This document shows positions 1-64,000 of a DNA stretch of 64,000 nt, in pieces. The position numbers and the translations under genes are program-made. The stretch comes from Lentimicrobium sp. (GTDB taxonomy: Bacteria > Bacteroidota > Bacteroidia > Bacteroidales > Lentimicrobiaceae). The stretch covers positions 31,209 through 95,208 of the forward strand of contig JAHYJC010000014.1 of assembly GCA_019429275.1 (NCBI GenBank), read 5' to 3'. Each line of letters opens with the position of its first letter. Position 1 is the stretch's first letter. Under the pieces are notes generated by a model. That model was not told the origin of the DNA. It searched no databases and was given only the letters and a program-made list of their open reading frames with translations.

Positions 1-2
1 TC

Positions 3-458
3 CAGCCCACCGACCTCACAGCTGTTGCTCAGATTTCAATTGACACCATGAGGCCATATGCCATTCAGAAAGATGTGGATGTATATTTGAATACAAAAGA
101 ATCTGTTATCATGAATGCAGATTCGAAAGAAATCGAAATTATTTTCAATAACTTGATTTCCAACGCTGTAAAATACAATAAGCGTAATGGCCGCGTTGAT
201 ATTTTTATCAAAAAGGGGGGAAATACCTTAACAATCACTGTAAGTGATTCTGGAATTGGAATAACCGATGAAGAAAAAGCCAGGCTTTTTCAGGATTTCG
301 TCAGGATCAAAAACCAAAAGACAAAGAATATTACTGGTTCGGGTCTTGGATTGTCGATCATGAAAAAAATAGTAGAAATGTATCATGGAGATATAATTGT
401 TGATAGCATTCCCGATCAGGGATCGACTTTCTCAATAGTTTTTCCGATAGAAAATTAA
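3..458 (+). CDS. Sensor histidine kinase, C-terminal HATPase domain (truncated by window edge)
   Basis: Reading frame is open to the left edge; N-box (NLISNAVKYN) and G-boxes (DSGIGI, GSGLGLSIMKKIVEMYHG) of a HisKA/HATPase_c kinase. Confidence 0.9.
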   Translation, partial: QPTDLTAVAQISIDTMRPYAIQKDVDVYLNTKESVIMNADSKEIEIIFNNLISNAVKYNKRNGRVDIFIKKGGNTLTITVSDSGIGITDEEKARLFQDFVRIKNQKTKNITGSGLGLSIMKKIVEMYHGDIIVDSIPDQGSTFSIVFPIEN

Positions 459-470
459 ATCCTGCAACTT

Positions 471-1094
471 ATGAACAGAAAACTTCCGGATAAAACAGTA
501 GAAAGATTAAGCCAGTATCGCAGAGCTTTGCTCAATTATAAATCAAGTGGAAAACACCATATTTTCTCACATGAAATTGCAAATCTACTTCACATTACAG
601 CAGTGCAGGTACGAAGGGATATAATGCTAATCGGATACACAGGAACCCTCAGGCAGGGTTATGATGTTCAGGATCTCATAGATATCATCGGAAAAATCAT
701 TGATACAAAAGAAGGCCAGAAAGTTGCTGTGGTTGGTATTGGAAACCTTGGTCGTGCCATAATGGGATACTTTAGTGGAAAGCGGACCAGGCTTACCATT
801 ACTGCTGCTTTTGATTCTAATCCGGAAAAAGTTAATCGAATTTATGCCGGAATACCTTGCTATCACATTGAAAAATTGACTGAAATTATCAGGAACGAAG
901 GAATTTCAATAGCTGTCATTTCAGTACCAGGTGAATTTGCCGAAAAAGTTGCACAAGATTTGGTTATGGCTGGAATCAAGGGTGTATTAAACTTTTCTCC
1001 AAAACCATTGAATATGCCGTCGCATGTATATCTGCAGGAATTTGATATGTTGACCATACTCGAAAAAGTAGCCTATTTTGTAAAAAAATCATGA
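471..1094 (+). CDS. rex: Redox-sensing transcriptional repressor Rex
   Basis: Winged-helix N-terminus (TAVQVRRDI) followed by Rossmann GIGNLGRA, typical Rex architecture and length. Confidence 0.93.
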   Translation: MNRKLPDKTVERLSQYRRALLNYKSSGKHHIFSHEIANLLHITAVQVRRDIMLIGYTGTLRQGYDVQDLIDIIGKIIDTKEGQKVAVVGIGNLGRAIMGYFSGKRTRLTITAAFDSNPEKVNRIYAGIPCYHIEKLTEIIRNEGISIAVISVPGEFAEKVAQDLVMAGIKGVLNFSPKPLNMPSHVYLQEFDMLTILEKVAYFVKKS

Positions 1095-1118
1095 TCTATG
1101 CCCTATTGATATAACATC

Positions 1119-2060
1119 ATGAAGATTTTTTACGATATCGATCATCTTAAAGGAATAAAGAATCCCGTTGTAACCACCGGATCTTTTGACGGTGTGCATA
1201 TTGGGCATAAAACCATACTCAACAGATTAAATCAAATTGCATCCAAAATCGATGGTGAATCTGTACTTATTACCTTTCATCCGCATCCACGAAAAATACT
1301 TTTCCCTGAATCGGCCGGAAAAACTTTATTACTTATCAATTCACAGAAAGAGAAAATAGAACTTCTGCGAAAAACCGGGTTAAGTAATCTTATCATTCTC
1401 AATTTCACCAAAGAATTTTCCGAAATTTCGTCAATTGATTTTATACGTAATATCCTGGTTGGGAAATTGAAAGCTAAAAAAGTGGTTATCGGATTCAACC
1501 ATCATTTTGGCCACAACCGCGAAGGAAATTTCGAATATCTGCATGAACTTGGACAATATTACAACTTCGGAGTTGAAGAAATACCTGAGCAGGACATCCA
1601 TAATGAAACCGTCAGTTCAACGCTTATCCGCAAGGCTCTGCTGGAAGGCAAAATTCAGCGGGCCAATGCTTATCTCGACCATCATTACATCATCATAAGT
1701 AAACTATATGATGGTAGTAAAACTTGTAAAAAAATTAATTTTCCAACTCTCAGAATCAAAATTGAGGAAGAAAATAAGCTGGTCCCATGCGATGGTGTGT
1801 ACGCAGTAAATGTGCTGGTTGACGGAGAATATTATAAAGGAATACTGAACATCAAAAACTCTCTTCCGCTTGAGATGAGAAAAATCGATGATATCACCAT
1901 TGATATTCATCTTTTTGAATGCTACAGCAAACTTGTTGGACAATCGGCTATTGTATTTTTTGCCAAAAGAATAAGAGATGAACTTAGTTTTTCGGGTAAT
2001 AACGAAATGGAGAAACAACTAAAAGCAGACTTTGCCGAGGTTAATGAACTAATCTATTAA
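1119..2060 (+). CDS. ribF: Bifunctional riboflavin kinase/FAD synthetase
   Basis: GSFDGVHIGH, HPHPRKIL, SSTLIRKAL motifs; C-terminal flavokinase region. Confidence 0.93.
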   Translation: MKIFYDIDHLKGIKNPVVTTGSFDGVHIGHKTILNRLNQIASKIDGESVLITFHPHPRKILFPESAGKTLLLINSQKEKIELLRKTGLSNLIILNFTKEFSEISSIDFIRNILVGKLKAKKVVIGFNHHFGHNREGNFEYLHELGQYYNFGVEEIPEQDIHNETVSSTLIRKALLEGKIQRANAYLDHHYIIISKLYDGSKTCKKINFPTLRIKIEEENKLVPCDGVYAVNVLVDGEYYKGILNIKNSLPLEMRKIDDITIDIHLFECYSKLVGQSAIVFFAKRIRDELSFSGNNEMEKQLKADFAEVNELIY

Positions 2061-2072
2061 AATTTTGCAACC

Positions 2073-2849
2073 ATGGCAGAAGGTAAAATACAACTTACAT
2101 TTCTGGGGACCGGTACTTCAATCGGGGTGCCGGTAATTGCCTGTAACTGCGAGGTTTGCAAATCAAATGATCCACGGGATAAGAGATTCAGAACATCGGC
2201 AATGGTTAGTATCGACCAGCAGAATATTGTAATTGATTGTGGTCCGGATTTTCGTCTTCAAATGCTAAAACAAAAGGTTGAAGACATTGATGCTGTTGTT
2301 TTTACGCATGAACACCGCGACCACATAGCAGGCCTGGATGATGTCAGGGCATTCAACTATATCCTCAATAAAAACATCCCTATTTATGGGACACAGATTG
2401 TAATGGAAGCCATAAAAACAGAATTCCCTTACATATTCACCGAAACCAGGTTCTTTGGAGCTCCGCAGGTCACCACACACGAAATAGAAAACAAAGAATT
2501 CAATATTGGCCAAACAAAGATTTTGCCAATTTCTGTGATGCACAACAAGCTGCCTGTTTTTGGATTCAGGATTGGAGCTTTATCCTACATTACCGATGCA
2601 AGTTATTTGCCTGAAGAAGAAAAACACAAGGTTTACAATTCTAAGGTTTTGGTTTTAAATGCCCTCAGAAATTCTAAACACATCTCTCATTTTTCGCTTG
2701 CTGAGGCATTGAATTTGATCCAAGAACTAAAGCCTGAAAGAGCGTTTCTGACACACATAAGCCATTTCCTGGGATTGCATAAAGAGGTAGAGAAAAAATT
2801 GCCCGATAATGTAAGACTGGCGTATGATAACCTGATTGTTGAGATATGA
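2073..2849 (+). CDS. MBL-fold metallo-hydrolase (PhnP-like)
   Basis: GTGTSIGVPVIACNC and THEHRDHIAGLDDVR metallo-beta-lactamase motif. Confidence 0.88.
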   Translation: MAEGKIQLTFLGTGTSIGVPVIACNCEVCKSNDPRDKRFRTSAMVSIDQQNIVIDCGPDFRLQMLKQKVEDIDAVVFTHEHRDHIAGLDDVRAFNYILNKNIPIYGTQIVMEAIKTEFPYIFTETRFFGAPQVTTHEIENKEFNIGQTKILPISVMHNKLPVFGFRIGALSYITDASYLPEEEKHKVYNSKVLVLNALRNSKHISHFSLAEALNLIQELKPERAFLTHISHFLGLHKEVEKKLPDNVRLAYDNLIVEI

Positions 2850-2907
2850 TTATAAGTTACGGCCCTTAATTGATCGGGTTAAACTGGAAATATCTGATTT
2901 TAATGAT

Positions 2908-2915
2908 TAACTTTG
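2908..2915 (+). promoter_or_regulatory. Bacteroidetes -7 box TAACTTTG upstream of hydG
   Basis: Matches TAnnTTTG about 45 nt before the hydG ATG. Confidence 0.5.
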
Positions 2916-2958
2916 CAATATAACTTTTTTTTTCTAAAACTTTGATTATCAGTATATA

Positions 2959-4395
2959 ATGATTTTTACTCCTGAAAAATGCCGGGTTCCTGACCAAAGA
3001 ATGAAACCATTTATTGATCCGGATGAAATATGGGATATCATCAACACCACCAAATCCGATCATGAATCGGTTCTGGCTGTCATTGCCAAATCTCTGAGTA
3101 AACAAAGGCTTACCCTAAAGGAAACCGCAATACTTATTAATTCAACCGACCCTGAACTTATTGAAGAAATAAAAGAGGGTGCCAGAGAACTGAAAAAGCG
3201 GGTTTACGGAAACCGCATTGTGCTATTTGCCCCGCTTTATGTTGGTAACAAATGCACTAACAATTGTAAATATTGTGGTTTCAGGGCTTCAAATAAAGAG
3301 GCTGTCAGAAAAACCCTGAGTGATGAAGAGCTTATTCATGAAGTAGAAGCACTTGAAGACAATGGCCAGAAAAGATTGATTCTTGTCTATGGCGAGCATC
3401 CTGAATATTCTGCCGATTATATTGCTCACACAGTCAGAACAGTTTACAGTGTAAAAAAAGGACCCGGAGAAATCAGAAGGGTCAACATTAATGCAGCTCC
3501 GCTTGAAATAGAAGGATTTCGTAAAGTAAAGGAATCGGGCATTGGCACTTACCAGATATTTCAGGAGACCTATCATCCTGAAGCTTATAAAAATTATCAC
3601 CTTGGCGGACAGAAACGTAATTTTGAGTACCGGCTCACCGCCCTTGACAGGGCTCAGGAAGCAGGGATAGATGACGTAGGCGTTGGAGTCCTGTTTGGAC
3701 TTTATGACTGGAGATACGAAGTGCTGGGCCTTATCAGACATACGAATCATCTCGAAGCCTGTTACCATGTCGGGCCACATACAATTTCGTTTCCCAGGAT
3801 ACAAAATGCATCAAAACTTGATCTGGGATCTGACTACACCGTGTCAGATGAAGAATTTGCAAGGCTTGTTGCCATTCTCAGGCTTGCAGTTCCTTACACC
3901 GGCATGATTCTTACAGCCCGAGAAAATCCGGCTTTGCGACATGAAGTTATCCAATTCGGGGTTTCGCAAATCGACGGCGGCACTAAACTCGAGCTTGGAT
4001 CATATGCCGATTCTGTAAACGAGGAGCAAGACCTTAACAAAGAGCAATTTCAGATAAACGACAATCGTTCATTGAATGAAATAATAGAGGAATTGCTTGA
4101 AAATGAATACCTGCCTTCGTTTTGCACTGCTTGCTACCGCCTTGGCAGAACCGGAGAACATTTTATGGAATTCTCAGTTCCCGGTTTTATCAAAAGATTT
4201 TGTTCTCCCAACGCCATGCTTACCCTGGCTGAATATCTGGAAGATTATGCTCCCCAAAAAACTAAAAAGAAAGGATGGGAAGTAATTGAAAAGAATCTTG
4301 AAGACCTTGAAAAGAAAACCGATCCAAAACATGTAAATGACCTAAGGTTGCGACTTCTGCGCATACAATCAGGCGAAAGAGATCTGTATTTTTAA
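2959..4395 (+). CDS. hydG: [FeFe] hydrogenase H-cluster radical SAM maturase HydG
   Basis: CTNNCKYCGF radical SAM CxxxCxxC; C-terminal SFCTACYRLGRTGEHFMEF...FCSPNAMLTLAEYLEDYA typical of HydG. Confidence 0.93.
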   Translation: MIFTPEKCRVPDQRMKPFIDPDEIWDIINTTKSDHESVLAVIAKSLSKQRLTLKETAILINSTDPELIEEIKEGARELKKRVYGNRIVLFAPLYVGNKCTNNCKYCGFRASNKEAVRKTLSDEELIHEVEALEDNGQKRLILVYGEHPEYSADYIAHTVRTVYSVKKGPGEIRRVNINAAPLEIEGFRKVKESGIGTYQIFQETYHPEAYKNYHLGGQKRNFEYRLTALDRAQEAGIDDVGVGVLFGLYDWRYEVLGLIRHTNHLEACYHVGPHTISFPRIQNASKLDLGSDYTVSDEEFARLVAILRLAVPYTGMILTARENPALRHEVIQFGVSQIDGGTKLELGSYADSVNEEQDLNKEQFQINDNRSLNEIIEELLENEYLPSFCTACYRLGRTGEHFMEFSVPGFIKRFCSPNAMLTLAEYLEDYAPQKTKKKGWEVIEKNLEDLEKKTDPKHVNDLRLRLLRIQSGERDLYF

Positions 4396-4422
4396 TTCAT
4401 TAACTTGCTGTAAATAAGCACT

Positions 4423-4680
4423 ATGAAAGAAACAAGAATTCTTGGGCTATTGATAAGAGATCGTATTAAAGAAGCCGGAAGACTGCAACTTCTGCTTACC
4501 CGTAATGCCAATCTCATCAAAACAAGGCTGGGTTTTCACGAACTTAACCTGAACACCTGCAGCCGCGCCGGAGTGATTATTCTACAACTTACAGGCAGTC
4601 CAAATGATTGGATAACCTTTGAAGAAGAGATTGCTCAGATAGAAGGTGTGGATATTCAGCATATGTCTTTCGTTTATTAG
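4423..4680 (+). CDS. TM1266-type iron-only hydrogenase system regulator (copy 1)
   Basis: 85 aa small ACT-like protein directly after hydG. Confidence 0.75.
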   Translation: MKETRILGLLIRDRIKEAGRLQLLLTRNANLIKTRLGFHELNLNTCSRAGVIILQLTGSPNDWITFEEEIAQIEGVDIQHMSFVY

Positions 4681-4689
4681 AACTGAGTT

Positions 4690-4953
4690 ATGGCAATAGT
4701 TAGAATTATGGGTATAAATGTCAGCAACCGGAGTGAAGTTGCTGACAAGGTACAGAAAGTGCTTACCAATTACGGATGCTCAATAAGAACTCGCCTGGGG
4801 CTTAATGAAGCCGATGAAATTCACTACGGTTCAGGTGGACTGATAATCCTTGAACTGACCGGTGACGAAAAAGAATGGGAACTCATGCACAAAGACCTGG
4901 CCCTGATTGGTGATATTCAGGTTAACTTTATGGATTTTGAGAGAAATTTCTAG
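4690..4953 (+). CDS. TM1266-type iron-only hydrogenase system regulator (copy 2)
   Basis: Paralogue of preceding ORF (RTRLGLNE...GGLIILELTGDEKEWE). Confidence 0.78.
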   Translation: MAIVRIMGINVSNRSEVADKVQKVLTNYGCSIRTRLGLNEADEIHYGSGGLIILELTGDEKEWELMHKDLALIGDIQVNFMDFERNF

Positions 4954-4991
4954 AAATCTGGGCTATAGGTTGCAAAACCGGAATTTAATTC

Positions 4992-6329
4992 TCAATTCCT
5001 ACTTCCCCTTAAAATGGTTACAGCACCTTTATAGGTTTCATTTTTGAAATAGCCAAAGGTATTCAAACGGTAAAAGTAGGTTCCCTCGGGCAGATTGCCG
5101 CCATCCCAGTTGTTTTTATAATTATCGTTGTCATAAACTTTTCGGCCCGACCTGTTGAGTACAATTAGCTCAAGCCTGATGAATTCAAAGTTGATGGGTA
5201 TATAATTGCTTCCACTGCTGCTGCCTCCGTCGTTAAATTTTGCAATGACAAATACATCATTGATATTATCTCCGTTCGGTGTAAATACATTGGGGATGAA
5301 AAGGCGGGCTTCGCTCACCGGAAGTGAATAAAGAATGGTAGTATCGCACCCCTGAAAACTCCTCACAGTCAATGAAACTATATATTCATCAAGGTCAGGA
5401 GTTGAAGCTGTTGAATAAACATGAATCGGATTCCTCTCCCTCGATCTTTCTGAACCATCGCCAAAATCCCAGATCCATTCAACAACATTCTGATCTTCGG
5501 TAAATGAAAACTTAACTACAGGATTTTGAATATAGACCGTATCAGGCTCAAACTCCATATCAACCTTGGCCGACAGGAGCACTGATACGAGAAAGTTGGT
5601 ATCCAATTCGCAACCATTCGCATCTTTTACCAGCAGGTTGTTTGTTACACCACAGGCACCTGTTAAAATACTGTCGAAGGGACTTGTTTCTGCATTCCAG
5701 AGATATTGATAAGGCTTAAGGCCTCCCGAAACAAAAGCTGCGATGTTGGCATTACACTGACCCGGACAAGTGGCATCTATTTCTTCAATTTCAACAAATA
5801 AAGAAGGAAATAAACTAACCTGAGCATTTACGTAGGAAGAGGTAATGGCTGCGCCGAAAGACGACCTGTAGTAACAAAGGGATTCATCCCACTCAAGATT
5901 TCCTGGAATGGGAGAATTGTTTACCTTAAATATCAGGTCTACAAGCTTATCATTAAAAATTGAAACGGGATCAGCAGATTTCCATGCTAGTGTAACCTGG
6001 TTGTTCAGATTGGTGATGACAAATGTGCCTTGTTGAAACACAGGATTTATTTGCCTGAAGCTTAGATAACTTAAAGTTTGTATAGGAATATTCAGCGTCA
6101 GATAAATTGAATCTACATTCTGAAGATTGCTAACCCACACAGGAACAACATATTGAGAACCAGGACATAAAGTAGCACCGTCAATCCGGGTTTCGTTTTC
6201 CTGAGCCTTTAAGGAAACAAAGGCTAAAACAAGAAAAGATATAATTAAAAGTGTTTTTATTCTGAAGGGGAAATTTCTTCTCATCATAATGTTAGGTGTC
6301 CGGTACCCGGACAATGTGGTTATCTTCAA
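4992..6329 (-). CDS. Secreted protein with PKD-like domain and type B T9SS/gliding-motility-associated C-terminal domain
   Basis: Signal peptide; WIWDFGDGS PKD motif; IPNVFTPNGDNINDVF...GRKVYDNDNYKNNWDGGNLPEGTYFYRL C-terminal sorting domain. Confidence 0.85.
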   Translation of the reverse strand: MKITTLSGYRTPNIMMRRNFPFRIKTLLIISFLVLAFVSLKAQENETRIDGATLCPGSQYVVPVWVSNLQNVDSIYLTLNIPIQTLSYLSFRQINPVFQQGTFVITNLNNQVTLAWKSADPVSIFNDKLVDLIFKVNNSPIPGNLEWDESLCYYRSSFGAAITSSYVNAQVSLFPSLFVEIEEIDATCPGQCNANIAAFVSGGLKPYQYLWNAETSPFDSILTGACGVTNNLLVKDANGCELDTNFLVSVLLSAKVDMEFEPDTVYIQNPVVKFSFTEDQNVVEWIWDFGDGSERSRERNPIHVYSTASTPDLDEYIVSLTVRSFQGCDTTILYSLPVSEARLFIPNVFTPNGDNINDVFVIAKFNDGGSSSGSNYIPINFEFIRLELIVLNRSGRKVYDNDNYKNNWDGGNLPEGTYFYRLNTFGYFKNETYKGAVTILRGSRN

Positions 6330-6418
6330 ATAACGGGCTAAGGTACTTAAATATTTATTTCAACAGCCTGATAACGCAAAAAACAGTGTTTTCGTGTGAG
6401 AGCGAATACAAAATCTCT

Positions 6419-6793
6419 TTAAAAATATCCGCCTGAAATCATCAGCAGGGTGCATTTATTATCAACCTTGATTCCTTGATTTTCAGCCAATTCAGCAAGT
6501 TCTTCATTTCTGGTCCCTGGATTGAAAATAAGCCTGACAGGTTTCAGGCTGAAAATGTAATCATAATACATGGGTTGATTCTGAGGTCCAAGATATAATG
6601 TAACGGTATGAATACCCTCGAGATTAGGAAAACCTTTAAGAATTTTAACACCGGATACTAAACCTTCGCGAAGACCAATTGCCGAAACAGGGAAACCATT
6701 CTCAACAAGCTCGTTGATGCAGAGGTGTGAATACCTGGAAGGATTCAGGCTTGCTCCCAACACAAGGGTGTGCTTCTGGCTTTTAGGCGTCAT
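6419..6793 (-). CDS. CoA-binding domain protein (YccU-like)
   Basis: TLVLGASLNPSRYSHLCINELVENGFPVSAIGL and IFNPGTRNEELAELAEN. Confidence 0.8.
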   Translation of the reverse strand: MTPKSQKHTLVLGASLNPSRYSHLCINELVENGFPVSAIGLREGLVSGVKILKGFPNLEGIHTVTLYLGPQNQPMYYDYIFSLKPVRLIFNPGTRNEELAELAENQGIKVDNKCTLLMISGGYF

Positions 6794-6930
6794 GAAAAAC
6801 TAATTATCCGGCAAAGTTAAAAAGCCCTGAAATATCAGTGCCCATTTCTTTGCATATATTTGACAAAGGATGTTTTTTCCTGCTCTTGAATCGGCAATAT
6901 AAAAAATCAAATTCCTTATGATATCAAAAC

Positions 6931-7602
6931 CTATACTTCCGAAAGCAGTGTATCCAGATTTTCAAACTTCTGACGATAATCTTCCATTGATGTTTCAATA
7001 ATTTCGCGTGCCTCCTCTGCCCCATAGGTGTGTGTTATTTCACAATCCCGGGGTTCGCCGGGCAAATCTTTATAGGTAAGAAAGTAATGTTTCAACCTGT
7101 TGATGACCAATTTAGGCAATTGATCAATTTCAGAATATTCACCGTACAAAGCATCATTTTTGAGCACGGCTATAATCTTATCATCTGCCTGATTACCATC
7201 AATCATCCTAAACCCACCAATCGGGATGGCCCTTACAAGAATATCGCCATGCGAAATGCTTTTTTCTGCTAAGATGCAAATATCCAATGGATCTCCATCA
7301 CCAACAATATCATTACGACCGGTTTTATTCGAGGCAAACTCTCCTATTTTTTTTGAACAAAGGGTTTGTGGAATAAAACCATATAAAGCCGGAAGCACAT
7401 TTGAGTATTTCTGAGGACGGTCAATCTTCAGATATCCTGATATCTTATCTACTTCATATTTAACGGTATCGGTTGTCACCATCTCAACAAAGCAGGTAAG
7501 TACCTCGGGTGCGTCAGGTCCAATGTCAACTCCATGCCATGGATGCGATTTGTACCTCAGTCCCATCAATCTTCCAATAGGATCCATTAATCTGTTTGCC
7601 AT
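6931..7602 (-). CDS. ppa: Inorganic pyrophosphatase
   Basis: YEVDKISGYLKIDRPQKYSNVLPALYGFIPQTL; GDGDPLDICIL active-site motif. Confidence 0.9.
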   Translation of the reverse strand: MANRLMDPIGRLMGLRYKSHPWHGVDIGPDAPEVLTCFVEMVTTDTVKYEVDKISGYLKIDRPQKYSNVLPALYGFIPQTLCSKKIGEFASNKTGRNDIVGDGDPLDICILAEKSISHGDILVRAIPIGGFRMIDGNQADDKIIAVLKNDALYGEYSEIDQLPKLVINRLKHYFLTYKDLPGEPRDCEITHTYGAEEAREIIETSMEDYRQKFENLDTLLSEV

Positions 7603-7815
7603 AATTTATTGCGTTTGTTGTTTCATCTATCTTAAAGTGCAAAGGTAACAGGCTTTGCGATTAATTGTTTAACAAAATAATAAAAAGTATACCGCCATTT
7701 TGTCGTAAATATTTTTATATATCTGTCTTTTTGACATATATATGCAAACTTAACCGGTTGGCAAATCTTTTGATTACTAATTAAGTCAAAATAATCCAAA
7801 CAGGAGATAATAGTT

Positions 7816-10413
7816 ATGAATTTGAACAACTTCACCATAAAATCTCAGCAAGCCATTCAATCTGCCCAGGAGATTGCTTCCAAAAACCAGCATCAGGCTG
7901 TCACTCCGGCGCATTTGCTTAAAGGGCTCATCATTTCAGATGATAACGTTTTACCCTTCCTTATGGGTAAATCGGGAGTAAATTTAAGCCTAATCAACAA
8001 AACTCTTGATGCCATGTTTCTGAGCTTTCCCAAAGTATCGGGAGGTGAACAATATCTTGATCAAAATACAGGAAAAGTTTTTCAAAAAGCCACAGAAATA
8101 GCAACTGGAATGGAAGATGAATATGTTTCTGTTGAGCATCTTTTGCTGGGATTGCTGGCTTCCGGCGGTCAGGTATCCGATATGCTTAAGCAGGCAGGAC
8201 TTAACGAGAAAGATCTGAAATCAGCCATCAGGGATTTAAGGAGAGGTGCAAAAGTGAACTCGGCTTCTGCCGAGGATTCCTTTAATTCTCTTAACCGATA
8301 TGCCCGCAATTTAAATGATCTTGCAAGAACAGGGAAACTTGATCCGGTGATAGGCAGGGATGAAGAAATAAGGCGTGTTCTGCAAATTCTCACCCGCCGT
8401 ACAAAAAACAATCCAATTCTTATTGGAGAGCCCGGAGTTGGAAAAACAGCCATTGCTGAAGGGCTGGCCTACAGAATCATCAATGGAGATGTGCCCGAGA
8501 ATCTGAAATCGAAACAAATTTTTTCTCTTGACATCGGATCGCTGATTGCCGGCGCAAAATATAAAGGTGAATTTGAAGAGCGCCTGAAAAGTGTCGTTCG
8601 TGAAGTCATAGAATCAGAAGGAGAGGTGGTGCTTTTTATCGACGAAATTCACACCCTGGTTGGTGCAGGGGGTGGCGAAGGAGCCATGGATGCAGCCAAT
8701 ATATTGAAACCTGCTCTTGCCCGTGGCGAATTGCGCGCCATTGGAGCAACCACATTGAAAGAATATCAGAAATATTTCGAAAAAGACAAAGCCTTAGAAC
8801 GCAGGTTTCAGATTGTTACTATTGACGAACCCGACACCCTGAGTGCCATCTCAATCTTACGGGGATTGAAGGAAAGATATGAAACCCACCATCAGGTGCG
8901 AATCAAAGATGAAGCCATTATCAGTGCCGTAGAACTTTCGCAGCGATATATCAGTGAACGGTTCCTTCCCGATAAGGCGATTGACCTGATTGATGAAGCT
9001 GCCGCCAGGCTTAGGCTGCAAATCAACTCTGTTCCCGAAGAGCTCGACGAAGTGGAACGCCACATCAAACAGCTTGAAATTGAAAGAGAGGCCTTCAAAC
9101 GCGAAGGCGATGAAAAACACCTCAAATCCATCAGTGCAGAACTTGCCAATCTCACCGATAAACGAAACACCATAGCTGCCCGATGGAAAGCCGAAAAAAA
9201 GGTAGTTGATGGTATTCATCATAGTAAAAAAGAGATAGAACAGTATCGCTATGAAGCTGAAAGAGCAGAGCGTGAAGGCGATTATGGCCGCGTGGCTGAG
9301 CTTCGCTATGGATTGATCAAAAGTGCAGAACAAAAACTTGAAAGCCTTAAAAAAAAACTGGCCGAAATGCAAGCGGGTTCGGCACTGATAAAGGAAGAAG
9401 TCGGAGCCGAAGAAATAGCCGAAATTGTATCGCGCTGGACAGGAATTCCCGTTAACCGGATGTTGCAGACCGAAAGGGAAAAATTGCTTCACCTCGAAGA
9501 TGAGCTACACAAACGCGTTGTTGGGCAAGATCTGGCCATTGAAGCCATTTCAGATGCGATACGCCGCAGCCGGGCCGGGCTGCAGGACACCCGCCGGCCA
9601 ATCGGATCATTCATCTTTTTGGGAACCACAGGGGTTGGAAAAACCGAACTGGCCAAAACGCTGGCAGAATTCCTGTTCAATGACGAAAATGCTATGGTAC
9701 GCATTGATATGTCAGAATACCAGGAACGTCATTCGGTTTCAAGACTGATCGGAGCTCCTCCGGGGTATGTAGGTTACGATGAAGGCGGACAACTGACCGA
9801 AAAAGTTAGACGCAAACCCTACTCCGTGGTTTTGCTGGATGAGATAGAGAAAGCCCATCCCGATGTGTTTAATATACTGCTTCAGGTGCTTGACGAAGGC
9901 CGGCTTACCGACAATAAAGGCCGTACTGCCGATTTCAGGAATACCATAATCATTATGACCTCCAATCTGGGCTCACACATCATCAGCGAAAGAATGGAGT
10001 CTACCGGCAATAAAAATCATGAAATGGTATTTGAGCAAACCAGGGCTGAAGTTATGAACCTGCTGCGTAAAACCATAAGGCCCGAATTCCTCAACCGCAT
10101 TGATGAGCTGATTATGTTTAAGCCATTAACTGAGGAAGAAATTTCAGATGTTGTCAGGTTGCAACTTAATTTATTGGTAAGTATGCTCAAAAACAGCAAC
10201 ATAAGCCTCACATATACCAATGAGGCAGTCAAACTCATTGCATTCAATGGTTTTGATCCTCAATATGGAGCGCGACCGGTGAAGAGGGTGATCCAACGAC
10301 AGGTGTTGAATGAACTTTCCAAAAAAATATTAAGCGGAGATATCATTAAGGATAGTGCTATCCGCCTGGAAGCATCAGGAAAGGATCTTATTTTTCAAAA
10401 TATTGTTAACTGA
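7816..10413 (+). CDS. clpB: ATP-dependent chaperone ClpB
   Basis: Two AAA+ modules (GEPGVGKTAIAEGLA, GTTGVGKTELAKTLA), Clp N-domain, coiled-coil middle domain. Confidence 0.97.
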   Translation: MNLNNFTIKSQQAIQSAQEIASKNQHQAVTPAHLLKGLIISDDNVLPFLMGKSGVNLSLINKTLDAMFLSFPKVSGGEQYLDQNTGKVFQKATEIATGMEDEYVSVEHLLLGLLASGGQVSDMLKQAGLNEKDLKSAIRDLRRGAKVNSASAEDSFNSLNRYARNLNDLARTGKLDPVIGRDEEIRRVLQILTRRTKNNPILIGEPGVGKTAIAEGLAYRIINGDVPENLKSKQIFSLDIGSLIAGAKYKGEFEERLKSVVREVIESEGEVVLFIDEIHTLVGAGGGEGAMDAANILKPALARGELRAIGATTLKEYQKYFEKDKALERRFQIVTIDEPDTLSAISILRGLKERYETHHQVRIKDEAIISAVELSQRYISERFLPDKAIDLIDEAAARLRLQINSVPEELDEVERHIKQLEIEREAFKREGDEKHLKSISAELANLTDKRNTIAARWKAEKKVVDGIHHSKKEIEQYRYEAERAEREGDYGRVAELRYGLIKSAEQKLESLKKKLAEMQAGSALIKEEVGAEEIAEIVSRWTGIPVNRMLQTEREKLLHLEDELHKRVVGQDLAIEAISDAIRRSRAGLQDTRRPIGSFIFLGTTGVGKTELAKTLAEFLFNDENAMVRIDMSEYQERHSVSRLIGAPPGYVGYDEGGQLTEKVRRKPYSVVLLDEIEKAHPDVFNILLQVLDEGRLTDNKGRTADFRNTIIIMTSNLGSHIISERMESTGNKNHEMVFEQTRAEVMNLLRKTIRPEFLNRIDELIMFKPLTEEEISDVVRLQLNLLVSMLKNSNISLTYTNEAVKLIAFNGFDPQYGARPVKRVIQRQVLNELSKKILSGDIIKDSAIRLEASGKDLIFQNIVN

Positions 10414-10479
10414 CGGGGTTATCTTTAACCAACAACACCTGGAATACAAATATTGAATCGAAAATTCAACCTATCTTCC

Positions 10480-10487
10480 TACTTTTG
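10480..10487 (+). promoter_or_regulatory. -7 box TACTTTTG upstream of transporter
   Basis: TAnnTTTG match 18 nt before the ATG at 10506. Confidence 0.5.
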
Positions 10488-10505
10488 CATTTCATTGTAT
10501 TCTAA

Positions 10506-12104
10506 ATGGACAGTTTAATTTCCGTCAGCTATCTTGCATTATTCTTTATCATAAGCCTGGGACTGGTTGCAGGAAAGGCCAGGTTCAGAGGTTTCTCGCT
10601 TGATATTTCCGCAGTTATTTTTATTGCTATGCTGCTTGGACATTTCGGATTCAGGCTGCCTTCTGAATATCAATATCTTGGATTATTACTATTTATTTTT
10701 ACCATTGGCATACAATCTGGTCCGGGCTTTTTCAGAAGTTTCAAACATTACGGAAAGCATCTTTTCATCATCGCAGGAATCATCATCACAAGTGGGGCCA
10801 TTATCACCTGGGTGATCAGCAGTGTTATGGACATCGACAAAGCGCTGGCTGTTGGTCTCTTTAACGGAGCCATGACCAGCACACCCGGTCTGGCAGCTGC
10901 TGTGGAAGTAAGCAAATCACCTTTGGCTTCAATTGGCTACGGAATCGCTTACCCTTTTGGAGTAATTGGTGTGGTGCTGTTCGTTGCTTTAGTCCCAAAA
11001 ATCCTGAGGATCAATTTTAAGAAAAGTGAAGAAGATTTCAACCGGAGCGTTAAACAAAGCTACCCCGAAATTATTCCTGCCAACTTTAAGGTTGAGAACC
11101 CCAATATTGACGGCAAAACTCTGGTAGAGCTAAAATTCAGGACAGTTACCAATTGCGTAATTTCCAGAGTTAAACACGGCGATATTACCACAACGCCTTC
11201 GCGCGAAACCCAATTGCATTATGACGATGTCATCAGAGCACTTGGCACTGCCGAAGACCTTGAAAATGTTAAATTACTGGTCGGTCCGCAAACCGATGAA
11301 GAACTTCAGTTAGACAAAGGACACGATGTACAATGGGTGCTTGTAACAAGCAAACAGGTAATAAACAAGCCTCTGCAAAAACTCAACCTGGGTGCAAATT
11401 ACGACGCCACTGTTGTGAGGATCAGGCGGAGTGGGATTGAACTCAGGCCGATGCATTACACCATGCTTCGTTTTGGCGACCGCCTGATGGTTGCTACCAG
11501 TCGCGAAAGCATGCCACATGTTGTCAAACTGCTTGGCAACGACGACAAACGCCTTTCAGAAACCGACTTTTTGCCCATCACCCTTGGAATCGTGATCGGT
11601 ATCCTTATCGGAATGATTGAAATTCCTATATTCGGACTTTTTAAATTTAGCCTTGGAGTTACCGGAGGCGTATTGGCTGCTGCACTGATCTTAAGCGGAA
11701 TAGGCAAAACAGGACCGATTATCTGGTCAATGTCGAGCAATGCCAACCAATTGTTCAGGGAACTGGGACTGCTCATGTTTCTGGCAACAGTGGGCTGTGA
11801 AGCAGGCGGGCACATCGAGGAAACCTTTGTTATTTATGGGGCAGGAGTTATAGCTGCCGGCGCAGCCATAACCATATTACCACTGGTCATTGCAATGTTA
11901 GTTGGTAAATATTTGCTTAAAATGAATTTCCTAACCCTGATGGGTGTAATAACCGGTGGCATGACCAGCACTCCCGGCCTGGCTGCTATCAATACCCAAT
12001 CCGATAGCGGCATTGCGCAAGTTGCTTATGCAGCAGTATATCCATTGGCTTTGGTGCTTATGATTATCTTCTCAAACATTCTGTTTCGTGTGCCGCTATT
12101 CTGA
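10506..12104 (+). CDS. AspT/YidE-family putative transporter with TrkA-C domains
   Basis: Duplicated membrane domain with TSTPGLAA repeated in both halves, central RCK_C-like region. Confidence 0.87.
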   Translation: MDSLISVSYLALFFIISLGLVAGKARFRGFSLDISAVIFIAMLLGHFGFRLPSEYQYLGLLLFIFTIGIQSGPGFFRSFKHYGKHLFIIAGIIITSGAIITWVISSVMDIDKALAVGLFNGAMTSTPGLAAAVEVSKSPLASIGYGIAYPFGVIGVVLFVALVPKILRINFKKSEEDFNRSVKQSYPEIIPANFKVENPNIDGKTLVELKFRTVTNCVISRVKHGDITTTPSRETQLHYDDVIRALGTAEDLENVKLLVGPQTDEELQLDKGHDVQWVLVTSKQVINKPLQKLNLGANYDATVVRIRRSGIELRPMHYTMLRFGDRLMVATSRESMPHVVKLLGNDDKRLSETDFLPITLGIVIGILIGMIEIPIFGLFKFSLGVTGGVLAAALILSGIGKTGPIIWSMSSNANQLFRELGLLMFLATVGCEAGGHIEETFVIYGAGVIAAGAAITILPLVIAMLVGKYLLKMNFLTLMGVITGGMTSTPGLAAINTQSDSGIAQVAYAAVYPLALVLMIIFSNILFRVPLF

Positions 12105-12210
12105 AGTGGATTTACTTTAACTTTTCTGAGCGAAATACCACAATGCTCAGGCATGGCCTGTTATTAATCACCGGATTTAAGAATCAATGCATTCAGTAGT
12201 TCCGGTCCTT

Positions 12211-14040
12211 CTACATGTCAATATCCAGATTCAACTGATCCTTCAGGGTTTTAATTGCCGGATTATCCTTGACCATTGCATCAAATTTTTCCTGATCGGT
12301 ATAAGGCTTGCGTGAGGCAGAGGGACGATCTGAAACCAATACTTCGAGCTGAATGCCCCAGTTTTTAAGCTCTTGACGCAGGAAACTCAGAATTTCAGTT
12401 CGTTTTCCTATTACTTCACTGCTTTGAATTTTATTGTCAACAGTAACTACAACTTTGAAATCATCAGCCAATACAGGTGTCCGACAAGTAAGCGTATGGT
12501 AAAGGTTGGCCAGATCTTTTGAAATACCCGCTACCATTGGTTCCCATATTCTTTCCAGGTCGGCCTGGGTAAATTGTTCGCGATCTTCGGGCAGATTTTC
12601 CTCCGTAGCCGAATTTTCATTTTCCTTTTTTAAGGCACCGCTTCCGCATCCCGAGGCCATAAGGTCACCAATATTAAATCCTGAATAAGTAGTTCTTGTA
12701 GATTGAGGCTTTTGAGTCGGTTCAGGTTTTTTTGATTCGGATTTTAATTCGGGGGTCTCAGGCAATGACTGTTTATAATCAGAGGTGGGTTCAGCAGCCA
12801 TTTTTTCCGACTGTGGTGAAATACTGACAGGTTTTTCTGCTGATGAAACCGGGAAAGGTTTAACAACTGCATCTGACGTAATTGGTTTCACAGTAGGTTG
12901 CTGAACAACATTGCTCTGTGCAGGTGTTTCGTGAACTGGCCCTTCGGGATTGGCAAGCCTGCACATCTGCATCAATGCAATTTCAACATGAAGCCTTTTA
13001 TTGTTACTAATCTTGTAATTGAGGTCGCATTGATTGTTGATTTCAAGGGCTTTGAGTAGAAATTTTGCTTCACACAGCAAAGATTGTTGATGATAAAGAC
13101 TCTTAACTTTGGCACTGGTTTCCATCAGTTGAATGGTTTCCGGATCCTGGCTTACCAGTAAATCTCTCAGATGCTGGCCCAACCCAATAATAAAATGTTG
13201 CCCATCGAACCCGTTATCGATAATTTCATTTACGATAAGTAAGGTTTGGCTGATATTTCCCTGAATAATATGATCGGTAATCCTAAAATAATAATCATGA
13301 TCAAGCACATTAAGATTCTCAATCACTTGTTTATATGTTAGTTTGTTACCAGCGTAACTCACCAGCTGGTCGAACATGGACAGAGCATCGCGCAATCCCC
13401 CATCGGCTTTCTGAGCTATAACATGCAGGGCTTCGGTTTCTGCCTCAATATGTTCACTTTCGGCTACCCAGGCCAGGTGATGTGCAATATCTTCAACGCT
13501 GATTCGACGAAAATCGAAAATCTGACAACGTGAAAGAATGGTAGGAATAATTTTATGTTTCTCGGTGGTGGCAAGAATAAATTTTGCATAAGCAGGTGGC
13601 TCTTCCAGTGTTTTCAGAAAGGCATTAAAAGCCTGCGACGATAACATATGAACCTCATCAATAATATAAACCTTATATTTCCCTGCCTGAGGAGGAATAC
13701 GCACCTGATCAACAAGTGTGCGGATATCTTCCACCGAATTATTGGAAGCTGCATCAAGTTCATAAATATTAAATGATGATGTGTGACTGAACGAAATGCA
13801 TGATTCGCAAATATTACAGGCTTCTCCTTCAGGGGTAAGGTTCTGACAATTTATGGTTTTGGCCAGAATTCTGGCGCAGGTAGTTTTACCCACTCCCCTG
13901 GGGCCTGTAAACAAAAAAGCCTGAGCAATCTGCTGGTTACGGATTGCATTTTTCAGGGTATTTGTAATGGAAGCCTGTCCTACTACAGATGCAAAGGAAG
14001 CAGGGCGATATTTTCGGGCCGAAACAATAAAATTCTCCAT
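12211..14040 (-). CDS. dnaX: DNA polymerase III subunits gamma/tau
   Basis: FTGPRGVGKTTCARILAKTINC, IDEVHMLSSQAFNAFLKTLEEPP, zinc motif CQ..CNICESC. Confidence 0.96.
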   Translation of the reverse strand: MENFIVSARKYRPASFASVVGQASITNTLKNAIRNQQIAQAFLFTGPRGVGKTTCARILAKTINCQNLTPEGEACNICESCISFSHTSSFNIYELDAASNNSVEDIRTLVDQVRIPPQAGKYKVYIIDEVHMLSSQAFNAFLKTLEEPPAYAKFILATTEKHKIIPTILSRCQIFDFRRISVEDIAHHLAWVAESEHIEAETEALHVIAQKADGGLRDALSMFDQLVSYAGNKLTYKQVIENLNVLDHDYYFRITDHIIQGNISQTLLIVNEIIDNGFDGQHFIIGLGQHLRDLLVSQDPETIQLMETSAKVKSLYHQQSLLCEAKFLLKALEINNQCDLNYKISNNKRLHVEIALMQMCRLANPEGPVHETPAQSNVVQQPTVKPITSDAVVKPFPVSSAEKPVSISPQSEKMAAEPTSDYKQSLPETPELKSESKKPEPTQKPQSTRTTYSGFNIGDLMASGCGSGALKKENENSATEENLPEDREQFTQADLERIWEPMVAGISKDLANLYHTLTCRTPVLADDFKVVVTVDNKIQSSEVIGKRTEILSFLRQELKNWGIQLEVLVSDRPSASRKPYTDQEKFDAMVKDNPAIKTLKDQLNLDIDM

Positions 14041-14172
14041 CAGAAAAGGGTTTAATTTCAGGAGTTCAAACTTACATCAAAAATCAATGTAATTGAGCAG
14101 TTTCCCAATTTTAAAAAACCAAATGGTTATGCCTGGAAAATTCAAATTCCTTTACCAACAGCATATAAAAGA

Positions 14173-15579
14173 TCAATTTTCGATAACCTCAGCTGCAATC
14201 AACCTATCAAAGCGGGTTCCGGGTTCACGGTGATAAACCAGCACAGTGTAACTGTTCCTTGTTTCATAAAGGCTGCCTTCGAGCCTGAAGAGTTCTGCTT
14301 TGGTTTTGCCGTTTGGCAGAAAAGCATACAGGTAGTTATAATAACCCTGCTTCAAATATAACCGGGTTTCATAACCTTGCCGTGCAAAGTTGTACTTCAT
14401 CCGCCCATAAGGTTCATTTCCATCTGCACCTGAAGTTGACCGAAACTGCCAATCGGTAAGTGCTCCCATCACATAAACCGAACCATCGGTAAAAGGAGAT
14501 TCAAGAGGAATGTAAAAATCGACCCAAACATATTCGGCTTCGGTGGAAGTATTCTGAGCATCTTCGGTCTTTATAAGCATTTGACCGTTGATTTCAGAAT
14601 AAGTTACATATACTTTATTGGTTCTTCGGGCATCAGGAAACAATGTAACATGATACCCATCAGCCCGGTTTTCAATAAATCTCACCCTCTCCGAATTGTA
14701 CCTGAGACTCTTTATGTCAAAATATCTGAATTCATTTCCTGCCTCAAAAGTGTTGGATCCATCAGTGTACTGGTAGTCAAGTTCATCGTTTCTCAGCATC
14801 AAAGGTTTCATTCCCCAAAGGGCATTATCCCAACGATGGTTCTGCAAAACAACAACTTTGAGGTCGCGATAAGGTTCAGCTATCGGATAGGACGTATGGT
14901 GAACAGAAAACGGAATTTCGTGGTGAGAAAAATACTGGTCAATGTTACCTGCTCTTTTGACTTTTCCTGAGACTTTTACCTTTGGATCAACAACCATAAA
15001 CCTTCGGGTTATGATGGGTTTGCCAGGATTACCATCAGGATATATTTTTAAAAGATAATTGCCCGGTAAAGTAAACTTCAGGTTGTCATTTGGAAGAATA
15101 ATGCTGTAATGCGTGAATGGCTGCAGCGTATTGAACGAAAAACGGTATTCTCTGATATAGTCATTGGTGAATCCTTCGAGGTATTCGTTTTGCCACAGAT
15201 CTGAAGGTTTCCAGTATGCATCGCAATGCACAACTGTATATTGCCAGCTTTTGTAATCACCATCCAGATCGTCGAATGAAAGTACCAACCTTTCATTGGA
15301 TTTATAAAGAATTATGGGTGGCGTAATTTCCCAACCTTCGCGATGAAAAAGCACCGTTTTGATAGATTTGTCATAAACATAGTCTTCATACCTCAAAAAA
15401 TCACCTTCAAAGTATGCATTACTTTTGTCCTGAACTTTTTCAGTATCTACTCTGGTCTCTCTCTTTTTCTTTTGTTTTGATCCTGTTTCCTGACCATAGA
15501 GCCCTGCAAAAGAGAAAACAAATATTATTAGAACAATCAGAAAACGTGAAATTTTTGGAGCGGAAGATGACATATGCAA
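14173..15579 (-). CDS. DUF5103-type exported protein
   Basis: Signal peptide; YKSNERLVLSFDDLDGDYKSWQYTVVHCDAYWKPS typical of this Bacteroidetes family. Confidence 0.75.
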   Translation of the reverse strand: MHMSSSAPKISRFLIVLIIFVFSFAGLYGQETGSKQKKKRETRVDTEKVQDKSNAYFEGDFLRYEDYVYDKSIKTVLFHREGWEITPPIILYKSNERLVLSFDDLDGDYKSWQYTVVHCDAYWKPSDLWQNEYLEGFTNDYIREYRFSFNTLQPFTHYSIILPNDNLKFTLPGNYLLKIYPDGNPGKPIITRRFMVVDPKVKVSGKVKRAGNIDQYFSHHEIPFSVHHTSYPIAEPYRDLKVVVLQNHRWDNALWGMKPLMLRNDELDYQYTDGSNTFEAGNEFRYFDIKSLRYNSERVRFIENRADGYHVTLFPDARRTNKVYVTYSEINGQMLIKTEDAQNTSTEAEYVWVDFYIPLESPFTDGSVYVMGALTDWQFRSTSGADGNEPYGRMKYNFARQGYETRLYLKQGYYNYLYAFLPNGKTKAELFRLEGSLYETRNSYTVLVYHREPGTRFDRLIAAEVIEN

Positions 15580-15766
15580 AAAATAAATTGTTAATGACTG
15601 AAATTCAATGAGAAATTACAAAAAATGAAAGATATCTCTTTCAATTGTAACAGAAATCACAATGCAATATTGCAAATAAAATTAAAATCAGTAGTTTTGT
15701 TTATCAAAAAATAAAAAAAAGTGCAAAATTTATTCATGCATAAAACTAAATATTTGACTTTATCAA

Positions 15767-15774
15767 TACCTTTG
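15767..15774 (+). promoter_or_regulatory. -7 box TACCTTTG upstream of nqr operon
   Basis: TAnnTTTG match shortly before nqrA start. Confidence 0.5.
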
Positions 15775-15785
15775 CCGCTTTAATA

Positions 15786-17159
15786 TTGCAACTGTTTGAA
15801 ATGACAACTACTATGCCGAAAACAATAAAACTATTCAAAGGTCTGAATATCAGGATAAAAGGTGCAGCAGAAAAAACCCTTACGGCATTAACGCCAAAAA
15901 CCTATGCGATAAAACCTACTGATTTTATAGGTGTATTTCCACGCATGCTGGTAAAAGAAGGCGATACTGTGATGGCAGGATCTCCTTTATTTATTGACAA
16001 ATACCGTGATAATATCAAATTTACCTCACCAGTAAGTGGAGTTGTATCTGAAATCAAAAGAGGTGATAAACGTTTGTTAATGGAAGTAAGGATTGAAGCG
16101 GATGGAAAAAATTCGCAGGTCAACTTTGTACCAGCCGATCCTGGCAAACTCACAAAAGAGGAAATCTCCGGCAAAATGCTCGAAAGTGGCATTTGGACAT
16201 TGATTCGTCAAAGGCCTTATGGCATAATTGCAAATCCACTTGATACACCAAAAGCCATTCATGTTTCAGCATTTGATACAGCACCACTTGCACCTGATTA
16301 TGATTTTATTGTAAATGGACAAGGCGATGCTTTTCAAGCCGGAATTGATGCATTGGCAAAACTAGGCAACTGTAAAATAAACTTAAATGTTGGAGAAAGT
16401 ACGTCAGCAAAAGAGTTTTTAAGCAGCAGAAACACCGAAATTACTACTTTTAAAGGAAAACATCCGATCGGTAATGTTGGCATTCAAATTCATCATATTG
16501 ATCCGATAAACAAAGGAGATATTGTATGGTTTGCAGGTGTTCAGGATGTCATCACCATTGGTAATTTTTTCCTGAAAGGCATATATGATGCTGCCATTAC
16601 TGTCGCACTTGCAGGATCAGAAGTATTAAAACCTCGCTATTTCAGAACCATGCGTTGCGCAGAAGTTGCACCAATGCTCAAAGGCAACATCAGCGAAGGT
16701 AAGGTGAGGTTAATTTCAGGCAATGTACTTACCGGTAGTAAAATTCGACATGATAATTACATTAACTTCTATGATTCAATGATAAGTGCCATTCCCGAAG
16801 GCGACTATCATGAATTTCTGGGATGGGCACTTCCTGGCCTGGGAAAATTCAGTTTCTCACGCACATTTTTTTCATGGCTCACACCGGGCAAGGAATACCG
16901 GCTCGATACCAACCTTCATGGAGGAGAACGTGCTTTTGTTATGACCGGGCAGTTCGAAAAGGTGCTGCCAATGGATATTTATCCAATGCAACTCCTGAAA
17001 GCCATCATGACCGAAGATATTGATCTAATGGAAAACCTTGGCATTTACGAAGTTGAACCTGAAGATCTTGCATTATGCGAATTCATTGATACCTCCAAAA
17101 CCGAAATTCAGACCCTGGTAAGAAAAGGGCTGGAAATTATGCGGAAAGAGATGAGCTAA
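15786..17159 (+). CDS. nqrA: Na+-translocating NADH:quinone reductase subunit A
   Basis: First gene of complete nqr operon; IKLFKGLNIRIKGAAE N-terminus (true start possibly at the internal ATG for MPKTIKLFKG). Confidence 0.95.
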   Translation: MQLFEMTTTMPKTIKLFKGLNIRIKGAAEKTLTALTPKTYAIKPTDFIGVFPRMLVKEGDTVMAGSPLFIDKYRDNIKFTSPVSGVVSEIKRGDKRLLMEVRIEADGKNSQVNFVPADPGKLTKEEISGKMLESGIWTLIRQRPYGIIANPLDTPKAIHVSAFDTAPLAPDYDFIVNGQGDAFQAGIDALAKLGNCKINLNVGESTSAKEFLSSRNTEITTFKGKHPIGNVGIQIHHIDPINKGDIVWFAGVQDVITIGNFFLKGIYDAAITVALAGSEVLKPRYFRTMRCAEVAPMLKGNISEGKVRLISGNVLTGSKIRHDNYINFYDSMISAIPEGDYHEFLGWALPGLGKFSFSRTFFSWLTPGKEYRLDTNLHGGERAFVMTGQFEKVLPMDIYPMQLLKAIMTEDIDLMENLGIYEVEPEDLALCEFIDTSKTEIQTLVRKGLEIMRKEMS

Positions 17160-17308
17160 AAACCACAGAAATTTTTTAAGGCAAGGAATTTAAAATAAAA
17201 CTTGCTTTTGCGATCAGATTAATGGAAAGTTAATTTTTAACACATTTTACCTGCCCACATTCTGCTAAGAAACTGAATTAAAAAAAATAAAAATCAACAC
17301 AATACTGA

Positions 17309-18466
17309 ATGAAAGCGCTTAGAAAACAACTGGACAAAATAAAGCCTCAGTTCCGGAAGGGTGGAAAGTTCGAAAAGCTTGAATCTACATTTGATGCTTT
17401 TGAAACTTTTCTTTTTGTTCCCGACAAAACCACAGCTCATGGCAGTCATATCCGCGATAGCATCGATATGAAACGCACCATGAGTATCGTTGTAATCGCC
17501 CTCATTCCCACACTCCTTTTTGGAATTTGGAATGCAGGTCATCAGCACTTTTTGTCGTTTGGTGAAGTTGCCTCATTCTGGGATAAATTCCTTTTTGGCC
17601 TGTGGAAAATTTTACCCATTATTGTAGTATCATATGTTGTTGGCCTGGGTATTGAATTTGCTTTTGCACAATTCAGGCACCATGAAGTAAACGAAGGTTT
17701 TCTTGTTTCGGGTATGCTTATTCCTTTGGTTGTTCCGCCTGATGTTCCATTATGGATGGTAGCTTTGGCCACAGCATTTGCTGTAATTATTGGTAAAGAG
17801 GTATTCGGTGGAACAGGAATGAATATACTTAATCCGGCCCTTACTGCCCGTGCTTTTCTGTTTTTTGCATATCCAGCCTATATGTCGGGCGACAAAGTGT
17901 GGATAGCTGAAAAAGCCGATGCTTATTCTGGGGCTACTCCACTCGCTGAGGCCACCGCCGGAATTGAAAGTGGTGTTGTAAATTTCTCACACTCCTTTAT
18001 GGATATGTTTCTGGGCTTTATTCCCGGATCTATCGGAGAAACATCAACCCTGGCAATTCTTGTAGGGGCTTTAATACTTGTTTTCACAGGTGTTGGCAGC
18101 CTCAGGATCATAATTTCGGTTATTTTTGGTGGCGTGTTTATGGGTGGACTTCTTAATATTATTGGTGTTAATGCCTATATGGAAGTCCCATTCTATTATC
18201 ACCTGGTTATGGGTGGATTTGCTTTTGGAGCGGTATATATGGCAACAGATCCTGTTACTGCATCACAAACAAATACAGGAAAGTTGATTTATGGTTTCCT
18301 TATTGGATTGATGGCTGTACTTATCAGGGTGCTTAACCCGGCTTACCCCGAAGGCATGATGTTAGCCATTTTGCTTATGAATGTTTTTGCTCCGCTTATC
18401 GACCACTATGTGGTTGAGGCCAACATCAAACGGCGTCTTAAGAGGATAAAACCGATAGCAGCCTGA
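17309..18466 (+). CDS. nqrB: Na+-translocating NADH:quinone reductase subunit B
   Basis: Multi-TM RnfD/NqrB family; SGATPLA flavinylation motif. Confidence 0.96.
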   Translation: MKALRKQLDKIKPQFRKGGKFEKLESTFDAFETFLFVPDKTTAHGSHIRDSIDMKRTMSIVVIALIPTLLFGIWNAGHQHFLSFGEVASFWDKFLFGLWKILPIIVVSYVVGLGIEFAFAQFRHHEVNEGFLVSGMLIPLVVPPDVPLWMVALATAFAVIIGKEVFGGTGMNILNPALTARAFLFFAYPAYMSGDKVWIAEKADAYSGATPLAEATAGIESGVVNFSHSFMDMFLGFIPGSIGETSTLAILVGALILVFTGVGSLRIIISVIFGGVFMGGLLNIIGVNAYMEVPFYYHLVMGGFAFGAVYMATDPVTASQTNTGKLIYGFLIGLMAVLIRVLNPAYPEGMMLAILLMNVFAPLIDHYVVEANIKRRLKRIKPIAA

Positions 18467-18506
18467 GCAAGCAATTTAAACTTATACAATTTAAAAAAAA
18501 GAATTT

Positions 18507-19268
18507 ATGTACAGTAACGGCTATATTTTCAGATACGCTTCTATCATGGTCATACTGGTAGCAGCAATACTCTCTGCCGCTGCCATCCTGTTGCAACCTG
18601 CCCAGGAGCGGAATGTCAAAATCGAAAAAATTCAGGATATACTCAAGTCTGCCAATATTCAGTCAACCCCTTCAACTGCCGAAAAACTTTACGAACAATA
18701 CATCGTTAAAGAAATCGTGATTAACAGTGCCGGGGAAGAAATTGGTGTTTATGCGGGCGGAATATTTGAAACCGGAAACCGCAGGGCTTTTGATGTTGAC
18801 CTCAAAACCGAACTCAAAGCCAAACACCTTAAGGCACAGGGCAAGCCGGCACAGGAACCTGTGTATCCTTTGTTCGTTTGCAAAAAAGACAACGAGTTGT
18901 TTTACATAATACCTCTGCAGGGAGTCGGGCTTTGGGGACCCATATGGGGAAACATGGCTTTGAAAGACGATTTTAATACGGTAGCAGGTGTTTCATTCGG
19001 CCATAAGGGTGAAACGCCCGGACTTGGTGCAGAAATAGCAACCGAAATATTCACAGAACAATTTCCTTCCAAAACTATTTTTAATGTCGAAGGAAAATTT
19101 GAATCTATACAGGTAGTCAAGGGCGGTGTTGCAAACTCCAACATTAATCCTGTCCATGGTGTTGATGCAATTTCAGGCGGAACAATAACCAGCAATGGTG
19201 TTTCTGCTATGCTTAAAGATTGTCTTGAAAATTATGTAACGTATATCAAAAATCAAAAAGCCATATGA
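18507..19268 (+). CDS. nqrC: Na+-translocating NADH:quinone reductase subunit C
   Basis: FMN-binding domain with [13 protein letters not shown] flavinylation motif. Confidence 0.95.
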
Positions 19269-19921
19269 GTACTGAAAAAACCGAAAGAGAGCCAATGTTC
19301 TCTGCGAAAATTAAAAAACTGCTTATAGGGCCTCTGAATAAGGACAATCCGATTACAGTTCAGGTTTTAGGAATTTGTTCTGCATTGGCCGTTACTGTCA
19401 AACTTGAGCCGGCAGTAGTAATGTCGATCTCTGTAATTGCAGTTACAGCCATTGCAAACCTTTTGATTTCCCTGTTGCGGAATACCATTCCACCCCGTAT
19501 ACGAATCATTGTGCAACTCGTTGTAATTGCTTCACTTGTAATTCTTGTTGATCAGATACTCAAAGCCTATGTTTATGATGTGAGCAAACAACTCTCAGTA
19601 TTTGTTGGACTAATCATCACCAACTGTATCATCATGGGGCGTCTTGAAGCATTTGCTATGGCAAATAAGCCCTGGCCTGCATTTGTTGATGGTATAGGCA
19701 ATGGCCTTGGATACGGCGTTATTCTGATCATTGTTGCATTCTTCCGCGAACTGCTTGGCTCAGGAACCATATGGGGTCTTCATGTTATGCCAAAAGCATT
19801 CTATGAACTGGGCTATGTTAACAATGGTTTGATGATTCTGCCTCCAATGGCACTGATTGTGGTCGGTATTATTATCTGGGTGCAACGTTCAAAAAATCCT
19901 GATCTTCAGGAAGAAAACTAG
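19265..19921 (+). CDS. nqrD: Na+-translocating NADH:quinone reductase subunit D
   Basis: RnfE/NqrD membrane protein, overlaps nqrC stop. Confidence 0.95.
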
Positions 19922-19947
19922 TCTATCATCCAACACAAAAACAGATT

Positions 19948-20565
19948 ATGGAAAATCTTTTGAACATATTTGTTAAGTCAATTTTCGTTGACAACATGAT
20001 TTTTGCATACTTCCTTGGGATGTGTTCCTATCTGGCAGTATCAAAAACCGTAAAAACTTCTGTCGGGTTGGGTATTGCCGTAATTTTCGTTCTGGGAATT
20101 ACGGTGCCTGTTGATTACCTGATCAACAACTACCTTCTCCGAAAAGGAGCCCTTTCCTGGCTTGGTGCCGATTTTGCAGGAGTAGATTTGAGTTTCCTTA
20201 GTTTTATCATGTTTATTGCGGTGATAGCTTCAATGGTGCAACTGGTAGAAATGGTAATTGAAAAATTCTCACCTACTCTTTATTCATCTCTTGGAATTTT
20301 CCTCCCGCTGATAGCCGTTAACTGTGCTATTCTTGGTGGATCACTCTTTATGCAGGAACGTGATTATGGATCTATTGCTGAAGCTACCGTATTCGGGCTT
20401 GGAAGCGGCATAGGATGGTTTCTCGCCATTGTTGCCATTGCAGCCATCAGAGAAAAAATCAAGTATTCGAATGTCCCAAAACCACTCAGGGGCCTTGGCA
20501 TAACATTTATAATTACAGGGCTTATGGGTATTGCTTTTATGAGCTTTATGGGTATTAAATTATAA
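19948..20565 (+). CDS. nqrE: Na+-translocating NADH:quinone reductase subunit E
   Basis: RnfA/NqrE membrane protein ([31 protein letters not shown]). Confidence 0.95.
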
Positions 20566-20602
20566 TCCTTTCCACAAAAAATTACAACAGAAAATTATAA
20601 AC

Positions 20603-21847
20603 ATGGGAACAGTATCTATTATACTCATCAGCATTGTGGTTTTTCTTACCATCATTCTAATGCTGGTAGGACTCTTGCTCTACGTAAGAAAAAAACTTAC
20701 CCCACCGGGTAAAGTTAAGATTACCATTAACAATGATACCGTTTTGGATGCCGATCCGGGTTCGTCACTGCTCAGCACACTGGCCACTCAGAAAATATTT
20801 CTTCCTTCTGCCTGCGGAGGAGGAGGAACCTGTGCCATGTGCAAATGCCAGGTTTTTGAGGGTGCCGGAGATATTCTTCCAACTGAAAAAGGATATTTTA
20901 CCCGCAAAGAGCAACAGAACAACTGGAGGCTTGGTTGCCAGGTAAAAGTAAGAGGAGATCTGAATATCGGAATTCCAAAGGAAATTTTCGGCATCAAGAA
21001 ATGGGAATGCGAAGTGGTAAGCAACCGCAATGTAGCTACTTTCATCAAAGAATTTGTTGTTCGACTCCCCGAAGGTGAAACCCTTGATTTTCAATCAGGT
21101 GGATATATCCAGATCGATGTTCCGAAAGTTGATATTGATTTCAAGGATATTGTTGTAGAAGACAAATTCCTTGAAGACTGGGACAAACTGAAAATATGGG
21201 ATCTCAAGATGAAAAACCCTGAACCGATTTTCAGGGCTTATTCAATGGCTAACTATCCTGCCGAAGGAAATATTGTAATGCTGAATATCCGCATTGCAAC
21301 TCCACCCTGGGACCGTGCCAAAAATCAATTCATGAACGTAAATCCAGGCATTTGCTCTTCCTACATTTTTTCACGCAAACCCGGTGATAAAGTAATGGTT
21401 TCTGGCCCTTACGGAGAATTCCACATCAAACATTCTGAAAAAGAAATGCTTTACATTGGTGGTGGTGCAGGTATGGCTCCTCTCAGATCGCAGATTTTCC
21501 ACATGTTCCATACCGAAAAAACAAACCGTAAGGTTTCTTATTGGTATGGTGCAAGATCAATGCGCGAGGTATTCTATGATGATGAATTCATGGCTATTGA
21601 GAAAAAATTTCCAAATTTCAAATTTAATATTGCCCTGTCAGAACCCCTGCCCGAAGACAATTGGACTGGCTACAAGGGATTCATTCACCAGGTTGTTCTG
21701 GACAACTACCTCAATCAGCACCCAGAACCGGAAGAGATTGAATATTACCTCTGTGGCCCTCCAATGATGAACTCAGCAGTTTTTAAAATGCTTGACAATC
21801 TTGGAGTACCCAAAGAGAATATCGCCTTCGACGATTTCGGAGGATAA
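20603..21847 (+). CDS. nqrF: Na+-translocating NADH:quinone reductase subunit F
   Basis: 2Fe-2[16 protein letters not shown]-binding [12 protein letters not shown] site [11 protein letters not shown]. Confidence 0.97.
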
Positions 21848-21870
21848 ATTTCAAACTTAAAATTGAAAAA

Positions 21871-21899
21871 AGCGTTGGCATTGCCGGCGCTTTTTTTTT
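21871..21899 (+). terminator. Rho-independent terminator after nqrF
   Basis: agcgttggc-att-gccggcgct hairpin followed by nine T. Confidence 0.85.
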
Positions 21900-21942
21900 G
21901 AGCATTAATTCTTACTTTCGCATTACAAAAAAATGATCTGAA

Positions 21943-22962
21943 ATGACAAAAATCCGAACTCAATTCGCCCTTGCCCTTGTTATTATCATAAGCTTGTCGT
22001 CCTGCAGAAGATTGACAGATGAGAATGAAATCAAAATACATGGCATGGCACAGGGCACCTATTATGCCATAACCTTTTATGCTGCAGATAACCATAATTT
22101 CAAGTCGGAAATCGACAGCTTTTTCAAGGCATTCGACAGATCAGCATCAGTTTATTTGTCCGAATCCGTGATCTCACGGTTCAATAACAACGACCCGGCC
22201 ACAATAGCCGATGAAGCCTTTATCACAGTATTTAATAAAGCCTTCGAAGTTTCAGAGGCAACACAGGGCGCATTTGATATCACTACCATGCCTCTTACAA
22301 ATGCCTGGGGATTTGGGTTCACCGATCCAATGAAACTCGATAGTGCAATGGTTGATAGCCTTTTGAAACTTGTGGATTACAGGAAAATTTCGCTGGTTGA
22401 TGGACAATTGATCAAAGCAAATCCCGATATCAAAATTGACTATAATGCCATTGCTCAGGGATATTCTGCTGATTTGATCGGGAAAATGCTGAGAGAAAAA
22501 GGAATAGATAATTATCTGATAGATGTTGGGGGTGAGGTTCTTGCCAGCGGAAAAAAACCTGACAGAACAAAATGGAAAGTGGGCATAGAAAAACCTTCAA
22601 AAAATGCCAGCGACGACAGGGCAATTGATGTAATTGTGGAATTGGAGAACAAGGCGCTTGCTTCTTCAGGAAATTACCGCAGGTATTTCGTAAAAGATGG
22701 TATCAGATATTCTCACACCATCAATCCAAAAACAGGATTCCCGGTAAATCATACCCTGCTTAGTGTTTCTGTGCTGGCCAATGACTGCATGACAGCCGAT
22801 GCTTATGCAACTGCTTTTATGGTAATGGGGCTAGAGAAAGCTAAAGAGTTTCTCGGAAGTCATACCGGGCTGGAAGCACATTTTATCTATACCAACATTG
22901 AAGGGAATTATGAAACGTGGACAAGTCCAGGACTTGAGATACTGATTGTCAAGAACAAATAA
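21943..22962 (+). CDS. apbE: FAD:protein FMN transferase
   Basis: Lipoprotein signal; MAQGTYYAI, DVGGEVLASGKKP, TADAYATAFMVMG. Confidence 0.93.
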   Translation: MTKIRTQFALALVIIISLSSCRRLTDENEIKIHGMAQGTYYAITFYAADNHNFKSEIDSFFKAFDRSASVYLSESVISRFNNNDPATIADEAFITVFNKAFEVSEATQGAFDITTMPLTNAWGFGFTDPMKLDSAMVDSLLKLVDYRKISLVDGQLIKANPDIKIDYNAIAQGYSADLIGKMLREKGIDNYLIDVGGEVLASGKKPDRTKWKVGIEKPSKNASDDRAIDVIVELENKALASSGNYRRYFVKDGIRYSHTINPKTGFPVNHTLLSVSVLANDCMTADAYATAFMVMGLEKAKEFLGSHTGLEAHFIYTNIEGNYETWTSPGLEILIVKNK

Positions 22963-22976
22963 ATAGCTTAGGCAGC

Positions 22977-23165
22977 TTATTCATTATCGCAGGCAACACC
23001 TTCAGACTTCCCGCAAGTGCAACCTAATCGCTGACCGGTATTCGGATCAACACTGCTACAAGATTTTTTAAATTCACCACCTTTTTTAAGGAACATTTTT
23101 ATTGCAATTCCGGCAATTGAGAATCCGATAATAACGACAGCAAGTAAAAGAACTTTAAGTATCAT
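22977..23165 (-). CDS. Small single-TM Cys-rich protein, candidate NqrM-like factor
   Basis: 62 aa, one TM helix then KKSCSSVDPNTGQRLGCTCGKSEGVACDNE; adjacent to apbE/nqr. Confidence 0.6.
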   Translation of the reverse strand: MILKVLLLAVVIIGFSIAGIAIKMFLKKGGEFKKSCSSVDPNTGQRLGCTCGKSEGVACDNE

Positions 23166-23260
23166 GAGAAAAATTTATATTTTTTTTGTTTATTGAAAAA
23201 ATTACCTGTTTATAAATAAACAGTAAATTTATTTAAAAGTTAAGCACCCCTTAAGGTTTA

Positions 23261-24037
23261 CTATGAATTTTTCTTCGTTTGCCTGTTAATTTCATAACAA
23301 AATATTCCTGTAGCCATGGAAGCATTTAACGATTCAGCTCTTCCCTGCTCTCCAGGAATAGCTGAAGGAATGGTCAGGCGATGAGAAACATGTAATTGAA
23401 TATGTTTTGAAATGCCATGTGACTCATTCCCAATTACAAGTATGCCATGGTTTCCAAAAACTACATCTGAAATTGATTCTCCATCCAGCAATGCACCATA
23501 AACCGGAGAGGACTTTGCGGCATCCTGCAGAAACAAATTCAAATCGGTATAAAATACGGGAATCCTGAAAATTGAACCCATACTTGCCTGCACTACTTTT
23601 GGATTCCAGATATCCACAGTACCGGTTGAAGCAACAATTCCCAGAATACCAAACCAGTCGGCAGTACGGATGATGGTTCCCATATTTCCCGGATCACGGA
23701 TTTGATCGAGGGCAAGTATCCATTCCTGACTAAAGGATTTTAGTCCTTCGCTTTCTTTAATATAAGCCACAGCCAATACCTGGTTGGGTGTAGTAAGGTT
23801 ACTTATTTTCCCTAGTTCAGAATCATTGATCTCTACTATTTCGACAAGATACCTGTCAGCAGGAAGATGTTCGCCTGAAATCCAATCTTTGGTAGCAAAA
23901 ATGGTTTTAATCCGGAAATCGCTATTCAGGAGTTCTTTAACCATTTTTACTCCCTCAACCACAAACAAACCCTCCTCTTGTCTGAATTTACTCAAACGAA
24001 GGGAAGTGACAAGTTTTAACTGGTTTCTGCTAAGCAT
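23261..24037 (-). CDS. TrmH/SpoU-family RNA 2'-O-methyltransferase
   Basis: LDQIRDPGNMGTIIRTADWFG, IGNESHGIS, AESLNASMATGI motifs. Confidence 0.92.
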   Translation of the reverse strand: MLSRNQLKLVTSLRLSKFRQEEGLFVVEGVKMVKELLNSDFRIKTIFATKDWISGEHLPADRYLVEIVEINDSELGKISNLTTPNQVLAVAYIKESEGLKSFSQEWILALDQIRDPGNMGTIIRTADWFGILGIVASTGTVDIWNPKVVQASMGSIFRIPVFYTDLNLFLQDAAKSSPVYGALLDGESISDVVFGNHGILVIGNESHGISKHIQLHVSHRLTIPSAIPGEQGRAESLNASMATGIFCYEINRQTKKNS

Positions 24038-24046
24038 AATGTAGAA

Positions 24047-24072
24047 AAATCCCGGCTTTTGACCGGGATTAA
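24047..24072 (-). terminator. Hairpin terminator downstream of rplI
   Basis: aatcccggcttttgaccgggatt inverted repeat with A/T flanks. Confidence 0.7.
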
Positions 24073-24095
24073 AAATACAAAGATTATTTCAGGCA

Positions 24096-24545
24096 CTACT
24101 CAGCGAAAACTTCAAAGTTTATCATTATGCTTACTCCTTTGTGAAGCATAACTTTTGCTTTGTATTCGCCAACTTCTTTTACTGAATCACCGTCGAGGTG
24201 AATTTTCTTGCGATCTACGTCGTAGTTAAACTGTGCTTTGAGTGCTTCGGCAATCTGTAATGAGTTAACCGAACCAAAGATTTTACCGGTTGAAGCTACC
24301 TTGGCACCGATTTTCACAGTAACAGTTTCGAGTAATTTTGCAAGTGCTTCTGCCTCGTTGCGAACTTTATCCTCTTTAAACGCTTTTTGTTTCAGCGTTT
24401 CGGAATTCATTTTCACATTTGATTCAGTAGCGAGAATTGCAAAACCCTGAGGAATCAAATAATTGCGGCCATAACCATCGCGAACCTTAACAATTTCGGT
24501 TGCATAACCCAAGCTGGGGATATCTTTTTTAAGAATTACATCCAT
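24096..24545 (-). CDS. rplI: 50S ribosomal protein L9
   Basis: MDVILKKDIPSLGYATEIVKVRDGYGRNYLIPQGFA. Confidence 0.97.
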   Translation of the reverse strand: MDVILKKDIPSLGYATEIVKVRDGYGRNYLIPQGFAILATESNVKMNSETLKQKAFKEDKVRNEAEALAKLLETVTVKIGAKVASTGKIFGSVNSLQIAEALKAQFNYDVDRKKIHLDGDSVKEVGEYKAKVMLHKGVSIMINFEVFAE

Positions 24546-24558
24546 CGTTCTTTCCTCC

Positions 24559-24831
24559 TTATTTTAACAAGTCTGCCACGTAAGGCATCAGGGCGATATG
24601 ACGGGCCCTTTTTACAGCCTGAGCTACTTTGCGCTGATACTTGGTCGAAGTTCCGGTTATACGGCGCGGTAGAATTTTACCCTGCTCATTTACGAATTTC
24701 ATTAAAAAGTCAGCATCTTTATAGTCAATATATTTAATGCCGCTCTTTTTGAACCGGCAGTACTTTTTCTTCTTAACATCTACCGCAATCGGGGTTAGAT
24801 ATTTTATTTCGTTGTTTGCTTGATTTGCCAT
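24559..24831 (-). CDS. rpsR: 30S ribosomal protein S18
   Basis: [15 protein letters not shown]...[33 protein letters not shown]. Confidence 0.97.
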
Positions 24832-24855
24832 TTCTCAATGATTTAAAAATTTAAC

Positions 24856-25218
24856 CTATGCTTCGGCTTTGGCTTCAGCAGCTGCGGCAGCTTTGATTAC
24901 ACGTCTCTTTTCGCTGTAGGCAACTGCATGCTTATCCAGGGCAACGGTGAGAAAGCGTAATATGCGCTCATCACGTTTGAATGCCACTTCCAGATCATTG
25001 ATCAGCGGACCTTCGCATTTAAATTCGATTAAATGATAAAATCCTGAAGTTTTTTTCTGGATGGGATATGCCAACTTGCGCAAGCCCCAGTGATCTTCAT
25101 AGACTATCTCAGCCCCCTTGTCTTTCAGCAATTTCTGAAATTTTACAACCGCTTCCTTCATCTGTTCATCAGACAAAACGGGAGTCATAATGAAAACGGT
25201 TTCATAGTTTTTCAACAT
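24856..25218 (-). CDS. rpsF: 30S ribosomal protein S6
   Basis: [15 protein letters not shown]...[24 protein letters not shown]. Confidence 0.97.
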
Positions 25219-25266
25219 CTGCGTTTAGGTTTAATTTTTAATTTAAGGTATTTTTAAAACGGACTG

Positions 25267-25274
25267 CAAAAGTA
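25267..25274 (-). promoter_or_regulatory. -7 box TACTTTTG upstream of rpsF
   Basis: TAnnTTTG match on minus strand followed by CAGTCCG. Confidence 0.55.
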
Positions 25275-25333
25275 CAAAAATTTCCATTAAAAAAACCTAA
25301 TTCATCATTCATTTTTAATTTCATTCCAATCCT

Positions 25334-26473
25334 TTATTTTATTGACGCTTTAAGGATTTCACTGCAAATAAATCCAGCAGCTTTGCCATCGCCAAATACA
25401 GGAGGAAAATTTTGAGGCGGGTCTTTTGAGAATTTCTCAAGTGCTTTAATGATTGCCGTTTCTTCGGCATCAGTAATTATTCCGGCTCCTGCTTCAACAA
25501 TTTCGGTCCACTCTGTCTCAGTCCGGGCTATGATACAGGGCTTCCCGAAAAAGTAGGCTTCTTTCTGAACCCCGCCCGAATCGGTCAAAACAACAGCTGC
25601 ATGTTTTTCGAGCCAGATCATTTCAAGGAAAGAAACAGGAGGAGTAATCCGGAACAGAGTATTTTCAGTAATCTGCTTATAAAGCACTGCTCCGGGTTTT
25701 TTCTCCAGTATTTTGGCTGTTCTCGGATGCAAGGGCATAATGACCTGTTTTTGATGCTTCAGGCTGAATTGATTCAAAGCGCTGAATATATTGCTCAGCC
25801 TTTCAGGATTATCGGTATTGCTATCGCGATGGATGGTAGCCAGAATAAAATTCTCTGAATCAGCTTCGACTCCAACCGGTCGCCGGGCAATTTCTGCAAA
25901 GTGAAGGCTATTGTCATACATTACATCTCCGCAGTGATATATTTTTGGATTATCACTTGTATATGGCGGTGTAGTATGGGCTTCAAATCCTTCAAGCAAC
26001 AGGTTTGAAAATCCGGTAGCCGTTGGGCTAAAAAGCAGCGTAGACGCATGATCGCACATAATGCGGTTGATCTCTTCGGGCATGGTTTTATTGAATGAAC
26101 GCAGGCCGGCTTCAATATGAGCAATAGGAATATGAAGTTTTGATGCTGCAATTGCTCCGGCCAGGGTCGAATTTGTATCACCGTACAAAACAAGAAAATC
26201 AGGCTTTTCCGCGATCAGAATTTCTTCAATGCCTTCAATCATTCGGGCAGTTTGCACTCCATGCATTCCGCTACCAACAGCCAGGTTATAATCGGGCTGG
26301 GGAATACCCAGTTCATCGAAAAACACCTGCGACATATTTTCGTCGTAATGCTGGCCGGTGTGTACGATAACTTCTTCAATACCTTGAGAAAAATTGTTGC
26401 GGACTGCCCTGCTTAAAGCTGCTGCTTTAATAATTTGAGGCCTGGCACCAATGACTGTGAGTATTTTTATCAT
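25334..26473 (-). CDS. wecB: UDP-N-acetylglucosamine 2-epimerase (non-hydrolyzing)
   Basis: GARPQIIKAAALSRA, HIEAGLRSFNKTMPEEINRI, LTDSGGVQKEAYFFGKP. Confidence 0.92.
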   Translation of the reverse strand: MIKILTVIGARPQIIKAAALSRAVRNNFSQGIEEVIVHTGQHYDENMSQVFFDELGIPQPDYNLAVGSGMHGVQTARMIEGIEEILIAEKPDFLVLYGDTNSTLAGAIAASKLHIPIAHIEAGLRSFNKTMPEEINRIMCDHASTLLFSPTATGFSNLLLEGFEAHTTPPYTSDNPKIYHCGDVMYDNSLHFAEIARRPVGVEADSENFILATIHRDSNTDNPERLSNIFSALNQFSLKHQKQVIMPLHPRTAKILEKKPGAVLYKQITENTLFRITPPVSFLEMIWLEKHAAVVLTDSGGVQKEAYFFGKPCIIARTETEWTEIVEAGAGIITDAEETAIIKALEKFSKDPPQNFPPVFGDGKAAGFICSEILKASIK

Positions 26474-26490
26474 ATACTTATGTAAATTGT

Positions 26491-27189
26491 TTAAATCAGA
26501 CCATTGTCGGCAAAGCTGAAATAATTCTCATCTGCTATGATCAAATGATCCAGCACTTTAATATCCAGAAAGTTTCCTGCATTTTTGATCTTATCTGTCA
26601 GCTTTTTATCAGCGTCGCTCGGAGTCAGGTTTCCTGAAGGATGATTATGACAAAGAATGATTCCGGCAGCATTCTGTTCCAAAGCCAGCTTGAATACCTT
26701 TTTAGGGTCAACCACGGTACCGGCCTGCCCACCTTCACTTATTTGTTCAATGGATATTTTCCGGTTGGCATGATTCAGCAAAAGTATCCAGAATTCCTCA
26801 TACAGGCAGTCGGCTACGCTGGTGTAGAGCAAATCAAAAGCATCGCGGCTTGATGAAACGGTTTTACGCACAGGAACTTCGGCCTGCCGCCGGCGCATTC
26901 CCAGCTCAAGTGCAGCAATGATACTGACTGCCTTCGCTTCGCCTATACCTTTGAAGCGCATCAGATCATCAACTGATAGTTTTGAAAGCTCAATAAGGTT
27001 TTGATTTGCTTTTTGCAGAAGGGTGCGACCAAGTTCCACCGCCGACTGAGTTACCGAACCCGATCGAAGCAATACTGCAAGGAGTTCAGCATCGCTGAGC
27101 GATTCTTTGCCTTTATGGATTAATTTTTCTCGTGGCTGGTCATCCTGCGCCCATTTATGTATCGGAACTCTTGCCGGGTTTTCATCCAT
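26491..27189 (-). CDS. radC: RadC family JAB-domain protein
   Basis: HNHPSGNLTPSDAD JAMM motif and N-terminal helix-hairpin-helix. Confidence 0.94.
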   Translation of the reverse strand: MDENPARVPIHKWAQDDQPREKLIHKGKESLSDAELLAVLLRSGSVTQSAVELGRTLLQKANQNLIELSKLSVDDLMRFKGIGEAKAVSIIAALELGMRRRQAEVPVRKTVSSSRDAFDLLYTSVADCLYEEFWILLLNHANRKISIEQISEGGQAGTVVDPKKVFKLALEQNAAGIILCHNHPSGNLTPSDADKKLTDKIKNAGNFLDIKVLDHLIIADENYFSFADNGLI

Positions 27190-27231
27190 ATAACGAATAA
27201 TTTATATCTGCTAAAATACACATAATGTAAA

Positions 27232-27262
27232 CAAAAAAACCCCCGCACAAAAGCACGAGGGT
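27232..27262 (-). terminator. Rho-independent terminator after rpsT
   Basis: CCCTCGTGC-TTTT-GTGCGGGGG followed by T run on the minus strand. Confidence 0.75.
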
Positions 27263-27282
27263 CGTAATTAATCTCTAATTAA

Positions 27283-27537
27283 TTATGCCATTTTATTAAC
27301 GAAACGGGTAAGCTTTGACTTAAGATTACCAGCCTTATTTTTGTGAATAACGGTTTTCTTGGCAAGTTTATCGATCAGTGAGATAAGTTTAGGTAGCTTT
27401 TCTGAAGCTTCCGTTTTGTTATCCATTGCCCTGAATTTACGAACTGCATTGCGCATGGTTTTGCTGTAATACCTATTGCGCAAACGACGGGTTTCGCTTG
27501 ATCTGATTCTTTTGAGTGATGATTTGTGATTTGCCAT
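27283..27537 (-). CDS. rpsT: 30S ribosomal protein S20
   Basis: [36 protein letters not shown]. Confidence 0.96.
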
Positions 27538-27555
27538 TTTGTTAAATCTGTTTTG

Positions 27556-27627
27556 TAGTCCGTAGGGGAATCGAACCCCTATTACCAGGATGAAAACCTG
27601 GCGTCCTAACCGTTAGACGAACGGACC
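27556..27627 (-). tRNA. tRNA-Glu (anticodon TTC)
   Basis: GGTCCGT...CAGGTTTTCATCCTG...GGGGTTCGATTCCCC...ACGGAC cloverleaf on the minus strand. Confidence 0.95.
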
Positions 27628-27653
27628 ATCAGGAGTTTATTGTTTTGGGACTG

Positions 27654-27661
27654 CAAATGTA
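27654..27661 (-). promoter_or_regulatory. -7 box TACATTTG upstream of tRNA-Glu
   Basis: TAnnTTTG match about 27 nt upstream of tRNA 5' end. Confidence 0.5.
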
Positions 27662-27791
27662 CAACTATTTTTTATTCCTCCAAATATCAATATATTTTTT
27701 TTCACAATTTATGAATTTACACTCATTTAATGCGATAAATACTGATAATCAGATATATGGATAGATTCTATATTCCTTCTCACATTGAAAG

Positions 27792-28478
27792 TTACTCTGC
27801 CGGGTCAGCCTGAAATCGAAAACCCAGCCGTTTTCCGGTTTTTAAAGTCATATTATCGAGTGAAGCCTGGATATCTGATACGGTTACCATTTTGACTTCA
27901 TCATAAGGTGGCGTCAGCAAATCGAAATTAATGGTGTAGAGAATGGCCGATTCAATAATTTGTGCAACAGAGTCGCGATTGACCAATGAAGTGGAGAAGT
28001 TGTTGTAAAGCATTCCCAACTCTCTTTTTCCTTCAATAAAGTAATGCAGGTCTCGGTTTACAAAGATTCTGCCAATCATATATCCAATATCATTTATCCT
28101 GTTGTATTTAAATGAGTCGGCCAAAAAATTAAATACATTGATAACACCGCAATACGATCGGGTTTTGTCGTCATGAATGTAATTGGTTTTCATCACTTCA
28201 TGGGTTCTCGAAAACTCAAAAATATTGGTGTGCATCATAAAAAGCAGTACATCACCTCCGAATTTAAGTTCAAACTCAAATTCACCTCTGTCTCTGAAAT
28301 CAAAAGGAATCAGCTGCTCATTACCGTTAAACCGCTCCTGGTAGTCTCTCACCATTTCAATAATCACACTTTTAAACTGCCTGAAAGTGGTTAATGTTTT
28401 CTGATAAACCTCTTGCTTGAGCAGAGCTTTGTTTCTCAGAACTTCAAACAAATCTGATCTGGGATTGCTGTCTTCCAT
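27792..28478 (-). CDS. Conserved hypothetical protein
   Basis: 228 aa uninterrupted ORF with no competing ORF; family not recognised. Confidence 0.7.
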   Translation of the reverse strand: MEDSNPRSDLFEVLRNKALLKQEVYQKTLTTFRQFKSVIIEMVRDYQERFNGNEQLIPFDFRDRGEFEFELKFGGDVLLFMMHTNIFEFSRTHEVMKTNYIHDDKTRSYCGVINVFNFLADSFKYNRINDIGYMIGRIFVNRDLHYFIEGKRELGMLYNNFSTSLVNRDSVAQIIESAILYTINFDLLTPPYDEVKMVTVSDIQASLDNMTLKTGKRLGFRFQADPAE

Positions 28479-28603
28479 ATAAAAAAGTTCAGATTCAAAA
28501 ATAGGTTGCTTGATGCAAACCTAATTGTTTTCAGGCTTACTTGCAACAAAATATGAGGAAAGTTCAGAAAATAATTAAGTTGCAGATTCTTTGCAACCAG
28601 AAA

Positions 28604-30166
28604 TCAAATAACCCCCATTTTTACAGCGACAGCTTGTGCAGACCGCTGCCCATCCATAGCTGATGAAACAATACCTCCGGCATAACCTGAACCTTCTCCG
28701 CAAGGATAAAGCCCTTCGAGTTGAGAATGACAAAGGGTTTGTTCGTCTCTGGGTATTCTGACCGGTGAAGAGGTGCGCGACTCGAAACCTGTGAGAACAG
28801 CATCGGAGGTAATAAAACCTTTCATTTTCCGGTCAAAATCATGAAAAGCAATTTTTAATCTTGCGGCAACAAATCCAGGCAGGAGCTCATGAAGGGGAAG
28901 GCTTACCAATCCCGGATTATATGAACACGGGGGAAGTGAGGAAGAAATCTTATCTTTCAGAAAATCTGTCAGGCGCTGAGCAGGTGCTTTAAAACTTCCG
29001 CCTGAAGCAGCCCATGCACGCTGTTCAAGGCTGCGCTGCAATTCAAGTGCGGCAAATGCTCCGGCATCATTGTATTGCTGCCAATCTTCGGGTTCTATAG
29101 CTACGGCGATACCAGAGTTTGCGTAAGGTGAATTGCGCATGGAATTCGACATGCCATTGACCACAATTTCTCTGTTTTCGGTGGCAGCTGGTACAATAAT
29201 TCCTCCCGGACACATACAAAACGAAAATACGCCCCGGCCATCTGCCTGGGTTACAAGACTGTATGTTGCTGCTGGTATGTGAGGCCCGCGGTCTTCCAGG
29301 CGGTATTGTATCCGGTCGATCAACTGCTGCGGATGTTCCACCCTTACTCCCAGAGCAAAGGGCTTTGCCTCGAGGGCAAGATTTGCGCGACTGAGCATTT
29401 CATAAACATCGCGTGCCGAATGACCGGTTGCCATAATAACAGCATTTGCTTTATATTCATTATTCAAATGATCAACAACACCTTTTATTTTCCCTTTGTT
29501 TATCAAAAGTGTGGTTATCCTCCTGTTAAAGTAAAATTCACCACCAGCTTCCAGAATGGTCCTTCGCATGGAAGCTATGATTCCAGGAAGCCGGTCGGTG
29601 CCGATGTGAGGATGTGCATCAATAAGTATATCTTCCGAAGCGCCATGTTCGACGAATATCCTTAAAATCCCTGAAACATCACCTCTTTTGTTTGAACGCG
29701 TATATAATTTTCCATCAGAGTAAGTACCGGCCCCACCTTCTCCAAAGCAGTAATTTGAATCAGGATTAAGTTTCTCGCCCCGATTGAGCAGTGCGATGTC
29801 ATATTTGCGGGCTTTTACATCTTTTCCGCGCTCAATTATCACAGGCTTCAAGCCATTTGAGATGAGGGTGAGCGCAGCAAACAAACCGGCAGGTCCGGCA
29901 CCTACAACCAAAACAACGGGTCTGTGAGAAATATCAGGATATACCGTTTTAGTAATTTTCTCGGAATGCGGTAAGTGTTCACTTATAAAAATCTCCGCTT
30001 TCAGCCTGAAAACCAACTTATTACGGGCATCAATGGAACGTTTGAGCGGTCTTATATGAAATATTTTCCCCTGAGGAATGCCCAGGATTGAAGCAGCAAC
30101 ATGTTTCCACCTTAGTGGATCAGCTGCTTCGGAAGGGTTCAACTTTATTTCAAGAATTTTCCTCAT
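28604..30166 (-). CDS. NAD(P)/FAD-dependent oxidoreductase (COG2509-like)
   Basis: VVLVVGAGPAGLFAALTL dinucleotide-binding motif; GEGSGYAGGIVSSAMDG. Confidence 0.87.
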   Translation of the reverse strand: MRKILEIKLNPSEAADPLRWKHVAASILGIPQGKIFHIRPLKRSIDARNKLVFRLKAEIFISEHLPHSEKITKTVYPDISHRPVVLVVGAGPAGLFAALTLISNGLKPVIIERGKDVKARKYDIALLNRGEKLNPDSNYCFGEGGAGTYSDGKLYTRSNKRGDVSGILRIFVEHGASEDILIDAHPHIGTDRLPGIIASMRRTILEAGGEFYFNRRITTLLINKGKIKGVVDHLNNEYKANAVIMATGHSARDVYEMLSRANLALEAKPFALGVRVEHPQQLIDRIQYRLEDRGPHIPAATYSLVTQADGRGVFSFCMCPGGIIVPAATENREIVVNGMSNSMRNSPYANSGIAVAIEPEDWQQYNDAGAFAALELQRSLEQRAWAASGGSFKAPAQRLTDFLKDKISSSLPPCSYNPGLVSLPLHELLPGFVAARLKIAFHDFDRKMKGFITSDAVLTGFESRTSSPVRIPRDEQTLCHSQLEGLYPCGEGSGYAGGIVSSAMDGQRSAQAVAVKMGVI

Positions 30167-30243
30167 GAACAGGAAAAATTTTATAAAATCATTCGGTTGC
30201 CTTATTGAAAGACCATGCAGAAAACTTACTGAAAATTTTATGA

Positions 30244-31056
30244 TTATTCAAAAGTGAATGAAAGAAGAAAGAGTTTTGAATTTAATTTATCGACGGCCTC
30301 AGTATAAATATTTCCTTCTCTTTTCAGCACATCTGTAATCCCATAAGACATTTTTACCTCTATCCCAAATTTAAAAAATGTGGTATAAAAGTCTATTCCT
30401 GCCCCAAGCTCTCCGTAAAGGTCATTTCGGTTGATGGCGAGGTAAGTATTGTTATTCTCTTTGCTTTTCTTTTTTGAATCGCTGGCCAGGTCAAGAGCAT
30501 ATTTGCCTCCCACGAGCCAGTATGGACGTAGGTTGTTTAACCTGCGACCTTTAAATTTCAGGTGAAAAGGAAACTCAACAAACGTTGATTGAATTTTTTT
30601 ATTAACAGAAATAAAATTTGTATCTCCTTCAAAAACAGTTCTTATCGAATACATAAGGTCACGCTCGCCAAATGAAAGGGAAGGAATAAATCGCAGATCG
30701 CCATAATCATTGATTCTAAGGTTGGAAACAATTCCTATGGTAAATCCCAGTGCCGGCTTATGTTCAATAGAAAATAAGTTTGCCGTATCAGAGTATAAAT
30801 CAGGAGTTTGCAAAGTAGAATAACCGGTATTCTGAAAACCTGGAATTGTTTTTAATGTAAATAGCATCTCATTCAAGCCCAATACAAATCCAAAATGATA
30901 AGGTGCAACGTCATATGAAGGAAGATTACGTACTTTAACACGTTGCGCATAAACCCCCGAAGACCAGATTCCAGAAAGCAACAATAACAAAAGTAACCGA
31001 ACTGTTAACCTTCGCATTAATTTTATTTTTTCAATTGTAACGATGATTGTAAACAT
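30244..31056 (-). CDS. porT: PorT-family outer membrane protein (T9SS-associated)
   Basis: Signal peptide, NLPSYDVAPYHFGFVLGLNEMLFTL, beta-barrel pattern; true start may be MRRLTV. Confidence 0.75.
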   Translation of the reverse strand: MFTIIVTIEKIKLMRRLTVRLLLLLLLSGIWSSGVYAQRVKVRNLPSYDVAPYHFGFVLGLNEMLFTLKTIPGFQNTGYSTLQTPDLYSDTANLFSIEHKPALGFTIGIVSNLRINDYGDLRFIPSLSFGERDLMYSIRTVFEGDTNFISVNKKIQSTFVEFPFHLKFKGRRLNNLRPYWLVGGKYALDLASDSKKKSKENNNTYLAINRNDLYGELGAGIDFYTTFFKFGIEVKMSYGITDVLKREGNIYTEAVDKLNSKLFLLSFTFE

Positions 31057-31084
31057 TTATTTTGCATTAATTTCTATACCTAGT

Positions 31085-32107
31085 TTAGTAATGCAAGCCA
31101 GGCATGAGATTTGCTTCTTTAAACAACCTTAATTTATTCACAGGAACAACCCCAACCTCTTCGCAAACAAGCCCTCCTGCAAGGTTTGAAAGTGCAACCA
31201 TAAGTTCAGGTGATGAATTTACAGCCACGCAAAGCGACGCTACACTAATAACGGTATCACCTGCACCTGAAACATCAGAAATATTTCGCACATAAGCCGG
31301 CATCATCACTTCAACAGGATCGTTATTGGTATTTTTTCTTAAATAAACGCCTTTTTCCGAAAGGGTTACCATTACTGACTTTAAAGCCTGTTTTTGCTGC
31401 AATGCAACTACAGCCTTCCTTATGTTTTCAATGTCGCTGCCATCTATTTCTGTTTTCAGCCCTTCGCGAATCTCTTTAAGGTTGGGTTTGAATAACTCCA
31501 CCCCTTTATAAGCATCAAAATTCTTTTTTTTAGGATCAACCACCACGGGAATGTGCAGAGCCTGTGCGTGCGCCAGAAGGCGTTCGATAACCCGGCACGT
31601 AAGGACTCCTTTGTTATAGTCCTGCAGAATAATTACGCTGACGGCATTGTTTTTAATCATGGAAAATACTCCTGAAATGAGATTGTCCTCTTCGAGCTGA
31701 CTCAAATCGGCATCCATTTCCTCATCTACCCTAAGCATCTGAACATTATTCCCAATGACCCTGAATTTGATGGTGGTCATTCTTTCAGTGCTTCTGATTA
31801 TTCCATTGGTTGAAATTCCCTCATGCTTAAGCAAATCAATAAATTCATTTCCACGCAGGTCGTCGCCTATTACTGAACAAAGCAAGGGAACAGCCCCTAA
31901 AGATTTGATATTGAGTGCCACATTTGCAGCACCGCCCAGCATATTTTCACGCTTATCGAGCAGCACAACAGGCACAGGTGCTTCGGGAGAAATCCTGTCT
32001 ACTTTCCCCTTCAGGTAAGAATCTATCATTACATCACCAAGAATAAGTACATGTTTTCCTTCGAAACCGGAAAATGCTCTATTTATTTCTTCGGGACTAA
32101 ATTTCAT
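31085..32107 (-). CDS. PfkB/RfaE-like carbohydrate kinase (heptose-7-phosphate kinase type)
   Basis: GDVMIDSYLKGKVDRISPEAPVPV; DVSGAGDTVISV. Confidence 0.87.
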   Translation of the reverse strand: MKFSPEEINRAFSGFEGKHVLILGDVMIDSYLKGKVDRISPEAPVPVVLLDKRENMLGGAANVALNIKSLGAVPLLCSVIGDDLRGNEFIDLLKHEGISTNGIIRSTERMTTIKFRVIGNNVQMLRVDEEMDADLSQLEEDNLISGVFSMIKNNAVSVIILQDYNKGVLTCRVIERLLAHAQALHIPVVVDPKKKNFDAYKGVELFKPNLKEIREGLKTEIDGSDIENIRKAVVALQQKQALKSVMVTLSEKGVYLRKNTNNDPVEVMMPAYVRNISDVSGAGDTVISVASLCVAVNSSPELMVALSNLAGGLVCEEVGVVPVNKLRLFKEANLMPGLHY

Positions 32108-32182
32108 TGCGCTGAGGGTTCTGTATTAACTTATTGGCGATGCAAAGATAAACTTTCTTAAACTGTGATAACCCATACCAAT

Positions 32183-33631
32183 TTACTCATCAAAGAAATT
32201 GCTCTTGAAATTTACAAGGTATAGTTCCTTTGCAGTTCGGGTTATTGCCGTATACAACCATTTAACAAATGAACTGTCGATCATTTCATCGGTAAGATAC
32301 CCATGATCAATGAAAACGGCATCCCATTGTCCGCCCTGTGTTTTATGACAGGTCAGCGCATAGGCAAATTTTGCCTGCACAGCATTGAAGAATGGGTTGT
32401 TTTTCACTTTTTCGGTTCTGACTGAAACAGGGTTGACTTCAGTAAAATCGAGCATTATTTCATCATAAAGTTTGGTCATTTCATTCTGTGGAAGCGAAGC
32501 AGATGCAATATTCATCGAATCGAGGAGAAGTTTAATTTCAATTACGCCTTCTTCGGGATAATCAAGCAACTGAACAGCAATGTCGGCAAACCTGAGACCA
32601 TACATTTCTCCTATTTTCTGAATTCTACGGACCTCAGCCATATCTCCGTTGGCAATAAAACCAGCTTTCGAACTTTTAGGCAACCAGAAATAGTTATTTT
32701 TGGTAATCATAATAATATCTCCTGATGAAAGCTCGGTTTCGCGGAAAAGCAATCGTTCCCTGATTTCATTATTGAACATGTTTGCCCTTTTGTTCGACCG
32801 GGTGATGATGCAGGTATTTTCCACCCCAAATCGCGAATAACACGAATTCAGTGAATCTTCAAAATCAGTTCCGTCAATCCGCTTGATATCAGTAAAGCTG
32901 TTCAAATGAAAAAACGGAAACTCCGGTTTTTCATCATTAACCTTTTTCCTTAAATCTGTTGCATTTGACAGTACCCCGCTTTCAAGCGATTGCCTGACGA
33001 CTTCATTCAACTCAAAAGAATGAATATCGAGATGGTAAACACTCTTCAGATATTCGATATTCAGGGCTGGACTTATTTCATCGCCTACTGGCGGCAACTG
33101 GGCAGCATCGCCGATGAGCAGAAGTCGGCAACCTTCAGCATTATAAATATAATTAATAAGATCTTCCAGAATATCGCGGTGTGAATAGATGCCCTGATCG
33201 GCCGAAGCAGTGGGACCCGGAATCATAGAAGCTTCGTCAACTATAAAAAGGGTATATTTGTGAGGGTTAGAAGCCAGTGTCATCGACATTTTTCCATCGC
33301 TTCCGGTGGTTGAACGGTAAATTTTACGGTGAATGGTGAAGGCCTGCTTTTTTGAATAACTTCCAAGCACTTTAGCGGCTCTTCCTGTGGGTGCAAGCAA
33401 AACCGATTGCATTCCTGCCATTGGCAAAACCTTAACAAGAGCGCTAACCAGCGTGGTTTTGCCAGTTCCGGCATAGCCCTTGAGCATAAAGGCAAACTGA
33501 TGCCGGGGAAGGTCTGGCCGGGTAATAAACGATGAAATAAGGTCAATAGCTTCGACCTGTCCATTGGTGGGTTCGTGCCCCAGTTTATTCAATATTTTAC
33601 CGGCTATCAGCCGTGAGTCCATTTCAAGCAT
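32183..33631 (-). CDS. RecD-like ATP-dependent DNA helicase
   Basis: LKGYAGTGKTTLVSAL Walker A; VDEASMI; CHKTQGGQWDAVFID; WLYTAITRTAKELYLVN. Confidence 0.92.
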   Translation of the reverse strand: MLEMDSRLIAGKILNKLGHEPTNGQVEAIDLISSFITRPDLPRHQFAFMLKGYAGTGKTTLVSALVKVLPMAGMQSVLLAPTGRAAKVLGSYSKKQAFTIHRKIYRSTTGSDGKMSMTLASNPHKYTLFIVDEASMIPGPTASADQGIYSHRDILEDLINYIYNAEGCRLLLIGDAAQLPPVGDEISPALNIEYLKSVYHLDIHSFELNEVVRQSLESGVLSNATDLRKKVNDEKPEFPFFHLNSFTDIKRIDGTDFEDSLNSCYSRFGVENTCIITRSNKRANMFNNEIRERLLFRETELSSGDIIMITKNNYFWLPKSSKAGFIANGDMAEVRRIQKIGEMYGLRFADIAVQLLDYPEEGVIEIKLLLDSMNIASASLPQNEMTKLYDEIMLDFTEVNPVSVRTEKVKNNPFFNAVQAKFAYALTCHKTQGGQWDAVFIDHGYLTDEMIDSSFVKWLYTAITRTAKELYLVNFKSNFFDE

Positions 33632-33640
33632 AGAAAAAAT

Positions 33641-36058
33641 TTAAAACGGGTAACCAATTCCAAAATTCCAATTGATATCTCTCATCTGAAATTTTGCCGG
33701 TCTGAACCACCTTGATCCTGATTGCTCTCCCGGGTCGTAAACCGGCAAACCACCATCAATCCTGAAAATAAAAAAACTAAAATCGAGGCGAAAACCAAAT
33801 CCGACATCGAGTGCCATGGATTTAAAAAACCGCGATGCCCTGAAATTTCCTTCCGGAAAATCTTCATTCTCTTTCAGCATCCAGATGTTTCCGGCATCTG
33901 CAAAAACACCTCCACCCAAATAACTGTATATGGGAAAACGATATTCCAGATTTGTTTCAATCCAAAGATCTCCAACGCGTTCAAATGTCCTTTTTACAGG
34001 CGAATAATATTCACCGGGGCCAACCGAGCGTATTGGCCATCCGCGCAATCCATTGGCCCCGCCGGCAAAAAAACCTTTCTCAAAAGGCAAGGCAAATGAA
34101 TTTCCGTAGGGCACACCAATTCCAAAAGCAAAGCGCGAAACAAGGGTTTGTCCCTGGCCAGTGGGTTTATAAAATCTCACATCTACATCGCTGCGCAGGT
34201 ACTGTGCATATCTAATCCCAAACAATGTATAATTGCCTTCGGTATCGGTGGCAGCATCAACGGCCTTGCTATATAAATTAAGCACGTTTCCGGCCGATTC
34301 AACATTGCCTCTGAAAAACCAGTAATTGCTGCTTGAATTAAACTCCTGATTATTAAATATAAATGAGTATTTCAATGCCAACACCAAATGATCGGTATAT
34401 TGATTAAGAAACCGTGGATCACTTTTTTCGAGAAGATAAGCAGAGAAGGCACTATCACGGGTGATGCTGACAGAACTCAATTCAACCGGAGTGAATAAAT
34501 GACGGGTAACCTGTGAGGCATTCCACTCATAACCGAAGGATAGATAGCTTACATACCGCGTGTACCAAGACCTTTGCTGATAATTCAACCCGGAGGCAAT
34601 GGTAGTTTTTGCTTTTGAATTCAATCCCAATCTGCTGAAGCTAAATGGTGTAAGTAAGGATGGAAAATCCAGGCCGGTTTCAAAACCAGCTTCAAGTGAA
34701 TTGAAAATTGAGGGTGAACTACTGCCTTCGATATCATAATCCGATTCAAATTCAAATGCTCCCCGCAACTTAAGCCTCAGAGTTTCTGCTCCTCTGAAAA
34801 TATTGCGGTTTCTGTAGTTTACACTGCTTCCTAATCCAACATATCCTCCGGCGTTGGTCCCTTCAGCTTCAATGGTAAACATATTTACCGGAGAACGCGC
34901 CATCCTGATGTCGCAATTCAGAAGTCCGTAATTCATAGGCTCCGAAGTGCCGGCCAGCGAAACCGGATTCACATTTACAGAAACATACCGGCTCACACCC
35001 AGGTTCTGCAAACGGTTGTAAGTAAGGTTGATTAACTTTTGACTATACGGTTTCCCCGAAGACATGAACAGTGACCTTGACAAAACCACCGGCCTGAGGC
35101 GTATTTCGGATCGGTAGATGTGATAAAAATCGGGCTTAGATCCGAGAAGTGTATCTTTTTTAGAGCGATAGGCAAGGGTATCATTCTGCACCCCTACTGG
35201 CATTATATTGTCGGCAAAATTCGAATTGATGTAGATATTGTTGATAAAATAGCGTTTATGGTTCAGGCGAAAAGCAGAATCGGTGGGTGAAGAAGGCCGT
35301 TGCCTGATATTCTCAATTCTGACTGTTACATCTGCCGTTCTCTGGGTGATTGTGGTATCTACTTCAAAAAATATATATTCCCTGGAAAAAGCATAATAAC
35401 CAACATCCCTCAGGTCGCGGGTTATGCGTTCGCGTTCATCCCTAATCAGGTATGCATCGTATTGTCCACCCGGCTTAAGCAGCGAGGTTTTTTGTATATC
35501 GCGTATAAAATGTCTCAGACTGTCGTCGGCCATTACAAATTTAATTTCACCAAAGTGGAAAGGCTCGGTAGTATGTGTGAAGAATCTTGTTCTGGATTTA
35601 TCTCTTCTGATATGAATTTCACGGCTGACCGTTGCCCCGAAGTATCCCTTATTATTAAGGTATATTGTCATGGGGATGAGAGAGTTATCGATCATTGATG
35701 AATCGAGCAAAACAGGAGCCTGTCCGAGCCGCGTACGCATGATTTTTTTAAAACGCGAGTCTTTCTGCCCCGAAAAAAGGTCGTGCATCCATACCCCTGG
35801 CCTGAGTACAACTAAAAACTTGTTATTTGGTTTTGGCTGGGCAAAATTCAACAGGTCGGTGCTGTTGATGCCGGCGTGGTCGGTTTTTATGGTATTTGAA
35901 ACATGCAGATACCCCCCACGCTTTTGTATTCGCTTTGCCGGACTGCATGAAGCGAAAATACCAACCAATAAAAGTGGAACACACAATCGGATTAAATAAC
36001 CAGGGGACCAATTTTGCATAGGACGAAAAGTATGCAAATTTAATGCATTCTCAGGCAC
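33641..36058 (-). CDS. BamA/TamA-family outer membrane protein
   Basis: POTRA-like N-terminus, GGANGLRGWP...EYRFPIYSYLGGGVFADAGN, C-terminal beta-barrel ending in GIGYPF. Confidence 0.88.
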   Translation of the reverse strand: MPENALNLHTFRPMQNWSPGYLIRLCVPLLLVGIFASCSPAKRIQKRGGYLHVSNTIKTDHAGINSTDLLNFAQPKPNNKFLVVLRPGVWMHDLFSGQKDSRFKKIMRTRLGQAPVLLDSSMIDNSLIPMTIYLNNKGYFGATVSREIHIRRDKSRTRFFTHTTEPFHFGEIKFVMADDSLRHFIRDIQKTSLLKPGGQYDAYLIRDERERITRDLRDVGYYAFSREYIFFEVDTTITQRTADVTVRIENIRQRPSSPTDSAFRLNHKRYFINNIYINSNFADNIMPVGVQNDTLAYRSKKDTLLGSKPDFYHIYRSEIRLRPVVLSRSLFMSSGKPYSQKLINLTYNRLQNLGVSRYVSVNVNPVSLAGTSEPMNYGLLNCDIRMARSPVNMFTIEAEGTNAGGYVGLGSSVNYRNRNIFRGAETLRLKLRGAFEFESDYDIEGSSSPSIFNSLEAGFETGLDFPSLLTPFSFSRLGLNSKAKTTIASGLNYQQRSWYTRYVSYLSFGYEWNASQVTRHLFTPVELSSVSITRDSAFSAYLLEKSDPRFLNQYTDHLVLALKYSFIFNNQEFNSSSNYWFFRGNVESAGNVLNLYSKAVDAATDTEGNYTLFGIRYAQYLRSDVDVRFYKPTGQGQTLVSRFAFGIGVPYGNSFALPFEKGFFAGGANGLRGWPIRSVGPGEYYSPVKRTFERVGDLWIETNLEYRFPIYSYLGGGVFADAGNIWMLKENEDFPEGNFRASRFFKSMALDVGFGFRLDFSFFIFRIDGGLPVYDPGEQSGSRWFRPAKFQMRDINWNFGIGYPF

Positions 36059-36213
36059 ATTTCACAGAAAATATCATGCTCTGGGGATTTGCAGGCTTTA
36101 TCTTTTAATCATCATGTAAAAGTCAGTGCAACAATTTTCCAATAAAATCAAGATGAGAATGCTACGACATTGACGGCAAACTTTCCACGGCAATATATAA
36201 CATACTTAACCTC

Positions 36214-37155
36214 CTACCAGGGAATGTTAAGTTCCTTAACCTCATTTTGATAAAACTCTTCCAGTTTTTTAACGAGTTCTTTTGAAATTGGTTGTGAAAT
36301 GGCCGATAGGTTGCTGTTTAACTGTTGAATACTTGTGTTGCCCGGAATTACTGTAGATACAGCATTATGGGCCAGGCAAAAAGATATTGCGGTTTGCGAA
36401 AGATTTGCCTCGTGTCCGATAATGTTCTTTAGCTTATTTACCAAAGTTGCCCTTGTTTTAATGTCGTTATCCGACCAACGGCTCCTTACATCAGTAAAAA
36501 CAATATTTTCATGATATTTTCCGGTAAGCCAGCCGGAATCCAAAGGAATTTTTACGATTATGCCAACCTTTTTTGCTTTGGCCAGGTCAAAGGCTCTTGC
36601 AGCATCCTGATGAAGAATGTTATAAAACACCTCTATTACCTCGCAGTTTGTAGTCTGCATGAATAGTTTTATCTCTTCATAAGTATCAAGAGATGCACCA
36701 AAAGCCCTTATTTTTCCTTCATTTTTAAGTTTTTCAAGTATTTCGTAATGGTTATTTTTATTGCCATCCAAATATTCCATAGGAGGATTGTGAATGATTA
36801 AGGAGTCCACATAATCCATCTGTAATCTTTTTAAACTTCCCTCCAGAGATTTTCTGATGTAATCTGATTTATAATTGGTTTCTCCAGAGTCGGTGTGGCC
36901 AAATTTTGTATTGATAACGATTTTATCTCTATCATAATTTTTAAAGGCAATGCCCAATCTTGTTTCACTTGTTCCAAATCCATAATTTGGCGCTGTATCA
37001 AAGAAGTTTACACCCGATTCAATAGACTTGTGCACCATTTCTATGGCTTCTTTTTCAGTCATTCCTTTCCAGCCGGAATTTATACCCAGTTGCCATGCGC
37101 CCAAACCAATTTCAGAAACAAATGGTGATTGCTCAATTAGTCTGTTGTATTTCAT
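36214..37155 (-). CDS. Aldo/keto reductase
   Basis: FFDTAPNYGFGTSETRLG, INTKFGH, VIPGNTSIQQL. Confidence 0.92.
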   Translation of the reverse strand: MKYNRLIEQSPFVSEIGLGAWQLGINSGWKGMTEKEAIEMVHKSIESGVNFFDTAPNYGFGTSETRLGIAFKNYDRDKIVINTKFGHTDSGETNYKSDYIRKSLEGSLKRLQMDYVDSLIIHNPPMEYLDGNKNNHYEILEKLKNEGKIRAFGASLDTYEEIKLFMQTTNCEVIEVFYNILHQDAARAFDLAKAKKVGIIVKIPLDSGWLTGKYHENIVFTDVRSRWSDNDIKTRATLVNKLKNIIGHEANLSQTAISFCLAHNAVSTVIPGNTSIQQLNSNLSAISQPISKELVKKLEEFYQNEVKELNIPW

Positions 37156-37327
37156 TGTGATTACGATAATTTAATTTTAAACAGTGTGTGTTCAAGAAAG
37201 AGCTTAACCACCGCCAACAGTTAAAAGTTGTTCGTTAACTGGTGTTTGGTGCTTCGAAGAACTCACCTGTCGGAATAAAGAAAAACTTATCAGATATGGA
37301 ACAAATTTACGCCTTAAATTATTACTT

Positions 37328-38401
37328 TTAATACCGGGTAATTGCTCCAAAACCATTAAATTTTGACAATTCACCCTTGGGAAGAAAAACCACATCACCA
37401 CCAAAGTTCATGTTAGCCTCGATCAATTCATCATAAATATCATCAACTACTTCCTTGTTATTGCGCTGCTCATCCGACACATAAATTATTCTATCGTTTT
37501 CCCAACGCGCTGGCTGAAATTTGCCCTGTTCTATAAAAATTGTCTGTATTCTTCCCATTGTGATCGCCTGCCATATTTCATTGGCATCGCTAAGAAATTT
37601 GTTCTGACTGACGGCTTTTTGCAATTCTGCTTTACGGGAATTATTTCTTTCAATTGTAAATTCCTGTACTATTTTCCAGGCTTCGGTTACTATTGCATGT
37701 GCCTTTTCATCTAATCTGTTTTTATTCAGATAGGTACTGAAAATACTTTGTTTTTGGGCGGCAATTTTCAGGTATTCATGGTAGTTCCCTTGTTCGGTGC
37801 AAATCAATACCGGAAGTGGGTTTTCTTTTCGTACGTTGTTCAACTCCTTATCTACCCGTTTAAAAAACTCGGCGACAAGATTGGTTTGTCTGCTTGCATT
37901 GGAAAGCTCGGCTTTGTTGGTAGAGTATAACTGTGTGTTATTTAATGGAAAAGGGGCTCCTGCTTCAGACACCACTTTGTCGTTAAAAGCCTCTATCAAC
38001 CTGACTTTTTGCTGGCTGAGAACTAAAACATAGTAGTTGCTTTCCAAATGCATTGCCCTCACCAGATCGCGGGTTGCAAAAGTATGGTCAATAACCACGC
38101 GGTTTTCGACCGAAACTGGCAGACGGGTATATTCGGCTATATCTTCATTAACAAAAAGGATCAGACTTTCAAGATTGTACTTATGGTCAATTTTAGATGC
38201 CAATTCATGCAGCCGCTGAACCAGCAACTTCGCATCTTTCTTGCTTTCATCAGAAAAAAGCCTTTCTTCTGCCTCTTTTATCAGATTTTTAAGCCTTAAA
38301 GGGTCTTTTTGATTGTCGGGACTCGTTCTGTGGGTATTCAAAATTATGGTTACACAGCTTTCTGAAATGATGTTTTTGAGTTCTTTTAATAGTAAATTCA
38401 T
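37328..38401 (-). CDS. baeRF-like (bacterial eRF1-related) hypothetical protein
   Basis: Overall pattern (FATRDLVRAMHLESNYYVLVLSQQKVRLIEA...) resembles bacterial archaeo-eukaryotic release-factor-like proteins; assigned from memory. Confidence 0.55.
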   Translation of the reverse strand: MNLLLKELKNIISESCVTIILNTHRTSPDNQKDPLRLKNLIKEAEERLFSDESKKDAKLLVQRLHELASKIDHKYNLESLILFVNEDIAEYTRLPVSVENRVVIDHTFATRDLVRAMHLESNYYVLVLSQQKVRLIEAFNDKVVSEAGAPFPLNNTQLYSTNKAELSNASRQTNLVAEFFKRVDKELNNVRKENPLPVLICTEQGNYHEYLKIAAQKQSIFSTYLNKNRLDEKAHAIVTEAWKIVQEFTIERNNSRKAELQKAVSQNKFLSDANEIWQAITMGRIQTIFIEQGKFQPARWENDRIIYVSDEQRNNKEVVDDIYDELIEANMNFGGDVVFLPKGELSKFNGFGAITRY

Positions 38402-38774
38402 GATATTATCTTTAGATTTTTATTGACAATTAATTTTCCATTGGTTTGATAATCTGTTGCTTCTCCTTCATACAGGGAGGGAGATACAGGCTATAATAAT
38501 AACTATTTACCAAACCTTTAATTTATAAAAGTAGTCATTATTTTAGATTTATAAGGAACTAAAATTGATTTTAAGGACTTTTAACATTTCGAGCAACCTC
38601 AGTTTTGTGCAAAAAATGCACTTTTAATTAAATAAGGAAAATTTGTGAAAAAAAGCTGGGAAAGAGGTTTTTTATATTTTTCCTGGTGAAATGGCATTAA
38701 TTTGAGGAAAAGAAAATCTAGTGTCAGTGGAAGAATTCCAGGAAATACCAATCAGCACAGAAAGTTGCTAACAT

Positions 38775-38830
38775 ATAGTTTAAACAAAAATAAACAACCA
38801 CCTTCAAATATACTTGTAAGTAGTTGTTTG
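38775..38830 (-). terminator. Hairpin terminator after GIY-YIG/tRNA-like tail
   Basis: Minus strand AAACAACTACTT...AAGGTGGTTGTTT stem followed by ATTTTTGTTT. Confidence 0.65.
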
Positions 38831-38921
38831 TCAGTGCGGGAGCAACAGGGTTCGAATTCCGAATAATCGGAACAGGCACTGTGACCCTCCCGACTGGAAG
38901 TCGGGATGCAATGAACCAACT
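38831..38921 (-). other. tRNA-like 3' tail / 5'-truncated tRNA remnant downstream of GIY-YIG ORF
   Basis: Minus strand AGTTGGTTCATTGCATCCCGACTTCCAGTCGGGAGGGTCACAG...TTCGAACCCTGTTGCTCCCGCACTGA: D-loop remnant, anticodon arm CCCGA-CTTCCAG-TCGGG (TCC), 3' T-arm/acceptor strand, with ~22-nt insertion in the T-arm. Confidence 0.7.
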
Positions 38922-39188
38922 TTATTGATGGTTTATCAGTTTTTCAACCAACTTGCGATTTTTCCACCCCCATATCAATTTTTTCCGTACCAAAGCTTGC
39001 AAACATTCTGTGTAAAATTCCTGACAAACCATTTGCCAATCTGTTGCATATGACGTAAACCCTTTATGTTGACAGTTATGTTTAATAATTCTTGCTGCTA
39101 CTGTGTCTTGTGTAGAACCAAAATAATATCGGTCCTGCTTTTCAGAAAATAAAATATAGAGGTATATTGTAAGTTTTTCAGGTTTCAA
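38922..39188 (-). CDS. GIY-YIG nuclease-like ORF, 5' end fused to CRISPR repeat; possibly decayed
   Basis: IYLYILFSEKQDRYYFGSTQDTVAARIIKHN...WGWKNRKLVEKLI; no ATG outside the array, nearest start is TTG inside the terminal repeat; usual REKEIK replaced by RKKLIW. Confidence 0.55.
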   Translation of the reverse strand: MKPEKLTIYLYILFSEKQDRYYFGSTQDTVAARIIKHNCQHKGFTSYATDWQMVCQEFYTECLQALVRKKLIWGWKNRKLVEKLINHQ

Positions 39189-42100
39189 TCCACGCGCCCC
39201 TGCGGAGCGCGACGCATGCGGGATTTTATCTTGATTATATAAAAGTAGTTTCAATCCACGCGCCCCTGCGGAGCGCGACCCCTGACCCGACATTGGTAGG
39301 ACAAGCTACATGGTTTCAATCCACGCGCCCCTGCGGAGCGCGACCAAGTAGGAATAGACAACGTATCCGCATTTGGGGTTTCAATCCACGCGCCCCTGCG
39401 GAGCGCGACCTGATATGCTCCAGCCTGTTGTCGAAGCCCACGCCTGTTTCAATCCACGCGCCCCTGCGGAGCGCGACAGCATTAATCGTGTTAAAAAATC
39501 TGTTATAGAAGTTTCAATCCACGCGCCCCTGCGGAGCGCGACCCAAAAGAAAAAAAACAGCAGATGACAGAAGCGGTTTCAATCCACGCGCCCCTGCGGA
39601 GCGCGACGGCTTTTAAAGATTCAAAAAAGAGATTAATTGAGAGTTTCAATCCACGCGCCCCTGCGGAGCGCGACAACCGGCCATCAAAACGTCCCACTTG
39701 GTAACTGCTGTTTCAATCCACGCGCCCCTGCGGAGCGCGACGGCGACAAAAACACCTTATCATCGTATTCAATCGTTTCAATCCACGCGCCCCTGCGGAG
39801 CGCGACACACATAGTGATTACGACAATTACGTAAATTGGAGTTTCAATCCACGCGCCCCTGCGGAGCGCGACTGAGACATATTACAAAAGTGCAATGCAG
39901 TTTTTTAAGTTTCAATCCACGCGCCCCTGCGGAGCGCGACCTGTTTCCTGAGTTTTTACCAGCCACATTGTTAGGTTTCAATCCACGCGCCCCTGCGGAG
40001 CGCGACTAAATCCCTGGTGGTTATTTTTGCAAAATCCGATGTTTCAATCCACGCGCCCCTGCGGAGCGCGACTTACCAATCGGGTAGTTATTGGAAATTA
40101 ACAGAGTTTCAATCCACGCGCCCCTGCGGAGCGCGACTGGATGGACACCTGATGTAACTCCTGCTTTGTGGTTTCAATCCACGCGCCCCTGCGGAGCGCG
40201 ACGTAGAATGTATTGATTTTGACGCGCATGGAAAAGGTTTCAATCCACGCGCCCCTGCGGAGCGCGACATAATGATATAATCCAACAGGGAGCGTATCAG
40301 AGTTTCAATCCACGCGCCCCTGCGGAGCGCGACCAGGCGCAGACACTTGGACTCAAAAGCATATCAGTTTCAATCCACGCGCCCCTGCGGAGCGCGACCT
40401 GGTGTGGCTGCCGGGGCGTTCTCTGCGAATGCGTTTCAATCCACGCGCCCCTGCGGAGCGCGACTTGATGGCCGGTTTAACTCAGCTGCGAACCGACGTT
40501 TCAATCCACGCGCCCCTGCGGAGCGCGACGAGGGTAGAAAAGAGGAGGCCGACGCAGTAAAAAAGTTTCAATCCACGCGCCCCTGCGGAGCGCGACTTAT
40601 TCCTCCGGGTAGTCCGCCGCTATATGTGTCAGTTTCAATCCACGCGCCCCTGCGGAGCGCGACATTACGATGCCATAGGAGGGTGGAGTTATACCGGTTT
40701 CAATCCACGCGCCCCTGCGGAGCGCGACTTGGATTATATCATTATCGCTGTCAATATTTCCGTTTCAATCCACGCGCCCCTGCGGAGCGCGACTAAATCC
40801 ACTTGTGCTTACTAATGTATTATACCTGTTTCAATCCACGCGCCCCTGCGGAGCGCGACTATTAACCCAAGAATCAACAACCTGATTGATAGTTTCAATC
40901 CACGCGCCCCTGCGGAGCGCGACGCATGGGCATCAATTACAGGGTGGAGTATATCAGTTTCAATCCACGCGCCCCTGCGGAGCGCGACTGCCCAGATATT
41001 TGATCGTAAGTCAGCAAGCGTGTTTCAATCCACGCGCCCCTGCGGAGCGCGACATCAAGTTTTTCCATCTGATCGCAAATAAATGCGTTTCAATCCACGC
41101 GCCCCTGCGGAGCGCGACGTTACCAATCCAGTGATGTCATCGAGCATTTCCTCTGTTTCAATCCACGCGCCCCTGCGGAGCGCGACCATACACGTCCCCT
41201 GCGACACTCACGGATCGAGAGTTTCAATCCACGCGCCCCTGCGGAGCGCGACCCCGCATTATGGCAAGAGATACCGCAACCAGGCGTTTCAATCCACGCG
41301 CCCCTGCGGAGCGCGACAAAATAATTATTTTTTTTTAACACTTAAAAACAGTTTCAATCCACGCGCCCCTGCGGAGCGCGACAAAAACCATGGAGGATGC
41401 TCTTAAAAAGAGAAGGTTTCAATCCACGCGCCCCTGCGGAGCGCGACTTTAAAGAGATCGGCCGCGTTTTTGCCGAATCTAAGTTTCAATCCACGCGCCC
41501 CTGCGGAGCGCGACTTTACAGCCGCATAAGTTACCCAAGCGATGAATGTTTCAATCCACGCGCCCCTGCGGAGCGCGACTCGGCTGAATTAATCAACTCG
41601 ACGTATCTCGACGTTTCAATCCACGCGCCCCTGCGGAGCGCGACACTCCCCCTGTCTGGATTGTCTGGATAAATTTCCGTTTCAATCCACGCGCCCCTGC
41701 GGAGCGCGACATATAACTTTAACGCCATCATCGCCAGTGCAGGGTTTCAATCCACGCGCCCCTGCGGAGCGCGACGACATTGAAGGCAGATTGGAAATTG
41801 TAGAACCTGTTTCAATCCACGCGCCCCTGCGGAGCGCGACCATTAACGCAGATTTTAACGAGATTCCATCTTAGTTTCAATCCACGCGCCCCTGCGGAGC
41901 GCGACAGCAGCCGCCGCAATATTGGCGTGTCGGCTGATGTTTCAATCCACGCGCCCCTGCGGAGCGCGACTACAGATGTATATTTGATGAGGTCATAAAA
42001 CCAGTTTCAATCCACGCGCCCCTGCGGAGCGCGACACAGACGGTACCACCGCCACCGCAGAGGGAACTCAGTTTCAATCCACGCGCCCCTGCGGAGCGCG

Positions 42101-42232
42101 ACCGGAATGGCTGGAGCAGGGGGTTCGCCCATAGGTTTCAATCCACGCGCCCCTGCGGAGCGCGACTCCCGGAGGAGTAACCGTGCCACCAGCACCAGTC
42201 GTTTCAATCCACGCGCCCCTGCGGAGCGCGAC
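39182..42232 (-). CRISPR. Type I-C CRISPR array, 47 repeats / 46 spacers (manual count)
   Basis: 32-bp repeat; minus strand GTCGCGCTCCGCAGGGGCGCGTGGATTGAAAC (plus strand GTTTCAATCCACGCGCCCCTGCGGAGCGCGAC), spacers about 32-36 bp; ATTGAAAC 3' end indicates transcription leftward. Confidence 0.98.
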
Positions 42233-42401
42233 TGTATGCCAAATAATAGTCTAAAGATAAAGAAGTTAGCACTACATTAGCGCGAAGGCTATAAATTTGT
42301 CGAAAAAATATGTTTGCAATTTCGAAATACTTTAACATTACCTTGATAATCAGCCAGTGCGATAACCCCCGGGTTTTCATGATTACTTTGCATTCGCGGA
42401 A
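42233..42401 (-). promoter_or_regulatory. CRISPR leader
   Basis: AT-rich region between cas2 stop and first repeat; contains CGCGAATGCAAAGTAATCATGAAAACCCGGGGGTTATCGCA, resembling type I-C leader starts. Confidence 0.8.
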
Positions 42402-42692
42402 CTATAATATCATCGGATCTTCCGGATTATAAGTTGCTTTTGCCCCTACGTGCTCAATCTTGCTTTCCCATTTACTACCAAGCATGTAAAACCTTAAACT
42501 ATCTTTATCATAATCAATAATTTCTTTAAGCCTATGCCTTAATTCCGCATACTGTGCTGGTTCAACCAGACACTCAAATACAGAATTTTGAACTCTCTGA
42601 CCAAAATTTACACATTGTTTGGCTACTTTTCGCAAGCGTTTTCTTCCTGCAGCCGATGTTGTTTCAACATCATAAGTAACAAGTATCAACAT
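42402..42692 (-). CDS. cas2: CRISPR-associated endoribonuclease Cas2
   Basis: MLILVTYDVETTSAAGRKRLRKVAKQCVNFGQRVQNSVFEC. Confidence 0.97.
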   Translation of the reverse strand: MLILVTYDVETTSAAGRKRLRKVAKQCVNFGQRVQNSVFECLVEPAQYAELRHRLKEIIDYDKDSLRFYMLGSKWESKIEHVGAKATYNPEDPMIL

Positions 42693-42698
42693 TTTTTT

Positions 42699-43733
42699 CT
42701 ATTTACTTATAAATACCGGATAATTATCAATATCTCCCCTTAAATATCTGGCCAGCAAAAGCGCCTGACTATAAGGCAACAAGCCAATTGGTATTGATGT
42801 TTCAAGAAACGGATGATTAACTTCTTCCTGCTTCCTTTTCTGCCAGGCAATCAGTAATTCCTTTCTAGTTGCATCATTCATGATAATACCACCTTCATCC
42901 ACTGAAGTAAATCCTTTACCATTAATTTGCTTTCTGTTTATTAAGGAAAGTACCAATCTGTCAGCTATATATGATCTGAATTCCTCCATCATATCAAGGG
43001 CTAGACTCTGCCGCCCGGGCCGGTCGGTATGCAAAAACCCTACGCATGGATCAAGGCCTACACTCTCGAGCGCAGACCTGACTTCATGCATCAGCAAAAC
43101 ATACACAAATGAAAGCATCGCGTTTACATTGTCCTTTGGGGGTCGTCTGTTTCTTCCATTAAATTGGAAATCAGCTTTTTGAGCAACTATTAGTTGATCA
43201 AAAAGTCCAAAATAAGTATTTGCAGCTTCTCCCTCGATACCTCTTAAGATACTGTTATCGTTACATTTGAGGGCTTTCTTCAGCTTGTTATTCAACGAAT
43301 TAATTGCCTCCTCAAAAGCAACCTGATTTACTTCCCCCGAATGGTCTCTCAGAGCCCTTTGAAGTACAGTTCTACTATTTGATATTTTCCCTGCAACAAA
43401 GATCCTGCTGATTTCAGTGCAGAAAACTTTATCATCTGCCATACGGTACTGTTTTCTGCGCAGTAAAACGTTACCAGAAACAGGGCCTGAAACTCTCCCG
43501 AGAAAATATCCATGATCAGATAAAAAACTTAAGCCTACATTTCTTTCGCTACACATGGCCATCAAAGATGGACTGGCACCCATATATCCAAAACAAACAA
43601 TTCCTTCTATGTTATGAACCGGAATACGGAATTTCTCTTCATTTTCAACCTTGACAACAACATTCTCACCGTCTTTGCACAGATATGAACCAGGGGTTGT
43701 GATATAAAGGGTGTTAAGCATTTTTCTCATCAA
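42699..43733 (-). CDS. cas1: CRISPR-associated endonuclease Cas1 (type I-C)
   Basis: LNTLYITTPGSYLCKDGENVVV; GIEGEAANTYFGLFD; GFLHTDRPGRQSLALDMMEEFR. Confidence 0.97.
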   Translation of the reverse strand: MMRKMLNTLYITTPGSYLCKDGENVVVKVENEEKFRIPVHNIEGIVCFGYMGASPSLMAMCSERNVGLSFLSDHGYFLGRVSGPVSGNVLLRRKQYRMADDKVFCTEISRIFVAGKISNSRTVLQRALRDHSGEVNQVAFEEAINSLNNKLKKALKCNDNSILRGIEGEAANTYFGLFDQLIVAQKADFQFNGRNRRPPKDNVNAMLSFVYVLLMHEVRSALESVGLDPCVGFLHTDRPGRQSLALDMMEEFRSYIADRLVLSLINRKQINGKGFTSVDEGGIIMNDATRKELLIAWQKRKQEEVNHPFLETSIPIGLLPYSQALLLARYLRGDIDNYPVFISK

Positions 43734-43734
43734 T

Positions 43735-44397
43735 TCAGAAAGTTTCCAGGTTAAGATTCAAATAATCACTGACAGAAAAACTATTTGCCATTCGCTGAGG
43801 CAGGCAAATATCAATCAATGAACAGGATTTGCAATATGATTTATAAACAGGTGACGGTGTTTTACCCGAATCAAAAAGTTCGTGCATTCTTTCTGACAAT
43901 TGTATAACCCTTTTCTTAACCTGGTCATCAAAATCAATAATTGTTCTTCTTCTGACTTCAGCGTAATACAATGAGCCACTATCAATTTTCGTGTTATACA
44001 TTTCTTCCAGACACATGGCTTGAGCACAAACCTGAACTATATCGCAGTCATCAGGCTTTTGTTTCCCTCGCTTATACTCTACCGGATGAAGCACCCACTT
44101 ACCTTGATAACCTGTTATCTCAACACCATCCTGCACTCTGCGCTTAAGTTCAACAACATCTGATCTTCCGGTAAATCCAAGTTCCCGGCTGATTAGCGGG
44201 AATGACCTGAATGTTAATGTATCACCTCTTTTATCACTATTAAAAGGATCATCCACCCGTTCATGCAGGTGATGTCCTTCAGTTGTTTTTACATTTTCTG
44301 CCCATTGTTGCTCAACATGTATCAGAGCCCATTGACGTTCGCAAAAAGCGAAATGTTGGATACCGGAAAGCATTAAGAGATCATCGTCGGAATACAT
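43735..44397 (-). CDS. cas4: CRISPR-associated exonuclease Cas4
   Basis: LSGIQHFAFCERQWALIHVEQQW, VEYKRGKQK, C-terminal C..C..C (SYCKSCSLIDICLP); start trimmed to ATG at 44397 because the longer ORF runs through a REP-like palindrome. Confidence 0.94.
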   Translation of the reverse strand: MYSDDDLLMLSGIQHFAFCERQWALIHVEQQWAENVKTTEGHHLHERVDDPFNSDKRGDTLTFRSFPLISRELGFTGRSDVVELKRRVQDGVEITGYQGKWVLHPVEYKRGKQKPDDCDIVQVCAQAMCLEEMYNTKIDSGSLYYAEVRRRTIIDFDDQVKKRVIQLSERMHELFDSGKTPSPVYKSYCKSCSLIDICLPQRMANSFSVSDYLNLNLETF

Positions 44398-44445
44398 GAT
44401 GGCATATGTTAACTGGTAAAAGTAAAAATCAATCCAGATTAATAA

Positions 44446-44465
44446 CTCCAGCCTGAAGGCTGGAG
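44446..44465. repeat. REP-like palindrome CTCCAGCCTGAAGGCTGGAG
   Basis: Inverted repeat between cas4 and the transposase. Confidence 0.85.
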
Positions 44466-44552
44466 CAAGCAAAACGCTCAAATTAGCGGTATTTAGCATT
44501 AATCCCGATAACACTAGCCTTAAGGACGGAGAATACAGAATATTCTAAATTC

Positions 44553-44574
44553 AGGGTTTTAGCACTAAAACCCT
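44553..44574. repeat. REP-like palindrome AGGGTTTTAGCACTAAAACCCT
   Basis: Perfect inverted repeat, 10-bp arms, variant of the GGGCTAAAGCCC unit. Confidence 0.8.
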
Positions 44575-44578
44575 ATAA

Positions 44579-44632
44579 CTCCAGCCTTCAGGCTGGAGAA
44601 TGCAGAATATTCTAGATACCGGGCTTTAGCCC
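44579..44632. repeat. REP-like pair CTCCAGCCTTCAGGCTGGAG...GGGCTTTAGCCC
   Basis: Two palindromes separated by AATGCAGAATATTCTAGATACC; the second contains the transposase stop codon. Confidence 0.88.
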
Positions 44633-45060
44633 TTCATCCTCTCAAAACCATATGAACTAATGAAATCATTATACTCTTTCTCCCACGAATTATTTCTATG
44701 GTGCTCCTCCTGATTAGTTATATAGTTTCTCACATTCTGAAGTTGCGATTCGCTGACTGATACAGCAAAATACTCATCTGCCCACTCAAATTTATTTTTA
44801 ACGATTTTGTTTTTATTTATCCAAAACGAAGATTCGCCTTTAATTAGCTGAACTACTTTTGAAATACATTGTTCGGGACCAAGACTGATAATGCAATGCA
44901 AGTGCTCCGTATGCCCGTTTATTGCATCAATATATATTGATTTTAGCCTGGCATTCTGCTTAATATGTTCAATTATATCAAGCTTTGATTCTTTGGTCAG
45001 AAAAGGATGTCGGTTTTTTGTTGCCCAGACACAATGTAGCCAAATTCGAACATGTGACAT
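44626..45060 (-). mobile_element. IS200-like Y1 transposase / REP-associated tyrosine transposase (RAYT) inside the cas operon
   Basis: MSHVRIWLHCVWATKNRHPFL; NGHTEHLHCII (HUH); NVRNYITNQEEHH (catalytic Tyr); flanked by palindromes. Confidence 0.9.
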
Positions 45061-45075
45061 AGTTCTAAAATTTAG

Positions 45076-45131
45076 GGGCTAAAGCCCGGTTGATTACTTG
45101 GTTGATTAACCCCAGCCTGAAGGCCGGGGTT
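45076..45131. repeat. REP-like pair GGGCTAAAGCCC...AACCCCAGCCTGAAGGCCGGGGTT
   Basis: Two palindromes between transposase start and cas7 stop. Confidence 0.88.
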
Positions 45132-45156
45132 ATAAGCTTGTATTGATGAAGCTTTT

Positions 45157-46023
45157 CTATATCATCTCAATTACTTCAACACCTTGTGGAATCGAGGATT
45201 TGTCTATTATTACTGAATAATCATCAAATGATCTAGCAGGTTTTGATTGATCCTTCTTTTCGATTTTGATGGCATCGAAGAGCTGATGTGCCGGAGCGCT
45301 CCCTAAAGCTGATGAGTGTTTGAAAACAATCAGCTTGCGGGTACTCATCATACCCCGAGCCGCGGAATGGTCGTGATCGAACATGTTTTTTAGGGCTTCC
45401 CAGAACAATTCAAGATCAGCATCATTGAAACCAGTTTGAGCTGCCAAGTGAGCTGAGATAAAACCTTTAGAAAAGTACAATCCATAGGGAATGGTAAATT
45501 TACGCCCCATGGTGCGGTTGTCGCCACCTTGTTTTTCAGCTTCGGCTTCAGTGGCTACAGCCATACGGGTAATACTGTGTTCAAGGGCTACAACAGGATC
45601 AACAGAACGGCCAAAAGTAAATTGAATTGGACCGCGGACTTGACCAGCATTTTTACCTGTACTCATTACAGCTCCAAATGTTCGTACATCAAAATAGTTG
45701 CTACACATCCATTTGCGGGCGGCTTCAGTCTTATCTCCATTTTTCTCTTTTGACTTGACTTCTTCTTGCTCATGCGATTTATCAATCAATTGATTAAGAA
45801 TTGCTTTTTCTTTAATGAAAATATCGTAGGGCTTTTCTGCCCCCTTAACCATCTGAACATAATTTCTCACTTTACGTTTAAGGCAAACATCAGTAACCAA
45901 ACCCATTCCAGTTTCAGCATCAACACGTGGCAGGTTTCCGGCATCGGGGTCACCATTAGGATTTCCGTCTGTAACATCGAACAGTAATGCAAAATCATAA
46001 CGGTTTTTAATTAATTCGCTCAT
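45157..46023 (-). CDS. cas7c: Type I-C Cas7 (Csd2)
   Basis: [49 protein letters not shown]. Confidence 0.96.
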
Positions 46024-46059
46024 AATATAATCTCCTATTTTTTATGTTTTGTTTTTTTT

Positions 46060-46140
46060 GGGCTAAAGCCCGATTTGTTATATTGTTTCTTAAGGCCCCA
46101 GCCTAAAGGCTGGAGTTATCAGCAAAAGGGCTGGAGTTAT
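46060..46140. repeat. REP-like pair GGGCTAAAGCCC...CCCCAGCCTAAAGGCTGGAGTT plus partial second copy GGGCTGGAGTTAT
   Basis: Palindromes in cas8c-cas7c gap. Confidence 0.87.
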
Positions 46141-47894
46141 TCTTCTTTCTTTTTACTTGTGAATAAATCCTGGCGCTGATGATAATAACCAATGGCGAAA
46201 CGGCTTTGGTCGTCTAACGACAGATGAGCAGGTAAGCCATTACTGCTTACCCCGGTCATAATTCCCTGAATCATCTTTTCGTAATGCGTTTTACTACCAC
46301 CACCAAGTTTTGCTAAATGGTGGTTCGAGAGGTTGAGCAACCGTCCAAAAACAGTTATTGGAGCGCTTGAAGCCGCACCATAATATCTGTCTTTTATGGT
46401 TGCATTGATTCCTGGCTGTGCAGCTTCCTGAATTTTTTCGAGCACAGCAAACAGGCGACCGCAGAGGTAGCCTTGGTTTTTGTTGTCTAAATCGAGTGAC
46501 ATGGTAATGAGTTTTTCGTTTGTATTATAAATTGTTTCTTTTCTGTTTAAATAAGCTTTAAGAATTGCCGCACGGATACGGTTAACGTGCTGTTCTGCCC
46601 TGATTCGCCGGATACATTGTTGTTGAAGGGTATCGGGATATTTGGTTCCATCTAAAACACTTTCTATCACTTTGCCTGCAAGATTGGGTGGAACGTTATC
46701 AACTTTGAATTCAAATGAAACATTTGATAGCAAATTGAATAACGAGAAATATTCCTTTTCATCGTTTTTGCTTCTTACAATTTCCAAATCTTCAAAGTGT
46801 TTTGCAATATTTGTTGCAAAGTCAGAAACCTTGCCCGTTTTCCAAAAACGTATGGAAATCCTTGCAGCGTTTGGTGCTAATCCCAGAATATAAAATGGGG
46901 TATCGCCCTCAGCATTTAATTTCCCCGTATGAATGGATTCAAACAGAGCTTTTACTTCTCTGATGTTTTGATCAGGATCATCTTTCGGGGGAGCAGAGAA
47001 AAAGAATGAAAAGTGATTTTCAAAGTTGTTTTGTTTCTGAGACCAGAAAACGACCGAAGTATCAGCAATTTTGAATTTGTTCTTGGAATCCTTTCCAAGT
47101 AAAACATTCAAAGCAGTAGTATAAGCATCTTCAGCCTTTTTTGAAACTGGTGCATTAAGTCCTTGTTCTTTGTAGTAAGAATCGTACCCTGAATTTTTTT
47201 GAAAACCAACGAGCTTACCTCCGCTTTTGCCTCCGGGAAGTGATGTTGCTGTATGAAGAATTGCAATTGGTAGTTTTTCTCCGGTTATCAAACAGATACC
47301 CTCTGTAGCTTGAGTTTGTTTCTCATCGTCAGTGTCATTGACTATTTCAATCTCGTTACGAAGATCATCATGTTCGGCAACAATGTCTGATTCGCCTGCA
47401 ATTTTAAACGTAAGATTACAGCCTGGAATTTTATAACATTCTTTCCAATTTTCATGTTGAAGAAGCAATGGAATCGAATCCTCGTTCTCGTAAAATTTGC
47501 AAATAGCTGAAAATTGATCGTTTTCAGTATATTTTGCTGATAGTTGTTTCACTTGGGACACAAAAGTGTTGTTCTGTTTTTTTGCGTCTCCGATTGCTTT
47601 CTCTGTTTCATCTTTTGGTTGGCCTAAAACATAACCCCAATGATCCCATAAAACATTAGCAGTCTCAGAAGCTTTAGATCCAGTTCTACTTTTTGTTTTT
47701 AGCACCATAAATGTTTTTGCACGTTTCTGTTTACCATCTCCAGAACGGGTATCCTCCAGATTGATGAAGTGTCCTTCATTGTCGATTACAATGATGTATG
47801 GAATCTCTTTTCGTTCAAACCCTAGTGGTGCAATATTGCTTTCTGGGTCGGTAGCTTTTCGCTGGTAATAGTCGTATAATGCTTGCAGTATCAT
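46137..47894 (-). CDS. cas8c: Type I-C Cas8c (Csd1)
   Basis: MILQALYDYYQRKATDPESNIAPLGFERKEIPYIIVIDNEGHFINLEDTR; 4-bp overlap with cas5. Confidence 0.95.
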   Translation of the reverse strand: MILQALYDYYQRKATDPESNIAPLGFERKEIPYIIVIDNEGHFINLEDTRSGDGKQKRAKTFMVLKTKSRTGSKASETANVLWDHWGYVLGQPKDETEKAIGDAKKQNNTFVSQVKQLSAKYTENDQFSAICKFYENEDSIPLLLQHENWKECYKIPGCNLTFKIAGESDIVAEHDDLRNEIEIVNDTDDEKQTQATEGICLITGEKLPIAILHTATSLPGGKSGGKLVGFQKNSGYDSYYKEQGLNAPVSKKAEDAYTTALNVLLGKDSKNKFKIADTSVVFWSQKQNNFENHFSFFFSAPPKDDPDQNIREVKALFESIHTGKLNAEGDTPFYILGLAPNAARISIRFWKTGKVSDFATNIAKHFEDLEIVRSKNDEKEYFSLFNLLSNVSFEFKVDNVPPNLAGKVIESVLDGTKYPDTLQQQCIRRIRAEQHVNRIRAAILKAYLNRKETIYNTNEKLITMSLDLDNKNQGYLCGRLFAVLEKIQEAAQPGINATIKDRYYGAASSAPITVFGRLLNLSNHHLAKLGGGSKTHYEKMIQGIMTGVSSNGLPAHLSLDDQSRFAIGYYHQRQDLFTSKKKEE

Positions 47895-48598
47895 CGTCGT
47901 ACCTCCTCGCTATCAATTGGTGGAACTTCAATAACGCCATTATTGAGTTGAACTCTGAAGAACATGGGTTTCGGATCTTTCTCATCGGTGAAATCCATAT
48001 CGTATAGCATAAAGCCCAAATCACGGGTCTCTTCTAATGTGCGTTTACCTTCCTCTTCAGGATTTTCGATCAACCTGAAATTGCATGAAAATTCCCTGCA
48101 TCCTAAATAAGGTTGGTTAAAACACTGCCCTTTGTTTGCTCTGCGTTCGAACATGGCATTGTATTTTCCGGGATTTTCAGTACTTTTCAGAATGCTTTCT
48201 TCTTCTTGGTCTTTTAACTCATCAGGCGTTTCATGCCTATTCCGGCTACGAAGGGGTATAAATTCCATTTCGGCATAAAGCCGGTAAGCCACATCGCGAA
48301 GAAAAAGTCCTGCTCTTTGTTGTCGATCCTCTTCGATAAAAATCTCCTTTGATTTGTCGCTCATCAGTTTTCCAACTTCATTGCGACGAACAGAAATCCA
48401 ACGGATTGGATTAAGCACCTCTATCTTTTTTACCTTCCATTGAATGGCAGGTTTCCAAAAGATTGCCTCGAACACAGCACGTGCTGCCGATGGGGTGATT
48501 ACATCGTAGCTTACCCGCTCCACCTTCATTTCGGGTCGGGTAAAGCAAGCGTAATCGCCCCATACTTCAATGCAAAATTGTTTGTTGTAATATTCCAT
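47891..48598 (-). CDS. cas5c: Type I-C Cas5 (Cas5d)
   Basis: FCIEVWGDYACFTRPEMKVERVSYDVITPSAARAVFEAIFWKPAIQW. Confidence 0.96.
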   Translation of the reverse strand: MEYYNKQFCIEVWGDYACFTRPEMKVERVSYDVITPSAARAVFEAIFWKPAIQWKVKKIEVLNPIRWISVRRNEVGKLMSDKSKEIFIEEDRQQRAGLFLRDVAYRLYAEMEFIPLRSRNRHETPDELKDQEEESILKSTENPGKYNAMFERRANKGQCFNQPYLGCREFSCNFRLIENPEEEGKRTLEETRDLGFMLYDMDFTDEKDPKPMFFRVQLNNGVIEVPPIDSEEVRR

Positions 48599-48631
48599 AT
48601 TTTTAGTTTTACATTAGTTGCTAAAGTTGGT

Positions 48632-48745
48632 GGGCTAAAGCCCGCATTCTATTCTCTTGCTCAGCCCCCAGACTGAAGGCTGGGGTTATGAGCTATGGCA
48701 TCTATTCTATTCACTTTCATTGTCTCAGACTGAAGGCGGGGGTTA
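48632..48745. repeat. REP-like pair GGGCTAAAGCCC...CCCCAGACTGAAGGCTGGGG plus degenerate third unit
   Basis: Palindromes in cas3-cas5 gap. Confidence 0.87.
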
Positions 48746-48751
48746 TATCCC

Positions 48752-50977
48752 TCATATTATTTGTATCTCTTCCAGCCATTTACCCTTCAGTTGTAATCCT
48801 GAATGTTGGTTATAAAGTTTTGAGTATTCCTGAATCCAGCATCCATGCAGTTCAACGATCAAGCCTGCTTTTTGAATTTCTGCAAAATCTCGTTCGTTAA
48901 CCGATACTGTGTAACGCTGTAATTTTCGCATCAACCAGGGTTCCGGACCTTTACGCTTGAGCAGTTGAATCAAATCATTTCCCTCTTTGTATTCAACCAA
49001 TATTGTTTGAGCATTTTTATCATCAATCAACCTAAAATCCCGCGCTGCCGTGGCAAATTGGAATTTCATGTATTGGGCATCTTTCCACAAGCTATCACAA
49101 ATATCGGCCTTATCGAAATTGTCGATTTTACTATAGAAAAGCCTGAAATATTCCTGAAAAGCCATTGGTTCGAGGAGTGAGTTTTCGTTATCCGACCTAT
49201 TGGGCAACATCTCTTTAAATGTATCGGCACCTTTCCGCATCAATCCGATGGGGGTTCCTTTCGAAGGCAAAAAAACCTTTACTAACCCAAGCTTGTTTTC
49301 TTTATTTAGTTTTCCTTCGCGGTTGCAGCGCCCCGCACATTGTGCGATAGAATCCAAACCTGCAATGGCCCTGTAAACCACAGGAAAATCAATATCCACC
49401 CCGGCTTCAATCAATTGAGTGCTAATAACCCTCACTGGCTTATTCTCTTTTAGCCGGAGTTTTATTTCATCGATGACATCCATAATGTGAGCAGTACACA
49501 TAAGCCGCGAAAGATGCAGTGTGTCTTCAGGCATCAATTCGTGTAATTCACGGCATTGATTTCGGGTATTTACAATGCAAAGTACCTGTTCATGCTGTTC
49601 TAATTCATCTGCAATAGCCGACCAATCAACCGTTTCATTAGTGTTTTGTGGTATTTGAATTGCTACCCTTTTCAGATTGAAGGCTAATTCATCAACATTT
49701 TGAATAACCTCGCGTACTGAATCCGAACCAATGCCCTCGAACGCAAACTGACCTTTTCCTCCAATTTTACCAGTCAAGGCAGGTTGAGTAGCCGTTGAGA
49801 ACAGAACCGAAACATCGTAATTGTCTACAAGTCCTTTTAAAATTGTGAGAATGGGATTTAGAAACTCCGGAGGTAGCATTTGTGCTTCATCTAAGATGAT
49901 AACGCTATTTACAAGATTATGCAATTTTCGGCAACGCGATGTTTTATTGGCAAAAAGCGATTCAAAAAGCTGAACGTTCGTGGTTACAACAATTGGGGCA
50001 TCCCAGTTTTCAGTAGCCAGTTTTCGTTTTTGAGTGTTTGTGTTTTCGTCAATATTACTGTGATGTTCAATTACATTGTCATCGCCAAAAATTGAACGAT
50101 AGATCTGAACGGTTTGGGTAATGATACTTGTATAGGGAATTGCAAAAATAATTCTTGACTTTTTGTATTTTAAGGCATGGACCAATGCCCATGCCATTGA
50201 CGACAATGTTTTGCCGCCACCGGTTGGAACTGTAATTGAAAAGAATCCGGGTGAAAGCTCACCTGACTCAATGCAATCTTTTAATATTTTACTTCGAATT
50301 GTATTAACCTGAGAAATGGGGGCATTCTTCAACATCTCTTCCATATGAATATCAAATCGGCTTTTCAATTCAATGAGTGAGTCATATTTACCTCGTCTTT
50401 CGTATGATTCGGGATTCATAAAGCGTTCGGTATCGAGATAATCGGCATCAACCAAACAGGAAAAGAGCATTCTTATCCAGAGATGCATCTGGTTCGAATC
50501 TATAGGTTTTCCTGTTGGCGGATTTAGATTGATTTTCTCAAGTAATTCACCGGGGATCTTTGATCTAATCTTATCCAGATACTCTTGCTTCTTTAATCTG
50601 TCAGATAAATCACCTGTAATACATGGCTCGTGTATATAATTGTGCAAACCGGCATGATGTCCTGCAATGCAATAGGCTAAAGGAGGCCAATGGCTTGGAT
50701 AAATTTCTTTTGCCAAAATTGCAGCAGCAGAAGTATGATCGGTTTTTCCTAATCTTTCACCTTCCTCGTAACCTGAATTCACTTTAATATACTCCTGGAA
50801 TTTATCGGAATACTTTCCTAAGTCATGCCAGAGTCCAAGAATTCTGCCCCATTCTGGATTACTAAATTCTTTCGCAAATTTCTCAGCGAGAGTTGCGGTA
50901 CCATTTAAATGATCCAACATATTCTGTTTCTCATATTTTTCCTCGCTAATTTTCATTATATGAGCAATGTATTCCAT
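48752..50977 (-). CDS. cas3: CRISPR-associated helicase/nuclease Cas3 (HD domain)
   Basis: LGLWHDLGKYSDKFQEYI HD motif; VPTGGGKTLSSMAWAL; LDEAQML; AQCAGRCNREG. Confidence 0.96.
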   Translation of the reverse strand: MEYIAHIMKISEEKYEKQNMLDHLNGTATLAEKFAKEFSNPEWGRILGLWHDLGKYSDKFQEYIKVNSGYEEGERLGKTDHTSAAAILAKEIYPSHWPPLAYCIAGHHAGLHNYIHEPCITGDLSDRLKKQEYLDKIRSKIPGELLEKINLNPPTGKPIDSNQMHLWIRMLFSCLVDADYLDTERFMNPESYERRGKYDSLIELKSRFDIHMEEMLKNAPISQVNTIRSKILKDCIESGELSPGFFSITVPTGGGKTLSSMAWALVHALKYKKSRIIFAIPYTSIITQTVQIYRSIFGDDNVIEHHSNIDENTNTQKRKLATENWDAPIVVTTNVQLFESLFANKTSRCRKLHNLVNSVIILDEAQMLPPEFLNPILTILKGLVDNYDVSVLFSTATQPALTGKIGGKGQFAFEGIGSDSVREVIQNVDELAFNLKRVAIQIPQNTNETVDWSAIADELEQHEQVLCIVNTRNQCRELHELMPEDTLHLSRLMCTAHIMDVIDEIKLRLKENKPVRVISTQLIEAGVDIDFPVVYRAIAGLDSIAQCAGRCNREGKLNKENKLGLVKVFLPSKGTPIGLMRKGADTFKEMLPNRSDNENSLLEPMAFQEYFRLFYSKIDNFDKADICDSLWKDAQYMKFQFATAARDFRLIDDKNAQTILVEYKEGNDLIQLLKRKGPEPWLMRKLQRYTVSVNERDFAEIQKAGLIVELHGCWIQEYSKLYNQHSGLQLKGKWLEEIQII

Positions 50978-51540
50978 AGACAGTAATTATTATGTTGTGA
51001 AAACATCTATGGCGGGGAAACTCGCCTTTTTTTATTTTCAAAAAATCTAACTATTGTTATTAAAAATCGAATCATTAATCAAATGCCCTATCGCTTAAAA
51101 CAATAATATTGAAATACACCTCAATTTCAATTAAGCCCGTTTCAAATGTATTAAATAAAAATCAAAGATAAATGACAAAATATTAAAATAATATTAATAT
51201 AAACATGATGCTTATATATAGCATTGACAAGTTTATGTTTGTAACATTGACTTAATACAATGTCAAAGGGGTTCACAGGCAACCAGGTTATCAGCATTAG
51301 GTTGCGTGGGGCTATTTTATACTCAAAACCCACTTTCACACAAATGGACAGGGCCTTTTGAAGTCGCAAAGGGCTTTGATAGTTTTTAGGCTTACACCTG
51401 TTAATACTCTGATTATGAATACCATTTCTTTCCACAAAAATTAATTTAAGAATTTATACAATTTCCATTGCAGGAAATGAAAATATTTGTAAATTTGCGT
51501 CCTCATAGAGAGCTAGTATCAGTAAAGATATTCAGTCAAT

Positions 51541-51615
51541 GGGAGCATAGCTCAGCTGGTTCAGAGCACCTGCCTTACAAGCAGGGGGTCACAGGTTCGA
51601 ACCCTGTTGCTCCCA
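51541..51615 (+). tRNA. tRNA-Val (anticodon TAC)
   Basis: GGGAGCA...CCTGCCTTACAAGCAGG...CAGGTTCGAACCCTG...TGCTCCCA. Confidence 0.96.
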
Positions 51616-51618
51616 CTC

Positions 51619-51668
51619 TTAAAAACAACCACTTACAATTAATTTTGTAGGTGGTTTTTGTTTTTTTG
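51619..51668 (+). terminator. Terminator after tRNA-Val
   Basis: AACCACTTACAA-TTAATT-TTGTAGGTGGTT hairpin followed by T run. Confidence 0.8.
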
Positions 51669-51929
51669 CATTTTATTTACATTTTTCAATTCTGAACTGA
51701 ATTGCTGATACCGCCTTTTATAACATCAGGTAATCTATAATTCATTCTTAAACAACATTCTTAATTTGTCGTTTCTTTAATTCCGTTAAAAAAAACAACT
51801 TCTTTACTGCAGAGATTTCAAAATCGTAATTTTTCAACAATAAGGTAATTTTTGCAGGCTTCCTCAGCCTATTGCTGTTTTTCTTAGCTTTACAGTCTTA
51901 AACAGAGTTGATCATTTAAACCGGGTTTT

Positions 51930-52424
51930 ATGTTTCCTTACCGCATTGGATTGGGCTTTGATGTTCATAAGCTGGCGCCGGGATTGCCTTTTTTCTTGGG
52001 GGGAGTAAAGATAAATCACCATTCGGGTGCAGTCGGACACTCTGATGCCGACGTTTTGCTCCACGCCATTTGCGATGCTTTGCTGGGGGCAGCCGGATTA
52101 AGAGATATAGGTTATCATTTTCCTGATACAGATGCCAGCCTTAAGGGCATTGACAGTAAGATTCTATTGGATCGTACCGTCAACCTTCTGGAAGAAAAAG
52201 GCTGGAAAACAGGAAATATTGATTGTACCATTGCCCTTCAGGCGCCCAAAATATCGCCATATATTCCTGAAATGCAGGCTTGTATTGAAAAAATAACAAA
52301 ATCAGGCCTCGGCAGTGTTTCGGTTAAAGCGACCACCACCGAAGAGCTGGGTTTTACAGGACGCAAAGAGGGAGTCGCAGCCTGGGCTGTTGCAATTATT
52401 TTTAAAGAAGAAACAAGTATATAG
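51930..52424 (+). CDS. ispF: 2-C-methyl-D-erythritol 2,4-cyclodiphosphate synthase
   Basis: RIGLGFDVHKL, GHSDADVLLHAICDALLGAAGLRDIG, KATTTEELGFTGRKEGVAAWAV. Confidence 0.96.
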   Translation: MFPYRIGLGFDVHKLAPGLPFFLGGVKINHHSGAVGHSDADVLLHAICDALLGAAGLRDIGYHFPDTDASLKGIDSKILLDRTVNLLEEKGWKTGNIDCTIALQAPKISPYIPEMQACIEKITKSGLGSVSVKATTTEELGFTGRKEGVAAWAVAIIFKEETSI

Positions 52425-52440
52425 TTAGGAGACCCAAATA

Positions 52441-53385
52441 ATGGAAATCAGGTACCTCGAACATTCTCAAATCGATATGGCTGCATGGGATAATTGCATA
52501 AGCAAAGCCGTAAACGGTAATTTATCTGCCTGGTCGTGGTTTTTGAATATGATGAGTTCGGACTGGGATGCGCTGGTTGAGGGAGAATATGAAACGGTTT
52601 TCCCTATGCCTTTCAGAAAAAAAGCCGGAATTTATTATTTATATCAACCTTTCTTTTCCCAGCAACTAGGCATTTTTTCAATTAATCCGTTAACACCTGA
52701 AAAAATCGGACAATTTCTAGATGCAATTCCATCAAAGTTCAGCTATGCCAACATCAACCTTAATTCATTCAACAAGCCTGATCCGGATAAATATAAAATC
52801 ATCAATAACTTAAACCATGAACTCGACCTGATTGAATCTTATGAAATCATCAGAAAATCATATAAAGATAATACCCGAAGAAACATAGTCAGGGCAAATA
52901 AGGAGGGAGTATCGATCAGTACAAATGTAAAACCCGAAGATATAATTAATCTGTTTAAGAGCAACCGGGGAAAGGATTTTAGTCACCTTGGAGAATACGA
53001 CTACCGGAGATTGACAAGGATGATTTATCACAGCCTGGGCATGGGTAAAGCCATTTGCTACGGAGCTTTTACTTCCGACAATTCATTTTGCGCAGGGGCT
53101 ATTTTGCTTTTCAGCCATCGCAAAGTAGTTTTTTTGTTTTCCGGGGTCAACGAAACTGCAAGGAAAAATGGCGCCATGTCGTTATTGATTGACAGGTTTA
53201 TTCAGGATTTGGCAGGCAATCACCTCACACTTGATTTTGAAGGTTCGAATGATGCTAATCTGGCAAGATTCTACAGTAGTTTTGGAGCCAGTGTGCTCCA
53301 TTACCCTACGGTTATAATTAACAGGCTTCTCTGGCCAGTAAAGTTCCTGCCATCGCTCAGGGGAAAATTCAGGAAGATATTTTAG
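52441..53385 (+). CDS. GNAT/FemAB-like acyltransferase
   Basis: Bipartite acetyltransferase-like sequence (YKDNTRRNIVRANKEG; LDFEGSNDANLARFYSSFGA). Confidence 0.7.
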   Translation: MEIRYLEHSQIDMAAWDNCISKAVNGNLSAWSWFLNMMSSDWDALVEGEYETVFPMPFRKKAGIYYLYQPFFSQQLGIFSINPLTPEKIGQFLDAIPSKFSYANINLNSFNKPDPDKYKIINNLNHELDLIESYEIIRKSYKDNTRRNIVRANKEGVSISTNVKPEDIINLFKSNRGKDFSHLGEYDYRRLTRMIYHSLGMGKAICYGAFTSDNSFCAGAILLFSHRKVVFLFSGVNETARKNGAMSLLIDRFIQDLAGNHLTLDFEGSNDANLARFYSSFGASVLHYPTVIINRLLWPVKFLPSLRGKFRKIF

Positions 53386-53440
53386 GTATTAACTGTTTTG
53401 CCTTATATCAGGTTTTCTTTTAAAGATAAATTTTCCGACA

Positions 53441-53468
53441 AAAAAAACCCCATTCGAAAGAAAGGGGA
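53441..53468 (-). terminator. Hairpin terminator downstream of porV
   Basis: Minus strand CCCCTTTCTTTCGAATGGGG followed by T run. Confidence 0.6.
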
Positions 53469-53503
53469 TGATAATGATATTAGTAAGTTTCGGTTTACTG
53501 TGC

Positions 53504-54760
53504 TTATTTGGCAGCCTGCTTCTGGAAAGCCTCAAAATCGAAATGAAGGGTAAAGCGCAGTGTGTTTTCCAGGGGATTTTTTGCTTTTCCGCCGGTTGGA
53601 ATGAGGTAGGCAAAGTCAAGTCCGAATACGTTGTAACGCAGTCCGGCACCAAGGGTAAAGAACTTACGGTCTCCTTTTAGGCGATCTTCATAGAAATATC
53701 CACCCCTGATGGCAAACTGTTTGTCATACCAGTATTCAATTCCGGCTGCAAATGAAAATTCTCTCATCTCTTCTTTGAAACCTCCTGGTGCATCGAAAAA
53801 CGACTGAAACATACCGACAGGGACAGATACATTGGGATCTTTCCCGAATGCGATGAGCTGTTCACCGTCGTCGCCATAAATTGGCAGGCCGGTTGCTGAG
53901 TCGGTTGCATAAATCGGAGGGGTTGGAATGAGAAGTTTATTCACATCAACCATGAATGTCAAACGGTTGTAATCATCAATATCCAGGGTGAGTGAGGGCC
54001 CAAAACGAAGGTTTGTGGGAATAAAATCACGCTGTGTGTTATCGTCGGAGTATGAGATTTTTGAACCTATGTTGCTGATGTTAAGTCCCCAGGCAAAATA
54101 ACCTTCCATGTTCGGGAATTCCACATCATGCTGAGAATAAAGGGCTATATCCGAAGCAACTGAACGACCGGGTTTGGTAGAGGCACCCCCTACACTTTGG
54201 CCCTGAGTCAGATTAGAATTAATAAATCTTGCCGAAACGGCTCCGGAGAGATTTTTGGTAAGTTTTCTTGAATATGCTGCACTGAGCGCAAATTCGTTGG
54301 GCCTGTAATTTCCAATGGTACCTCCCTGAATATCGGTAAATGTGATATCGCCGAGAGAGAAATAAAGCAGCGAACCTGAAATGACCTGATCATCTCCAAG
54401 TTTTGCATACCCCGTAAGATAGGCAAGGTTAATGTCGCTCACAAGTGCACGCAACCATGGGCTGTATGACATTGAAAACCCCATGGAATTTTCGATATAG
54501 GTATATTTTGCCGGATTCCAATGTAGTGAATTGGCATCAGGAGCACTTGAAACCCCTGCTTCGCCCATCCCGGCTGATCGCGCATCAGGCGCTATCTGCA
54601 GGAATGGAACAGAAGAGGTAATAGTATTCAGGTCCTGCCCGATATAAGTAGTGCTTTGTGCTTGAACAATACAGGAAAATGCAGTGAATATCCCGGTAAG
54701 AATACTCAACCGCACAATAGAAGAAATTCGCATAAAACTCGGTTTTGATAAAGTGCGCAA
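53504..54760 (-). CDS. porV: Type IX secretion outer membrane protein PorV
   Basis: VPFLQIAPDARSAGMGEAGVSSAPDANSLHWNPAKY; FGLDFAYLIP C-terminal barrel. Confidence 0.88.
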   Translation of the reverse strand: MRTLSKPSFMRISSIVRLSILTGIFTAFSCIVQAQSTTYIGQDLNTITSSVPFLQIAPDARSAGMGEAGVSSAPDANSLHWNPAKYTYIENSMGFSMSYSPWLRALVSDINLAYLTGYAKLGDDQVISGSLLYFSLGDITFTDIQGGTIGNYRPNEFALSAAYSRKLTKNLSGAVSARFINSNLTQGQSVGGASTKPGRSVASDIALYSQHDVEFPNMEGYFAWGLNISNIGSKISYSDDNTQRDFIPTNLRFGPSLTLDIDDYNRLTFMVDVNKLLIPTPPIYATDSATGLPIYGDDGEQLIAFGKDPNVSVPVGMFQSFFDAPGGFKEEMREFSFAAGIEYWYDKQFAIRGGYFYEDRLKGDRKFFTLGAGLRYNVFGLDFAYLIPTGGKAKNPLENTLRFTLHFDFEAFQKQAAK

Positions 54761-55028
54761 AGTTATTTATAATTTTTGAATATGATGCATTAGAAACGAC
54801 AATGTATCTCTATTATTGCCTTTTTACCCTTCAATTAAATAACACAACAAGAAAAACATTTTTCAGGCAGTAATATTGTGTTGTAATAAAAAATTATATC
54901 CTGTCAGAAAAAGAACAATTCTGACTTCATTTGGTTTGGGTTTCTTACAGATAAAATTTCCATATACATGATTTTTAGTTTAATCTTTAATCAGATTTCT
55001 TTTCTTCAAACCATCAAAAAATCCCGGC

Positions 55029-55053
55029 TACTTTTGCTGAATGCGTATTTTTG
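55029..55053 (+). promoter_or_regulatory. Tandem -7 boxes TACTTTTG and TATTTTTG upstream of peptidase gene
   Basis: Two TAnnTTTG matches 17 bp apart. Confidence 0.45.
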
Positions 55054-55074
55054 CATTAAAAATAAGCATTTCTG

Positions 55075-56805
55075 ATGAACAGACTCCGTTTTCTTGTTAA
55101 TGCATCAATAATTTTTCTGATACTTTTTTATGGAATCAAAAGTTTTGCTCAGCAAAAACAGCAGGAAAATATTTTTGTTTCGCCTGTCGACATTCCTATC
55201 TCTCTTTCAGGAACCTTTGCTGAACTCAGGTCAAACCATTTTCATTCAGGTCTTGACATCAGAACCCAGGGAGTTGAAGGAAAAAAAGTTTTTGCCTGTG
55301 CTGATGGATACGTTTCAAGAATAAGAATTTCGCCTTTTGGGTTTGGGAAAGCCGTTTACATCAAACATCCCGGAGGGCTTACTACGGTATATGCGCATCT
55401 CAGAAATTTTACAAAGGAAATTGATACCTGGGCAAAATCAGAACAGTACAGGCTCAGGAAATTCGATGTGGATTTATATCCGACACCGGATAGGCTGAAA
55501 GTAAAGCAAGGGCAAATCATAGCTTATTCAGGTAATTCAGGATCTTCACAAGGCCCACACCTGCATTTTGAAGTAAGGGATTCAGGTACAGAGGAACCAT
55601 TGGATCCAATACACTTTGGATTTGGTATTAAGGACATTATTCGTCCTGTTATCAATGGGTTTCGCATTTATCCGGCCTCTGACGAAAGCTCAATCAACGG
55701 TAAACCAGAAATTTTTCAGGATGATATAGCAGGATGGGGAAACACATACCGGTTCAGGGCAAAGGACACCATACTGATTTCGGGTGATGTTTTCTTTGGA
55801 CTTGAAGCCTCCGATCTGCTGAATGGCTCGGACAATAAGAACGGAGTTAATATGATGCAGGTATTTGTTGACTCAGTGCTTCATTTTCATTGGGAGGCCA
55901 ACAGATTCAGCTTTGGTGAAACAAGATATATCAACAGTTTCATTGATTATGCAGCATATCACAAAACAGGCAAACGCTACATGCTTACCCGAAAGGCCCC
56001 TCAAAGCAAGTTAAGCATGTATAAATCAATGATTAATGACGGAGTTTTAAAAAGCATTCCGGGAAAAACGCAGCACATCAGAATAATGATAGCTGACGGG
56101 AAAAGAAACGAATCATCATTAAATTTCTTTATTAAAGGCATTGAAGCTAAGGGTGCAATTGCCAGCAGGACTTTAAGTCCCCAGACTTTCAGCTACAGAA
56201 CGCACAACCAGTTTCGCACACCGCACATCAATATTTCACTACCCGGAAAATGCCTGTATGAGGATACACCTTTTGAATATTCAGCAGAACCCTCTGAAAA
56301 ATGGAGTTGTTCAATGATTCACAAAATCCATCACCCCACTGTTCCACTTCATGATTATTTTGACCTGATGATACGTATTGACAGTGCCTGCAGGGCATTA
56401 ACCTCAAAACTGTTTGTAGTAAAACTGAACACAAGCAACAAACCTTCCTATATTGGCGGGGAGGCTGAAGGTAGATACATCAAGGCACGGGCCAGAGAAT
56501 TTGGAACATATACCATCATGGCCGATACAACCGCGCCCACGATCACCCCCATAAATATCAGCAAGGACAAAAATCTGCAAAATCAGATAAGCATTCGTCT
56601 GAATATAACCGACGATTTATCAGGAATCAAAACCTACAATGGATACCTGAATAACAAGTGGATACTGATGGATTATGATGCCAAAAACAATATACTGGAA
56701 TATGCGTTTGACGAAAATCTGCAACCCGGAAAAAATGTTTTCAGAATTGAAGTGACTGATAATGCAGCGAACAAAACTACTTACAGGACAACACTTAATT
56801 ATTAG
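55075..56805 (+). CDS. M23-family metallopeptidase
   Basis: LRSNHFHSGLDIRTQG; GPHLHFEVRDSGTEEPLDP. Confidence 0.9.
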   Translation: MNRLRFLVNASIIFLILFYGIKSFAQQKQQENIFVSPVDIPISLSGTFAELRSNHFHSGLDIRTQGVEGKKVFACADGYVSRIRISPFGFGKAVYIKHPGGLTTVYAHLRNFTKEIDTWAKSEQYRLRKFDVDLYPTPDRLKVKQGQIIAYSGNSGSSQGPHLHFEVRDSGTEEPLDPIHFGFGIKDIIRPVINGFRIYPASDESSINGKPEIFQDDIAGWGNTYRFRAKDTILISGDVFFGLEASDLLNGSDNKNGVNMMQVFVDSVLHFHWEANRFSFGETRYINSFIDYAAYHKTGKRYMLTRKAPQSKLSMYKSMINDGVLKSIPGKTQHIRIMIADGKRNESSLNFFIKGIEAKGAIASRTLSPQTFSYRTHNQFRTPHINISLPGKCLYEDTPFEYSAEPSEKWSCSMIHKIHHPTVPLHDYFDLMIRIDSACRALTSKLFVVKLNTSNKPSYIGGEAEGRYIKARAREFGTYTIMADTTAPTITPINISKDKNLQNQISIRLNITDDLSGIKTYNGYLNNKWILMDYDAKNNILEYAFDENLQPGKNVFRIEVTDNAANKTTYRTTLNY

Positions 56806-56849
56806 TCACAAAAAAATCGTGATAATTTATCTGCACTGAAGTTTGTAGT

Positions 56850-57419
56850 TTAAATGGCTTTATAATTCCTTATCAATAATTCCAGGGGAATGGTGACCAG
56901 GATGCTTTCACTGAGTTTTCCGATTCTGACAAGAACTTTTTTCCTACCCCGGTATTCTATCAGTTCACCCAGCAATCCCATAAATAAACCAGCCTGCACC
57001 ATAATGCTTTCACCTGGTTCAAGTTTTTCACTGACTACTTCGAGTTCAGCACCCTCATTCAGCAATAATCTTACAGATGCAATCTGATTTTCGGGAATCG
57101 GAACTGCCTTTCCTTCAAAAGTCACATACCTGACCAATGAATTCATTGATAACACTTTAAGATAATTTTCTCTGGAAACTTTTACAAAGACATAGGATTT
57201 TAACAAGGGCACTTCCACCCATTTTATCCTATCGCTCCATCTGCGGCTTGTCTTGATAAGCGGAAGATAATGTTCAATGCCCATGCTTTCCAACTCCTTG
57301 GCAGCAACTTTTTCAGCCCTGGATTTTGTGTAGCATGCGTACCAGAATGATTGAGATGAATCAACCATTGTTACCGGTTTTATAGTTTCCTTAGCCAAAA
57401 CACGAATTAAATAAAACAA
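56850..57419 (-). CDS. UpxY-family (NusG-like) transcription antiterminator
   Basis: FWYACYTKSRAEKVAAKELESMGIEHYLPLIKTSRRWSDRIKWVEVPLLKSYVFVKV; KOW-like C-terminus. Confidence 0.85.
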   Translation of the reverse strand: MFYLIRVLAKETIKPVTMVDSSQSFWYACYTKSRAEKVAAKELESMGIEHYLPLIKTSRRWSDRIKWVEVPLLKSYVFVKVSRENYLKVLSMNSLVRYVTFEGKAVPIPENQIASVRLLLNEGAELEVVSEKLEPGESIMVQAGLFMGLLGELIEYRGRKKVLVRIGKLSESILVTIPLELLIRNYKAI

Positions 57420-57512
57420 TTCACAAACCTATGAATTTAAAAAACATGGGTAATGATGAAACCAGAAATTTATAATAAATATACAGAGATAAACATTCCG
57501 AAGGATAAAAGG

Positions 57513-57866
57513 CTAAACCTTAAAACTGATTTCTTTATTCTCTGGAATTGGTGAATGTGCATCATTTTTTAACAACAGCTTTTCGATGTTGATGATTTCG
57601 ACAGGAAGAATTTCGAATGAATCACTTTGAGCACAAGGAATCTCAATCATCTGAAAGGATTGAATTGTACAACCCTCTGGTCCTTTCTTACACCAGGCAA
57701 TAAAAGGCTCTAGATGACCTGGCAATCCTTCGGCTTCAATAAGTATCGATAATCCTAAATATTGGGCGAATCCTCTAATATCGTTTTGTTCTGCAAGCCT
57801 GGCAACCAGATGGCGGAAACCATAGCGATGAATATTTCCGGTTATAAAAATCCTGTATCTTTTCAA
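57513..57866 (-). CDS. Divergent acylphosphatase-like protein
   Basis: RIFITGNIHRYGFRHLVARLAEQNDIRGFAQYLG...IEAEGLPGHLEPFIAWCKKGP. Confidence 0.75.
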   Translation of the reverse strand: MKRYRIFITGNIHRYGFRHLVARLAEQNDIRGFAQYLGLSILIEAEGLPGHLEPFIAWCKKGPEGCTIQSFQMIEIPCAQSDSFEILPVEIINIEKLLLKNDAHSPIPENKEISFKV

Positions 57867-58577
57867 TTTTTTCTAAGTAAGAATATTTATATATTAAATT
57901 ATAATGAAAAGGTAATACCCTTTTCCAAATCTACTTCAATTTAGGGCTGAAATTATAATCAATTTCCCGTAAGCTAAAAAAAAGCTGATTTGAGGCATAT
58001 TTGTTTATCAAACGTAATATTTTTTTTAGTAATCGTAATTCCAAATTGTCATATTTTTATGAATTTACAAATGAATCCGAAGCAGAGAATTAACGAACAT
58101 AAAATCAAAAACAAGCGAGAAAAATTTATTAACATATTGACAATCACATTTAATACAAAAATCTTTAAATAATCACATGACCATACTTCAAAACACAGGA
58201 ATTCGTAATAAGCAGAATAGTTCATTCGTAAGAAACTTTATAAAAAAACTACAAATCCAGTCCAAAGACAGAATTGCGGGTCAATTTTGAAAAGAAGTTA
58301 ATGTTTACCTGACAGTACGACAGAAGTTATATCGTTCCAAGAAATATCTCAAATATTTTTCGAAAAATCTGTTTTGACTATTTGAATCGTTCACGATCAC
58401 AGCAGTTCAATAATAGAATTACCAGGATTCGAGTCTGCAATATATTGATAATCATATAATTTCACCCTCAGCTTTTACTTTTAACATTACTCTGTAATAC
58501 ACAAATTTTCCATCAATAAAAATTATTCCGGCAATTAACTGTGGAAATTAAAAATCACATCTTATTATTATCGAATT

Positions 58578-58620
58578 ATATAAGATTTATGTCGTACTTT
58601 TACGACATTAAATCTTATAT
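58578..58620. promoter_or_regulatory. Long palindrome with putative ArsR operator ATGTCGTA-CTTT-TACGACAT
   Basis: Core 8-bp arms 58589-58608 extended by 11-bp arms ATATAAGATTT/AAATCTTATAT with 1-nt bulge. Confidence 0.7.
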
Positions 58621-58758
58621 AAAGTTCTGGGAATTTTCTCAATTGGCAAAAAATTATGAACATCTTATCTATATTGCTGTTCATCAATACAGACTTTAAC
58701 TTTCAAAGCTTTCATAATCAAAATCAGAATTTCTGAAGCAAACAATTAATCTAAAAAA

Positions 58759-59256
58759 ATGAAGAAAAATTCAATTCTACTTTCAGCCCTCTTCCTGATC
58801 ATCATGATGTCGTGCACTCCTAAGCAAAAAGAGACAAGTCGAACTCAAACCCAGCCACAAATGCAGGAGCAACAGTTAAATAAAACTGTTGTGGATACTT
58901 TAAAATCTACTCCTGTTGTTTCAACTGATAAGTTAGCCCCTGAGCAAACCACAACAGCTGTAGTGCTTAATCCACCTCATGGTCAGCCCGGACATATCTG
59001 CGAAATTCCGGTTGGAAGTCCACTCCCCAGCACACCAGCTAATACAACCACCCAAATTAAAACCAACGAAACTGCTAAACCAGTTGAAACTGCACAACGT
59101 TTAAATCCTCCTCACGGACAACCGGGACACCGCTGTGAAATCCCTGTTGGAGCCCCACTTGATACTCCGGCATCAACTTCAGCACCAGCAGCCAACAGCG
59201 GCTCATTCGCTCCAACTGTTGAAAACGCCTCTCGCCTGAAAACGGGACAGAGATAA
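58759..59256 (+). CDS. Putative lipoprotein with duplicated NPPHGQPGHxCEIPVGxPL motif
   Basis: Lipobox-like IIMMSC; LNPPHGQPGHICEIPVGSPLP and LNPPHGQPGHRCEIPVGAPLD. Confidence 0.8.
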   Translation: MKKNSILLSALFLIIMMSCTPKQKETSRTQTQPQMQEQQLNKTVVDTLKSTPVVSTDKLAPEQTTTAVVLNPPHGQPGHICEIPVGSPLPSTPANTTTQIKTNETAKPVETAQRLNPPHGQPGHRCEIPVGAPLDTPASTSAPAANSGSFAPTVENASRLKTGQR

Positions 59257-59368
59257 GCAGTGTAAAATGATTTTATGCAGATGATGAACACCAAAATTCA
59301 TTATCTGCAGGCCAATATCCAAAAAGATTAATGTAAAAAAAAGGCTTTATCTAAATTTAACTTGAATT

Positions 59369-59388
59369 ATGTCGTATTTTTGCGACAT
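59369..59388 (+). promoter_or_regulatory. Putative ArsR operator overlapping -7 box of arsR promoter
   Basis: ATGTCGTATTTTTGCGACAT inverted repeat; contains TATTTTTG (59375-59382), 18 nt before arsR ATG. Confidence 0.7.
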
Positions 59389-59400
59389 TAAAAACAGTCT

Positions 59401-59736
59401 ATGAATAAATCAGAAAAATTTAATACAACTCAAAAGGAGCTTGCCCGTTTTGCCCGGGTTATCTCCCACCCTGCCCGCCTGGCAATACTTAAATATCTTT
59501 CTGAGACAAAAAGCTGCATTTCGGGTGATATTTCAGATCAATTGCCATTGAGCCGATCTACAGTTTCGCAGCATCTTAAAGAGCTGCGCAATATTGGACT
59601 TATCCACGGCGAAATTGATGGACTGAAGGTAAATTATTGTCTTTGTGCAACAGAAATCAAACGTTTTATGGAGATGTTCGATGTTTTCTTCGAATCTATC
59701 AGGAATGCGGAATTTTCCTGTGAGAAAAAAGTATAA
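59401..59736 (+). CDS. arsR: ArsR-family transcriptional regulator
   Basis: HPARLAILKYL, CISGDISDQLPLSRSTVSQHLKELRNIGLI winged helix. Confidence 0.92.
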   Translation: MNKSEKFNTTQKELARFARVISHPARLAILKYLSETKSCISGDISDQLPLSRSTVSQHLKELRNIGLIHGEIDGLKVNYCLCATEIKRFMEMFDVFFESIRNAEFSCEKKV

Positions 59737-59757
59737 ATTCCGAAAAATGAAACTACC

Positions 59758-60189
59758 ATGAAAATACTTATCATTTGTACCGGTAACTCATGCCGTTCGC
59801 AGATGGCCCACGGCTTTCTACAGTCGTTTGATCAAGATCTTAAGGTATGCTCGGCCGGCACCGAAGTTTCGGGCAAACTTAACCACATAGCAGTTGAAGT
59901 AATGAAAGAAATTGGCATCGATATCAGTCAACATTCTTCCGACTCTGTTGATATGTACCTTACCGAAGATTGGGATTACGTAATTACTGTTTGCGGAGGC
60001 GCCAACGAAGCCTGTCCGGCTTTTCCCGGAAAGGTAAAGCACCGACTTCATATTGGGTTTGATGATCCTTCTCATGCTGTTGGAACCCCAGAATTTATTC
60101 AGAGTGAATTCATTCGCGTTCGTGATGAGATTAAGGAAAAGTTCCGACTGTTTTATAAACAGATTAAAGAAATGCAGACAGATCGTTAG
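59758..60189 (+). CDS. arsC: Arsenate reductase (LMW-PTP/thioredoxin type)
   Basis: ICTGNSCRSQMAHGFL P-loop; VITVCGGANEACPAFPG. Confidence 0.93.
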   Translation: MKILIICTGNSCRSQMAHGFLQSFDQDLKVCSAGTEVSGKLNHIAVEVMKEIGIDISQHSSDSVDMYLTEDWDYVITVCGGANEACPAFPGKVKHRLHIGFDDPSHAVGTPEFIQSEFIRVRDEIKEKFRLFYKQIKEMQTDR

Positions 60190-60242
60190 TAGAATAATGT
60201 AGAATATTAAGCTGAAATCCTCCAAGAAAAAAATCCAGAATC

Positions 60243-60758
60243 ATGAAAGAAAAAGTAGTTTCGGTCTTTTCGAGCCTCGGTGCATTGATATCCGGTTGTT
60301 TTGGCTCATGCGGGGTTGCCTGTTTTGCTACAGGGTGTTGCGGTGGTACAGCTTTGCTGGGATTTATTGGTTTGTCGGGGTCAACACTTAAGATTTTTGA
60401 GAAATTAACACCGATATTTCTTGTTATTACGGTACTTGCCCTTGCATACGGATTTTACAAAGCATACTCGCCAAAAAAAGCAGAGTGCTGCTCTCCCCCT
60501 AAAACAGAAGACAAGGATAATTCTTCATGCTGCGAAAAAGAAAAACCGGTTTCTTTTTTTCAGTCAAAGGCTTTTCTATGGGTGGTAACAGTACTTTGTG
60601 TTATTATGTGGACTTATCCATTGATTTTCAAACAACAATCCAACACAGTAAATGATTCACCTTGCTGCCCGGCTTCTGCAGATTCATTAAAAAGCAGTTG
60701 TTGTCCGCCTTTAAATGACACAGCTTTCAAAATAAAAAACAACGTACCTTCGGAATAA
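60243..60758 (+). CDS. Cys-rich MerT-like membrane protein
   Basis: TM segments with CFATGCCGGTALLGFIGLSG, YKAYSPKKAECC, and four further Cys pairs/clusters; MerT-like topology. Confidence 0.7.
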   Translation: MKEKVVSVFSSLGALISGCFGSCGVACFATGCCGGTALLGFIGLSGSTLKIFEKLTPIFLVITVLALAYGFYKAYSPKKAECCSPPKTEDKDNSSCCEKEKPVSFFQSKAFLWVVTVLCVIMWTYPLIFKQQSNTVNDSPCCPASADSLKSSCCPPLNDTAFKIKNNVPSE

Positions 60759-60801
60759 ATCCTATGCTTTCTTTCATTAAAAAAATCAAAATATAAATAA
60801 G

Positions 60802-61641
60802 ATGTCAAAATCTGATAACGAGCTAAAAAACATTGTAAAAGACAAATACAGTAAAATTTCGCAACAAAAAGACGAAACCTCATGTTGCGGTTCAACCGGT
60901 TGCTGTGGTGAAGTTGACTACACTATGTTCAGCGAAAGCTACACACATTTACAGGGCTATAACCCCGATGCTGATCTTGGGTTGGGATGCGGTATTCCCA
61001 CAGAGTTTGCACATATCAGGAAAGGTGATACAGTAATAGACCTCGGCTCAGGTGCCGGAAACGATTGTTTTGTAGCCCGCTCTCTGGTTGGAGAAAACGG
61101 AAAAGTAATCGGCATTGACTTTACCGATGCTATGCTTGAAAAAGCCAGGTCAAATGCGCAGAAACTTGGATACAACAATGTGGAATTCCGCTTTGGCGAC
61201 ATCGAAAAACTACCGGTTACAGCCAACAAAGCCGATGTAATCATCAGTAATTGTGTGCTTAACCTGGTACCTGACAAGGCCAAAGCTTTCGGCGAAATTT
61301 TTCGCGTACTCAAGCCCGGAGGTAACATATCGGTATCGGATGTGGTTCTCAGGGGTAAACTGCCCGAAAATCTGAAACAAGCAGCTGAAATGTATGCCGG
61401 GTGTGTGTCGGGAGCAATTCAGATGAACGAATACCTTGAAATCATTAAGAACAGCGGACTAGAGAAAATAAAAATTCAGAAAGAAAAAGTCATTTCTATC
61501 CCCGGTGAAATTCTACTAAACTACCTCAATCAGGAAGAACTTGACAGTTTCAAGGTTTCAGGAACCGGAATCTATAGCATTACAGTTTATGCTGAGAAGC
61601 CAAAACAGGTTCAGGACTGTGGATGTAACTGTAGTTGCTGA
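60802..61641 (+). CDS. arsM: Arsenite methyltransferase
   Basis: GLGCGIPTEFAHIRKGDTVIDLGSGAGNDCFVAR; VLKPGGNISVSDVVL. Confidence 0.94.
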   Translation: MSKSDNELKNIVKDKYSKISQQKDETSCCGSTGCCGEVDYTMFSESYTHLQGYNPDADLGLGCGIPTEFAHIRKGDTVIDLGSGAGNDCFVARSLVGENGKVIGIDFTDAMLEKARSNAQKLGYNNVEFRFGDIEKLPVTANKADVIISNCVLNLVPDKAKAFGEIFRVLKPGGNISVSDVVLRGKLPENLKQAAEMYAGCVSGAIQMNEYLEIIKNSGLEKIKIQKEKVISIPGEILLNYLNQEELDSFKVSGTGIYSITVYAEKPKQVQDCGCNCSC

Positions 61642-61862
61642 TGAGCCGGTCTGCCTGAAGAAATTGAATCAATTAAAAAGGCAATCAATAAAATAATTTC
61701 AACTTCCAAAGCCCGTTGATCCCGATGTTCCCCTAAGAGGATTTTATTTCAGGATAAGCAGAATTTATAAAATAAACTTTAAGGAACTGAGGCATAACAA
61801 AAACACTTCCTTGAGCAACTAATCCCCTAATCCCCTAATCGACTAATTAACACAACAACACA

Positions 61863-62948
61863 ATGCCTTCCAAACCCAAACTCAAATTCTTAGACAGGTA
61901 CCTCACCCTGTGGATTTTTCTGGCCATGTTTATTGGTGTATTTTCAGGATATTTTTTCCCTGCTATCGCACAATTCTGGGATTCGATGAAATCGTCTCCT
62001 GAAAGCACAACAAATATCCCTATTGCCATAGGCCTGATTTTGATGATGTACCCGCCCCTGGCTAAGGTAAAATACGAAGAACTGGGTGATGTTTTCCGCA
62101 ATGTTAAGATCCTCACATTGTCGCTCATTCAAAACTGGATCATTGGCCCTGTGCTGATGTTTCTGCTTGCTGTGGCGTTGTTTAAGCTGTTCCCTGGTGA
62201 AAACAATTCCAATCTACCCTATGTTTATGGAATCATTATGATTGGCCTGGCGCGTTGCATTGCCATGGTGATTGTATGGAATGATCTGGCAAAGGGTGAT
62301 ACCCAATATGCAGCCGGACTGGTAGCCTTTAACTCAATCTTTCAGGTGCTGTTCTTCTCGGTGTATGCCTGGGTTTTTATCGCTGTTTTACCCGGCTGGT
62401 TTGGCATTCCGACCAGCGATGCGGTAGAAAGCATCACCATCGGACAAATTGCCGAAAGTGTATTTATTTACCTCGGTATCCCGTTTATCGCTGGTTTTCT
62501 CACGCGTTTCATCCTCATCAGGGTAAAGAGTAAAGATTGGTACCATAGGGTATTTATACCGAAAATTAGCCCGATAACACTCATTGCCCTTTTGTTTACC
62601 ATCGTGGTAATGTTTTCGCTTAAAGGCGAATACATTGTAAAAATTCCACTTGACGTTGTGTTGATAGCTGTTCCCCTGCTGATATACTTTGTCGTTATGT
62701 TTTTTATTTCCTTTTATATGAGCAAAAAGGTCGGGGCCAATTATGAGCAATCTGCAACGCTTTCGTTTACGGCAGCAAGCAACAATTTTGAACTTGCCAT
62801 TGCTGTGGCCATCGCTGTTTTTGGTATCAATTCAGGTGAAGCTTTTGCTGCAGTGATAGGCCCTCTTGTTGAAGTACCGGTTATGATAGGTCTGGTAAGT
62901 GTGGCATTTTGGTTTAAGAGGAAGTATTTTACAATCAATAAGACCTGA
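61863..62948 (+). CDS. acr3: ACR3-family arsenite efflux transporter
   Basis: [43 protein letters not shown]. Confidence 0.94.
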
Positions 62949-62952
62949 TTTT

Positions 62953-63339
62953 ATGTCCTTTGTAGAAAATCTTGGATCGAAAGAGGCGTATGAGTTGCTA
63001 GTTGCAGGGGATGCTGTATTGCTGGATGTAAGAGCTTTATATCTTCAGGATTTCAAGTGTTTTGATGTACCGAGGTGTTTACAGATTCCTGCCAAAGAAC
63101 TTATCAAAAGAGCAACAGACCTGTCAAAGGATGTTTTCTATATTTGTGCAGATTCTGCTGGTATTTTCAGCAAAAATTCCGCCCAAACCTTATTAGATGC
63201 TGGTTTTATAAAAGCTGGAAATCTGGCAGGCGGATTGGTGGATTGGGAACTCGCAGGATTACCTGTACGGACTGACATTGATGAAAGGTTTACCGGATCG
63301 TGCATGTGTCAATTAAAGAAGCGGGCGAAAAAGTTATAA
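62953..63339 (+). CDS. Rhodanese-like domain protein
   Basis: LLDVRALYLQDF...VFYICADSAGIFSKNSAQTLLDAGFIKAGNLAGGLVDWELAGLPV; start trimmed to ATG at 62953. Confidence 0.82.
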   Translation: MSFVENLGSKEAYELLVAGDAVLLDVRALYLQDFKCFDVPRCLQIPAKELIKRATDLSKDVFYICADSAGIFSKNSAQTLLDAGFIKAGNLAGGLVDWELAGLPVRTDIDERFTGSCMCQLKKRAKKL

Positions 63340-63354
63340 AATCGCTTTCAGAGT

Positions 63355-63465
63355 TTATCTCTTCCTGATTTTATAATAAATCCCAACAATAATTACAAGG
63401 ACTGCAAGGATGAGCGCTATGCCCCAACCTATTCCCAATCCGAACATTTGTGAACCATCCATCAT
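63355..63465 (-). CDS. 36-aa single-TM small membrane protein
   Basis: MMDGSQMFGLGIGWGIALILAVLVIIVGIYYKIRKR read by hand; not in the supplied ORF track. Confidence 0.5.
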   Translation of the reverse strand: MMDGSQMFGLGIGWGIALILAVLVIIVGIYYKIRKR

Positions 63466-63544
63466 AATATTTCAAATTGATTTGTTTCCAATGCCTGTTT
63501 GCAATAATTAAATTGCATTATTCATTATTGTTGAATTGCAAACA

Positions 63545-63745
63545 CTATAAGGAAGTATAAAGTGCGGCAATAATCCGGTGCATTTCTTCCTGGCTTTTCC
63601 CGAGTCTGATTAGTAGTTTTTCAAATCCGGCCTTATTTTTTCCTTCGGCATATATCCTTTCCTTATCAGGTAAAGATTTGGATTGTGGATCCAATCTGTG
63701 AAACTTCAAAATCAACTTCTTCTTTATGTTAACGGCGTTTATCAT
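63545..63745 (-). CDS. Hypothetical protein
   Basis: 66 aa ORF with no competing ORF; no recognised family. Confidence 0.4.
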   Translation of the reverse strand: MINAVNIKKKLILKFHRLDPQSKSLPDKERIYAEGKNKAGFEKLLIRLGKSQEEMHRIIAALYTSL

Positions 63746-63876
63746 TGATTATCTTCTGATTGCATATGAATTGAGACTGCAAAGTTGATGAATTCAGCGC
63801 TTGAAGTTATTACACAATTCTGATTGATTTTTACACATTTCATTGGTTCAGCAAGCTATAAAAATAAGTAAAATTA

Positions 63877-64000
63877 ATCGAGTAGGAGGAAAATAAAACA
63901 GTTTTCCTCCTGTTTTATTTTCCGACCTCTCACACCACCGTACGTACCGTTCGGTATACGGCGGTTTGTTAGAAAAGTGTTAACTGGTATTCTGTTTTCC
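63877..64000 (-). mobile_element. 3' end (domains V-VI) of a group II intron, truncated by window edge
   Basis: Minus strand AACCGCCGTATACCGAACGGTACGTACGGTGGTGTGAGAGG followed by GGAAAATAAAACAG-GAGGAAAA-CTGTTTTATTTTCC hairpin and ...CTACTCGAT end. Confidence 0.75.

Follow-up and report, generated by a model that had tools for sequence, protein, structure and literature searches.

What is a small nuclease gene doing in direct contact with what looks like a piece of a tRNA? On the minus strand of the window, by which we mean the whole 64,000-nucleotide stretch of Lentimicrobium DNA analyzed here, an open reading frame that matches the GIY-YIG nucleases (PF01541, E 3e-7) ends in a stop codon at 38924-38922, and this codon directly abuts a tRNA-like tail. 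The initial annotation placed frame, stop codon and tail correctly, and suggested that they could be a compact homing-type element whose tail, as a 3' RNA structure, mimics a tRNA. We consider that the feature is probably the dead relic of one of a group of minimal, free-standing homing-type elements that are dedicated to tRNA genes.

The tail (38836-38921, minus strand) is a partial tRNA-Val(TAC) that runs from the D-loop to the 3' end and, as had been proposed, lacks the 5' acceptor strand. Of the tRNAs recovered from this genome, tRNA-Val(TAC) matches it best, with 19/19 identical bases (E 1e-6) in the stretch TTCGAACCCTGTTGCTCCC at 38856-38838, and the local alignment between the two scores 38 against a shuffled maximum of 25. 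The intact tRNA-Val(TAC) gene, recognized by both ARAGORN and Rfam, lies 12.6 kb away on the plus strand (51541-51616), where it is followed by an empty site and then by ispF (51930-52424). Roughly 44 bases 3' of the tail (38786-38829, minus strand) are a copy of the trailer and terminator of this same gene, aligning to 51617-51670 with a score of 51 against a shuffled maximum of 33, and this is the terminator that had been noted after the tail. Neither ARAGORN nor Rfam recognizes the tail as a tRNA, and no Rfam family matches it at a useful score. Nor is the tail what is left of a tRNA gene conserved independently of the nuclease.

Two hairpins interrupt the tRNA sequence. The anticodon arm is replaced by TCCCGACT-TCC-AGTCGGGA (38888-38906, minus strand), a perfect 8-bp hairpin with the three-nucleotide loop TCC. 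A reading of TCC as an anticodon, with the Gly-like identity that it would imply, is wrong, and an origin of the tail from tRNA-Gly is ruled out by its best match to tRNA-Val(TAC). The loop reads GGA, GAC or TAT in relatives, among which the stem shows compensatory changes, and the hairpin pattern CCCGACTNNNAGTCGGG occurs only once in the genome. The 22-nucleotide insertion with its own stem that had been described in the T-arm is real (38857-38878, minus strand), and one relative, L076, has the same insert with one pair changed in a compensatory way. The same tail is also found after the tRNA-Val elements of genomes G001, G009 and G007.

The gene in front of the tail (38922-39170, minus strand) is a degenerate nuclease gene of the tRNA-Val type. 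In an alignment with 11 relatives, the ATG start codon has become ACA (39170-39168) and the metal-binding Glu has become Lys, so that the window copy does not retain the full set of catalytic residues. The ATG listed for the open reading frame falls within a CRISPR array of 47 exact repeats (39182-42232, minus strand), which leaves the nuclease without a start codon of its own. The last repeat of this array lies upstream of the nuclease, in the position where relatives carry an intact tRNA and its terminator. With both its start codon and its metal-binding Glu gone, the copy in the window is dead. An origin of the tail from tRNA-Val predicts that the protein should group with tRNA-Val elements, and in the protein tree it does so, alongside L073 and L076 from two other genomes of the genus. 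Elsewhere in the window, an open reading frame inside the cas operon (44626-45060) resembles, by eye only, an IS200/REP-type (Y1) transposase, and Rfam reports a group II intron match at 63877-63966 (44.9 bits).

The relic has many intact kin. The genome harbors ten PF01541 genes, including two long ones of the UvrC and exonuclease types. Of the remaining eight, the seven outside the window lie next to an intact tRNA or the array belonging to it, apart from one (L002), which has tRNA fragments beside it. The family is present in 198/297 Bacteroidota genomes. Among 86 Bacteroidota loci ranked by a profile that was built from tRNA-linked proteins, in 78 an intact tRNA lies no more than 250 bp away in the same orientation, a figure that holds for this subfamily given how the profile was made; 66 of the 86 have one within 100 bp, none has an intact tRNA on the opposite strand within 250 bp, and four of the eight loci without a nearby same-strand tRNA are close to contig ends. 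Control genes from the same genus were not linked to tRNAs (0/10 of the UvrC/exonuclease type and 0/11 small GIY-YIG genes of another subfamily). The arrangement of a nuclease beside an intact tRNA, with a broken half-copy on the far side, is found in hundreds of bacterial genomes. The suspicion that small GIY-YIG genes sit beside tRNA-derived sequence at unrelated loci is thus borne out on a massive scale; a general lack of such sequence beside homologues would have told against it, but homologues do carry it.

Copies at contig ends are numerous (for example G032:C43, G037:C39, G084:C97 and G086:C17), and one 340-bp contig, L265, is essentially a single nuclease unit. Tandem arrays probably break assemblies, and copy numbers are accordingly underestimates. 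Relatives from the same genus also have small GIY-YIG genes of a separate subfamily, marked by the motif KWSRAKKEALI (L041, L042, L044, L045, L047, L050, L059 and L061), which is not tRNA-linked; several of its genes are flanked by other REP-like palindromes, such as GGTGGTCGAGCGGAGCCGAGACC, which suggests another association between a nuclease and a repeat.

The elements come in two mirror forms. On the side of the nuclease that faces away from the intact tRNA, local alignments scoring above all shuffles find part of this tRNA duplicated in 96/105 copies. In the first form the order is tRNA, nuclease and 3' part, and the 3' part in most copies reaches the last bases of the tRNA. In the second, mirror form, which accounts for 20/105 copies, the order is 5' part, nuclease and tRNA, with the 5' part mostly starting at base 1 and often extending to about bases 24-40. 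Nuclease and part-tRNA are often repeated in tandem, as in the arrays at tRNA-Asp in G313 (five copies, period 315 bp), tRNA-Leu in G253 (five copies, 450 bp) and tRNA-Ser in G151 (three copies, 323 bp). The nuclease is the single open reading frame of these 315-450 bp units, and an integrase is absent.

Perfect hairpins are found in 63/89 partial tRNA copies, compared with 2% of matched control windows. In the first form the hairpin is often of the type TCCCGA...TCGGGA and sits in the anticodon arm or T-arm, whereas in the second it is often the 20-nucleotide palindrome CCTGCCTGCCGGCAGGCAGG, located in the D-arm and identical across phyla. Although both types are greatly enriched in the partial copies, they also occur elsewhere in some genomes, and for this reason the hairpins are not treated as a defining part of the element. 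Copies of CCTGCCTGCCGGCAGGCAGG number 1-14 in nine of ten genomes searched, and its carriers include L264, L280, L291, L293, L307, L326, L327 and others. Since it is also present inside other repeats, CCTGCCTGCCGGCAGGCAGG could be a palindrome that moves on its own account or otherwise, with partial-tRNA sites among those it tolerates or prefers.

The nuclease lineages are isotype-specific. On a tree of 143 proteins the tRNA isotype changes 27 times, compared with at least 63 in shuffles, and for 53 of 95 copies the nearest relative from another bacterial family sits at the same isotype, where 9.4 would be expected and the maximum of 2000 shuffles was 21. Protein clades track the isotype in different bacterial families and phyla alike. 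With the Leu/Arg-type proteins as the query, GTDB genomes yielded 80 loci, of which 75 adjoin an intact tRNA, nearly all Leu and a few Arg. These Leu/Arg-type tRNA loci are distributed over Bacteroidota, Balneolota, Ignavibacteriota, Nitrospirota and several Patescibacteria groups. The patescibacterial proteins are scattered over the Leu/Arg-type tree, which suggests transfer between phyla, though with support too low to prove it.

The nuclease is under purifying selection. Each of the motif residues (two Tyr, Arg, His and Glu) is retained by 96-100% of 118 tRNA-linked copies, and close pairs show a much lower dN than dS (for example, 0.074 vs 0.75). Its presence is patchy when species of one genus are compared. 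The junction between tRNA-Val and ispF is empty in G000, G012 and G017 but holds two elements in G001, while in G007 a nuclease and tail remnant remains beside ispF, separated from tRNA-Val by an integrase island. At tRNA-Asp, six genomes of the same genus are occupied and others are either empty or carry a remnant. The tRNA-Val and tRNA-Asp sequences are identical in occupied and empty genomes, which rules out self-protection through an altered tRNA sequence for these two isotypes. The integrase island at tRNA-Val in G007 (L239), which is also seen in G004, carries restriction-like genes; in G007 it is a second defense-type locus beside such a relic, after the CRISPR-cas locus of the window.

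These observations bear on several other ways in which a nuclease gene and a broken tRNA might come to lie together. The nuclease could serve its host. It might guard or regulate the tRNA locus at which it sits, with islands that target tRNA genes as one possible threat, or it might act on the tRNA or on structured DNA, and the half-copies would then be decoys or regulatory leaders. Purifying selection fits such a role, as does the fact that UPF0213 proteins and the structure-specific nuclease SLX1 are its nearest relatives of known structure, and an integrase island is indeed found at tRNA-Val in G004 and G007. However, in G007 the island did enter beside the element, and a guardian is hard to reconcile with patchy presence, decaying copies, tandem amplification and two opposite architectures; we regard it as unlikely. 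The islands might themselves be the source, given that tRNA 3' ends are classic attachment sites and that one occupies tRNA-Val in these two genomes, but leftovers of ordinary integrase islands make a highly improbable explanation for a 315-450 bp repeat unit with one open reading frame and no integrase. Moreover, integration at a 3' end does not leave the 5' half-copies of the mirror class, and the nuclease clades are isotype-specific.

Direct repeats that contain tRNA ends are also what passive tandem duplication at tRNA genes would produce, as with the rtT repeats after the tRNA-Tyr of E. coli, the nuclease gene then being a hitch-hiker. A hitch-hiker would hardly keep a conserved active site or form isotype-specific protein clades that span families and phyla, and units exist in single copy with the half-copy on a defined side, so that we give this reading little credence. 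An RNA-level function, in which partial tRNA and hairpin form an RNA that guides, stabilizes or processes the nuclease transcript, seems slightly less probable again. The abundance of hairpins in the partial copies speaks for it, as do compensatory changes at three pairs among five Val tails, a small sample. Against it, the two mirror forms place the fragment on opposite sides of the gene, 3' in the first and 5' in the second, a clear fragment is missing from some copies, and the hairpin types also occur elsewhere in the genomes. The related notion of a 3' RNA mimic is unsupported because, in the mirror class, the 5' half lies upstream of the nuclease; the tail is a displaced half of the neighboring tRNA gene in which a hairpin usually disrupts the T-arm or the anticodon arm. 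What stands of the compact homing-type element with a mimic tail is that the family behaves like a small homing-type element, whereas the window copy is dead. Two further candidates were rejected: a group I intron with an endonuclease, as the adjacent tRNAs are intact, the units are only 315-450 bp and the window contains no group I match, and a REP/RAYT palindrome system, as the partner gene is a GIY-YIG nuclease and not a Y1 transposase.

The explanation that we favor, a homing-type element dedicated to tRNA genes, requires little more than one GIY-YIG gene of 80-90 codons beside its target tRNA. In genomes free of the element, the nuclease would cut the cognate tRNA gene, and repair from an occupied copy would import the nuclease gene and restore a working tRNA, leaving one tRNA half behind as a displaced copy. 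Recombination between tRNA halves and wholes could then build or delete arrays. Old copies would decay, as in the window, where the upstream side now holds the CRISPR-cas locus. A broader proposal, which we put forward tentatively, is that these are widespread, tiny autonomous mobile elements of about 300-450 bp with an 80-90-residue nuclease, existing as one lineage per isotype, which may invade essential tRNA genes, rebuild them with the half that they bring, and spread between phyla without a known vector. Nothing close was found among the viral contigs, phages and plasmids searched for a carrier. This negative result counts against a homing element, as do the absence of an obvious extra DNA-binding domain and the identity of tRNA-Val and tRNA-Asp between occupied and empty genomes, which does not account for how a host would avoid being cut.

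The nearest precedent is SegB of the T-even phages. SegB of phage T6, a GIY-YIG enzyme, cuts inside tRNA genes and drives tandem amplification of a tRNA segment by recombination (PMC13096335), and its motif RAWTSGAAC corresponds to the tRNA T-loop region on the other strand (PMC13096335). The Seg enzymes (PMC13096335, PMC2988022) thus share with the present family the GIY-YIG fold, the absence of an intron and a location at tRNA genes. They differ in being phage enzymes, whereas the present family is chromosomal in bacteria, with one lineage per isotype, a partial tRNA copy on the far side and two mirror forms. The Seg and I-TevI proteins also carry an additional C-terminal DNA-binding module, whereas the present single-domain proteins have only 80-90 residues, nearly all of them covered by the GIY-YIG profile, with no obvious extra DNA-binding domain. 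The closest solved relatives, UPF0213/YhbQ-like proteins (PDB 1zg2 and 1ywl), are likewise single GIY-YIG domains but have no known linkage to tRNA. The rtT repeats at E. coli tyrT are tandem, follow a tRNA gene and each contain a piece of the tRNA 3' end, as in the present family, but are confined to one locus and lack a nuclease gene. Group I introns with homing endonucleases likewise bring such a nuclease to the anticodon region of tRNA genes, but the tRNAs of the present family are not interrupted and a ribozyme would not fit into the unit. No paper on chromosomal tRNA-linked GIY-YIG genes was found among open-licence full texts, and a text search of the 2006 survey of the superfamily (PMC1564403) found no mention of such elements. 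The nuclease type and intronless homing are already known, but we found no earlier description of the architecture or of the isotype lineages.

What emerges looks like a hitherto undescribed family of minute selfish elements that specialize on individual tRNA genes. If so, most Bacteroidota and some distant phyla would harbor tiny selfish genes for single, often essential, tRNA genes, and tRNA-targeted homing would extend from phages to bacterial chromosomes. The family would account for many annotations of the type "GIY-YIG nuclease family protein" and for many stray tRNA fragments, and it would provide a source of naturally specific single-domain nucleases with a testable target rule, be it sequence or DNA structure.
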